A stretch of DNA of 42,371 bases from Candidatus Nomurabacteria bacterium (GTDB taxonomy: Bacteria; Patescibacteriota; Minisyncoccia; Phycocordibacterales; UBA9973): the NCBI GenBank assembly GCA_016186435.1, contig JACPLQ010000012.1, forward strand, positions 1 to 42,371. The letters run 5' to 3'. Made by a program: the position numbers and the translations under genes. The notes under the pieces are model-generated. The model had not been told where the DNA came from. It saw nothing but the letters and a program-made list of their open reading frames with translations, and searched no databases. Positions 1 through 42,371 of the stretch are shown piece by piece; positions within the stretch are counted from its first letter, which is position 1, and the number at the start of each line of letters is the position of its first letter.

Positions 1-93
1 TCGGCACCTCGATGTCGGCTCACCTTAGCGCGGCGGTGGAGAAGCTGCCAAGCGTTTGGCTGTTCGCCAATTAAAAAGGTACGCGAGCTGGGT

Positions 94-949
94 AAGGATT
101 CATGAGCCCAGCTGAAGACGATCTGCGAGAATAAATAAAAGATAAAAAATAAACTGACTCATAACGGTGAAGTCCGGTTGTATGTGGTAAAATATATACA
201 ATGGATAATATCGTGGGAAGATTACAATCTGCATTTCCAGCACATCAGCTTGATGTGATTATAGGGTCATTGTTAGGTGATGCTCGGCTTGAATGCCGGT
301 CTAAAGGAATACGAGCAAAATATACAGCTCGCTTTAGAGTGCATCACGGGTATAAACAGAAAGAGTATGTCTGGTGGAAGTATGAGGTACTTAAGAATTT
401 AGTTTCAAAAGAGCCAAAAGAAATATCTTGGACAAACAAGAAACGAAATCTTCACGAAGTATCGTGGTACTTTCATACAAAAAGCTTGAAAGACTTCGGA
501 ATCATTCACAACATTTTTTACAAAAATGGAGTGAAAAAGTTTCCTACAGAAATACTCCCGATTTTTTCTGACAGAATGTTGGCTGTGTGGTATATGGATG
601 ATGGTTCCAATAATCACGGAAACGTGACTTTGAGCACCCACTCATTTTCTTTAGAAGATCAAAAAATAGTTGTCGACTTTCTAAAAGAAAAATATCAGAT
701 ATCACCAACAGTTGTTAAGGATAGAAGTCAATGGAAAATTTCAATTGGCAGTCACGATTATGATCGTTTCCTCTCAATTGTTTCTCCATTTGTTCCAAAA
801 GCAATGAACTATAAGATTGATAATCCCCGTATCGACTTGTCTGTGAAAATGGACAGAGTGGGCTAGGAGGCTTGCTAACACGTCAGTTCCAGAATAGGAG
901 AATTTTGGAAAAGGTATAGTCAGTACCGTTAGTAATAATGGAAGGAACG
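94..949 (+). mobile_element. Group I intron (insertion after E. coli-equivalent U2584) containing a LAGLIDADG homing endonuclease ORF
   Basis: 5' exon AGCTGGGT pairs with downstream GCCCAGCT, giving a P1 with U.G at the splice site. P7-like pairing actgact (153-159) / agtcagt (918-924). S-like element aaggtatagtc at 911. Ends in G before tcagaccgt. P4-P6 not resolved by eye. Confidence 0.75.
201..866 (+). CDS. LAGLIDADG-family homing endonuclease (intron-encoded)
   Basis: 221 aa ORF with LDVIIGSLLGDARL and MLAVWYMDDGSN motifs; lies inside the 23S intron. Confidence 0.85.
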   Translation: MDNIVGRLQSAFPAHQLDVIIGSLLGDARLECRSKGIRAKYTARFRVHHGYKQKEYVWWKYEVLKNLVSKEPKEISWTNKKRNLHEVSWYFHTKSLKDFGIIHNIFYKNGVKKFPTEILPIFSDRMLAVWYMDDGSNNHGNVTLSTHSFSLEDQKIVVDFLKEKYQISPTVVKDRSQWKISIGSHDYDRFLSIVSPFVPKAMNYKIDNPRIDLSVKMDRVG

Positions 950-958
950 TCAGACCGT

Positions 959-1319
959 AGAGAAGTTTTTAATAGACTTTTCTACAATCTGAATCCTCAG
1001 GGGAAAATAAAACTGTTATAAAACTGAAACCAACCATGTGCATTAAATTGCACCCACGGCGGCTATGTATAGAAATATATATATAGGCAAGCTAACTTAT
1101 ATCGGCGAAATCCTAATTCACAAAAAATGAATGGACAACGCCGAGGGAAGGATTAGTGACTAGTAACTAGTTGCCAGTGCCTAGTAGTAAATTACTAGAA
1201 CCTAGAACCTATAAACTAGAACCTAATTCGCCCGTAGAGACTGAATGTTAGCGTTCTCCAAAAGAAATTTTGAAGAATATGTCACAGTCCAATCCTCACA
1301 GTAATGTGAAACGCAGATG
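959..1319 (+). ncRNA. Second, ORF-less group I intron in 23S rRNA (insertion after E. coli-equivalent U2593)
   Basis: Lies between exon-like tcagaccgt (950-958) and cgtgagacagg (1320-). Contains gagactgaatg ... aagaatatgtcacagtcc, an R/S-like P7 pairing GACTG/CAGTC. Ends in G. Confidence 0.65.
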
Positions 1320-1626
1320 CGTGAGACAGGTTGGTCTCCTATCTACTGCACTCGTTGATTCTTGAGAAGATTTGCGCTCAGTACGAGAGGACCGGCGTGA
1401 ACTGACCTCTGGTGTACCTGCTGTTCTGCCAAGAGCATTTGCAGGGTAGCTATGTCGGGAATGGATAACCTCTGAAAGCATCTAAGAGGGAAGCCAGCTT
1501 CAAGATTAGGAATCGTTAAGAACCGTAGGAGATGACTACGTTGATAGGCTTTAGGTGTAAGTCCCGTAAGGGATTGAGCCGAGAAGTACTAATGTTTCGA
1601 TTCCTGTTAAGAAATTTGGAAATCAC

Positions 1627-1656
1627 ACCCCGTAAAGTCGCAAAGCGACCACGGGG
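1627..1656 (+). repeat. Perfect nested hairpin in the 23S-5S spacer
   Basis: CCCCGT aaa GTCGC aaa GCGAC c ACGGGG. Confidence 0.7.
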
Positions 1657-1675
1657 ACCAAGAAAGAAAAGACAA

Positions 1676-2026
1676 AATTCATAAACTTTGTAGAGGAAGT
1701 TCTTTTTGGGGCACGTTTGCGCGATCCGGGTAACTGACGATGTTTGTCGCGAAACGAATCCTGCGCGTAGCAGGATTGTGAGGGATATGACACCTCGTTG
1801 CCCCACCAAATTTGGTAGCGTAGCTTAAAAAAGAATTGCGTCTCAGTGTGCGGGGGTACTTACCGACTCCTACGGCTGCTCTCCCCGCCCGAGCTTGGGA
1901 TCTTACCAGAGGTCCGCAACTCTAAAGCTTCTCTGTCGCAATCAGAGAAATGTAGGTCCAAGTCCTGCCGCTACCAAACTATCTGCCGAAACAATTGTTT
2001 CGGCTCCTCTACAAAGTTTATGAATT
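1676..2026 (+). ncRNA. Structured spacer RNA enclosed by a 22-bp perfect inverted repeat; contains two tRNA-like folds
   Basis: 1676-1697 AATTCATAAACTTTGTAGAGGA is the exact reverse complement of 2005-2026. Inside are a GGGGCA...TGCCCC-ACCA domain (1708-1807), a GGTAGCG...CGCTACC-A domain (1814-1976) and a palindrome CCGAAACAATTGTTTCGG. Confidence 0.55.
1814..1976 (+). tRNA. tRNA-like / divergent tRNA with ~98-nt D-loop insertion (anticodon position GCA; possibly a pseudo-tRNA)
   Basis: 7-bp acceptor GGTAGCG/CGCTACC, anticodon arm CTCTG-TCGCAAT-CAGAG, T arm GTAGG-TCCAAGT-CCTGC, D stem GCTT/AAGC. Atypical C33, C55 and oversized D-loop. Confidence 0.35.
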
Positions 2027-2053
2027 AGAAAAGACACAAAAATATTTGAACGT

Positions 2054-2172
<119 letters not shown>

Positions 2173-2293
2173 GTTTAAAAAATTTTACTAAGGCAAAAGC
2201 GAAGTCCCGTACCAAGCTCTGCTTTAGTTCGGGATAGCTAGGCGCCAGAACAATATATTTGAGTTATCCATACTCTTTCCAGCGTGCTTGATT

Positions 2294-2324
2294 TTAAAAA
2301 TAGCAATGAACTTGCTATTTTTTG
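2294..2324 (+). terminator. Intrinsic terminator for the rRNA operon
   Basis: aaaaatagcaatgaacttgctattttttg: stem-loop followed by a T run. Confidence 0.7.
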
Positions 2325-2340
2325 CGTTATGTGATATAAT
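2312..2340 (+). promoter_or_regulatory. Sigma70-type promoter whose -35 overlaps the terminator arm
   Basis: TTGCTA - 17 bp - TATAAT, 20 bp upstream of an ATG with a ggagggg RBS. Confidence 0.55.
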
Positions 2341-2359
2341 GCAAGCGAAGGGAGGGGTC

Positions 2360-2542
2360 ATGTACTCTGTGATCGCTGTGGTATTCTTCATTGCTGTTTT
2401 TTTGGGGGTGTTGGAGATCGCCTCTGCGCGAGGCGATCTTGATAGATTGCGAAGGGAATTCCGGACCCTCGTCGCCAGGTTTCATCGGCGTCGGGAATTC
2501 CGTCGGGATCATCCCGACTGGAAGCCGACGCGGCATCACTAG
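2360..2542 (+). CDS. Small single-TM hypothetical protein (60 aa)
   Basis: MYSVIAVVFFIAVFLGVLEIASARGDLDRLRREF...; RBS and promoter upstream. Confidence 0.5.
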   Translation: MYSVIAVVFFIAVFLGVLEIASARGDLDRLRREFRTLVARFHRRREFRRDHPDWKPTRHH

Positions 2543-2552
2543 TTTCATCGCG

Positions 2553-2601
2553 GCAGAGCTCGGTAGGTTCGTTGTTTTATAAACGAATACCTCCGAGCTC
2601 T
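2553..2601 (+). terminator. Long stem-loop downstream of the small ORF, probable terminator
   Basis: GAGCTCGGTAGGTTCGTT ... AACGAATACCTCCGAGCTC; weak T-rich tail. Confidence 0.45.
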
Positions 2602-2651
2602 TAGTATTTTAGGGCGTTTATTTTCGGACATTTTTATGATACGATAACCTT

Positions 2652-3434
2652 ATGACTTGGGCGCTTAAACGGCAATTTTTGTATATAGTTATTTTTATTT
2701 TATTTATTTCGGTATTTGGAATTTTAATCCTTTATCCTTCTTTTACAAAGGCTCCTACATGTTCAGACTATAAGCAAAACGGCGATGAAAAAGGCGTAGA
2801 CTGCGGAGGTTCTTGTCTACGCGCTTGCATTGCGCAGACGGATGATATTTCTGTTATCTGGGCTCGGGCTTTTAGAGTAGTACCGGGCAGGTATAATGCC
2901 GTAGCATACATCACTAACCATAATAAAAGTTCAGCGATTCAAAAAATAAATTATAAATTTCGTTTTGGCGATACGAACAATGTTTACATTGGGAAAAGAG
3001 AGGGGAGCACGTATGTTCCTCCGGGCGGAAATTTTGCGGTATTTGAGCCGGGGATAGACGTCGGCAACTCAATTCCGGTATATGTAACTTTTGAATTTAC
3101 AGAGCCCGAAGTATGGCTGCAGGTGCCCGAGGAGAAAATAAATCAGTTAAAAGTTTTAATTTCAAATATTGAGCTAAAGGATGAAACCACTAGCCCCCGC
3201 TTATCTGCCACAATAAAAAATGATTCTCTTTTTACCATTCCGAATGTAAGCGTCATAGCAATACTGCACGAAAAGGGCGGAAATGCGATAGCGACGAGCC
3301 GGACGTTTTTATCATCTTTAGCTCCGTTCCAGAATGCAAATATTAATTTTACTTGGCCGGAACCGCTTACAGGTACTGTGGTGGAAAAAGAGCTTATTCC
3401 TATGTATGATGTGTTCTCGGCACAACTGAAATAA
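2652..3434 (+). CDS. Membrane-anchored hypothetical protein with QNGDEKGVDCGGSC cysteine motif
   Basis: 260 aa ORF with N-terminal TM helix. Confidence 0.7.
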   Translation: MTWALKRQFLYIVIFILFISVFGILILYPSFTKAPTCSDYKQNGDEKGVDCGGSCLRACIAQTDDISVIWARAFRVVPGRYNAVAYITNHNKSSAIQKINYKFRFGDTNNVYIGKREGSTYVPPGGNFAVFEPGIDVGNSIPVYVTFEFTEPEVWLQVPEEKINQLKVLISNIELKDETTSPRLSATIKNDSLFTIPNVSVIAILHEKGGNAIATSRTFLSSLAPFQNANINFTWPEPLTGTVVEKELIPMYDVFSAQLK

Positions 3435-3435
3435 T

Positions 3436-3511
3436 ACCTGTCCCGTACTAAATTTTTGAGCAATAAACATGACCACTATAATTAACATTTTAAAATTTTA
3501 GTACTGGGATG
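3436..3511 (+). repeat. ~75-bp palindromic dispersed repeat (copy 1), abutting the start codon of the rodA-like gene
   Basis: Termini TACCTGTCCCGTACTAAATTTTTGA ... AAAATTTTAGTACTGGGATGG recur inverted at 30922-30999. Confidence 0.75.
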
Positions 3512-4639
3512 GCAGAAAAAGTTATCAAAAGAATAGACTGGATGCTCGTTTTTTTTATTCTTCCTATAGTTTTTGCCGGACTTGTGACCATGAAGTCTTT
3601 CGCTCCGCTTGAGGCTGCGGGGGATTTTTTCGGTAAGCAGGTTCTATGGGTAGTTATTTCTCTTACCGTATTTTTTATTTTTTCTTTTATTGATTTTCGT
3701 TTTTTGAAGCGCACAGATGTGCTGGTTTTTTTGTTTCTATCCCTAACTTCTGTACTTTTTCTGCTTTTTCTTTTAGGCAAGATTTCCAACGGCGCAAAAA
3801 GCTGGTTTGATTTCGGATTCTTTTCTTTCCAGCCTGTAGACGTTATGAAACTCGTTTTAGTGCTGGTTTTAGCAAAATATTTTTCCCGCCGGCACGTGGA
3901 AATAAGAGACGTAAAGCATATATTTATCTCCGGATTCTACGCATTTTTGCCCCTTATTTTGGTTCTTCTTCAGCCGGATTTCGGTTCGGCGATGGTTATA
4001 CTTTTTATCTGGCTCGGCATGGTATTAGTATCCGGAATTTCCAAGCTTCACTTGTTTCTGGTATTTATGGCCGGAGCTGTCGTATTTACGTCGCTTTGGT
4101 TTTTTGCCTTTGCTCCCTATCAAAAAGCTCGTATTTATAATTTTATAAATCCTGCGGCAGATATTCAAAAAACCGGCTACAATGTATTTCAGTCTACGAT
4201 AGCTGTGGGTTCGGGACAGCTCTTCGGCAAAGGATTGGGTTTTGGCACACAGTCGCGCTTAAAATTTCTGCCGGTGCCTCAGTCAGATTTCATTTTTGCC
4301 GCTTTTGCAGAAGAATGGGGATTTGTGGGCTCATTTACCATTCTTATTCTTTATGCCTTGGTGATATGGAGAATTCTGTATACAGCTTCTCTGGGCTCAA
4401 CAAACTTTGAGATACTTTTCGGCGTGGGAATTGCAATTTTCTTTATGGGGCACATACTCGTAAACGTGGGCATGAATCTCGGGCTCGTGCCTGTCACTGG
4501 AATTCCGCTTCCGTTTATGAGTTATGGCGGTTCGCATCTTTTAACAGAATTCGCCGGCTTAGGAATACTGATGAGTCAGCGTCGCTACGGCCGGCCGGCG
4601 CACAGGGATGACATGAAGAATGAATTTTTAGGAGTGTAA
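3509..4639 (+). CDS. rodA: RodA/FtsW/SpoVE-family (SEDS) cell-shape protein
   Basis: 376 aa polytopic; QSTIAVGSGQLFGKGLGFGTQSRLKFLPVPQSDFIFAAFAEEWGFVG and LPFMSYGGSHLL. Confidence 0.88.
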   Translation: MAEKVIKRIDWMLVFFILPIVFAGLVTMKSFAPLEAAGDFFGKQVLWVVISLTVFFIFSFIDFRFLKRTDVLVFLFLSLTSVLFLLFLLGKISNGAKSWFDFGFFSFQPVDVMKLVLVLVLAKYFSRRHVEIRDVKHIFISGFYAFLPLILVLLQPDFGSAMVILFIWLGMVLVSGISKLHLFLVFMAGAVVFTSLWFFAFAPYQKARIYNFINPAADIQKTGYNVFQSTIAVGSGQLFGKGLGFGTQSRLKFLPVPQSDFIFAAFAEEWGFVGSFTILILYALVIWRILYTASLGSTNFEILFGVGIAIFFMGHILVNVGMNLGLVPVTGIPLPFMSYGGSHLLTEFAGLGILMSQRRYGRPAHRDDMKNEFLGV

Positions 4640-4644
4640 TCTTT

Positions 4645-4679
4645 CGGGTGTTGGACACCTGACAGGTGTCCAACACCCG
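4645..4679. repeat. Palindromic repeat CGGGTGTTGGACACCTgacAGGTGTCCAACACCCG
   Basis: Perfect hairpin; CGGGTGTTGGACACC core recurs at 10934 and 34071. Confidence 0.8.
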
Positions 4680-4686
4680 AACAAAC

Positions 4687-5550
4687 ATGGAAACAAAAAT
4701 TATTGACGGAAAAAAGTTAAGAGAAGAAATATTGGCTAAAGTAAAAAGCGAAGTAGAAGAACTTTCTTTCAAGCCAGTTTTCTGCGATGTGCTAGTGGGG
4801 GACGATCCGGCTTCAATTCAATACGTGCAAATGAAAGGGCGAATGGCCGAAGAAGTCGGCATTGCTTTTCATAAGGCAAATTTTCCTGCCAAAATCACTA
4901 CCAATGAACTGATAAAAGAAATAAAAGTTTTAAATAAAATAGAAAACATGTGCGGTATCATTACTCAGCTTCCATTGCCAGAACACATAGACAGGCAGGC
5001 GGTGCTGGATGCTATAGACCCCAAGCTTGACGTAGATTGCTTGGGTAAAGATGCGAGCGAAAAGTTCTACAGCGGTTTAACCGCTGGGGAAGGCGGATTT
5101 CCTACGGCGCTTGCCTGTATGGCTATTTTGGATTCTTTAAATCTTGATCTGGAAAATAAGAAAATTGTAGTTCAGGGGCAGGGGCTGCTCGTTGGCAAAC
5201 CCGTGGCGGCCCTGCTTAAATTTCGCGGCCTACACCCCGAAATAATTACGAGCAAGACCGAGAATAAAGACAGAATAATTAAAGAAGCGGATATAATAAT
5301 TTCCGGTATCGGGAAGGGTAAATACGTAACTGGCGATATGATAAAAAATGGGGCAATAATAATTGACGCCGGAACTTCTGAGACTGGAAACGGCCCCGCC
5401 GACAGCGGGGTAAAAATAGTAGGCGATGTGGATCTAGAATCAGTAAAAGGCGTGGCAGAATTTGTTTCGCCAGTTCCCGGCGGCGTCGGCCCTGTCACAG
5501 TCGCCATGCTTCTCCAGAATGTATTAACAGTAGCCAAAAATTTAGTTTAA
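4687..5550 (+). CDS. folD: Methylenetetrahydrofolate dehydrogenase/cyclohydrolase FolD
   Basis: IITQLPLPEHID, VQGQGLLVGKPVAALL and FVSPVPGGVGPVTVAMLL motifs. Confidence 0.93.
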   Translation: METKIIDGKKLREEILAKVKSEVEELSFKPVFCDVLVGDDPASIQYVQMKGRMAEEVGIAFHKANFPAKITTNELIKEIKVLNKIENMCGIITQLPLPEHIDRQAVLDAIDPKLDVDCLGKDASEKFYSGLTAGEGGFPTALACMAILDSLNLDLENKKIVVQGQGLLVGKPVAALLKFRGLHPEIITSKTENKDRIIKEADIIISGIGKGKYVTGDMIKNGAIIIDAGTSETGNGPADSGVKIVGDVDLESVKGVAEFVSPVPGGVGPVTVAMLLQNVLTVAKNLV

Positions 5551-5571
5551 CAACATGGTATATTTATAAAT

Positions 5572-6108
5572 ATGAATGAGACAGTATTTTTCTTTTTTTA
5601 TAACCTAGCGCACCAGTCAGTTTTTTTGGACAAGGCTATTATTTTTTTTGCAAATATTTTTCCATTTGCGGTGGTTATACTTGCGGGACTTTTCTTGCTT
5701 TTTCATCACGAGATAATCAGGGCGGAAAATCCCTTCAGGGTTTTTTGGCAGAAAAAGAAAGAAATTATTAAAGTATTTGGAACGAGCTTTCTTGCTTATT
5801 TTGTTTCAGAAATTTTTAAATTCTCACTTCGTACTCTGCGTCCTTCTCTAGCTCTGCCTGATGTTTATGCGCTGTTTGCTCAGGGAGGTTATGCTTTTCC
5901 GTCCGGCCACGCCACATTTTTCTCAGCGCTCGCTTTTTCTATTTTCTTTCTGCACAAAAAAGCGGGGTATATTTTTATGGTCTTTGCGCTTTTAATCGGT
6001 CTGGCCCGAATCGTAGCTGGCGTGCATTTTCCCATAGACATCTTGGGAGGATTTATCCTCGGAGGCTTAGTGGCTTACATAGTTGCGTATTTCATAAAAA
6101 AAGCATAG
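5572..6108 (+). CDS. PAP2-family phosphatase (undecaprenyl-diphosphatase-like)
   Basis: FPSGHATFFSAL ... ARIVAGVHFPIDILGG. Confidence 0.88.
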   Translation: MNETVFFFFYNLAHQSVFLDKAIIFFANIFPFAVVILAGLFLLFHHEIIRAENPFRVFWQKKKEIIKVFGTSFLAYFVSEIFKFSLRTLRPSLALPDVYALFAQGGYAFPSGHATFFSALAFSIFFLHKKAGYIFMVFALLIGLARIVAGVHFPIDILGGFILGGLVAYIVAYFIKKA

Positions 6109-6124
6109 AATGCTGATATATTTA

Positions 6125-6146
6125 CCTGCCTGCCGGCAGGCAGGTG
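6125..6146. repeat. Palindrome ACCTGCCTGCCGGCAGGCAGGT
   Basis: Perfect palindrome; relatives at 26276 and 36092. Confidence 0.75.
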
Positions 6147-6155
6147 TCAAAAATC

Positions 6156-7538
6156 ATGATTAAGAAATTAATTCTAGCAATTTTTATACTTCTACTCGGC
6201 GCGGGAGTTGCATTTTTTGTATTTAAATCCGAACCAAGATTAAATAAAAATTTTGAGACACAGAGTTTATTTTTCAAAAATCATCCTTTTCGATTAGGTC
6301 TTGATCTGTCGGGAGGCAGTCATTTAGTATACAATGCTGATACTTCAGTTGTTTCTGCTGGAGAAGTTGATGACTCTATGGAAGCGCTTCGCGATATCGT
6401 TGAACGCCGAGTCAATCTTTTTGGAGTTTCGGAGCCGGTAGTACAGGTTCAGCACGGAAGTTTGGTTTCCGGCAGAGGGGAACAGCTGATAGTGGATCTT
6501 CCTGGTATTACCGATGTAAAGCAGGCGATAGAAATGATCGGCCAAACCCCGCTTCTTGAATTTAAAATAGAAGCTTCAGAAAACGCAAAGCAGAAACCGC
6601 AAAAAGTTACTGTAGGAAAAGACGGGAAAATAGATTTAGGCGCAATAGACCTGGGTCAAAAATTTGTTCCTACGGAACTTACGGGGCGATATCTGCAAAA
6701 AGCCACTTTGGAGTTTGATATAAACACTCGCGAACCAAGGGTAAGCCTGCAGTTCAACGAAGAAGGCACAGCGCTTTTTGCTAAAATCACGAAAGAAAAC
6801 ATCGGCAAAATGGTAGCGATTTATTTAGACGGCGCTCCGATATCTACGCCAGTCGTCAGAGAAGAAATTCCAAACGGCCAAGCTGTAATTTCGGGAAGTT
6901 TTACTCCTGCCGAAGCTAAGCAGCTCGTAGGCAGATTAAATTCCGGAGCTCTGCCAGTGCCGATAACACTGCTTTCCACACAGACAATCGGGGCAACACT
7001 GGGAGACAGCGCGGTAAATGCCGGAGTAAAAGCCGCTATCATAGGATTTATATTAGTAGCTCTTTTTCTGATTCTTTGGTATAGACTGCCGGGTCTTGTA
7101 GCCGCTGTTTCGCTTTGTATTTTTATATCAATAATTCTTGCGCTCTTCAAGCTAATGCCCGTGACTTTGACTGCGGCAGGTATCGCCGGATTCATAATTT
7201 CTATTGGCATAGCTGTGGACGCAAATGTACTTATTTTTGAGCGTATAAAAGAAGAATTGCGTTCTGGGCGAACCATAAAAGATGCAACCTCTTTTGGATT
7301 TTCCAGAGCCTGGATGTCTATCCGCGATTCAAATATTTCAAATTTCATTACCGCTATCATATTATTTTGGTTTGGAACGTCTTTAATAAAAGGCTTTGCG
7401 CTTACGCTCGGCATGGGAGTCATAGTATCCTTGTTTAGCGCGATTACCGTCACCCGTATTTTTCTTTCCACTCTTGGCTTTATGGGAGAAGGGAAGATGG
7501 CCAGATTTTTATTTAGCTCAGGAATTACTAGAACCTAG
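6156..7538 (+). CDS. secD: Protein translocase subunit SecD
   Basis: GLDLSGGSHLVY; IGIAVDANVLIFERIKEELRSG. Confidence 0.93.
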   Translation: MIKKLILAIFILLLGAGVAFFVFKSEPRLNKNFETQSLFFKNHPFRLGLDLSGGSHLVYNADTSVVSAGEVDDSMEALRDIVERRVNLFGVSEPVVQVQHGSLVSGRGEQLIVDLPGITDVKQAIEMIGQTPLLEFKIEASENAKQKPQKVTVGKDGKIDLGAIDLGQKFVPTELTGRYLQKATLEFDINTREPRVSLQFNEEGTALFAKITKENIGKMVAIYLDGAPISTPVVREEIPNGQAVISGSFTPAEAKQLVGRLNSGALPVPITLLSTQTIGATLGDSAVNAGVKAAIIGFILVALFLILWYRLPGLVAAVSLCIFISIILALFKLMPVTLTAAGIAGFIISIGIAVDANVLIFERIKEELRSGRTIKDATSFGFSRAWMSIRDSNISNFITAIILFWFGTSLIKGFALTLGMGVIVSLFSAITVTRIFLSTLGFMGEGKMARFLFSSGITRT

Positions 7539-7567
7539 ACATTTAAAAAACCTATAACCTAATTTAT

Positions 7568-8470
7568 ATGTTTATCATAAAACACAAAAAAATATTTATC
7601 GGTCTATCAATAGCTTTGGTAGCGCTGTCTCTTGTTTCGCTTTTTGTATTCGGACTGGATGTAGGAATAGATTTTAAAGGCGGAGCGTTAACGGAAGTGG
7701 CTTACAAAAACGCTCGGCCGTCTCAAGAAGTCTTGAATCCTTCTTTGGAAGCCCTGAATTTGGGTAATGTTAGCCTACAGCCTACGGGGGGGCTTGGCTA
7801 CATAGTAAAAACCAGGGATTTAAGCGATTCCGAGCACACTCTTCTCTTAAATGCTCTTTCAGGGGGACAAAAAGATGTTCTTACCGAGACCAGTTTCAAT
7901 TCTATCGGCCCTTCTGTGGGGCGCGAACTTACCAGAAAAGCGATATTGGCGATTATTTTAATCTCATTTGCGATAATATGCTTCATAGCTTTTGCTTTCA
8001 GAAAAGTTTCCAAACCGGTGTCTTCGTGGAAGTACGGAATTATAGCTATAATTTCTCTTTTGCATGATGTGATAATTCCTGTGGGAATTTTTACAGTTTT
8101 GTCCCATTATTACGGCGCCGAACTGAACACTCTTTTTGTAGTAGCAGTCCTTACCATTCTCGGACTCTCAGTTTCCGATACTATAGTTATTTTTGACAGA
8201 ATCAGAGAAAATATCAGAGGCTATACCGCAAATTCTCAAATGAATTTTAGCCAAATAGTAGGCTTGAGCCTAGAGCAGTCATTTGTGCGTTCCATATCTA
8301 CCTCGCTTACAGTCATTTTGGTGCTTCTGGCCCTATTTTTCTTTGGACCTTTATCCACTAAGTATTTTGCTCTTATGCTTACAGCCGGAATGTTCTTTGG
8401 AACCTACTCCTCCATTTTCTTGGCTTCGCCTCTCCTTGTTTTGGTGGAGGAATGGCAGAGAAAAAAGTAA
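7568..8470 (+). CDS. secF: Protein translocase subunit SecF
   Basis: GIDFKGGALTEV; LSVSDTIVIFDRIREN. Confidence 0.93.
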   Translation: MFIIKHKKIFIGLSIALVALSLVSLFVFGLDVGIDFKGGALTEVAYKNARPSQEVLNPSLEALNLGNVSLQPTGGLGYIVKTRDLSDSEHTLLLNALSGGQKDVLTETSFNSIGPSVGRELTRKAILAIILISFAIICFIAFAFRKVSKPVSSWKYGIIAIISLLHDVIIPVGIFTVLSHYYGAELNTLFVVAVLTILGLSVSDTIVIFDRIRENIRGYTANSQMNFSQIVGLSLEQSFVRSISTSLTVILVLLALFFFGPLSTKYFALMLTAGMFFGTYSSIFLASPLLVLVEEWQRKK

Positions 8471-8512
8471 AAAGTTGAAAGTTTTAAAGTTATAAAGTAT
8501 AATTAACTGTAT

Positions 8513-9064
8513 ATGAAATACTTTTTAATTATTTTAGGAGTTGTAGTTTTGTGGGCAGTTTATGTTTTTAATCGTTTTGTTTCTTTACGAAATCGCGCTG
8601 AAGAAGCGTGGGCGGATATTGAGGTTCAGCTAAAACGCCGGTATGACCTTATTCCCAATTTGGTAAACACGGTGAAAGGCTACGCCACTCACGAGTCTTC
8701 CGCTTTTGAGAATGTTACTCGCGCCCGCTCGGCGGCCATGGGCGCATCCGGCCCCACTCCTGCTCACGCAGAGGCGGAGAACATGCTGTCCGGCGCTCTT
8801 AAATCAATTTTTGCCTTAGCAGAAGCTTATCCTGATCTTAAAGCCAATCAAAATTTCTTGGCGCTTCAAAATGAGCTTTCGGATACGGAAAACAAGATCC
8901 AGGCTGCTCGCAGATTCTACAATGCAAACGTACGCGACTTAAATACAGGCATAGAAAGTTTTCCTGGAAATCTCGTTGCCGGGATGTTCAGATTTTCTAA
9001 AAAAGAATTTTTTGATTTGGCGGACAATGATGTGGCTCAGAGTCCGGTAGAAGTTAAGTTTTGA
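8513..9064 (+). CDS. lemA: LemA family protein
   Basis: NRFVSLRNRAEEAWADIEVQLKRRYDLIPNLVNTVKGYATHE. Confidence 0.92.
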   Translation: MKYFLIILGVVVLWAVYVFNRFVSLRNRAEEAWADIEVQLKRRYDLIPNLVNTVKGYATHESSAFENVTRARSAAMGASGPTPAHAEAENMLSGALKSIFALAEAYPDLKANQNFLALQNELSDTENKIQAARRFYNANVRDLNTGIESFPGNLVAGMFRFSKKEFFDLADNDVAQSPVEVKF

Positions 9065-9954
9065 TGTCTACTTTGTATACCGAACAATCTAAAAATATTA
9101 CCAAGACTTGGATTTTAATGTCTATATTTTTAATAGTGGTCATCGGACTCGGCTGGTTTTTCAGCTACTATTACGGCAATCCAAATATTCTTTATTTTTT
9201 TGTGATTTTCAGTATATTGATGAATATTTTTTCTTATTGGTTTTCGGACAAAATAGTGCTAAAGCTTGCAGGGGCTAAAGAGGCAAACCGAGAAGCAAAT
9301 TTTGATCTGTATACTATAGTGGAGAATCTTTCCATAACGGCAGGTCTGCCGATGCCCCGAGTTTATATCATAAACGACCCGGCGCCGAACGCTTTTGCGA
9401 CCGGACGGGACAAAGAGCATGCCGTGGTGGCAGCCACTACCGGCCTGCTTCAAGTTTTGGACAAAACCGAGCTGGAGGGCGTGATCGGCCACGAGCTTTC
9501 ACATATCGGCAACCGCGATATGTTGCTCTCCACCGTGGTGGTAGTTTTGGTCGGTTTTGTCACAATACTCGCGGATGTTTTTCGACGCAACTTATTTTGG
9601 GGCGGATTGGGCAAAAGAGACAACGATAACAAAGCGGCAGGCATACTTGTGATTGTGGGAATTCTCCTCTCCATTCTCGCGCCTGTTTTCGCAATGCTCA
9701 TCCAGCTGGCCATTTCCCGCAAGCGAGAATTTCTTGCCGATGCCTCCGGCGCGCTCCTGACCCGCTATCCGGAAGGCCTAGCCGGCGCGCTTAAAAAAAT
9801 ATCGCAATACAGCCAGCCGATGCGGCGCCAATCCAGCGCCATCGCGCACCTCTACATCGCAGACCCGAAGGCCGCTTTCGGCAAAAGAATTTCCGGACTG
9901 TTCGCAACACACCCGCCGGTGGCAGAGCGTATCCAAGCTCTCGTTGGGAAATAA
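9064..9954 (+). CDS. htpX: M48 family metalloprotease HtpX
   Basis: GVIGHELSHIGNRDM; PAPNAFATGRD; REFLADASGA. Confidence 0.93.
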   Translation: MSTLYTEQSKNITKTWILMSIFLIVVIGLGWFFSYYYGNPNILYFFVIFSILMNIFSYWFSDKIVLKLAGAKEANREANFDLYTIVENLSITAGLPMPRVYIINDPAPNAFATGRDKEHAVVAATTGLLQVLDKTELEGVIGHELSHIGNRDMLLSTVVVVLVGFVTILADVFRRNLFWGGLGKRDNDNKAAGILVIVGILLSILAPVFAMLIQLAISRKREFLADASGALLTRYPEGLAGALKKISQYSQPMRRQSSAIAHLYIADPKAAFGKRISGLFATHPPVAERIQALVGK

Positions 9955-9956
9955 CT

Positions 9957-10023
9957 TCCTCACCCCGCCTTTGGCACCCCTCTCCATTTTTTATATAAAT
10001 GGAGAGGGGACGGGGGCGAGGTT
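9957..10023. repeat. GC-rich dispersed repeat of the CACCCCGCCTT(T/C)GGCACCCCTC type
   Basis: cctcaccccgcctttggcacccctctccatt...aatggagaggggacgggggcgagg is an imperfect inverted repeat; related text at 31453. Confidence 0.65.
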
Positions 10024-10041
10024 TTGTGTTATACTTTTTTT

Positions 10042-10209
10042 ATGAATATCAAAGATGTGGAAAATTTGGCGGAGTTGGCGAGAATTGAACTTTCGGAGGA
10101 AGAAAAAGAAGCCCTGCTTAAAGATTTCGGCGGTATTTTGGCTTATGTAAAAACAATTGAAGAGGTGAAGCTGAACGAGACTGCGCCGGACACAAGTTAT
10201 TATGATTGA
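10042..10209 (+). CDS. gatC: Asp-tRNA(Asn)/Glu-tRNA(Gln) amidotransferase subunit C
   Basis: MNIKDVENLAELARIELSEEEKEALLKDFGGILAYVKTI. Confidence 0.85.
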   Translation: MNIKDVENLAELARIELSEEEKEALLKDFGGILAYVKTIEEVKLNETAPDTSYYD

Positions 10210-11641
10210 CCTAAAAAATTTAACAATAGAAAAAGCGCATGAGAGTTTTAAGAAAGGGGAGTATGCTTCGCGCGATCTAGTAGAAGAGTATTTAAAAGTT
10301 ATTAAAGAAAAAAACAAAGAACTGAATGCGTATCTGGAAGTATACGAAGATGTTCTAAAGCAGGCGGATGAAGCGGATAAGAAATTCAAAAATGGCACGG
10401 CAAGCGAGCTTACAGGAATACCTTTTGCCATAAAAGATAACATTTTATTTGAAGGGCATATCGCTTCCGCCGGCTCTAAAATTTTGGAAAATTATACTGC
10501 TTCTTATGATTCTTTTGTGATGAGAGAACTTCGTAAGGCGGGGGCGGTGATAATCGGCCGGACCAATATGGATGAATTTGCCATGGGCTCTTCCACTCAG
10601 ACGAGCGCTTATGGAGTATCTCGAAATCCGCACGACACTTCTCGCCTACCCGGAGGCTCATCCGGCGGCTCGGCGGCAGCCGTGGCCGCTGATATGGCGC
10701 TCGTAGCGCTCGGCACGGAGACCTGTGGCTCAGTACGGGAGCCGGCAGCCTTTTGTGGGCTGGTAGGCCTAAAGCCCACTTACGGCGCAGTGTCCAGAAA
10801 CGGCATCATTGCTATGGGGAACTCTTTGGACCAAGTCGCGCCCTTTGGGAAAAATGTGCGCGACGCCGAAATTATTTTTAATTTTTTATCCAAATATGAC
10901 AAAGAAGACAGCACATCAATACCGGATAAATCGCGGGTGTTGGACACCCGACAAAAGGAGGGGGCAGGGGGTGGTTGTATCGGCGTACCTTGGCATCTGT
11001 TTGAAAAGGGCGTGGATCCCGCAGTTATGGAAAACTTCAAGCAGTCTATGGAAAAATTCAAAAAGGCCGGGTATGAGATAGTGGATATAGAGCTGCCTTT
11101 TTCAAAATATTCTCTGGAGGCTTACTACATTATCATGCCGGCGGAAGTTTCCACCAACCTTGCGCGCTTTGACGGCATCCGATATGGTTTTAGCGTACAG
11201 AACGACAAAGAAATAAACAATTTAAAAGACATATATATGAAGTCGCGCGGGCGCGGATTCGGCAAAGAAGCCCGCAGGCGCATATTGCTCGGCACATACG
11301 TGCTTTCTCACGGCTATTATGACGCGTATTACAACAAGGCTGTGAAAGTTCGCGAGAAAGTGAAAAGAGAAATAATAGAAGCTTTCAAAAAAGTGGATCT
11401 GATAGCTACGCCGACAGCTCCTATGCCAGCCTTTAAAATCGGGGAGAAACTTGACGACCCTGTGGCTATGTATTTGTGCGATATTTTTTCGGCGCCGGCA
11501 AACTTGGCCGGTGTGCCTTCTATCGCGCTCCCTTCAGGAATGACAAAAGAAAATTTACCCCTTTCTATCCAGTTTATGGCGCCGCATTTCGGCGAAGAGG
11601 CTTTGTTGAAGGCAGGAAAAGAATTTGAAAAAATAAGATAA
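10202..11641 (+). CDS. gatA: Asp-tRNA(Asn)/Glu-tRNA(Gln) amidotransferase subunit A
   Basis: PFAIKDN; GRTNMDEFAMGSSTQTSAYG; PGGSSGGSAAAVA. Contains an in-frame palindromic insertion. Confidence 0.93.
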   Translation: MIDLKNLTIEKAHESFKKGEYASRDLVEEYLKVIKEKNKELNAYLEVYEDVLKQADEADKKFKNGTASELTGIPFAIKDNILFEGHIASAGSKILENYTASYDSFVMRELRKAGAVIIGRTNMDEFAMGSSTQTSAYGVSRNPHDTSRLPGGSSGGSAAAVAADMALVALGTETCGSVREPAAFCGLVGLKPTYGAVSRNGIIAMGNSLDQVAPFGKNVRDAEIIFNFLSKYDKEDSTSIPDKSRVLDTRQKEGAGGGCIGVPWHLFEKGVDPAVMENFKQSMEKFKKAGYEIVDIELPFSKYSLEAYYIIMPAEVSTNLARFDGIRYGFSVQNDKEINNLKDIYMKSRGRGFGKEARRRILLGTYVLSHGYYDAYYNKAVKVREKVKREIIEAFKKVDLIATPTAPMPAFKIGEKLDDPVAMYLCDIFSAPANLAGVPSIALPSGMTKENLPLSIQFMAPHFGEEALLKAGKEFEKIR

Positions 11642-11659
11642 TATAATTATTTATTATAT

Positions 11660-12271
11660 ATGCAAAACGACTCTATAATCACTTCAAGATATTTTGACCC
11701 TGATTATCTATTCTTTAAAGGGGTTTTTTATGCTAAGAAAATATTCGCTTTTGTGACGAGCGAGCAGGGGATATCTTCGGGGAAAACGATTCTATTTTTT
11801 ATCGGCATGTTCGCGCTGATAGTTATCTGCTATTCGGCTGTCCGTCTGCTTGAAATCAGGAGGAAAGAGCATGCGCACCTGCATCATGAAATTGAAGAAT
11901 ACGCCCACAATAAAGCGGAATATGAAAAGCATTTACGCGAGGAAATCGGCGGATCAAAAAATGAGCGCTGGAGCAAGACCCTGAACTATATTTTTTCTCA
12001 GGAAAGCAGCGACTGGAAGCTCGCGATTATTGAAGCGGACGCGATACTTGAAAATTTGATGGAAGATATGGGATTCCTCGGAGAGACTTTGGGAGATAGA
12101 TTAAAATCCGCCAACCAGCAAAATTTTCCCCAGCTTACCAAGGCATGGGAAGCGCATACTATTAGAAATAAAATAGCCCACGAGGGCCTCGCTTTTGAGC
12201 TGTCTCACTTTGAAGCTAAAAGAATCATCGCTTTATACGAGGAAATTTTCCACGCTTACGGATTTATATAA
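11660..12271 (+). CDS. Hypothetical membrane protein (203 aa)
   Basis: Long ORF; TM helix ILFFIGMFALIVICYSAVRLL; C-terminal NKIAHEG motif. Confidence 0.65.
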   Translation: MQNDSIITSRYFDPDYLFFKGVFYAKKIFAFVTSEQGISSGKTILFFIGMFALIVICYSAVRLLEIRRKEHAHLHHEIEEYAHNKAEYEKHLREEIGGSKNERWSKTLNYIFSQESSDWKLAIIEADAILENLMEDMGFLGETLGDRLKSANQQNFPQLTKAWEAHTIRNKIAHEGLAFELSHFEAKRIIALYEEIFHAYGFI

Positions 12272-12275
12272 ATTA

Positions 12276-12391
12276 CCTCACTCACCCCTCCCCAAATCCT
12301 CCCAACCCCTCCTGACCTCCCCTTATCAAGGGAGGCAAATGGTTTCCCCCTGACAGGGGGGAATATACAAGGGGGTTTGCAGGGGAGGAGG
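12276..12391. repeat. GC-rich inverted repeat (CTCCCCTTATCAAGGGAGG / CCCCCTGACAGGGGGG family)
   Basis: Strong similarity to 18935-19035, including cctccccttatca(a/g)ggg(g)aggcaaat.gtttccccctgaca.gggggaata. Confidence 0.7.
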
Positions 12392-12399
12392 TTCTCTTG

Positions 12400-12707
12400 T
12401 TGCGGGGCCACGAATCGAACGTGGGTCTTAAGGTTATGCTTACCACTTCAGTTTTCACTGCTTCAAATTGAATTTGTGGTCTGGACTATACCATCTCCTT
12501 TCTTAAGAATAATTCTCAAAATTAAGGAGCTCGTCATCTAGTCTCTACACATTTATTTCCAACTATGTTGGAAAATTTAGCTCGGAATTGTCTTTCTGCT
12601 AAAAGCAGAGAGGATTTCTCCGAATTTGACGAGTGCGCACCAATAGGTTTCCCTAAAGGGGGCCCATATTGTTTGAGCCTTACGAGATGCCTCTTCTCTA
12701 CCCCGCT
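12400..12707 (-). tRNA. tRNA-Met(CAT), probably initiator, split by a group I intron in the anticodon loop
   Basis: Minus-strand exons GCGGGGTAGAGAAGAGGCATCTCGTAAGGCT + CATAACCTTAAGACCCACGTTCGATTCGTGGCCCCGCAA. Anticodon arm TAAGG-CTCATAA-CCTTA. Position 1 (A) x 72 (A) unpaired, as in initiators. Confidence 0.85.
12439..12675 (-). ncRNA. Group I intron (IC3-like), inserted between U33 and C34 of tRNA(CAT)
   Basis: Minus strand: TCAAATTCGGAGAAATCC, TGTAGAGACTAGATGACGAGC, GGAGATGGTATAGTCCAGACC. These resemble the P4-P7 core of the Azoarcus tRNA-Ile(CAU) intron as I recall it. U.G P1 (GGCU/GGCC); ends in G. Confidence 0.85.
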
Positions 12708-13036
12708 ATTAAGGCATAATATATTAGATCTTTAAAATATGCAAGTTGTTTGCTATAGTAAACCTATGATATAATACATACTAAAGATATTGTTTGCTCA
12801 ATTCAGATAAATAGGATTCACAAAAAAAGAATTAATACAGTCTTGAATTTTTGGAAAAAACTGCTACACTTACGAAAGAGTCAATTTCGAAAGCCTTATT
12901 ATGTAAATACGCACACGAGTAAAGTTTACGATAACTATGAAAAATATTATGGTGTATGTAGATTAATAGTAAGAAGAGGAAAGGACTTAAAGTATCGGAT
13001 GCTTGGTCTGATTGATGGGGTAAAAAGTAGTATTTT

Positions 13037-13109
13037 GTCGGGGTAGCTCAGTTGGTAGAGCAGAGGGATCATAATCCTCAGGTCGTGGGTTCAAGCCCCA
13101 CCCCCGACA
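13037..13109 (+). tRNA. tRNA-Met(CAT), elongator-like
   Basis: GTCGGGG...CCCCGAC-A cloverleaf; anticodon loop ATCATAA; T loop TTCAAGC. Confidence 0.93.
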
Positions 13110-13157
13110 CATCACAAACTAGAATATATTTTATTTTGTGATAAGTTTGAATGGTTT

Positions 13158-13234
13158 GCGGTCGTAGCTCAACTGGTTAGAGCGCTTCCCTGTCACGGAA
13201 GAGGTTGCCGGTTCAAGTCCGGTCGATCGCGCCA
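13158..13234 (+). tRNA. tRNA-Asp(GTC), CCA encoded
   Basis: GCGGTCG...CGATCGC-G-CCA; anticodon loop CTGTCAC. Confidence 0.94.
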
Positions 13235-13245
13235 TGTACCATGCG

Positions 13246-13356
13246 GTACATGGCCGTGGCCATGAATCCTTAAATGGTACATGGCCGTGGCCATGAATCC
13301 TTAAATGGTACATGGCCGTGGCCATGAATCCTTAAATGGTACATGGCTGCCATGAA
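13246..13356. repeat. 31-bp tandem repeat, 3 full copies plus a partial fourth
   Basis: gtacatggccgtggccatgaatccttaaatg at 13246, 13277, 13308; partial from 13339. Confidence 0.9.
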
Positions 13357-13395
13357 CCGTCTGGTTCATGTGCGCCAGAATCCGCATTTAGAGTT

Positions 13396-13647
13396 ATGTT
13401 CTACGTATATATTTTAAAATCACTAAAGGATGAGAAATTATACATAGGCTATTCTAGTGATTTAAGAAAAAGATTTAAAGCTCATCAAGGTGGCGAAGTA
13501 AAGTCTACAAAACCAAGACGACCTTTTGAGTTGATTTTTTACGAAGCATATAAATCCATGAAAGATGCGAAACGAAGGGAGATGTATTTTAAAACAACGA
13601 AAGGCAAAACTTCTTTAAAAACAATGCTCGAGTTTTCGATTATATAG
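13396..13647 (+). CDS. GIY-YIG endonuclease-domain protein (YhbQ/UvrC-N-like)
   Basis: MFYVYILKSLKDEKLYIGYSSDLRKRFKAHQGGEVKSTKPRRPFELIFYE. Confidence 0.88.
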   Translation: MFYVYILKSLKDEKLYIGYSSDLRKRFKAHQGGEVKSTKPRRPFELIFYEAYKSMKDAKRREMYFKTTKGKTSLKTMLEFSII

Positions 13648-13793
13648 TTTATGGCAAAGCTATACATCGTATGGTGTAGAGGTGTAGTGGATTTGAACTG
13701 TGGTATGATTTATATATGGAAAATTTAAAACAGCCGAATAAAAAACCGTCCGTGTTAGAGATGAAGAAAAACACTGCAGAATAAATTTATATT

Positions 13794-14022
13794 TTATGGA
13801 GAAGGTTCGGGTGCGGGTTCGGCTACTGGCTCCGTGGCGGGCTCAGAATTACCACCCCCTTCTCCTCCTTGCCCGTCCTCTGGCGTGGCTTGATCAAGGA
13901 GGGGTGGCTCTTCAGGAGACGGGGTGGTGCTCGCATTGGAAAGCAATGTATCCAGTTCGGACTTGATGATGCAGGTCTTTTCGCCGCTCTCGTCTGAGAC
14001 ACACAAGATTTCTGCACTTATT
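13794..14022 (-). pseudogene. Detached C-terminal fragment paralogous to the peptidase-S74 surface protein at 14331-17441
   Basis: LCVSDESGEKTCIIKSELDTLLSNA vs LCVADNSGEKTCITKSELDTLLSNA; similar EP/PEP-rich tail. Confidence 0.75.
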
Positions 14023-14145
14023 TCAACAGAGAGATGATTTGCTTAGTTCAGACATAACTCGCACCGCCTCGGAGTGATTGGCATCATCTTGGTAGTAAAA
14101 TGATACAAACACACTACTATCTACAATAAATCTATCAGATTCCAT
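14023..14145 (-). pseudogene. Truncated PIN-domain toxin (VapC-like)
   Basis: MESDRFIVDSSVFVSFYYQDDANHSEAVRVMSELSKSSLC*: PIN N-terminus (FIVDSSVFVSF...), stopped at 40 aa. Confidence 0.6.
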
Positions 14146-14290
14146 ACACTATTTTATCAATATCACGAGAAAGGTTTTTATTTTTCTTTACGCTTTTAAA
14201 GATGTGTTTTTGTGCACGCTCAAAAAAAGTGGTTGTCTTAACACGTTGTATTTTCGGGAAAACAATGAATTTTTTAGTCTCAGTAGCCAT
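14135..14290 (-). CDS. Small antitoxin-like protein preceding the PIN remnant (51 aa)
   Basis: MATETKKFIVFPKIQRVKTTTFFERAQKHIFKSVKKNKNLSRDIDKIVYGI*, overlapping the PIN start. Confidence 0.5.
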   Translation of the reverse strand: MATETKKFIVFPKIQRVKTTTFFERAQKHIFKSVKKNKNLSRDIDKIVYGI

Positions 14291-14330
14291 GTCTGAATTG
14301 TATCACATATTGCCGAAAAAAGGCAATTTT

Positions 14331-17300
14331 TTACGGAGTGACTTCCGGTGCAGGCTCAGGGGCTGGTTCAGGCGCAGGTTCGGGAGTAGGAGTTGCTTCT
14401 GGTACAGGTTCTGGTACGGGCTCGGTGGTCGTGGTATCAGTTGCGGTTGTATCGGTAGTTCCAGTATCGGTGGTCGTGGTGTCAGTGGCAGTCGTTTCTG
14501 TCGTGGTGTCAGCCGGGGTGGAAGTATCAGTGGTCGTCTCGCCCTCTCCTTCGGGGGAGGCCTGCCCGTCCTCCGGCGGGGTTGGGGAGGGGTCTGATTC
14601 TGGAGATGTCCCACCACTGGATGAAGAGCTTCCGGAACTGCCCGCGTTGGAAAGCAAAGTGTCCAGCTCGGACTTGGTGATGCAGGTTTTCTCGCCCGAG
14701 TTGTCCGCGACGCACAGGGTCTTGGTCTCCACTTCTTCGCTCCATATTTTGGCGATGCCGTTGCCTGCATCCGCGAGCCACGCGGTTATTTTCGCAAAGA
14801 ATCGTTCGGCAAAAGATTTTTCATTTTCAAAATCAAGCGGCTCGGCGATGGACTCCAGATTTAGATTCAATTCCTGAATAGCTTTAGCCAGCACAGAGGT
14901 AAGTTTCATATACTCCACTCCTTCCACTTGTCCATTTTCGTAAAAAACAAAGAGCGGACTAATTTCTGCCATTTCTTCGGCGATGAATCCGATCTGGCGG
15001 GGCGCATTGGGATTTATTATATATTCCTGCTTCCAGTCAAAAGATACGGGGCGCATTTGAAGCACTGCATCAAGTCCAAGCTCTAGGTCTTCAATGTTTT
15101 TCTTGTAGCGCAAGGAAGAACTGCCGGTGCAGGCGCTTGCTTTTGCAGAAATTGCGCCCGTAGTGGTTGCGATACATAGATAGTCCTCTGCGTTGGCTCC
15201 GGCTTCGCCGGGAAAAGTTATCCCGCCTGCGCTATCTATTCTCATCATCTCAACTGCCGCTGATGTTGTAGCTGTACCGAATACCAAAGCTGTGCTGTTT
15301 ACTGTTGTGCTAAAAGTGTCCTCCGCTTCAGCCCAGATTGCAGCCCCCGCAAGAATAGAATCAGAGCCATCAGACTCAAGCGGCGCATTGAAATTTATTC
15401 TTCCCAGTTGGTCGTTATCAACGATAGTAAGCTCCTTGGTAGCAAGGGTAAGAATACCCGCGGATGTTGCACCTGTGCCCACTGGTCCTTGAACGTCTAA
15501 AAGAGATTGAGGCGCCGCCGTCCCGATGCCGACCTTGCCCGCATTATCAATCCTCACTCGTTCCGCATACGTACCGGCGTTCCTAGTGAAGAATCCGAAA
15601 ACTGAATTTTCGCTTCCCGCCGTGACCCCAGTGAATTGCATAGCTATTCCACCCATATTTGTTCCCGCAGGTGTTGAATTTTTTGTGGAAAATATTATGC
15701 CGGAATATGTGTTAACCGCACCATTATCGTTATGGATAGTTAAGCCATGACTTGCCCCGCTAAGACCAAATGATGTGAGTGCGCTACTGATAACACTTGT
15801 GGTACCAGCATTTGTCTGAAGAGTAGGAGACGCTACGCTACTCACTGTTAATGTTCCAACGGGCGCTGTCGTCCCGATGCCTATTTTACCCGCATTTGTT
15901 ATTGTCATTCTCTCCGTCAAAACTGACGGAGTCGCATCAGTACCAGTCCAGAAAGAAAGCGAGGCTGGGATTCTGGTATCCGCAATGGTGCCGGAAGAAA
16001 TGGCTTTAATCGCTGCGCCAGTCACATATCCTGAAGCTCCGCCATAACCAGAAAAGTTAATCACTCCAAGTTCATCCGCCGTCGTGATGACAGTCGGGCT
16101 GGCAACGGTGCCGCGGGCCTTGCGTAATTTGAGGTCGAAGGAATCGGCATCGGCGGAAGCTTGCTCGAATGTTGCTATGCCTTGAGCAGTAGTAGATGTG
16201 GCAACGTGGAGAAGAGAACCAGGCGCCGTTGTCCCGATGCCGACATTGCCGCTTCCTAAAACCGTAATCGCCGCCGCATCGTCATTATTTGCAACCTGAA
16301 ACACTGTCTCGAGCGCGCCTAAATCAACTACCCCTGTTCCGCTCGCTTTTGCGCCAATTATAGAAACCGCTGGAGTGGTATCCGTAGGATCAGCAGACTG
16401 GATACCTTTCAAAAGAAGCGCGGTGCCTGTCGCATCAGCCAGACCGGTGAGTTGCGCTCCGCCTACAGTTGTAGAAATTGAAGAGAGATGCGCGAAGACA
16501 TCCGTTTCCGCGAGAGTTGTTACCCCATGCGCGATGTCATCATCCGAAAGCGCGAAGGCGGGGGTGTTGGTGGCATCGTAGAGTTCGAGGAGATAGTCGG
16601 GTGAAGTGTCGCCGATGCCCACGTTGCCGCCAGACTGAAAAGTCATGCGGTCATTTCCACCGCCGACATCAAATGTCGATGTGTATTCAAACAGTCTCAA
16701 ATCACTACCGGACGGGTAAAGTGTCCACTGTTTTGATGTCGTGCCAGTCACAAGCCCTGCCGCACCAGAGTTAACTACGCTCCGCGTAGTCCCGCTGACG
16801 TCGAATTTTGCTACCGGCGCCGTCGTCCCGATGCCGACTTTGCCGTTATCTACAATCAAGGCATAGTTGGCAGTGGTGGCGTCAGCAGAATTCAGGTAAA
16901 GAGCCACATTGGTGCCAGAGGTGGCATTAGTATGAGTATTGGAGATTTGGGCGCCATAAGTTGTGATGCCAGCGGTGGCATTGGCTCCGGCGGTCAGGAT
17001 GTTTAAGGCGGTTTGAGATGCGGCCGCGGCTGTGCCAGAGACCTGCAGGTCAACGAGCTTGCCAGAAGTCAGGGTTGAAGAAGCAACATAAAGGCCGGTG
17101 CCAGTGGTTAAGGAATTGGCCGATAGGGACGTTGCGGCGCTAGTCGTGGTACCTGTGGCATTAGTTGAAAGAATAGTCAAAGTCCCTCCGGACAAAGTCG
17201 TGTAAGTCGCCGCGCCCAAGACCGGAGTAACCAAGGTGGGCGAAGTGGCCAGCACTTGCGCGCCGGTGCCGGTCAAAGCGATTTCGCAATCCGCGTCCGT

Positions 17301-17441
17301 GGGCGCGCATTCCGGATTAAGCGTTTCTCCAGAGTCGTAAGGCAAGCCGTCCCAGACTGCCAGCACAATTTTGGAGAAGAACAAAACAGAGACAACGGCT
17401 GTAAATAAGAAGAGCGTTTTTTTAGTATATATAAATTTCAT
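14331..17441 (-). CDS. Large secreted/surface protein with VGIGTTAP repeats and C-terminal peptidase-S74 (endosialidase chaperone) domain
   Basis: SLRYKKNIEDLELGLDAVLQMRPVSFDWK...QIGFIAEEMAEISPLFV; repeated (V/I)GIGTTAP; Thr/Pro/Glu-rich tail. Start set at MKFIYTKKTLFLFTAVVSVLFF signal-like segment. Confidence 0.85.
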   Translation of the reverse strand: MKFIYTKKTLFLFTAVVSVLFFSKIVLAVWDGLPYDSGETLNPECAPTDADCEIALTGTGAQVLATSPTLVTPVLGAATYTTLSGGTLTILSTNATGTTTSAATSLSANSLTTGTGLYVASSTLTSGKLVDLQVSGTAAAASQTALNILTAGANATAGITTYGAQISNTHTNATSGTNVALYLNSADATTANYALIVDNGKVGIGTTAPVAKFDVSGTTRSVVNSGAAGLVTGTTSKQWTLYPSGSDLRLFEYTSTFDVGGGNDRMTFQSGGNVGIGDTSPDYLLELYDATNTPAFALSDDDIAHGVTTLAETDVFAHLSSISTTVGGAQLTGLADATGTALLLKGIQSADPTDTTPAVSIIGAKASGTGVVDLGALETVFQVANNDDAAAITVLGSGNVGIGTTAPGSLLHVATSTTAQGIATFEQASADADSFDLKLRKARGTVASPTVITTADELGVINFSGYGGASGYVTGAAIKAISSGTIADTRIPASLSFWTGTDATPSVLTERMTITNAGKIGIGTTAPVGTLTVSSVASPTLQTNAGTTSVISSALTSFGLSGASHGLTIHNDNGAVNTYSGIIFSTKNSTPAGTNMGGIAMQFTGVTAGSENSVFGFFTRNAGTYAERVRIDNAGKVGIGTAAPQSLLDVQGPVGTGATSAGILTLATKELTIVDNDQLGRINFNAPLESDGSDSILAGAAIWAEAEDTFSTTVNSTALVFGTATTSAAVEMMRIDSAGGITFPGEAGANAEDYLCIATTTGAISAKASACTGSSSLRYKKNIEDLELGLDAVLQMRPVSFDWKQEYIINPNAPRQIGFIAEEMAEISPLFVFYENGQVEGVEYMKLTSVLAKAIQELNLNLESIAEPLDFENEKSFAERFFAKITAWLADAGNGIAKIWSEEVETKTLCVADNSGEKTCITKSELDTLLSNAGSSGSSSSSGGTSPESDPSPTPPEDGQASPEGEGETTTDTSTPADTTTETTATDTTTTDTGTTDTTATDTTTTEPVPEPVPEATPTPEPAPEPAPEPAPEVTP

Positions 17442-17518
17442 TCTGTTAGTTCCCGCACATATATTATACCGCACCCGAGCTGTAAAAGAAGAGAAAATGT
17501 GGAAAACTATTATGATAA

Positions 17519-17957
17519 ACACCAAGCCCCAATGACCAATGACCAACAAGGACCAAATTTCAACTTTTATTTCTGGAATTTCTGACAATGGCCGCTAGAA
17601 TTAGGTTCAGTTCTTGAGCTTCACGCCACAAATTTCTCGCTTCATCCTCGTGTTGAGGCAAGGCATGAGAAATAATTCTCAACCAGTATTTTGTCTCTTT
17701 AGCTTCTTTGTTTGCTATGCAAATTTTATTAATAAAATCTTTTTTTGAGCTTGCTTCATCCGCCTCGCTGTAATTTGCCCCAATGCTCGTTCCCGATCTA
17801 ATAATTTGATTTATCAGTGGTTTGGTAATAGTATCGTGAGGCAATTTTTTTGAAAAATCTACAATCATCTCCGCGTATCTCGCTGTCCTTTCTTCTAAAT
17901 CATATTTTTTCTTTGAGCTTTCTTGGTCATTGGACATTGGGATTTGGGATTTACTTT
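17519..17957 (-). mobile_element. Four-helix-bundle (23S IVS-type) ORF flanked by imperfect inverted repeats
   Basis: Left end accaagccccaatgaccaatgaccaa; the reverse complement of the right end is tcccaaatcccaatgtccaatgaccaa. Confidence 0.55.
17560..17937 (-). CDS. Four helix bundle protein (23S rRNA intervening-sequence protein family)
   Basis: KPLINQIIRSGTSIGANYSEADEASSKKDFINKICIANKEAKETKYWLRII. Confidence 0.88.
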   Translation of the reverse strand: MSNDQESSKKKYDLEERTARYAEMIVDFSKKLPHDTITKPLINQIIRSGTSIGANYSEADEASSKKDFINKICIANKEAKETKYWLRIISHALPQHEDEARNLWREAQELNLILAAIVRNSRNKS

Positions 17958-18319
17958 TGTATTTTTTCTACCAATATTCCCAGCAGTCGTTTGACGCTGT
18001 CCTGCGCTTCTTTTTCCGTTTGCGAGGCGACAAACTTTTGCCACTCTGCCATTATTTCCGCGTCCTTCAAGTCGCGCACGGCATTCTCCAAGCGAAGCCG
18101 CGTTTCAAAATCAACTTCTCCTTCCGCCTGCAAAACTTCTTTGACAAACATAGCGGTGAAATCCAAAATCTTGCCGTTGACATCCGTACCGGCCGGCGAA
18201 TTTTTCACCGTCTGCAATTCCTGCAAGGTATTGTAATAGTTCAAGCCGAAAAATATATTGCCGGCAATCAGCACCCCGACCAGAATAAAATAAAAGCGTT
18301 TATTGTTTTCTTCAATCAT
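17951..18319 (-). CDS. Hypothetical single-TM protein (122 aa)
   Basis: ORF overlapping the end of the upstream gene; TM FILVGVLIAGNIFFGL. Confidence 0.6.
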   Translation of the reverse strand: MIEENNKRFYFILVGVLIAGNIFFGLNYYNTLQELQTVKNSPAGTDVNGKILDFTAMFVKEVLQAEGEVDFETRLRLENAVRDLKDAEIMAEWQKFVASQTEKEAQDSVKRLLGILVEKIQK

Positions 18320-20402
18320 TTTTAATTGATAAATTAGATCCCGCGTTTTGGGCAGAGACCCGCTGCCGATTTCTAACGAGATTATACACTAATAATAACA
18401 CAACAATAAGAAGAAGTGTTTGCCAGTCCCGCTCCCAATCAAATCCAAACAGCCACTGGCCCGCCGGCTGCATTTCTATATTTTGGTGCACACTGTTACC
18501 CACCACCACAGTGAAGGCCTTGCCTTGGTAAGTTTTATAGCCGGGCGCCTCCACGTGGAAATAATAAGTGCCCTGCGGCACCAGGAAGGAATAAGTGCCC
18601 CGCACGTCGGTCACCTGCGGATTTTCCTGCTGGTAATCGGAGGCGTTCCAGAGCCGATAATCCTTGGCGGCATTATCCAAAGAATAGAGCGAGACGATGG
18701 CGGACGGAATGCGGGTTTCTTTGCCTTTATTTTTTTCAAACACATAGCCCTCCGGGTCAACGACAGTAATCATGCTCATTTTGCGGGAGCCGAGTTCCGG
18801 GTCCACATAGTCAATGACGGTGATAAACTCGTATTCGCCCGGCACGGTCGGAGTGACTACGTCCGCGGTGTATATGCCGTCTCCGTCCGGGTCTTCATAT
18901 TCAAAAGAAGAGAGCACTAGCTTTTGCTCTACCCCTCCCACACCCTCCAACCCCTCCTGTCCTCCCCTTATCAGGGGAGGCAAATTGTTTCCCCCTGACA
19001 AGGGGGAATAAGGGGGTTTAAGGAGAGGGGCTCCGGGTGAGGTTTGTTCGACTAACCCCTCCATAGAGAAAATCGCGGAAGCGGTAAGCGACGCGCGCGA
19101 GATTGTATTCTGGATTTTATTTTGGGTGATGCGGGGCGTCGCCTGCTTAAATACGATGTAGCCGGTAACGCTTTTGGCCGCGCTTAGGGGTTTAATCACC
19201 AGTTTGAGGGACTGCCCCGGCAGAGCGGACATCGTTTGCGCCACTTCGCCTTTATCTCCGAGCGACAAAATGACATTTAGGTCAACCAGTTCGCCGGCGC
19301 CCCGGGCAAAAACAAACTCCTCCGGCAAATTTCTCTTGGCCGCAGGAGAAAACTTGGCGATGGGCAGGCCCGGAATGAGGGTGATTTTTCCGATGCCGGT
19401 ATCCTCCGATGTTCCGCCTTCGCCAGTTAGGCCCGGCATATTCAAAGTTACTCCGCTTATTTTTTCAATCTCGGCTATTTCCGCCGGACTCATATTTTTG
19501 ACCGCGGTGGAAAGAACATCCGCGAGGTCCGGAATGTTTAGATTCACTCCCACCAATTTGCTCACGTCGCTGAATCTTTCCACGCCGACTTCCCGGAAAG
19601 TACGCTCCAGTTCCGGAAATTTGGCGGCCAAAGTGCGGAGCTGGTAAGGCAGGGGCGCGAAGACGAAATTATTAATTGCCTCTGTCGACAGAAGATTCCA
19701 TCTGGCACTGAAAGCAAAAGGCGCAATTTTTGGAACCTCTTCCGGCTCCGGCGGAGTTTTCCCGCCGAATAAATATGAGATAAAATCCGAAGCGTAATTA
19801 AATACGTTTGCGGTTAAATTTGATGCAGGCGAAACAGCAGGCGCAGTGGTTGGAGCAAGAGGAGAGACAGAGGGCGATGTTGACACGGGAGGTTGTTTTG
19901 GACTGCTGCCGCTGCTTCCCGGCCGGACGCTTGCAGGTCTCCAGTCGGTTTTAACTTTAAAATCAGAGCCGGAACATGAGCCCCCCGTAGAACAATTAAA
20001 ATTAATTTGGCTACTATTAGAATCCACGGTCGCATAGCCCACAAATTCTCCGGTCGCGCCTATCGTCACTCCGGTAAAATTTATCCAGCCGAGGCTTGAA
20101 CTCCAAGCAAATCCGGAAAGAGTTCCTTCGGCGGTGTTTAATACTCCAGAAGTCGTCGGATTTAAATTTATCCAGCCGAATTGGCTGCTCCAGGCGTAGC
20201 CGGTGACAGCAGTGTCGGTAATCGCTACCCCGCAATTATCGCAGCCGAAATTTATCCAGCCGGTATTTTCTCCCCATGCGTATTTATATACGCTGTCAAT
20301 TCTGCCGTTTGTATCCGAAGCATCTGCAAGAGACGCATAAAAAAGTACGGAGGCTAGTATTCCAAAAAGAAATATCTTTCTCTTAATTAAATTATGCGGC
20401 AT
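18312..20402 (-). CDS. Secreted/membrane protein with GYAWxxxxGWINF repeats and a carboxypeptidase-regulatory-like C-terminal domain
   Basis: YAWGENTGWINF, GYAWSSQFGWINL, GFAWSSSLGWINF; GTYSFLVPQGTYYFHVEAPGYKTYQGKAFTV; C-terminal TM. Confidence 0.75.
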   Translation of the reverse strand: MPHNLIKRKIFLFGILASVLFYASLADASDTNGRIDSVYKYAWGENTGWINFGCDNCGVAITDTAVTGYAWSSQFGWINLNPTTSGVLNTAEGTLSGFAWSSSLGWINFTGVTIGATGEFVGYATVDSNSSQINFNCSTGGSCSGSDFKVKTDWRPASVRPGSSGSSPKQPPVSTSPSVSPLAPTTAPAVSPASNLTANVFNYASDFISYLFGGKTPPEPEEVPKIAPFAFSARWNLLSTEAINNFVFAPLPYQLRTLAAKFPELERTFREVGVERFSDVSKLVGVNLNIPDLADVLSTAVKNMSPAEIAEIEKISGVTLNMPGLTGEGGTSEDTGIGKITLIPGLPIAKFSPAAKRNLPEEFVFARGAGELVDLNVILSLGDKGEVAQTMSALPGQSLKLVIKPLSAAKSVTGYIVFKQATPRITQNKIQNTISRASLTASAIFSMEGLVEQTSPGAPLLKPPYSPLSGGNNLPPLIRGGQEGLEGVGGVEQKLVLSSFEYEDPDGDGIYTADVVTPTVPGEYEFITVIDYVDPELGSRKMSMITVVDPEGYVFEKNKGKETRIPSAIVSLYSLDNAAKDYRLWNASDYQQENPQVTDVRGTYSFLVPQGTYYFHVEAPGYKTYQGKAFTVVVGNSVHQNIEMQPAGQWLFGFDWERDWQTLLLIVVLLLVYNLVRNRQRVSAQNAGSNLSIKND
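18935..19035. repeat. GC-rich palindromic repeat inserted in frame within the 696-aa ORF
   Basis: Encodes LLKPPYSPLSGGNNLPPLIRGGQEGLEGVGG; nucleotide similarity to 12276-12391. Confidence 0.7.
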
Positions 20403-20479
20403 AAATTAGCTAAAACTCTTATATTATAACAATAATATTATTGCAATAAAAGGAATTATGTGGATAATTGAAAGCATGC

Positions 20480-20555
20480 GCCGTTATAGCTCAGGTAGTA
20501 GAGCATCGTCTTGGTAAGACGAAGGTCATCAGTGCAAATCTGATTAACGGCTCCA
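20480..20555 (+). tRNA. tRNA-Thr(GGT), CCA encoded
   Basis: GCCGTTA...TAACGGC-T-CCA; anticodon arm TCGTC-TTGGTAA-GACGA. Confidence 0.92.
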
Positions 20556-20566
20556 AGATTGATGTT

Positions 20567-20639
20567 GCCGAAGTAGCTCAGTTGGCAGAGCACAGCTTTC
20601 GTAAAGCTGGGGTCGTGAGTTCAATCCTCACCTTCGGCT
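20567..20639 (+). tRNA. tRNA-Thr(CGT)
   Basis: GCCGAAG...CTTCGGC-T; anticodon arm CAGCT-TTCGTAA-AGCTG. Confidence 0.93.
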
Positions 20640-20643
20640 CAAA

Positions 20644-21381
20644 TTATTGCCGGACCAAGAGGCCGGCCACGAGTCCAGCGATAAGCGCCAAACCGCCCAT
20701 GATGAGAACCCGCAGGCCCGACTTTAAGAGTGGCTGGCGAGTAAACTTAGTCGTGCTCATTCCGAGCGCGAAGAGCCCCAACAAAGTTATGCCGACGGAA
20801 ACCGGGATCGCCGTATTTATAGGCAAGAATATATACGCGGAGAGAGGAATCAAACCGCCCAAAATATAAGAGCAGAACATATAGATGCCGCCCTTGAGCG
20901 AAGTGGATTCTTGCTCTGGGTTGATTTTAAGTTCCCGCACCATCATTTCTCTTAACATCAGTTCCTTATTGCTGGAAGCCGCTTCGGTCATCTCTTTTGC
21001 CAAACTCTCCGGCCAGCCTTCCTCAATATACATGTCATACAGCTCGCCCTTCTCTTCCTCTGGTACTTTTTCAATCTCAATTTTTTCTTCCTCAATCTTG
21101 CGCCGATCCATTTCTTCGGCGGACAGATTGGAAAGATAAGAACCGATGCCCATGGAAATGGATTCTACGGAAATTATGACCGTACCCGCGAGAATTACAA
21201 TGAAATGATTTTGGCTTCCGATAGCGATGCCGACGATTGAGCCCAATGTGGAAACCATGCCGTCTTCCACGCCGAAAACGACCTCGGCGAGTACGTTCAT
21301 AAAAACCGATTTTTGGTGATGCACGAAATCTGTGTTTGCTCGCGGGGATGGCTCGTCCATTCCCAAAGTATACTTTAACAC
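20644..21381 (-). CDS. VIT1/CCC1-family transporter
   Basis: VFGVEDGMVSTLGSIVGIAIGS...; YDMYIEEGWPESLAKEMTEAAS. Confidence 0.82.
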   Translation of the reverse strand: MLKYTLGMDEPSPRANTDFVHHQKSVFMNVLAEVVFGVEDGMVSTLGSIVGIAIGSQNHFIVILAGTVIISVESISMGIGSYLSNLSAEEMDRRKIEEEKIEIEKVPEEEKGELYDMYIEEGWPESLAKEMTEAASSNKELMLREMMVRELKINPEQESTSLKGGIYMFCSYILGGLIPLSAYIFLPINTAIPVSVGITLLGLFALGMSTTKFTRQPLLKSGLRVLIMGGLALIAGLVAGLLVRQ

Positions 21382-21447
21382 TTATTTTTATTCAACAATA
21401 AGTGTTGGGGTCTGGCAAATATTTTGTATTTTTGATAAAGTAATTTA

Positions 21448-22374
21448 GTGCAAAAAGATGCTAAAGATGTAGAAAAAAAAATAGAAGAATTAGAAGCGCA
21501 AATGCAAAGCGTGGATTTTTGGAACGATAAAAACAAAGCGCAGGAAACTTTGCGCGAACTAGCGAAGCTGAAAGAAAAAAAAGAAGGCGCAGGCAAGTAT
21601 GATAAAGGCAATGCGATAGTTACGATTATTTCCGGCGCCGGCGGAGACGACGCTGAAGATTTTTCGCGGATGCTTTTTCAGATGTATTTGAAATATGCGG
21701 ACAAGCGGGGCTGGGGAATAAATTTCATTCATGAAAATAAAAACGAGCATGGGGGATACAGAAATATTTCGGTGGAGATATACACGAACCCCAGTAGCAG
21801 AGCAAAGCTCGCTACGGGGCAAGGTCCCTACGGGACCTTGAAAAACGAAGCTGGGGTGCATCGCTTGGTGCGCATCTCGCCCTTTAACGCAAAAAAACTT
21901 CGACACACTTCTTTTTCTCTGGTAGAAGTATTGCCGAAGTTTTCTAAACTTGAAGAAAAAGATATTATTATCCCTCCTGCTGATTTGAAAATAGAATTTG
22001 CGCGCTCAAGCGGACCCGGAGGCCAAAACGTGAATAAGCGGGAGACATCAGTACGCATTGTCCACCTGCCCACAAATATTTCTGTGCATGTTTCCACCGA
22101 ACGCTCGCAGGAGCAGAACAGGGAACTTGCTATGAATATCCTGCGGGCCAAAATTTTCAAAAAAGCCGAAGAAGAAAAAAGGGGGATAGAAGAAAGTATG
22201 CAATTTACCAAAAACACAGAGATAGAGTGGGGAAATCAGATCCGTTCCTACGTGCTACATCCTTACAAGATGGTCAAAGATCACAGAACAAATGCTGAAA
22301 CCTCAAATGTTGATGCAGTTTTGGACGGAGATATTGAGCTTTTCATTGATCCCGAACGAAGCCGCCCTCGCTAG
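21448..22374 (+). CDS. prfB: Peptide chain release factor 2
   Basis: GVHRLVRISPFNAKKLRHTSF (SPF) and SSGPGGQNVNKRETSVR (GGQ); start GTG or alternative. Confidence 0.88.
   Translation: MQKDAKDVEKKIEELEAQMQSVDFWNDKNKAQETLRELAKLKEKKEGAGKYDKGNAIVTIISGAGGDDAEDFSRMLFQMYLKYADKRGWGINFIHENKNEHGGYRNISVEIYTNPSSRAKLATGQGPYGTLKNEAGVHRLVRISPFNAKKLRHTSFSLVEVLPKFSKLEEKDIIIPPADLKIEFARSSGPGGQNVNKRETSVRIVHLPTNISVHVSTERSQEQNRELAMNILRAKIFKKAEEEKRGIEESMQFTKNTEIEWGNQIRSYVLHPYKMVKDHRTNAETSNVDAVLDGDIELFIDPERSRPR
21791..21840. repeat. Two adjacent palindromes inserted in frame in prfB
   Basis: AGTAGCAGAGCaaaGCTCGCTAC + CAAGGTCCCtacGGGACCTTG; relative at 36190-36222. Confidence 0.75.
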
Positions 22375-22443
22375 TAGGCGAGTGCTACGGTCACCTTGGG
22401 ACGACCTGCTTCGCACTAGCTAGGACAGTCCTTGCTAGTGTGC

Positions 22444-22471
22444 TTGACAATGTATATACATTGTATATACT
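22444..22471 (+). promoter_or_regulatory. Promoter with embedded palindromic operator upstream of the MazE-like gene
   Basis: TTGACA-16 bp-TATACT, with AATGTATATACATT palindrome in the spacer. Confidence 0.6.
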
Positions 22472-22474
22472 TAA

Positions 22475-22720
22475 ATGATGACTACAAAAATTCAAAAGTG
22501 GGGAAATAGCTTAGCGGTACGGATACCGAAAGTATTTACCCAAAATCTTAATTGGAAAGAGGGGACTAGTATTCATTTTGAACAAATTGGGAATGCTCTT
22601 GTTATTAGCTCTAGTCATTCCAAGTACACTTTAGAAAAACTAATAAAAGGCATTACAAAAAGAAATAGGCATAAATCATTGTGGCCTAATGATAAACCTA
22701 GAGGCAAAGAAATATGGTAA
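22475..22720 (+). CDS. AbrB/MazE-family antitoxin
   Basis: TTKIQKWGNSLAVRIPKVFTQNLNWKEGTSIHFEQIGNALVI. Confidence 0.85.
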   Translation: MMTTKIQKWGNSLAVRIPKVFTQNLNWKEGTSIHFEQIGNALVISSSHSKYTLEKLIKGITKRNRHKSLWPNDKPRGKEIW

Positions 22721-22788
22721 AAAGCAGTAGTTTTGTTTGAATGAAAAATTATGTTAAAATAGGAAGGTGCTCCCGAACAGAACTTATC

Positions 22789-22944
22789 ATGTTTTATACT
22801 TACGTATTAAAAAGTAAGAAAAGCGGTAAGTTTTACACGGGTTACACAACGGCTGAAGTGCTTCCTGTTCTGTACGGGATAATCCCGTACGAAATCGCGG
22901 ACGCATATAATACACATGACTTTATCAATAAATTTTATGAATAA
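22789..22944 (+). pseudogene. Truncated GIY-YIG endonuclease fragment
   Basis: MFYTYVLKSKKSGKFYTGYTT then abrupt loss of homology at a palindrome; compare the intact copy at 13396. Confidence 0.6.
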
Positions 22945-22994
22945 TAATGAAAGTAGATGCGCCACTTCAGTGTCCGCGTTTATTTCGTAACGGG

Positions 22995-23663
22995 ATGATT
23001 TATTTTAACAATGTTTCAAAAGTTTATAGGGATGCTGCGGCGCTTCTGGATGTCACATTTACCGTAGAAGCGGGGGAGTTTGTATCTGTAGTGGGGCATT
23101 CCGGCGCCGGCAAGACCACTCTCACAAAAATGATTCTAGCGGACGAAAATCCTACGAACGGCACAGTTTTTTTTGAGTCTATCAATGTGCACAAGCTAAA
23201 AAGCAAGGACCTGACTGACCTTCGCCGACGTATAGGCATGGTTTTTCAGGATTTTAGGCTTCTGCCAAACAAGACTGCGTACGAAAATATAGCCTTTGCC
23301 ATGGAAGCTGTAGGCAAGACCGATGAAGAAATCAGAAGCGATGTTCCGCATGTGCTAGAGCTCGTGGATTTAGGCCACAGACATTCTCATTTTCCAAGCC
23401 AGCTATCCGGAGGCGAGAAACAGCGCTTAGCCATAGCCAGAGCCATTATAAACCAGCCGGAACTTATCATTGCCGACGAGCCCACCGGAAACTTGGATCC
23501 GGTAAACACTCACGAAATAGTCCAGATATTGAAAAAAATAAACGACTTGGGCACAACCATTATTTTAACCACGCACAATAGAGGGGTGATAGACTCTGTA
23601 GGCAAGAGAGTCATAACTATGGAGAATGGAAAGATAATAAGAGACACGAAGCATGAAAAATAG
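22995..23663 (+). CDS. ftsE: Cell division ATP-binding protein FtsE
   Basis: [28 protein letters not shown]; adjacent ftsX. Confidence 0.92.
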
Positions 23664-23680
23664 TATATAATAAAATTATT

Positions 23681-24604
23681 ATGACATTGACCGTGCTGAA
23701 AAGAATTATAAGATCCGGACTGCTTTCTTTTAAAAGGAGCGGGCTCGTGTCTTGGGCGGCAGTTCTCGTGGTTACTATCACTCTTTCGGTCATTACTCTA
23801 ATTATTTTTCTGCAGGCAATCCTGAATTTTTCTTTGAGCCAGATTAAGGACAAAGTGGACGTAACTATTTATTTTACTGTCGGCGCTCCTGAAGAAAAAA
23901 TAGAAGCGCTCCAGTCTTCTCTTGAAAAATTGCCGGAAGTCGCAAGCGTATCTTATACCAGCGCAGATGAAGCCTTAGCGCTTTTCCGCGAAAGGCATAA
24001 AAGCGATTATCCTACTATTCAGGCGCTGGATGAAATAGGAGAAAATCCTCTCGGCGCATACCTGAACATAAAAGCCAAAGAAGTTTCTCAGTATGAAAGC
24101 ATCGCCAATTTCCTGAAGTCCGACAACGCGCTTGTACTCGGCTCGGCTTCTATCATTGATAAAGTAAATTATTATCAGAACAAGCTGGTAATAGACAGAT
24201 TAAATACAATAATATCCGGCGCGCAAAAACTCGGCTTTCTTATTACTCTCATATTGGTGATTATTTCTATTATTATCACTTTCAATACGATCAGGCTTAC
24301 TATTTTTATTTCCAAAGAAGAAATTTCGGTCATGCGCTTGGTCGGCGCGTCCAAGGCTCAGGTGCGCGGACCATTTATGATAGAAGGCGTCATCTACGGA
24401 ATCATCGCCACCCTCATCACTGTGTTTCTCTTCTGGCCCGCTGCGGCATGGGTAGGAAGCAATATGACCAACTTCCTCGGCATAGATATGTACAGCTACT
24501 ATCTGTCAAACTTTTTCCAAATTTTTGCAATACTTTTATTATCAGGTATAATTTTGGGGATAATTTCCAGCATTTTGGCGGCTAGAAGATATTTGAATAA
24601 ATAG
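23681..24604 (+). CDS. ftsX: Cell division protein FtsX
   Basis: Four-TM architecture, EEISVMRLVGASKAQVRGPFMIEGVIYG, next to ftsE. Confidence 0.9.
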   Translation: MTLTVLKRIIRSGLLSFKRSGLVSWAAVLVVTITLSVITLIIFLQAILNFSLSQIKDKVDVTIYFTVGAPEEKIEALQSSLEKLPEVASVSYTSADEALALFRERHKSDYPTIQALDEIGENPLGAYLNIKAKEVSQYESIANFLKSDNALVLGSASIIDKVNYYQNKLVIDRLNTIISGAQKLGFLITLILVIISIIITFNTIRLTIFISKEEISVMRLVGASKAQVRGPFMIEGVIYGIIATLITVFLFWPAAAWVGSNMTNFLGIDMYSYYLSNFFQIFAILLLSGIILGIISSILAARRYLNK

Positions 24605-24622
24605 AAAATAAAAATAAAAAAT

Positions 24623-26305
24623 ATGGCAATAAAAAAAGAAACACCTGCCCGCAATGCTACGCATAGCGTTGCAGGCGGGAAATATATTTTCGTAGTGGGC
24701 GGCGTTATGTCATCGGTAGGAAAAGGCATCGCCGCCTCTTCTATTGGCAAGATTCTGCAGTCTCGCGGATACAAAGTCACCAACTTGAAAGCCGACATGT
24801 ATGTAAATCTTGATGCCGGCACCATTCGCCCCGCCGAGCACGGGGAAGTTTTTGTGGGGGAAGACGGCATTGAAGCGGATCAGGATCTTGGAAATTACGA
24901 GCGCTTTACCGGACAGACAAGCACTCGGGATAACTATATCACTACCGGCCAGATATATGCTGAAGTTATCAGGCGAGAGCGCAATCTGGAGTACGGCGGA
25001 GAAGATGTTGAAGTTTATCCGGACATACCAAAAGAAATTATCAGGCGCATAGAAGCCTGTCAGAAAAAAAATAATTCCGAAATTATGATTACTGAATACG
25101 GCGGTACGGTAGGAGAATATCAGCTTCTGCCTTTTTTGGAAGCAGCGCGAATGATGAAATCAAAAAATCCGGCAGATGTTTTTATTGTTCTTATAAGCTA
25201 CCTGCCGACACCCTCGCTTCTAGGGGAGCAAAAGTCCAAGCCTACCCAGCATGCGATCACAGACCTGTATTCAGTCGGTCTTAATCCGGATTTTGTTATC
25301 TGCCGGGCAGACGAGCCCGCAACTGCTGATATAAAGCGAACCATTTCCAATGTCTGCAGTCTGCCGATAGAAAGAATAATTTCCGCTCCGGATGTTTATT
25401 CTATTTATGATGTACCGGTTAACTTTGAAAAAGAAAACCTCGGATCTACGCTTTTAGAAGCCATGGGCCTGCAGACAAAAGAAAAAGATCTTTCAGACTG
25501 GACTGCATTTGCCGAAAAAATAAAGAAAATAAATAAGACAGTAAAGATCGGCATAGTCGGCAAATATTTTAATTTTAAATCCTGCAAAGACACTTATATT
25601 TCGGTCATAGAATCCATAAATCATGCGGCTTGGGGACTTAATTATAAACCCGAGATTGCCTGGCTGGATTCAGAGAAGTATGAAAATAATAAAAAATTAT
25701 TAAGCGAACTTGATAATCTGGACGGCATTATAGTGCCGGGAGGGTTCGGCAAGCGCGGAACGGAGGGAATGATCTTGGCGGCGGACTACGCGCGCAGAAA
25801 TAAAATTCCGTATTTTGGATTATGCCTCGGCATGCAGATCATGACGATTTCTTATGCTCGAAATGTTTTAGGACTAAAAGACGCGAACTCTACGGAAATG
25901 AATCCTGATACTAAATATCCGGTTATCTCCACTATGCAGGATCAGATTGAAAAAATAAAAAGTAAAAATTATGGCGCTAGTATGCGCTTGGGGACTTACC
26001 CCTGCGCATTGAAAGCAGGCACGGTAGCTCGGGGAGCCTACGGGCAAAACAGTATAGACGAGAGGCATCGTCATAGATACGAAGTAAATAATGCTTATGT
26101 GAAGCCTTTGGAAGAGGCAGGGCTTGTTTTTTCCGGAACTTCTCCGGACGGAAATCTTATGGAGATAGCTGAATTGCCTAAAAAAGAGCATCCATTTTTT
26201 CTGGGTACGCAATTTCATCCGGAATTTTTGGGAAGACCTTTGTCTCCGCATCCGCTTTTTACAGCTTTTGTAAAAGCCTGCCTGACGGCAGGCAGGCCTG
26301 CATAG
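24623..26305 (+). CDS. pyrG: CTP synthase
   Basis: KYIFVVGGVMSSVGKGIAASSIG; PGGFGKRGTEG; PYFGLCLGMQ; ERHRHRYEVNN. N- and C-terminal additions come from palindromic repeats. Confidence 0.95.
   Translation: MAIKKETPARNATHSVAGGKYIFVVGGVMSSVGKGIAASSIGKILQSRGYKVTNLKADMYVNLDAGTIRPAEHGEVFVGEDGIEADQDLGNYERFTGQTSTRDNYITTGQIYAEVIRRERNLEYGGEDVEVYPDIPKEIIRRIEACQKKNNSEIMITEYGGTVGEYQLLPFLEAARMMKSKNPADVFIVLISYLPTPSLLGEQKSKPTQHAITDLYSVGLNPDFVICRADEPATADIKRTISNVCSLPIERIISAPDVYSIYDVPVNFEKENLGSTLLEAMGLQTKEKDLSDWTAFAEKIKKINKTVKIGIVGKYFNFKSCKDTYISVIESINHAAWGLNYKPEIAWLDSEKYENNKKLLSELDNLDGIIVPGGFGKRGTEGMILAADYARRNKIPYFGLCLGMQIMTISYARNVLGLKDANSTEMNPDTKYPVISTMQDQIEKIKSKNYGASMRLGTYPCALKAGTVARGAYGQNSIDERHRHRYEVNNAYVKPLEEAGLVFSGTSPDGNLMEIAELPKKEHPFFLGTQFHPEFLGRPLSPHPLFTAFVKACLTAGRPA
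24644..24679. repeat. Palindromic repeat in frame at the pyrG N-terminus
   Basis: CCTGCCCGCAATGCTACGCATAGCGTTGCAGGCGGG; second copy at 31862-31897. Confidence 0.85.
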
Positions 26306-26331
26306 CAAAAAACCCTGCCCGCCGTGGCGGG
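26276..26331. repeat. Palindromes forming the pyrG 3' end and downstream spacer
   Basis: gcctgcctgacggcaggcaggc and cctgcccgccgtggcggg. Confidence 0.65.
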
Positions 26332-26332
26332 A

Positions 26333-26362
26333 AACATTAAAATTTTAGACAATTTTAATGTT
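26333..26362. promoter_or_regulatory. AT-rich palindrome upstream of the response regulator (terminator or operator)
   Basis: ACATTAAAATTttagacAATTTTAATGT. Confidence 0.45.
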
Positions 26363-26382
26363 TGGTGGTATAGTAGCCCAAT

Positions 26383-27051
26383 ATGGCTATTTTAGTTGTT
26401 GAAGATGAAAGAAAATTAGTGGATATTTTAAAAAGAGCGCTCAAGGGGGAGCGTTATTCTGTGGACGTCGCTTATGATGGAGAAGAAGGCCTGGAAAAAG
26501 CTATGAAGAATAATTATGCTCTCATAATTCTGGACATAATGCTTCCAAAAAAAGACGGCTTTACGGTCTGCAAGGAATTGAGGCAGCGTCAGATCCATAC
26601 GCCGATAATTATGCTTACCGCGAGGGGAAGCGTAGAAGACAGGGTGGTCGGCCTAGACGTCGGCGCAGATGACTACCTCATAAAGCCTTTTGGATTAAAC
26701 GAATTATTCGCCCGAGTTCGGGCAGTTTTGCGCCGACCGAAAACCACAGAATCCAATGTTACTAAAGTCGCCGATTTAATAATAGACAGAAAGAAACACG
26801 AAGTCACTCGCGCTGGAAAAGTCATTCCGCTTACACCGAAGGAATACAAACTTTTAGACACGCTCATTTCAAATCCCGGAGAAGCCATAAACAGGAGACA
26901 GCTTATTGACCATGCCTGGGGACCGACATTCAAAGAAACAAATAACGAACTCAACGTCCATATAAGGTATCTTCGTTCAAAAATAGACAGCGGAAAAAAT
27001 AAACCCCTCATCCATACTGTCCGCGGAGTGGGTTTTGTTTTGAAAGAATAA
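26383..27051 (+). CDS. OmpR/PhoB-family response regulator
   Basis: Receiver (LVVEDERKLVDIL, LDIMLPKKDG, ADDYLIKPF) plus winged-helix DNA-binding domain. Confidence 0.93.
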   Translation: MAILVVEDERKLVDILKRALKGERYSVDVAYDGEEGLEKAMKNNYALIILDIMLPKKDGFTVCKELRQRQIHTPIIMLTARGSVEDRVVGLDVGADDYLIKPFGLNELFARVRAVLRRPKTTESNVTKVADLIIDRKKHEVTRAGKVIPLTPKEYKLLDTLISNPGEAINRRQLIDHAWGPTFKETNNELNVHIRYLRSKIDSGKNKPLIHTVRGVGFVLKE

Positions 27052-27227
27052 AATTTAACTTATTTTTAATATTTTGATACACTCTAGGCGTTTGCTTGTA
27101 GTTAATAAATAGGTATTGCTAAAAGTCTTTTTGAGTTGTACTGTAATAGAAGGCAGTAGAAGAGTTGTACATTAATAACGGCATATCCCATCTGGGATTG
27201 GGCCTTACGTCCCTAAAGGAGGGGAAA

Positions 27228-28019
27228 ATGATCAATTCAACACAACTTCCTTTCATCAACCTCTTGGGGGCAAAGGGGGCGGGAAAGGATACGATTCACG
27301 AAGCAATAATTCGGCTCTTCTTGCCTCGTCATTTGCGCCATCTCAGTAAGGAGGAACTAATAGAAAGATATCATCATCACCCGCCTCGGATGAAGCTGGT
27401 AAAGCGCGCAACAGAGCGGAAGAGACGCCGTGGAGAGGAAGGAAACTGGAAGTCTCCAGGAAGCTGGGTGCTTCAATTTTTTGAGTCCGAAGAATTCGAG
27501 CGTCGCCTGACCAATGGTCGCTATGGACCCGATGTAATCTTTGACGATCGGGGAGAGGAGCCGATTTTCTCTAATAAGTCAGGCATATACGGAGACTATG
27601 CGCCTGACATACTACCCCTGTCTCTCAGGTGGGTTTCCGACAACGGGGTTCCAGCCCGGTCGGGGGTCTTGCATCCTCGACATTATCCAGAGCCCGACGA
27701 AGACACGCTGTTTTATCTGGGAATTCTCGCGGACTCGACGCAGTTGGTAACACTATTGATGATGGAATACTTCCCGAACATGAAGAGTTTCTTTTTGAGC
27801 GTCGAGGAGGAGGAGATAAAACAGCGGTTATGCGTCCGCAATAAGGCTCTCGGTCTGACGGTCAAGGATCATTTGGAAATCAACAAGAGGTATCTTGCCT
27901 CTCATCCCGAGGATGGATGCATCGTTGTTTCAAACGATGGTGGCATCACACCCGAGCAATGCGCCATCAAAATCGCGAAAATCGCAGGGCTTCCCCTGCC
28001 GGCCAGGGTCCTCCGTTAA
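27228..28019 (+). CDS. P-loop nucleoside/nucleotide kinase-like protein
   Basis: LLGAKGAGKDTIHEAI Walker A; DVIFDDRGEEP; RBS aggagggg upstream. Confidence 0.6.
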   Translation: MINSTQLPFINLLGAKGAGKDTIHEAIIRLFLPRHLRHLSKEELIERYHHHPPRMKLVKRATERKRRRGEEGNWKSPGSWVLQFFESEEFERRLTNGRYGPDVIFDDRGEEPIFSNKSGIYGDYAPDILPLSLRWVSDNGVPARSGVLHPRHYPEPDEDTLFYLGILADSTQLVTLLMMEYFPNMKSFFLSVEEEEIKQRLCVRNKALGLTVKDHLEINKRYLASHPEDGCIVVSNDGGITPEQCAIKIAKIAGLPLPARVLR

Positions 28020-28091
28020 TGGACCAGTAGTTCGGGGATGTGTGTCCTCGCTGATGAGCTCAAAAGAGCGAAACTAAAAACAAAACAAATT

Positions 28092-28673
28092 ATGTCAATA
28101 TTGGATTATGAAAGTCAAAGAATGCTTGACGTCGTGGATGAAAACGATCAGGTTATTGATGTTGTATCTCGCATCAAGGTTCATCAGGCGGGCTTATTGC
28201 ATCGTGAAGTTCATGTGTGGATGTTTGAAAATGACGGCAACTTAATTTTTCAAAAAAGAGGCCTAAACCGAGCTCTGGCCGGCCTGCTTGATGCCACGGT
28301 CGGCGGACATATGGACAGCGGTGAAAGTTATGCGGACGCGGTGTTACGAGAAACGCGGGAGGAAACTAATCTCGAAATACCTATTGCGGATCTTGAGCTT
28401 TTAAAAATTATACGGTATTCGGATGTATCAGAAAATCCTTGGGATGTAAAGAATAATTTCTTCAGAGCCATATACATTTACAAAAAAACTATGGATTGCG
28501 ATAAAATTCGCAAGGAGCCGAGCGTGCCCGGCATGGGTTTTCAAAAAATCTCACTCGAATCCCTGGATAATATTGGAGATAATGAAAAGCCCATGTTCAT
28601 CCCTCATGTCTTAAAACTTGAGGTGCCCTTCGTTCTAACATATTTAAAAACTCATGACGTGGTCAATAATTGA
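28092..28673 (+). CDS. NUDIX hydrolase
   Basis: GGHMDSGESYADAVLRETREETNLEI NUDIX box. Confidence 0.9.
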   Translation: MSILDYESQRMLDVVDENDQVIDVVSRIKVHQAGLLHREVHVWMFENDGNLIFQKRGLNRALAGLLDATVGGHMDSGESYADAVLRETREETNLEIPIADLELLKIIRYSDVSENPWDVKNNFFRAIYIYKKTMDCDKIRKEPSVPGMGFQKISLESLDNIGDNEKPMFIPHVLKLEVPFVLTYLKTHDVVNN

Positions 28674-29814
28674 AAAGTTAAAAATGATCAATCAGATCGC
28701 CCTCAAGATTATGGCAGAGGGCGACAACATATCCATAATAAAAATAGCTACAGAAGAAGTAGTAAAATTTTTTGAAGCTGATTTTGGTTTTGGATGGGGA
28801 AAATTCAAAGTAAATGACGAATACAAGATAGTGTATAAAAGCTTGAATATGAACTTCCACCCAAATTTTCCTCTTCAAAAAAATCAGTCATCCATATACA
28901 AGGACATTAAAAGTTATATAACTATACCAATTCATTATTTTGATCATTCATATGGAAGTATTGTGCTGTGTTACAAAAAAAAGCGAGATTTCAGTGAAGA
29001 AATACTTGCCTTGGTTGAAACTGCGGGAAATATAGTGGCTCAGTCTATTACCATAAATTGGCTGCTGGAAAACGAGCAAAAAGCCTTGACTTTAGCAGAA
29101 AAACAAAAAGCCACCGAAATATTGCTTTATCAGGAAAAATTAAAAAATGAATTTATTGCAAATGCCACTCATGAGCTCCGAACTCCGCTCGCTATTATGA
29201 AAGGGAACATAGGTCTGGCTAAGCAGGGCAAAGCTAAAAGCCTGCAATCTATAAATAATATTATAGATGATATAGATGAAGAAACAGATCATCTTTCAGC
29301 TATCATTTCAGACTTAGCTCTCCTGACATCGAACTCAAAACAGCCGGACGGGATTCCAAAAGAAAAAATAAATCTGAAATCCCTTGTCCGAGACGTTATC
29401 GAAAGATGCAAGTCTCTTGCCCATAAGAAAAATATATCAATAATTGCGAAAAATATACCAAATATTAATGTTTTTGGGAATAAATCGTATTTGGAAAAAA
29501 TGCTTCTCAACCTTGTAAAAAATTCAGTTATGTATGGAAATAAAAATGGCCTCACAGAAATAAGTATTAATAAGTCGAAAAAGTTCATTACTATAACCGT
29601 TGCAGATAATGGGGTAGGCATATCAAAAGATGATTTAGCGCATGTGTTTGACAGGTTCTATAGGGGAGACAAATCTCATAGCACGAGCGGCACGGGCCTG
29701 GGGCTAGCTATTGTAAAGTGGATAGCGGAAGCTCACGGAGGAAGCGTAAATGTAAAAAGTGCTCTACATAAAGGCGCTACTTTCAGTGTTTATTTGCCAA
29801 TAAAAGCAAAATAA
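28654..29814 (+). CDS. Sensor histidine kinase with GAF-like domain
   Basis: FIANATHELRTPLAIMKGN (H box), NLVKNSVMYG, VADNGVGISKDDLAHVFDRFYRGD, GTGLGLAIVK. Confidence 0.9.
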   Translation: MTWSIIEKLKMINQIALKIMAEGDNISIIKIATEEVVKFFEADFGFGWGKFKVNDEYKIVYKSLNMNFHPNFPLQKNQSSIYKDIKSYITIPIHYFDHSYGSIVLCYKKKRDFSEEILALVETAGNIVAQSITINWLLENEQKALTLAEKQKATEILLYQEKLKNEFIANATHELRTPLAIMKGNIGLAKQGKAKSLQSINNIIDDIDEETDHLSAIISDLALLTSNSKQPDGIPKEKINLKSLVRDVIERCKSLAHKKNISIIAKNIPNINVFGNKSYLEKMLLNLVKNSVMYGNKNGLTEISINKSKKFITITVADNGVGISKDDLAHVFDRFYRGDKSHSTSGTGLGLAIVKWIAEAHGGSVNVKSALHKGATFSVYLPIKAK

Positions 29815-29967
29815 CCTTTATTTAGTAGTATTAAAATTACATTAAAGTTGTAAACAAGTTATAAACAGGTTTTCCCATATTTTGCCGTTATATACGGTTG
29901 CCCCGTATTTTTTTACCTGTATAATATTAAAATTAGATTAATATCTGAATATTAAGTAAAAAACAAA

Positions 29968-30534
29968 ATGACAATTCAGCAGGAAATAAAACTAAAAATG
30001 TTACTGACGACAGCTCATAATGATTACGCAAAAGAGCTCAAAGCCCGCGCGTTTTATAAAGTCAACGACCGCTCGCTTTCTGAAGACCTGGTCCAGAAAA
30101 CTTTTATGAAAACATGGAACTATCTTGCAAGAGGCGGAAGAATAGAAACGATGAAAGCATTTCTTTATCATATCTTAAATAATGTAATCATAGACGAATA
30201 TAGAAAACATAAAGCGGCGTCGCTTGACGCGATATTGGAAAAAGGGTACGAACCCAGTGTTGATTATTTGTCGTCCATAACTAATCTGATGGATGGGAAA
30301 ATAGCCGTGCTTTTGGTTGAACGTCTTCCGGAAAAGTATAAAAAAGTAATGAAAATGCGCTATATAGAGGACTTAACCCTGGAAGAAATTTCAAAACTTA
30401 CCGGCCAATCTAAAAATACGATTGCTGTGCAGATACACCGCGGACTTGAAACGCTTAAAACTCTATATAAATTTAACGAAGAAAACCGAGAAGCCAGAGA
30501 AGAAAATAGGGGAGTGAGTTTTGGTATGGCTTAA
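29968..30534 (+). CDS. ECF-type RNA polymerase sigma factor
   Basis: DLVQKTFMKTWNYL; LPEKYKKVMKMRYIEDLTLEEISKLTGQSKNTIAVQIHRGLETLK. Confidence 0.88.
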   Translation: MTIQQEIKLKMLLTTAHNDYAKELKARAFYKVNDRSLSEDLVQKTFMKTWNYLARGGRIETMKAFLYHILNNVIIDEYRKHKAASLDAILEKGYEPSVDYLSSITNLMDGKIAVLLVERLPEKYKKVMKMRYIEDLTLEEISKLTGQSKNTIAVQIHRGLETLKTLYKFNEENREAREENRGVSFGMA

Positions 30535-30570
30535 AAAAAATAAAAATATAGAGCTAAATTTATCCCGAAG

Positions 30571-30924
30571 TTAATCTTTCATCACTATTAAATGCATATG
30601 AAAATGCGAGGGAATAGTTTTCATTTTATTTGTAGCTTCGGCCATAATATCGTACTCTCGCTCTATATATCCGACTTTTATTTCGTCGTATTCTTTTTTT
30701 TCTTCATCGCTTAATTCTTCATAAACCACATGTCTTTTTGGCACAGCCATATGCTGTATTTTAGCTATATAATCCCAAGGAAATATATTATCAACTATTT
30801 TCCAATACGTAAATTCTTTTACAAGAGGCGCTTTTTCACAAATGTCGCAAATGCGATCCATATGCCCGTCTTTCCTGTATTCTTTATATTTTTGTTCCAT
30901 TTCTGGAGTTCTAAGTCTTGCCAT
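30571..30924 (-). CDS. HIT-like (histidine triad) domain protein
   Basis: CDICEKAPLVKE...MAVPKRHV...IPSHFHMHLIVMKD. Confidence 0.7.
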   Translation of the reverse strand: MARLRTPEMEQKYKEYRKDGHMDRICDICEKAPLVKEFTYWKIVDNIFPWDYIAKIQHMAVPKRHVVYEELSDEEKKEYDEIKVGYIEREYDIMAEATNKMKTIPSHFHMHLIVMKD

Positions 30925-30999
30925 CCCAGTACTAAAATTTTATTAATAATCTTTATCGTTATATCCCGCAGTCAAAAATTTAGTACGGGACAGGTATTT
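30922..30999 (-). repeat. ~75-bp palindromic dispersed repeat (copy 2), abutting the HIT-like start codon
   Basis: Reverse complement has TACCTGTCCCGTACTAAATTTTTGA ... AAAATTTTAGTACTGGGATGGCA as at 3436-3511. Confidence 0.75.
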
Positions 31000-31017
31000 T
31001 TATTATAGCAAACTTTG

Positions 31018-31091
31018 TGGCTGCGGGTCAGGGACTCGAACCCCAATACCATCCTCCAGAGGGATGTGTCCTACCATTAGACGAACCCGCA
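31018..31091 (-). tRNA. tRNA-Gln(CTG), CCA encoded
   Basis: Minus strand TGCGGGT...ACCCGCA-G-CCA; anticodon arm CATCC-CTCTGGA-GGATG. Confidence 0.92.
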
Positions 31092-31210
31092 ATTGGCTTT
31101 GTTTACAATAGTACAAAAGGCGTTTTTAATCAAATTTAGTTACTGGCGAGGACAGTCCTAGCTAGCGCATGGTAATCTGCCCCAAAGTTTTGTGCTATAA
31201 TGCCATAATA

Positions 31211-32407
31211 ATGAAGAAGGCCCTAAAGGTTTTTGCCGGAGTTTTTGCGGGAATATTATTTCTCGCGGTTTTTTTGTTATTTTTCTTTCCGAGTTTATTT
31301 GGCGGGGTGGTGAGTTATTCAAAAAGCGGCGAAATATTAAATAAAATGATTCCAGAAGAAAAAATCCCCAAAAAAGCATTAGTAGTTGAGCCATTAAACA
31401 AAGAGGCTTACGATAAGAAATTAGAAGAACTTGCCAACAATCCAGTGTCAACCACCCCGCCTTCGGCACCCCTCCTTAATGAAGCCCGCCTGCCGGACGG
31501 GCAGGGAGGGGAAGGGGGTGGTGATTCTCCTACTCCAAAGCCTAAACCTACACTCTGGCCGGTAAAAACGGTTTATCCGAACGCTGGAGCGATTCTGCCG
31601 TTTAACCGTATCGTCGCTTATTATGGAAATTTATATTCTACGAAAATGGGAGTGCTCGGGCAATATCCTGAAACGGAAATGATTTCAAGACTAAAAGCAG
31701 AAGTGAAAAAATGGGAGCTTGCCGATCCGTCTACACCCGTCATTCCAGCTTTGCATTATATTGCAGTCGTTGCGCAGGGAAATGCCGGGGACGATGGCAA
31801 GTACAGAGCGCGTATGCCAGGGTCCGAAATTGAAAAAGTTCTGGCGATGGCAGACAAGATACCTGCCCGAAATGCTGCGCATAACGCTGCAGGCGGGAAC
31901 GCAATAGTGTTTTTGGATATACAAGTAGGCTTTTCTACGGTGCAGACTGAAATTCCGCTCTTGGAAAAATATCTAAAACTCCCCAATGTGCATCTCGCCA
32001 TTGATCCGGAATTTTCCATGAAGTCTGGAATACGGCCGGGGAAAATTGTGGGTACCTATGATGCCAGCGATATAAACTTTGTCGCCGAATATCTTGCCAA
32101 ACTGGTGAAAGAAAATAATCTTACGCCCAAAATACTCATCGTTCACAGATACACGCAAAAAATGGTTACTAATTATAAGCAAATAAAACCGCTGCCCGAA
32201 GTGCAGATTGTAATGCACATGGACGGCTGGGGCGGACAGGCGAAAAAAATCGGCACTTATCGGAACTTTATATATCCAGAGCCAGTGCAGTTCACCGGTT
32301 TCAAGCTCTTTTATAAAAATGATGTTTTTGATGCCGGCACCTCTCTCATGACCCCGGAAACTCTTTTAAAATTAAACCCCAGACCGATATACATACAGTA
32401 TCAATAG
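31211..32407 (+). CDS. Secreted/membrane-anchored hypothetical protein
   Basis: N-terminal TM MKKALKVFAGVFAGILFLAVFLLFFFPS; two in-frame repeat insertions. Confidence 0.7.
   Translation: MKKALKVFAGVFAGILFLAVFLLFFFPSLFGGVVSYSKSGEILNKMIPEEKIPKKALVVEPLNKEAYDKKLEELANNPVSTTPPSAPLLNEARLPDGQGGEGGGDSPTPKPKPTLWPVKTVYPNAGAILPFNRIVAYYGNLYSTKMGVLGQYPETEMISRLKAEVKKWELADPSTPVIPALHYIAVVAQGNAGDDGKYRARMPGSEIEKVLAMADKIPARNAAHNAAGGNAIVFLDIQVGFSTVQTEIPLLEKYLKLPNVHLAIDPEFSMKSGIRPGKIVGTYDASDINFVAEYLAKLVKENNLTPKILIVHRYTQKMVTNYKQIKPLPEVQIVMHMDGWGGQAKKIGTYRNFIYPEPVQFTGFKLFYKNDVFDAGTSLMTPETLLKLNPRPIYIQYQ
31862..31897. repeat. Second copy of the pyrG-type palindrome, in frame
   Basis: CCTGCCCGAAATGCTGCGCATAACGCTGCAGGCGGG, encoding PARNAAHNAAGG. 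Confidence 0.85.
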
Positions 32408-32430
32408 GAAATCTGATATAATACAAGCAC

Positions 32431-32817
32431 ATGAAAGGGATAGAAAATAAGGAAAAACAGGCGTGGAGAGATGTTAAATACAGCCAGAAATTTTTAAATG
32501 CATTTCGGGGCATATACATTGTTTTTAAAACTACGCGGCATGTTTTTATTCATCTTTTTTCGGCGATGGCTGTCGCAGCTTTAGGATTTTATTTTCATGT
32601 TTCCAGTATTGAATGGATAGCGCTCGTTTTTGCCGTAGGTTTTGTATTTGTCTCTGAATCATTCAACACTGCGATAGAAATAGATATAGATCTCACGTCG
32701 CCGGAATATCATCCGTACGCCAGAGACACCAAGGATACAGCTGCCGCGGCAGTTTTGCTCTCTGTGTTTACTGCTGTGATTATAGGGCTCATTATTTTTC
32801 TTCCAAAAGTTTTTTAG
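32431..32817 (+). CDS. dgkA: Diacylglycerol/undecaprenol kinase family protein
   Basis: SFNTAIEIDIDLTSPEYHPYARDTKDTAAAAVLLS. Confidence 0.88.
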   Translation: MKGIENKEKQAWRDVKYSQKFLNAFRGIYIVFKTTRHVFIHLFSAMAVAALGFYFHVSSIEWIALVFAVGFVFVSESFNTAIEIDIDLTSPEYHPYARDTKDTAAAAVLLSVFTAVIIGLIIFLPKVF

Positions 32818-32855
32818 CCTTGCTTTAGATTTTATAAATTTGATATAATTGGGCA

Positions 32856-33248
32856 ATGGATAAAAATGTAAAAATTTTTATTGGAGTGGTTGCAGTATTA
32901 GTAATAGCCATAGCTGTTGCTGCTGTTGCTCGAAAAGGAGGAGGAATTTCGGATGGTCCAGGCAAATACGACGAATTTGCTGCATGTCTCAAAGATAAAG
33001 GCGCCGTGTTTTACGGAGCTTTTTGGTGCCCTCATTGCCAGACCCAAAAGAAACTCTTCGGTTCTTCTCAAAAATTGCTTCCGTATGTAGAATGTTCTAC
33101 AGCTGATGGACGGGGACAGACGCAGGGGTGCATAGAAAAAGAAGTGAAAAGTTATCCGACTTGGGAATTTGCCGACGGTTCAAGACTTAGCGGAGAGATA
33201 CCGCTTGCGCAATTGGCAGAAAAGACTTCATGCGCGCTGCCGCAATAA
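32856..33248 (+). CDS. Membrane-anchored thioredoxin-like protein
   Basis: VFYGAFWCPHCQTQKKLFG; SYPTWEFADGSRLSG. Confidence 0.82.
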   Translation: MDKNVKIFIGVVAVLVIAIAVAAVARKGGGISDGPGKYDEFAACLKDKGAVFYGAFWCPHCQTQKKLFGSSQKLLPYVECSTADGRGQTQGCIEKEVKSYPTWEFADGSRLSGEIPLAQLAEKTSCALPQ

Positions 33249-33254
33249 AAATTT

Positions 33255-33809
33255 ATGAATCAGGAATCTATTCACTACTTGAACTTATTTCTCGGGGTGG
33301 GAACGATAGCGTTGCAGTTTTTTTCCGTCTTGGCGCTGCTAGTGCTTTTTTTTAGGCCAAAAGGAAACAATAAAAATTTCTATCTGGATTTCATAAATAA
33401 GCATTTTTTGGTATTGGGTTTCTTGATTACCCTATTTTCTTCAGTATTTCCGCTGGTCTATTCTGAAATAATCAATTTTCTTCCGTGCTATTTATGCTGG
33501 TGGCAGAGAGTTTTTATGTTCCCGTTATTTTTGATGTTTGGTGTCGCGTTGTGGGACAAGGACAGAAAAGTAATACGTTATGCGCTGCCGCTTCTCTGCG
33601 CGGGATTTCTGGTATCTGCATATCAGAATTTCTTTTACTACTTTGGCGAAACTTCCAATCTCCCCTGTGATGCCTCCGGCGTGTCCTGCTATCAGCGCTT
33701 AGTTTCAGAATTCGGCGGATATATATCTATACCGATGATGGCGCTCACAGCATTTTTCGGACTTTTAACTTTGCTCGCAGTGGCCCATTTTTATAAAAAA
33801 GAAAATTAG
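33255..33809 (+). CDS. DsbB/BdbC-family disulfide oxidoreductase
   Basis: LPCYLCWWQRVFMFP and NLPCDASGVSCYQ; partner of the upstream Trx-like gene. Confidence 0.88.
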   Translation: MNQESIHYLNLFLGVGTIALQFFSVLALLVLFFRPKGNNKNFYLDFINKHFLVLGFLITLFSSVFPLVYSEIINFLPCYLCWWQRVFMFPLFLMFGVALWDKDRKVIRYALPLLCAGFLVSAYQNFFYYFGETSNLPCDASGVSCYQRLVSEFGGYISIPMMALTAFFGLLTLLAVAHFYKKEN

Positions 33810-33906
33810 TAAACATTATTAGTTAACAAAATTTACCGCCAAGGGCGGTCAGGTATGGGAAAAGGAAATAATGCATATAGAAAAGACGTAAAGAAGCCAA
33901 AAAAGG

Positions 33907-33930
33907 CCCGCCTTGACTCGGCGAGGCAGG
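33907..33930. repeat. Palindromic repeat CCCGCCTTGACTCGGCGAGGCAGG
   Basis: Near-identical element at 42246-42274. Confidence 0.75.
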
Positions 33931-33961
33931 CAAATAAGAAATAATATGGTAAAATCTGAAA

Positions 33962-35521
33962 ATGGCAGATAAGAATGTTCAGATTTTAATTATTGATCTT
34001 GGCTCTCAGTATATGGAAATAATCAGGCGCAGCCTGCGGTATTTGGGTTTTCACTCTATCATACTTCCGTCGGGTGTTGGACACCCGAATTCTTTATTGC
34101 AATGGATAAAAGCAAATAATCCGAAGGGAATTATTCTCTCTGGCGGCAATGCGAGCGTGTACGATGCAAATATGCCAAAAATTCCAAAAGAAGTTCTTGA
34201 TTTAGGTGTTCCAATTTTAGGTATATGTCTTGGCATGCAGTGGCTCGCATATGTCAATGATAAAGATTCTATTCAGGCAGTCAAAGAAGGCAAATCCTAC
34301 GGACCGGTAGAAATATCTTTAGACGACAGTATGCTCTTTAAAGATCTTCCTAAAAAAATTAACGCATGGTCTAGCCATGGAGATTCCGTAAAAAAAGCCC
34401 CTTCTGGATTCAAAGTTGTAGCAACTTCTAAAGAGGGAACGGTGATAGAAGCGATGGAATGTGCAGAAAAAAAACTTTGGGCGGTGCAATTTCATCCCGA
34501 AGTAGAAGAAACACAGGATGAAAATATTATTTTAAACAACTTCGTGGGAAATATTTGCGGTTGCAATCAGGATTATGACAAAAAAGATGTTATAAATGAA
34601 ATTCGTGAAAATACTAAAAAAATACTAGGCAACGGAACGACAATAATAGGTGTTTCTGGCGGGGTAGATTCTACAACACTCGCGGCGATACTTGCTCCAG
34701 CTTTGGGTGCTAAATTAAAAGCTTTTTTTATAGATACAGGCGGAATGCGCAAAGATGAAGTAAAAAGAGTAAAAGAAATTGCAAAAAAAGCAGGAATTAA
34801 TTTAGAAATAATAAGCAAATATAAAAATAAATTTATAGAAGATATAGGCAAGACAATAGATGCTGAAGAAAAAAGGAGAGCTTTTCGCAAAGTTTACGGC
34901 GAAGTTTTCAAAGAGATCGCAAAAAAATACGGCGCGACCCATATGTTGCAGGGGACGCTTGCTACAGATCTTATAGAATCCGGAAGCGCAGGTAATTCTG
35001 CCCTTATAAAAACTCATCACAATGTAGATCTTGGTTTAAGTCAATGGGGGCTCACAGAAATAATGCCGCTATCTGATTATTTTAAATTTGAAGTGCGGGA
35101 GCTTGCCCGCGAGTTCGGCCTTGATGAATTACTGACAAATAGGCAGCCATTTCCCGGCCCGGGATTGTATTTGCGGATAGTCGGCACGCCTGTTACCGAA
35201 GAACTTCTAGAAATTGTCCGCGAAGCCGACCATGAAGTGACTGAAATTCTAAAAAAACACAATGTATATAACAAAATTTCGCAGGCTATCGTCGCGCTTC
35301 TCGGCGTGAATACTGTCGGTGTAAAAGGGGACGGGCGAGTATATGGACATTCTCTGGTGGTGCGCACCGTAGAGACGACAGATTTTATGACCGTCAAAGG
35401 TTTTTATTTAAGTAAAGAAATTTGCGAGGAAATAGTTAGTGCTCTCATCAAGCACTCCAAGATCGTGCGCGTCTTTTTCGATTGGACATCCAAGCCTCCG
35501 GCAACGACAGAATTTGAATAA
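33962..35521 (+). CDS. guaA: GMP synthase (glutamine-hydrolysing)
   Basis: GICLGMQWLAY; GVSGGVDSTTLAAIL; NRQPFPGPGLYLRIVG; DWTSKPPATTEFE. Confidence 0.95.
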   Translation: MADKNVQILIIDLGSQYMEIIRRSLRYLGFHSIILPSGVGHPNSLLQWIKANNPKGIILSGGNASVYDANMPKIPKEVLDLGVPILGICLGMQWLAYVNDKDSIQAVKEGKSYGPVEISLDDSMLFKDLPKKINAWSSHGDSVKKAPSGFKVVATSKEGTVIEAMECAEKKLWAVQFHPEVEETQDENIILNNFVGNICGCNQDYDKKDVINEIRENTKKILGNGTTIIGVSGGVDSTTLAAILAPALGAKLKAFFIDTGGMRKDEVKRVKEIAKKAGINLEIISKYKNKFIEDIGKTIDAEEKRRAFRKVYGEVFKEIAKKYGATHMLQGTLATDLIESGSAGNSALIKTHHNVDLGLSQWGLTEIMPLSDYFKFEVRELAREFGLDELLTNRQPFPGPGLYLRIVGTPVTEELLEIVREADHEVTEILKKHNVYNKISQAIVALLGVNTVGVKGDGRVYGHSLVVRTVETTDFMTVKGFYLSKEICEEIVSALIKHSKIVRVFFDWTSKPPATTEFE

Positions 35522-35552
35522 TTCCTTAACCTATCATATATGATATATTAAT

Positions 35553-36206
35553 ATGCTGGAATTTTATAAAAAAGAAAAACTACTAATTAAAAAATTAAGC
35601 ACTCCGGCTAAAGTGCAGGATTATTTAAATGCAATTCCGTTTAATTTTGAGAAAAGTGGGGAGACCCTAAAAAGCCCTCTTTTTACGATGAGACAAAAGA
35701 ATGCGCATTGCTTTGAAGGAGCTCTACTTGGAGCCCATATTTTGTCTCAGCATGGTTTTACGCCGTATCTTTTGCATTTGAAGGCTACAAAAGGGGATTA
35801 CGATCATGTAATTGTCCCTTTTAAAATAGGCAAATTTTGGGGTGCTTTATCTAAAACCAATCATGCTGTCTTGCGATATCGCGAGCCGGTATATAAGAAT
35901 ATCCGCGAGCTTGCCATGTCCTACTTTCATGAATATTTTTTAAGCTATGGTTCTCATTCGGGACAAAAAACTTTACGGCAATATTCCGCATTGTTAAACT
36001 TAAATACTTTTGAAAAAGGCTGGGAAACTCTCGAAGGCGACCTGTGGGGCATAGATGAAGAACTTGATAAAATAAAACATTACAACATTTTGCCTGCCCG
36101 TCCGGCAGGCGGGCAAAATAACAAAATAAGAAAACTTCGCAAAGCGGATAAGATTGAAATTAAAGCGGGGAAGTTGACAGAGTGGAACCTCCGTAGTAGA
36201 GCATAG
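35553..36206 (+). CDS. Transglutaminase-like hypothetical protein
   Basis: KNAHCFEGALLGAHIL ... DHVIVPFK; C-terminus made from palindromic repeats. Confidence 0.55.
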   Translation: MLEFYKKEKLLIKKLSTPAKVQDYLNAIPFNFEKSGETLKSPLFTMRQKNAHCFEGALLGAHILSQHGFTPYLLHLKATKGDYDHVIVPFKIGKFWGALSKTNHAVLRYREPVYKNIRELAMSYFHEYFLSYGSHSGQKTLRQYSALLNLNTFEKGWETLEGDLWGIDEELDKIKHYNILPARPAGGQNNKIRKLRKADKIEIKAGKLTEWNLRSRA

Positions 36207-36263
36207 CTCACTACGGGGCAAGAAAGTGATATAATAGATATATTATAAGCTTAACAACTTTTT

Positions 36264-36518
36264 ATGAATCAATATAAAACAGGTTTGGCTTTAGGGTCGT
36301 TTGCAGCGCTAGTTCATGTTGTATGGGTTCTCTTGGTTGCTCTTGGCTGGGCGCAGCCGTGGATGAATTTTGTGTATGGCATGCATTTATTAAATAATCC
36401 ATTTGTGATTATGCCATTTGACTTAACACGAGCAGTAAGTGTTGTCATCATTGCATTTATCATGGGCAACATTGTCGGCAATGTGTTTGCCTGGATTTGG
36501 AATAAAGTTCATAATTAA
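36264..36518 (+). CDS. Small membrane protein (84 aa)
   Basis: Hydrophobic ORF immediately upstream of the DoxX-like gene. Confidence 0.6.
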   Translation: MNQYKTGLALGSFAALVHVVWVLLVALGWAQPWMNFVYGMHLLNNPFVIMPFDLTRAVSVVIIAFIMGNIVGNVFAWIWNKVHN

Positions 36519-36523
36519 ATTAT

Positions 36524-36925
36524 ATGGAATACTCATATTTATGGCTGCTGGGGAGAATTATATTGGGAGGTTATTTTATAATGAGCGGTTATGCGCATTT
36601 CAAGAATCTTGCAAGCTATACAGGCTACGCACAGAGCAAAGGCGTGCCTATGGCAAAAGCTTCGGTAATAATTACCGGACTTATGATGCTTTTAGGGGGC
36701 CTAGGCATACTCATTGGCGTGTATGTGCAATTTTCAATATTCTTGCTGGCGTTGTTTCTTCTGGGAACTTTGGTTAAAATGCACACTTATTGGAAAGAGA
36801 CAGACCCAATGGCTCGTATGGGCGAACGGGTTAACTTTTACAAAAATCTTGCCTTGATCGGAGCGTTGTTGATGATCACTCCATATGTCACTCCTCTTGG
36901 TGATATGATCATGTCTCTTTTTTAA
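36524..36925 (+). CDS. DoxX-family membrane protein
   Basis: GRIILGGYFIMSGYAHFKN; LLGGLGILIGVYVQFSIFLLALFLLGTLVKMH. Confidence 0.75.
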   Translation: MEYSYLWLLGRIILGGYFIMSGYAHFKNLASYTGYAQSKGVPMAKASVIITGLMMLLGGLGILIGVYVQFSIFLLALFLLGTLVKMHTYWKETDPMARMGERVNFYKNLALIGALLMITPYVTPLGDMIMSLF

Positions 36926-36927
36926 GC

Positions 36928-38208
36928 TTACGATAAGTTTTTGTTTATTATCTTCTCTACAAAGATTTTTGGGGATCCGTAATAGAGCCTGTTGAACGTT
37001 TCTATAGCCTCTTTGATTACAGGCGAGGATTTTGACTTTTCCGGAGGAATGCTCATGCCTGAAAATGCGTTGCTTGTCTTACCGTCTATCATTAGCTTTA
37101 TATAGAAATTAAATTTTGGTAAATTCATAAAATCCTCAACTTCCATCGGTATAAACTCCTTGGATAATATTTCTGCATCTTCGGCTCCTACTTCAAATGA
37201 AAGAATAGTGCCGACATTGCCCAATACGGCATCTTTTATATTTTCAGGCAGCTGGGCCAAATATTGGTTCGTGATATGCACCCCTAGTCCGTATTTGCGC
37301 GACTCGGACAGCATGCTTATGAATGTGTCTGTCGTGAAATTCTGGAACTCATCCACATACAGATAAAACGGTTTTCGGTCTCCGCTTTCCTTATTTGCTC
37401 TTTTTAATATTCCAGCCTGCAGTTTTGATAATATTATCAGCCCGAGCATATGCGCATTTATTTCTCCAATTTTGCCTTTTGACAGGTTAACCAGCAGTAT
37501 TTTTTTATTATCCATAAGACTTTCAAAATCAAAACTGCTCTTATGCTGTCCGATAATATTGCGCATCAGAGTGTTGTTCATAAATTGTCCGAATTTAGAC
37601 ATAAAATAGTTCAGCATTTCGCTCTTATGAAAGTCCGAAGTTTTAGACATTTGCTTTGTCCAGAATTCTATTACGACAGGATCTGTCAGATGCCGCCTTT
37701 TTTCCATTTCAAAATCACGGTCAATAAAAAGTTTTGGAATTTCTACCAGGCTTCCGCCTTCCGGTCCCGCCATGACAGTGAGCGCGGCATTTCTGAGCCA
37801 ATGCTCAAATTGCGGGCCGATAATACCGGACTTTTGAGGATCAAATAGCTTATAAAATATTTGTATGCATTCGTTAACCAAAAAATCTTTTTCTATTTCA
37901 GAACGGGCTTCAAGTATGTTAAGCCCGAAAGGAAAGTCTATATCGCTTGGATCAAATAATATTACATCTTCAAGCCTTTCTTTTGGAATATTCTTCAAGA
38001 GCCAGTCTATAGATTCTCCGTGCGGATCAATAAAACAAACTCCGTTTTTATTCTGTATGTCCTCTAGGCACATATTTTGAAAAATAGTAGATTTGCCCAC
38101 TCCCGTCTTGCCGACCATATACATATGGCGCAGCCGCTCTTTTTCACCATACTTGATAACAGTTGTCTTGCCCCGAAATTTATTTATCCCAATAGTTACA
38201 TTGTTCAT
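36928..38208 (-). CDS. TraG/VirD4/VirB4-like conjugation-type ATPase (soluble form)
   Basis: MYMVGKTGVGKSTIFQNM; FIDPHGESIDWLL; FYLYVDEFQNFTTDTFISMLSESRKYGLGVHITNQYLAQL. Confidence 0.85.
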   Translation of the reverse strand: MNNVTIGINKFRGKTTVIKYGEKERLRHMYMVGKTGVGKSTIFQNMCLEDIQNKNGVCFIDPHGESIDWLLKNIPKERLEDVILFDPSDIDFPFGLNILEARSEIEKDFLVNECIQIFYKLFDPQKSGIIGPQFEHWLRNAALTVMAGPEGGSLVEIPKLFIDRDFEMEKRRHLTDPVVIEFWTKQMSKTSDFHKSEMLNYFMSKFGQFMNNTLMRNIIGQHKSSFDFESLMDNKKILLVNLSKGKIGEINAHMLGLIILSKLQAGILKRANKESGDRKPFYLYVDEFQNFTTDTFISMLSESRKYGLGVHITNQYLAQLPENIKDAVLGNVGTILSFEVGAEDAEILSKEFIPMEVEDFMNLPKFNFYIKLMIDGKTSNAFSGMSIPPEKSKSSPVIKEAIETFNRLYYGSPKIFVEKIINKNLS

Positions 38209-38213
38209 AAGAT

Positions 38214-38450
38214 TTATATATTATTAATATTTAAAGGTTTTTTATCAAAGTAATTATCATCTATTACAGGTTTTGATTTGTTGTTAATTTTTTCTTGAAT
38301 TTGCAATTCATTATTAGCAACCCCAAGCAGGATTTCATTTTGCCTGCTGATTTTATCTATAATAATTTTTTTTGTTTCTGAACTTATATAGCTATCTATA
38401 GATAGAAGCATTTCGTTTTGCAATATAAGTATTTTTTCATTGTCGTTCAT
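38214..38450 (-). CDS. Small hypothetical protein (78 aa) of the right-edge cassette
   Basis: ORF lying between the two ATPase genes on the same strand. Confidence 0.55.
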   Translation of the reverse strand: MNDNEKILILQNEMLLSIDSYISSETKKIIIDKISRQNEILLGVANNELQIQEKINNKSKPVIDDNYFDKKPLNINNI

Positions 38451-38460
38451 AAAATTTTTA

Positions 38461-40122
38461 TTACTTATTTAATAACGTATTTACCAGTAACGACTCGCAA
38501 GTTTCTTCGATAAATCTCTTTACCGGACGGGCGCCAAATCTTTCATCTAATAAAGGTTTTATCCTTTCTTCAAGTTCTTTTTGATCTATATCAAACGATA
38601 CATTGTGCTTTGTCAGTCTTTTTTCAACTTTCTTTATTTCAAGCTTGGCTATTTCAATCAGATTTGGGAGAGAAAGCGGATTGAAAATAAGTATGCTGTC
38701 AAAACGATTTATAAACTCCAGCCTGAACATTTTTGCTAATTCGGGAATCATTTTTTCTTGTATAAATTTTTCGCTCATAACATCTTTTCCTTTATTAAAT
38801 TCTTCTAATATTACGTTAACCCCTATATTAGAAGTTGCCATTATTATGGAATTGCAGGCATCTACTGTTTCATTCTGTCCTGAAGTCAGCCGTCCGTCAT
38901 CCAGTACTTGTAAAAAAATATCAAAAATCTTTGGATGCGCCTTTTCTATTTCATCCAGTAATATTAGGCAATGCGGCTCTTTCTGCAGGGCATTGGTAAG
39001 GGCGCCGCCGCTTTCATAGCCGCTGTACCCCGCGGGAGCTCCTATTAATCTTTGTACGGTATGGTCCTGCCCGAATTCTGACATGTCGAAGCGTATGAAA
39101 CTTTCTTTTCTGCCAAACATAATTTCTGAAATTAATTTTGCTGTTTCAGTTTTTCCTACCCCCGATGGTCCTAATATCAGGAATGATCCTAAGGGTTTAC
39201 TCGGATTTCTTATCCCCAGTTTTGCTCTCTGCAGTGTTTGGATGATTTTATTGACTGACTTAGTTTGGTTGATAATTTTTGAATTTAGGGTTTGATTCAA
39301 ATTTTTTAGTATTTCTATTTCATTTCCGCTGAGCTGCATTTTTGGTATCCCAATTTTAGCAGAAATAATATTTGAAATTATTTCACTTGTCAGCATCTTC
39401 TGGTTCATAGATTTAGCGAGCACTATTCCTTCATCTAAAAGACTAATAGCTGCCTGAGGGAGATGCCCTAAAGAAGGGAATCGTTCTACGTGGGAAATAA
39501 TTTCTTCCATCTCTATAGAAGAAACGATAACTTTGTGGTTTTTATTCAGCTGCAGCATTTTACTTTGCAGTATTTGAACATATTCGAAATTATGCTGTTT
39601 TCTCAATTTAACGGTCTCAAACATTTTTGTAAATGCGGGATACTCGCGCTCTATCCAGTTGTATTCTTTGGGTTCCATCGTGAGCAATACCTTCACTTCC
39701 GGATTTTTAAGAATATCGTTATATAACCTCGCTGTATTTGAGAGCAAATTTGAATTGCCATACACCACTCTGCCAAAATTATCCATAAATAAAACACAAG
39801 AAGGCAGTTCGCTCATGGTCGTTTTAAAATACATCCCTTCTTCGCTGTTGTTATCCAGATTAAATAAATGTTCAGTACTTAATTGAACAAAACCCAAATG
39901 ATCATATTTTTCTTCTTTTGCTAGATTTTTAATCCAGCCATACACCAGACTTGTTTTACCTGCTCCGCTTTGGCTTACTATAATAATATTATTATTTAGG
40001 CTTCGGTTTATAATTCTGGTTAATCGATCCATCTCTTCTTTTCTCCCTACCACTCGCGGAAACTTACCTAAAGCAATTTCTTCCCGTAAGTCAGAATATT
40101 CGGTTTTTTTAAAATTCTTCAT
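38461..40122 (-). CDS. ClpB/ClpC-like double AAA+ ATPase lacking an N-domain
   Basis: D1 SQSGAGKTSLVYGWI; D2 GPSGVGKTETAKLISEIMFG, GYSGYESGGALT, CLILLDEIEKAHPKIFDIFLQVLDDGRLT, RLEFINRFD. Confidence 0.88.
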   Translation of the reverse strand: MKNFKKTEYSDLREEIALGKFPRVVGRKEEMDRLTRIINRSLNNNIIIVSQSGAGKTSLVYGWIKNLAKEEKYDHLGFVQLSTEHLFNLDNNSEEGMYFKTTMSELPSCVLFMDNFGRVVYGNSNLLSNTARLYNDILKNPEVKVLLTMEPKEYNWIEREYPAFTKMFETVKLRKQHNFEYVQILQSKMLQLNKNHKVIVSSIEMEEIISHVERFPSLGHLPQAAISLLDEGIVLAKSMNQKMLTSEIISNIISAKIGIPKMQLSGNEIEILKNLNQTLNSKIINQTKSVNKIIQTLQRAKLGIRNPSKPLGSFLILGPSGVGKTETAKLISEIMFGRKESFIRFDMSEFGQDHTVQRLIGAPAGYSGYESGGALTNALQKEPHCLILLDEIEKAHPKIFDIFLQVLDDGRLTSGQNETVDACNSIIMATSNIGVNVILEEFNKGKDVMSEKFIQEKMIPELAKMFRLEFINRFDSILIFNPLSLPNLIEIAKLEIKKVEKRLTKHNVSFDIDQKELEERIKPLLDERFGARPVKRFIEETCESLLVNTLLNK

Positions 40123-40127
40123 CTATT

Positions 40128-42029
40128 TTAGGCAGCTCTTTTTAGTGTTATACCATTTAGTGTATTAATAATTTTAGATTTGCCACCAGTTGGTTTTGTG
40201 TTAGCGCTGTCAGCTTCTATCGCAGAATAAGGGATTGGTCTTATCTGTATTGATTCATTTAGATTCGGCTTGTTTCTTGTCTGTGGTATTCCCAAAATAC
40301 GCAAAAGCATCCCATGACCATCTATCGCAAGATTTTTCTCCATTTTTTCTGCTATTGGGAGAGTTTTTTCAGCAGCGACTGATTGTGTATCCATAAATTT
40401 CTCGCTTCGCGCTTCGTCATTTCTCTCTAGCATATTCTTTAATTTAGTTTTTGTTGCTTCTCGTTCTATTTCTTTTGGTTCTTTTGGAAGGTTTTGTATT
40501 ACTTCTGCTGTTTCTATTTTTATATTTTCTATGACCTTCGGAATCTCATTCTTAATTTCGATTTCTCTTGACGCTACGGGTGCTTCTATCGGAGTTTCAA
40601 TAGCTGCTTCTTTTATTTCTTTATCTATTGCAGTTGCAACTGTTTCCTCTGCTATTTCTTGATTTTCGCTTGTAGCTGAAACTAATTCTGTTGTGTGATC
40701 GTTCACAATTTCTTCTGTATTTTCAGGCTCAATGACTTGTATCTTTTCCTGCATTTCAATTCCGGGCGCTACTTCTTTTTCTGCAGGTTTTATTTCAGCT
40801 TTAAGTGTAGTCCTTATTTCGACATATGGGGAAACGACTCCTGTAACAACGGTCTTAATAGGCTCTTCTGTTTTCGTTTCAGGCTTTCGCATAATTATGG
40901 TCTCGGGTTTTGTCGCTTCGTTTTTTGGGTTATCTGTAGTTTTAATTTCTGGCGCGGAAACTTTAATATTTTCCGCAGCTTTATTATCTACCAGTGCTGG
41001 TTGTTCCTCCGCTACTGCGTGAATTTGTTCTACTGTTTCAGCCGCAGCGGGGATTTGCATTTCAGGTACTTCAATTTCTTTTCTGACTTCTTCTACTTCT
41101 TCTTTAATATCTGGTTTTTCGCTTACTGCCGGTTCGTCTTTTAGCAAGTCTAGAATTTTCTCGGTAACTTGCCTATCTATTTCTTGCTCTTGGATTTTCT
41201 CTGCAACTATTTCTGCAGCTGGTTGTTCAACGGTCTGTATGGGATCTTGTACACCTGACTTTTCGCTAGACATTACATCAGATACTTCATTAGGTTCAGC
41301 GTGTTCTGTATCTAGCGTAACCACAGGATCTACTTCCACTATGTGATCAACTTCAGGAGCACCTAAGCTAACTTCTCCCTGAACTGCCGCCTCGACCCGT
41401 TCAACAGTCTTTTCGGTGACTGTTTGTGCTTCTACAGACAAAGGTATGTCCACTAATATTTCTTTATCTCTGATTTCCTCCTTTTCTTTATCTAAGTTTA
41501 TTTCTAGATTCAAATCTTCTTCCGCAGTTTTCGTTCCTTCTATACTATCAATTGGTTTTTCTTCTGATTCTTCTTTATCTGTCACTGATCGAATTTCGTA
41601 CTCGATGATTCCTTCCGTATTCATTTTTACAGCAGTAAAATAAGTGGTTTTTCCGTCCCTATGGTCCGGCAACATGTGCGACTGTCCTGGATTAGTAGTC
41701 AGAGTTGCCAACAGGTCCGCTTGCGCTAACTTTTGATCTTCAGTAAGTTCGGAAAGTACCACCATTCCTTGATATTCAAGTTTCGAATTTTCTTCGCTGC
41801 AACCACTGTTGGCTACAAGAAATTGGGTTAAGGTTTCTTCCTCGCTGTCTTTATCTTCAATATCTTTTTCAATGGGTTCTTCATCTATACCGGGTTCCTT
41901 TTTGTCATTGTTTTCGTGTTCTGGGATTTGATCGTATAATTCCAAACCACCCTCAAAGTTTGATTCTCTGCTTTCTTCTATAGTTTCTTCACTTAATGGT
42001 TCTCCACTTGTAGAAAATTCATCACTCAT
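40128..42029 (-). CDS. Glu/Thr/Val-rich, probably disordered hypothetical protein (first gene of riboswitch-linked cassette)
   Basis: Long ORF from MSDEFSTSGEPLSEE; many EE/KP/IE low-complexity tracts. Confidence 0.7.
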   Translation of the reverse strand: MSDEFSTSGEPLSEETIEESRESNFEGGLELYDQIPEHENNDKKEPGIDEEPIEKDIEDKDSEEETLTQFLVANSGCSEENSKLEYQGMVVLSELTEDQKLAQADLLATLTTNPGQSHMLPDHRDGKTTYFTAVKMNTEGIIEYEIRSVTDKEESEEKPIDSIEGTKTAEEDLNLEINLDKEKEEIRDKEILVDIPLSVEAQTVTEKTVERVEAAVQGEVSLGAPEVDHIVEVDPVVTLDTEHAEPNEVSDVMSSEKSGVQDPIQTVEQPAAEIVAEKIQEQEIDRQVTEKILDLLKDEPAVSEKPDIKEEVEEVRKEIEVPEMQIPAAAETVEQIHAVAEEQPALVDNKAAENIKVSAPEIKTTDNPKNEATKPETIIMRKPETKTEEPIKTVVTGVVSPYVEIRTTLKAEIKPAEKEVAPGIEMQEKIQVIEPENTEEIVNDHTTELVSATSENQEIAEETVATAIDKEIKEAAIETPIEAPVASREIEIKNEIPKVIENIKIETAEVIQNLPKEPKEIEREATKTKLKNMLERNDEARSEKFMDTQSVAAEKTLPIAEKMEKNLAIDGHGMLLRILGIPQTRNKPNLNESIQIRPIPYSAIEADSANTKPTGGKSKIINTLNGITLKRAA

Positions 42030-42045
42030 AAAATAATTCGCAATT

Positions 42046-42076
42046 AAAAACAAAAAATCCTGCCTTAGAGCAGAAT
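42046..42076 (-). terminator. Intrinsic terminator between riboswitch aptamer and ORF
   Basis: Minus strand ATTCTGCTCTAAGGCAGGATTTTTTGTTTTTA. Confidence 0.7.
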
Positions 42077-42161
42077 TTGTGGGCCTTCAATCCGTCTTCG
42101 CGTAAAGCTACGACGAGACGATGAAACATGAAGGATATCCTGCTCGGGACACTTAAAACAT

Positions 42162-42312
42162 TTTGAAAAATGATCGGTATTCGGACTTGTTCCCTCTCGC
42201 CAAATGGCGTATCAGGACTTACCGTAGCGGCACTGTACCGGAATCCCCGCCTTGACTCGTCAACGCGAGGCAGGTCACCGGTTTCCCCAATTCACTTCTT
42301 TAATTTTTCAAA
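42162..42312 (-). promoter_or_regulatory. Cobalamin riboswitch aptamer (minus strand), with a palindromic insertion
   Basis: Minus strand: 10-bp P1 TTTGAAAAAT/ATTTTTCAAA; GGGGAAACCGGTG...ATTCCGGTACAGTGCCGCTACGGTAA...AAGTCCGAATACC, matching the GGGAA-GGTG-TCC-CCGC-CTGTAA-AGTCNGGATACC order. Confidence 0.82.
42246..42274. repeat. Palindromic repeat inserted in the riboswitch aptamer
   Basis: CCCGCCTTGACTCGTCAACGCGAGGCAGG; relative at 33907. Confidence 0.8.
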
Positions 42313-42345
42313 GGGAACATTTTTAGTGTATACTGGTTTTATCTG

Positions 42346-42371
42346 ATGTCAAAAAAAACTGTGGAAATCAA
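42346..42371 (+). CDS. Start of a divergent gene, cut by the window edge
   Basis: ATGTCAAAAAAAACTGTGGAAATC (MSKKTVEI...) about 12 nt after a TATACT -10-like box. Confidence 0.4.

Follow-up and report, generated by a model that had tools for sequence, protein, structure and literature searches.

Two adjacent group I introns separated by nine bases of 23S rRNA in a Candidatus Nomurabacteria bacterium

The 23S rRNA gene at the start of the window, the whole 42,371-nt stretch of Candidatus Nomurabacteria DNA analyzed here, contains two adjacent group I introns, one inserted after the equivalent of E. coli position 2584 (window positions 94-949) and the other after 2593 (959-1319). Judged from sequence, these are very probably two introns of different architecture, with nine bases between them, in the peptidyl-transferase part of the 23S rRNA gene of a CPR (Parcubacteria-type) bacterium, a resident L2593 intron and a mobile L2584 intron, each of which would be excised independently of the other.

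The contig starts at window position 1, 93 nt upstream of intron 1. The 23S rRNA text breaks off at GAGCTGGGT (85-93) and picks up again at CGTGAGACAGG (1320 onward), leaving an insert of 1226 nt (94-1319) within the gene. The nine missing rRNA bases are present inside this insert as TCAGACCGT at 950-958, directly after G949. This is the sole copy in the whole window, and by chance about 0.002 exact copies would be expected in a 1226-nt insert, or 0.0005 with a G in front. The exon ends are bases that we take to be U2584 and C2594 of E. coli, counted from the conserved GUCGUGAGACA, whose last base is A2602. The three exon segments, all on the plus strand, are thus a 5' segment (1-93, E. coli ~2492-2584) ending in GAGCUGGGU, the micro-exon UCAGACCGU (950-958, E. 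coli 2585-2593), which contains U2585, and a 3' exon (1320-1620) beginning with CGUGAGACAGG (2594 onward). A search with 23S models, as proposed in an earlier note on this DNA, returned an RF02540/RF02541 clan match on the 5' segment and an RF02541 match of 216 bits at 1356-1600. Joined, the exons read AAAAGGTACGCGAGCTGGGT-TCAGACCGT-CGTGAGACAGGTTGGTCTCCTATC, which differs from an intron-free relative (L044) only by G/A at 2588 and a handful of changes in the flanks. The joining restores H93 through pairing of GACC with GGUU; the compensatory nature of this helix had been pointed out before and is correct, and the same pairing is common to relatives. The coordinates given earlier for the insert, the exon ends, G949 and the micro-exon all check. 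No other 23S segments were recovered from the window's own assembly by a search that was insensitive, as it also missed the 23S piece known in the window. At the other end of the contig, a cobalamin riboswitch (RF00174, 38.6 bits) was found at 42155-42336 on the minus strand, which is unexpected in such a reduced genome.

Two introns with different cores

Intron 1 (L2584; 94-949, plus strand, 856 nt) ends in an omega-G at 949. Its internal guide sequence (IGS), GCCCAG (106-111), pairs with the exon sequence CUGGGU (88-93) and places G106 opposite U93 at the splice site, just the P1 with a U.G pair that had been described earlier. The strand UGA (103-105) forms P10 with U950, C951 and A952 of the micro-exon, and both P1 and P10 are present in 12/12 homologues. 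Comparison of the homologues placed P3 at AACUGAC (152-158) with GUCAGUU (882-888), P4 at ACGGU (164-168) with AUCGU (210-214), and P7, the G-binding helix, at GACU (834-837) with AGUC (918-921). All twelve homologues share P3 (AACUGAC/GUCAGUY), P4 (ACGGU/AUCGU), P6 (GGG..CCC), P7 (GACU/AGUC) and P8, and they conserve a P9 that covaries among them. P1, P4 and P7 are invariant, and are therefore conserved but unproven by covariation; P3 is mostly without variation. In the window, 44 nt with P7.1/P7.2-like hairpins separate P7 from P3'. On inspection, the corresponding interval of the homologues (~44-55 nt) could fold into a pair of hairpins similar to those of subgroup IA introns that have P7.1/P7.2. 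A candidate P7 at 153-159/918-924 was rejected, since the homologues show 152-158 to be P3 and P7 to be 834-837/918-921.

An intact ORF of 221 aa (201-866, plus strand) lies within intron 1. It begins in P5/P4, covers P4', P6 and the 5' strand of P7, and stops after the latter. It was identified as a two-motif LAGLIDADG_2 homing endonuclease (PF03161, 1.7e-41; I-SceI, 7.8e-13), with acidic residues in both motifs (GSLLGDARL and WYMDDGS). Among the intron 1 homologues, the ORF is full length in some, truncated in G026 and L042, and absent from G007, G152 and G232; these states correspond to the graded decay that homing introns usually go through. I-SceI, the endonuclease of the omega intron, is likewise a two-motif LAGLIDADG monomer, and its alignment with the window ORF covers 194 residues including both motifs. 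I-SceI acts at another rRNA site, L2449, whereas the window ORF is predicted to cut intron-minus alleles at the junction of GAGCTGGGT and TCAGACCGT.

Intron 2 (L2593; 959-1319, plus strand, 361 nt) contains no ORF and ends in an omega-G at 1319. Its IGS, GCGG (1059-1062), pairs with CCGU (955-958), with G1059 opposite U958 at the splice site, and the strand CACG (1055-1058) forms P10 with CGUG (1320-1323). P1 with its U.G pair, P10 and the omega-G are present in 32/32 sequences compared. P1 comprises only 4 bp. The IGS of these 32 distinct L2593 introns is GCGG (GCGA in one), located ~70-270 nt into the intron and directly preceded by CACG. P3, formed in the window by GCUAAC (1091-1096) and GUUAGC (1247-1252), shows compensatory changes among homologues (GCUAAC/GUUAGC, GCUGAC/GUCAGC, GUUGAU/AUCAAC and others), and the last pair of P7, GACUG (1239-1243) with CAGUC (1285-1289), alternates between G-C and A-U (12/20). 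P3' comes within a few nucleotides of P7, and intron 2 therefore lacks P7.1/P7.2. The two introns thus differ in architecture and are not recent copies of each other. Two other arrangements of the 5' splice site of intron 2 were rejected. A splice after C956 (with a C.A wobble) would cost the mature rRNA a conserved GU, and a long pairing of UCAGACCGU with ACAAUCUGA, considered as the splicing P1, sets an A opposite U958; the latter was retained as a separate conserved antisense element, described below.

A search with the group I intron model RF00028, also proposed in the earlier note, gave a match to intron 2 under the 50-bit gathering score (31.6 bits, E 6.6e-6, at 1034-1311), while intron 1 of the window was not convincingly detected (13.7 bits, E 1.6). 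An ORF-less homologue of intron 1 in L062 gave a weak match (25.6 bits, E 0.006), again under the gathering score. Homologues of intron 2 scored 31.7-40.7 bits in L062 and L058, below that score, and 62.3 bits in L063, above it.

Two further elements were observed in the window. An initiator-tRNA-like gene (GCGGGG...CTCA / TAACC...CCCCGC) at 12388-12714 on the minus strand, which ARAGORN did not report, has its anticodon loop interrupted by a strongly scoring group I intron (79.5 bits with RF00028, 12462-12685). The 23S-5S spacer holds a 351-nt element (1676-2026) with a perfect 22-bp inverted repeat at its ends, which the genome contains once; similar elements, also with terminal inverted repeats, lie within the L2593 introns carried by L015 and L036.

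Contacts on the nine shared bases

The contacts of the two introns divide the micro-exon between them, with U950-C951-A952 in P10 of intron 1, G953-A954 free and C955-U958 (CCGU) in P1 of intron 2. As these contacts just fit side by side and do not overlap, both introns can act. In the proposed mechanism, each intron would leave independently via the two-step guanosine pathway. The micro-exon would first be the 3' exon in the splicing of intron 1, with UCA in P10, and would also supply the 5' exon for intron 2, with CCGU in P1 and its U.G pair, and ligation would restore the order 2584-2585-2593-2594. Splicing at both junctions, and the order in which it would occur, are inferred.

The inserts might instead be intervening sequences removed without religation, in the manner of RNase III processing, which would leave the 23S rRNA fragmented and the 9-mer lost. 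Intervening sequences are common in bacterial 23S rRNA and in CPR, as covered in the main text of PMC11270868. However, exon ligation is implied by the P10 pairings and the omega-G conserved on either side, and the 9-mer has universally conserved residues and is identical in all seven genomes that carry both introns. This reading is very improbable.

Alternatively, the two introns could cooperate such that exon skipping dominates, the 9-mer being omitted from a fraction of the rRNA that would then be discarded. Skipping between tandem group I introns has been reported in Coxiella 23S rRNA (34-nt exon) and in phage Twort, according to PMC10136302. Here, a reading of the sequence shows that the P10 strand UGA of intron 1 forms 0/3 pairs with CGU (1320-1322) and the IGS GCGG of intron 2 forms 2/4 pairs with GGGU. 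The guide sequences thus misfit a junction of U93 with C1320, so that skipping should be disfavored; were its product the main one, U2585 would be lost. We consider dominant skipping highly unlikely.

Within intron 2, the conserved antisense element UCUGAAUCC (988-996, plus strand) is complementary to the exon bases GGGU (90-93) and UCAGA (950-954) on the two sides of the exon-exon junction to be formed. Its core UYUGAAY (988-994 in the window), situated between the 5' splice site and the IGS, is present in 32/32 L2593 introns within an otherwise variable stretch, and a helix of this size arises in ~3% of shuffled introns. The pairs of the helix cross those of P1, so the helix would be an alternative fold or a pseudoknot, and because the element spans the L2584 junction, the full helix could form only after the departure of intron 1. 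The four antisense pairs upstream of the L2584 junction are intact in 25/25 single-intron genomes versus 4/7 double-intron genomes. The probability that all three exceptions would be doubles is 35/4960 = 0.007 if the genomes are independent, which they are not. A role of the element in setting splicing order, relaxed in double-intron genomes, is a lead only. More speculatively, and with considerable doubt, nine nucleotides may be close to the shortest exon that two group I ribozymes, or two endonucleases with ~9-bp half-sites, can share, with the antisense element of the L2593 intron setting splicing order and being relaxed where the L2584 intron invaded.

Intron-plus and intron-minus alleles in relatives

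Sixty relatives were searched with the 3' exon, giving matches in 47, and named genomes were searched by protein with the intron 1 ORF, which yielded the reciprocal, L2584-only state. The L2593 intron alone, with GAGCTGGGT-TCAGACCGT contiguous, was found in 25 relatives, from which 25 distinct L2593-only introns were collected. Within the same genus or order, loci with both sides readable show GAGCTGGGT-TCAGACCGT unbroken, then one intron of ~280-580 nt, then CGTGAGACAGG; the exceptions with an extra intron, among such loci searched with the 3' exon, are the window, G007 and G026. One relative (L035) reads TCAAACCGT at its uninterrupted L2584 junction. The converse state, with only the L2584 intron and TCAGACCGT-CGTGAGACAGG contiguous, was seen in L039 (Ca. 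Liptonbacteria) and L041. The L2584 intron likewise occurs alone in L037, L040 and L042, but with the loop altered to TGTAAAACAGG. In L044 neither intron is present and all three segments are contiguous (TCAAACCGT).

Both introns were found in seven genomes including the window, always with exactly TCAGACCGT in between. The lengths of introns 1 and 2 are 856+361 nt in the window, 298+272 nt in G007, 497+275 nt in G026 (contig 22), 879+610 nt in G356 (Ca. Zambryskibacteria, L036), 877+492 nt in G169, 313+392 nt in G152 and 307+405 nt in G232. These genomes come from several families of the order, and are few and related. A misassembly of adjacent introns is unlikely, since six other genomes share the arrangement. 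The earlier proposal of two separate insertions, after 2584 and after 2593, with a 9-nt exon between them is thus supported, most decisively by intron-minus alleles at each site, and also by the two different cores and by the six other genomes. A single large intron or twintron spanning 94-1319 with a chance 9-mer, which the adjacency of the inserts and the poor recognition of intron 1 alone by Rfam might suggest and which the earlier note had argued against, is refuted anatomically and scarcely credible, because each insert stands alone at exactly one junction elsewhere, has its own P1, P10, P3-P9 and omega-G, and the 9-mer would be expected by chance only 0.002 times.

The L2593 intron was found in essentially every close relative with a readable site, while the 5' junction and P1 pattern of the L2584 intron was detected in 10/397 genomes of the order (a reversed control pattern occurred in one genome). 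This distribution marks the L2593 intron as the widespread resident, to which the L2584 intron has been added sporadically; in the proposed mechanism, the latter would be a mobile element encoding an I-SceI-like endonuclease. Intron 1 of the window is 84%, 87% and 89% identical to those of G356, G152 and G007, respectively, versus only ~69% for intron 2 in the same genome pairs. This higher identity fits a recent lateral spread of intron 1, though its lower divergence may be due in part to a core that evolves more slowly or to selection acting on the ORF.

Several loci showed additional features. The altered loop of the three L2584-only relatives (TCAGACCGT-TGTAAAACAGG instead of CGTGAGACAGG; L037 980-995, L040 3748-3763, L042 2936-2951) departs by three changes from a loop that is normally universal, and may be a site that resists the L2593 intron. 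The G026 bin holds two different 23S 3' ends on contigs 6 and 22 (L064 and L063), the first or the second carrying both introns and its counterpart the L2593 intron only, reflecting either a second operon or contamination. In G007 (L043, 1-980), a third group I intron near L2500, with its own LAGLIDADG gene, lies upstream of the L2584/L2593 pair. In L038 (480-1390), GATGTCGGCT is followed by an L2584-type intron core and the rRNA exon 2512-2584 that should lie in between is absent, which is either two introns fused through deletion or an assembly problem.

Significance and relation to known systems

Collectively, these findings indicate that nine bases can suffice for an exon of bacterial rRNA, within a region that ranks among the most conserved of the ribosome and with neighboring, non-overlapping stretches of the exon read by two ribozymes. 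Natural alleles with none, either or both of the introns make splicing order, exon skipping and minimum exon length directly testable. Alignment-based rRNA annotation may score such regions as one insertion, dropping U2585.

Introns in CPR rRNAs, which the earlier note had mentioned, are well described. Tsurumaki et al. (2024; PMC11270868) reported CPR rRNA group I introns with LAGLIDADG genes and, in line with the claim that L2593 is a known intron site, listed site 2593. Their survey resembles the window in covering the same radiation and the 3' part of 23S, with LAGLIDADG genes and both ORF-bearing and ORF-less versions. The 23S ORFs at the sites named in its main text are mainly LAGLIDADG_1, whereas the window ORF is LAGLIDADG_2. 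That main text names sites 1917, 1931, 1952, 2593, 2604 and 2657; a search of it turned up neither site 2584 nor a micro-exon. A literature search for L2584 introns found nothing, and "L2585" in PMC9002315, considered as an intron site, is a lichen sample number. L2593 introns are known at the same site from cyanobacteria and archaea (PMC1995217, PMC6125680). The one from cyanobacteria possesses P7.1/P7.2 and those from archaea are of the IA3 type, whereas intron 2 lacks both P7.1/P7.2 and an ORF.

Short exons between group I introns also have precedents. According to PMC10136302, the 23S rRNA gene of Coxiella burnetii has two group I introns of different subgroups around a short exon, as in the window. 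That exon is 34 nt and its skipping was observed, whereas the exon of the window is 9 nt and its guides argue against skipping; the skipped exon of phage Twort is 23 nt (PMC10136302). A precedent in micro-exon size is fungal SSU rDNA, where S1506 and S1516 group I introns that co-occur in one gene, for example in Physconia perisidiosa, lie ~10 nt apart (PMC1299323). Those introns reside in eukaryotic nuclear rDNA, and their spread by reverse splicing between neighboring sites has been argued (PMC1299323), whereas the introns of the window differ in architecture. Neither the presence of introns in CPR rRNA nor that of short exons flanked by group I introns is therefore new, and the 9-nt exon is a new extreme; given the CPR introns, the L2593 precedents and the ~10-nt fungal spacing, the arrangement is an extreme case and not a new kind.

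What the first reader, a model, noticed from the sequence alone, without database searches (positions are those of the whole stretch)
1676..2026. 23S-5S spacer holds a 22-bp inverted-repeat stem enclosing two tRNA-like folds
A perfect 22-bp inverted repeat (1676-1697 / 2005-2026) encloses three domains. Domain A is GGGGCA...TGCCCC-ACCA with three internal stems (CGTTTgCGCGA/TCGCGAAACG, ATCCTGC/GCAGGAT, GAGG/CCTC). Domain B has a complete acceptor, anticodon arm and T arm but a ~98-nt D-loop. Domain C is a CCGAAACAATTGTTTCGG hairpin. I cannot match it to RNase P, SRP, tmRNA or 6S RNA. It could be a new spacer-encoded ncRNA, a processing scaffold, or a MITE-like insertion.
Basis: partly seen in the sequence, partly recalled or inferred. 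Interest (0 to 1): 0.72.

Follow-up and report, generated by a model that had tools for sequence, protein, structure and literature searches.

The report
Non-decoding tRNA-like module in rRNA spacer
[quoted passage not shown] relatives in the same order carry real tRNAs or similarly altered ones at the same place, which suggests that tRNA shapes there outlive their role in translation, perhaps as cutting signals for ribosomal RNA.

Summary
The structure exists as described: a perfect 22-bp stem (1676-1697/2005-2026) encloses two cloverleaf-like domains and a hairpin between 23S and 5S rRNA in a Ca. Nomurabacteria genus. Rfam has no match. It is neither an unrelated new RNA nor a clear MITE. 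A survey of 210 spacers shows an order-wide pattern: at least 23 of 95 same-order spacers carry tRNAs or tRNA-like units (0 of 62 elsewhere in the class), often inside an equally long stem (11 of 21 tested, plus the window) and with a boxA-like GTTCTTT. About half of these units cannot decode: wrong-sized anticodon loops or missing U33 (0 of 50 tRNAs outside the spacer); some also have D-loops of 39-98 nt. In one relative genus, acceptor and T arms co-vary and persist while the part between them changes from 29 to 152 nt. Domain B fits a strict tRNA descriptor (0 of 20,000 shuffles) and keeps 10 of 11 invariant tRNA positions, losing only U33. However, tRNA covariance models do not score it, and domain A resembles a tRNA only in outline. 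Best reading: a degenerate member of a stem-enclosed spacer tRNA module whose units probably survive as RNase III/P/Z processing substrates. There is no RNA evidence.

The parts
1356..1612 (+). 3' end of 23S rRNA
   Evidence: Rfam LSU 1356-1600; conserved in 54 of 80 same-genus genomes
1676..1697 (+). 5' arm of the perfect 22-bp enclosing stem (inferred RNase III substrate)
1699..1705 (+). boxA-like motif GTTCTTT (inferred NusB/S10 antitermination site)
   Evidence: enriched in long spacers of the order: 20 against 3.45 expected, 2 antisense
1708..1808 (+). Domain A: three-arm cloverleaf outline, acceptor-like GGGGCA/TGCCCC, 3' ACCA followed by a palindrome; no T-loop motif
   Evidence: not scored by the tRNA model
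1814..1976 (+). Domain B: tRNA-like unit with all four stems, 98-nt D loop (1827-1924), anticodon-loop position TCGCAAT (1936-1942; C33), T loop TCCAAGT (1957-1963), discriminator A1976, no encoded CCA
1985..2004 (+). Domain C: 8-bp hairpin GCCGAAACAATTGTTTCGGC just inside the 3' arm
   Evidence: hairpins at the same place in L134, L116, L121, L199, L206, L210
2005..2026 (+). 3' arm of the 22-bp enclosing stem
2059..2166 (+). 5S rRNA
   Evidence: Rfam RF00001, 72.8 bits

Best explanation
The element is a divergent member of a module that sits in the 23S-5S spacer of many genomes in this Patescibacteria order: a long intramolecular stem enclosing one or more tRNA or tRNA-like units, usually with a boxA-like site and a hairpin before the 3' arm. 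It would be transcribed as part of the rRNA precursor (inferred). RNase III would cut the 22-bp stem, and RNase P and a 3' tRNA nuclease would recognise the acceptor/T-arm parts (inferred). Together these cuts would separate 23S from 5S and discard the insert. Because this needs only the acceptor stem and elbow, the decoding parts (anticodon loop, U33, D-loop size) are free to decay or take up inserts (pattern shown in relatives; inferred for domain B). Domain A is probably a unit that has also lost its T-loop motif (weakly supported).
For: In other genera real tRNAs lie in the same place inside an equally long stem: L134 stem-tRNA-GTTCTTT-tRNA-hairpin-stem, L116, L121, L155, L199. Units were found in 21 of 95 order spacers by ARAGORN or descriptor, 23 of 95 with two covariance-model hits, and 0 of 62 class spacers by ARAGORN and descriptor. 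The stem test gives p <= 0.01 in 12 of 22 spacers, window included. 16 of 31 units lack a 7-nt anticodon loop or U33, against 0 of 50 tRNAs outside the spacer, p = 9e-9. D loops of 39-97 nt recur in L160, L167, L206, L210, L211. In genus g55, acceptor and T arms pair in 97.9% of cells with two-sided changes at 6 of 12 pairs, while the part between them is 29-152 nt and several anticodon-arm loops are 3-5 nt. Domain B keeps U8, G10, A14, A21, G53, T54, C56, A58, C61 and C72 of the 11 columns invariant in the genome's own tRNAs; only U33 is lost. A normal tRNA-Cys(GCA) exists elsewhere, so domain B is not needed to decode. The genome encodes RNase III, RNase P RNA and NusB.
Against: No transcript or processing data. 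A tRNA covariance model built from the genome's own tRNAs gives domain B under 4 bits and domain A nothing, though the model cannot span a 98-nt loop well. Corresponding D-expanded units in L160, L167, L206 and L210 score 16-25 bits, so domain B is the most divergent. No congener has a homologous sequence, and most congeners have short spacers without any module (33 of 53 are <=150 nt), so it is dispensable. The D-loop insert folds no better than chance (z = -1.1). Domain B has no encoded CCA. The 50-tRNA control comes mostly from one genome.
Confidence: 0.55

Rival explanations
1. The units are decaying tRNA pseudogenes left after spacer tRNAs were lost or replaced. They have no function of their own, and the stem is only a convenient way to remove spacer RNA.
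For: Rapid turnover: genomes with 92-99% identical 23S differ completely in the unit, and some have lost it. Only the window's species has tRNA-like units among 53 congeners. Domain A has lost the T loop and CM scores grade from 72 bits down to none.
Against: In genus g55 acceptor and T arms change in a compensatory way (6 of 12 pairs) and T-loop and 3' end stay, while decoding parts are overwritten; pure decay would spare no part. Large D-loop inserts arose in several families with all stems intact.
Confidence: 0.25
2. The units make a stable small RNA with its own job (for example a CCA-tailed, possibly aminoacylated RNA used outside translation, or a regulator), and the spacer is just where it is transcribed.
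For: Acceptor stem, elbow and often CCA are kept without decoding features; z = -7.2 for the whole fold.
Against: No conserved sequence or single shape across the order: middle parts, number of units and acceptor sequences all differ; the genus mostly lacks it.
Confidence: 0.12
3. A MITE-like or other mobile insertion with 22-bp terminal inverted repeats.
For: A 10-bp direct repeat AGAAAAGACA flanks the stem (p = 0.01); sporadic presence among congeners.
Against: Single copy in its genome and absent from the congeners and same-order genomes searched and from phage records; modules with unrelated stems occupy the same spacer; no obvious target duplication was seen by eye in relatives.
Confidence: 0.08

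Closest known systems
Spacer tRNAs of bacterial rRNA operons (16S-23S ITS tRNA-Ile/Ala, distal tRNAs)
   Same: tRNA units co-transcribed with rRNA, released by RNase P and other nucleases; boxA antitermination in the same transcripts (general knowledge; PMC10250234 abstract for tRNAs in rRNA transcripts and boxA)
   Different: Here they lie between 23S and 5S, often inside their own long stem, and about half of the units in the order cannot decode
tRNA punctuation of mitochondrial transcripts
   Same: tRNA folds serve as cut sites in a polycistronic precursor (works-like comparison, general knowledge)
   Different: There the tRNAs still decode; here many do not; no processing data yet
rRNA intervening sequences removed by RNase III
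   Same: Long stem-loop that is cut out of an rRNA precursor (general knowledge)
   Different: Those lie inside 23S rRNA; this lies in the spacer and carries tRNA-like units
Non-canonical tRNAs (review PMC7609411)
   Same: Departures from standard arm sizes, including an 8-nt anticodon loop in one yeast mitochondrial tRNA
   Different: Those are active decoders; a text search of that review for CPR, Patescibacteria and rRNA operon found nothing
CPR rRNA operons with tRNAs between 23S and 5S (PMC8172020)
   Same: Notes that in some CPR genomes tRNAs and/or protein genes separate 16S/23S or 23S/5S
   Different: The passages found do not describe stems, boxA, or non-decoding units

Membership tests
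Canonical tRNA gene | Four stems of standard length in register (7/4/5/5 bp) | tested here: met
   Domain B, 0 mismatches; 0 of 20,000 shuffles. Domain A not met
Canonical tRNA gene | 7-nt anticodon loop with U33 | tested here: not met
   Domain B loop TCGCAAT has C33; all 50 outside tRNAs have U33
Canonical tRNA gene | D loop of normal size | tested here: not met
   98 nt in domain B
Canonical tRNA gene | Covariance-model score above threshold | tested here: not met
   No RF00005 hit; own model under 4 bits; ARAGORN finds none there
Order-wide stem-enclosed 23S-5S spacer module (defined here) | Stem of 18 bp or more enclosing the units | tested here: met
   22 bp; 11 of 21 other unit-bearing spacers also significant
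Order-wide stem-enclosed 23S-5S spacer module (defined here) | tRNA or tRNA-like unit inside | tested here: met
   Domain B
Order-wide stem-enclosed 23S-5S spacer module (defined here) | boxA-like GTTCTTT in the spacer | tested here: met
   1699-1705; enriched in the order
Order-wide stem-enclosed 23S-5S spacer module (defined here) | Processing by RNase III/P in the cell | not testable with these tools
   The genome encodes RNase III and RNase P RNA; no RNA data
MITE | Several copies or an empty site with target duplication | tested here: not met
   Single copy; flanking 10-bp repeat only, p = 0.01
Known Rfam RNAs (RNase P, SRP, tmRNA, 6S, others) | Match to a family model | tested here: not met

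The most novel reading that the evidence does not exclude
An order of Patescibacteria maintains, between 23S and 5S rRNA, a class of non-decoding tRNA-like RNAs. Selection keeps the acceptor stem and T-arm elbow, while the anticodon and D loop are free to shrink, grow or take up inserts of 100 nt or more. These units act as processing signals or as small RNAs in their own right.
Probability: 0.5. Interest if true: 0.78.

Novelty: new variant of a known kind. Interest (0 to 1): 0.64.

Why it matters
Spacer tRNAs are normally assumed to be there for translation. A lineage in which the tRNA fold outlives its decoding function would separate the two roles of a spacer tRNA (translation and precursor cutting) and give natural mutants for asking what RNase P and 3' tRNA nucleases need. 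It also means that tRNA annotation and codon-usage inference in Patescibacteria may count units that cannot decode, and miss D-expanded ones. Finally, it explains part of the large length variation of these spacers.

Tried and rejected
Direct DNA homologues of the element in 60 relatives and in phage records: none. Rfam at gathering and relaxed limits: only chance miRNA-type hits. Functional tRNA-Cys(GCA) reading of domain B: rejected (C33, 98-nt D loop, discriminator A, normal tRNA-Cys elsewhere). tRNA-Ala reading of domain A: rejected by sight (no G3:U70, no T-loop motif). Duplex-energy test of the flanks was uninformative because it joined long gapped duplexes; it was replaced by a helix-run test. 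The tRNA covariance model could not bridge large D loops. Congeners with long stems, some with boxA, but no tRNA-like unit (L044, L050, L055, L094, L095, L102, L148) gave no tRNA signal with the model, so their domains are not claimed to be tRNA-derived. The figure '6/31 D loops' should read 5/31; the sixth (L211) lies in a spacer whose 5S was not found and is not among the 31. Literature searches found no description of such a module; only open-licence papers were searched.

Full report
WHAT IS THERE. The window is contig C7 of a 0.7-Mb, 29-contig genome. Named congeners are labelled Candidatus Nomurabacteria. The 23S rRNA ends near 1612 and 5S lies at 2059-2166. Between them, a perfect 22-bp stem (1676-1697/2005-2026) encloses a boxA-like GTTCTTT (1699-1705), domain A (1708-1808), domain B (1814-1976) and a hairpin (1985-2004). 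The fold is far stronger than chance (z = -7.2), and the stem exceeds all shuffles.

DOMAIN B. A strict descriptor was used: perfect 7-bp acceptor, U8, 4-bp D stem, D loop up to 160 nt, 5-bp anticodon stem with 7-nt loop, 3-6 nt variable loop, 5-bp T stem, T-loop TxCRAxx. It fits 1814-1975 with no mismatch, and none of 20,000 dinucleotide shuffles of the spacer fits. In the rest of the window the same descriptor finds only the five ARAGORN tRNAs. In 370 kb of other strand-bases it finds two long-D-loop cases, one of them itself in a 23S-5S spacer (L211). Of the 11 alignment columns invariant in 31 tRNAs of this genome, domain B keeps ten (U8, G10, A14, A21, G53, T54, C56, A58, C61, C72 in standard numbering, by my reading). 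It loses only U33, the one tied to decoding. It is nevertheless too divergent for tRNA covariance models, and ARAGORN does not report it.

DOMAIN A. It has the outline (closing stem, three arms, ACCA) but no T-loop motif and no model score. Its ACCA starts a palindrome, ACCAAATTTGGT. The same arrangement (ACCA pairing with a TGGT downstream) is seen in most units of genus g55. I treat its tRNA ancestry as possible, not shown.

RELATIVES. No congener has a homologous sequence, so I compared the spacer by position: 53 genus, 95 order and 62 other class spacers. ARAGORN finds tRNAs in 18 of 95 order spacers, and in none of the genus or class ones. The descriptor and a covariance model raise the order count to 23. 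L134 has exactly the window's plan: stem, tRNA-Ile, GTTCTTT, second tRNA, hairpin, stem. L155, L206, L210, L186 and L167 are similar. In 12 of 22 unit-bearing spacers, window included, the enclosing helix is significant at p <= 0.01, with 18-23 net pairs. GTTCTTT occurs 20 times in the 47 order spacers longer than 150 nt, against 3.45 expected and 2 on the other strand. It occurs once in 21 class spacers. That it is boxA is inferred from the known consensus and from the presence of NusB in the genome.

LOSS OF DECODING. Of 31 spacer units, 16 have an anticodon loop that is not 7 nt or lacks U33. None of 50 tRNAs outside the spacer does (p = 9e-9). Examples are L186 (three units, loops of 6, 6 and 6 or 8 nt), L217 (8), L123 (8), L179 (6) and L167 (5). 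D loops are 65 nt (L160), 78 (L167), 39 (L206), 97 (L210), 44 (L211) and 98 (window). Rfam itself accepts the L210 and L211 units as tRNA (36.9 and 37.4 bits), so the D-expanded class is real.

SELECTION ON THE FOLD. Genus g55 (the genus of L160) gives 12 genomes with 82-99% identical 23S ends. Eight carry an orthologous unit. Acceptor and T arms pair in 97.9% of cells, 6 of 12 pairs show two-sided changes (shuffled mean 1.7, 0 of 500 as high), and sliding the partners destroys the signal. Between these arms, the middle is 29-152 nt; in the predicted folds several anticodon arms end in 3-5 nt loops, and L301 carries a large insert there. This pattern argues that the acceptor/T-arm part is kept for something other than decoding. 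The caveat is eight sequences, with the unit boundaries chosen by eye.

HOW IT PROBABLY WORKS. Shown: position in the rRNA spacer, stem, units, boxA-like motif, loss of decoding features, compensatory change in relatives, and RNase III, RNase P RNA and NusB genes in this genome. Inferred: co-transcription with rRNA, RNase III cutting of the stem, RNase P and 3' nuclease cutting of the units, and release of 23S and 5S precursors. Most congeners do without the module, so it is not essential for separating 23S from 5S. The main rival is plain decay of spacer tRNA genes. The g55 covariation speaks against that for g55, but not directly for the window.

VERDICT. It works like a spacer tRNA or tRNA punctuation element. 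It is not a tRNA gene by the tests made here. I found no description of non-decoding, stem-enclosed tRNA-like units in the 23S-5S spacer in the papers searched, although CPR operons with tRNAs and/or protein genes between 23S and 5S have been noted (PMC8172020).

Noticed in passing
window 12400-12720, minus strand: The Rfam group I intron (12462-12685) splits a tRNA gene, probably tRNA-fMet (5' half GCGGGGTAGAG..., 3' half ...CCCACGTTCGATTCGTGGCCCCGCAACA); ARAGORN misses it.
   Followed up: partly
window 1-1355: The 23S rRNA is interrupted by a stretch holding a 221-aa ORF (201-866) that looks like a homing endonuclease of an rRNA intron (by sight only).
   Followed up: no
L033, L054, L057, L096, L110, L113 (23S-5S spacers): A second, 5S-like copy with an insert of about 80 nt (core CGCCTTACAGGCGCNGTACACCTTT...CTTGC) lies before the true 5S. 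The insert's core is a dispersed repeat: matches in 19 of 148 order genomes, five listed in G110 and in G179, and in reverse orientation in L117.
   Followed up: partly
L044, L050, L055, L094, L095, L102, L148: Other genomes of the same genus have 23S-5S spacers with long stems, multibranched interiors and a hairpin before the 3' arm, some with GTTCTTT, but no recognisable tRNA unit. Their origin is unexplained.
   Followed up: partly
window 1665-1674 and 2027-2036: A 10-bp direct repeat AGAAAAGACA flanks the stem (p = 0.01); a possible insertion footprint.
   Followed up: partly
window 42155-42336, minus strand: Cobalamin riboswitch aptamer at the contig end.
   Followed up: no
whole genome G000: No tRNA-Ala(TGC) was found among the tRNA loci read (Ala GGC and CGC only); it may be intron-split or in an assembly gap.
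   Followed up: no
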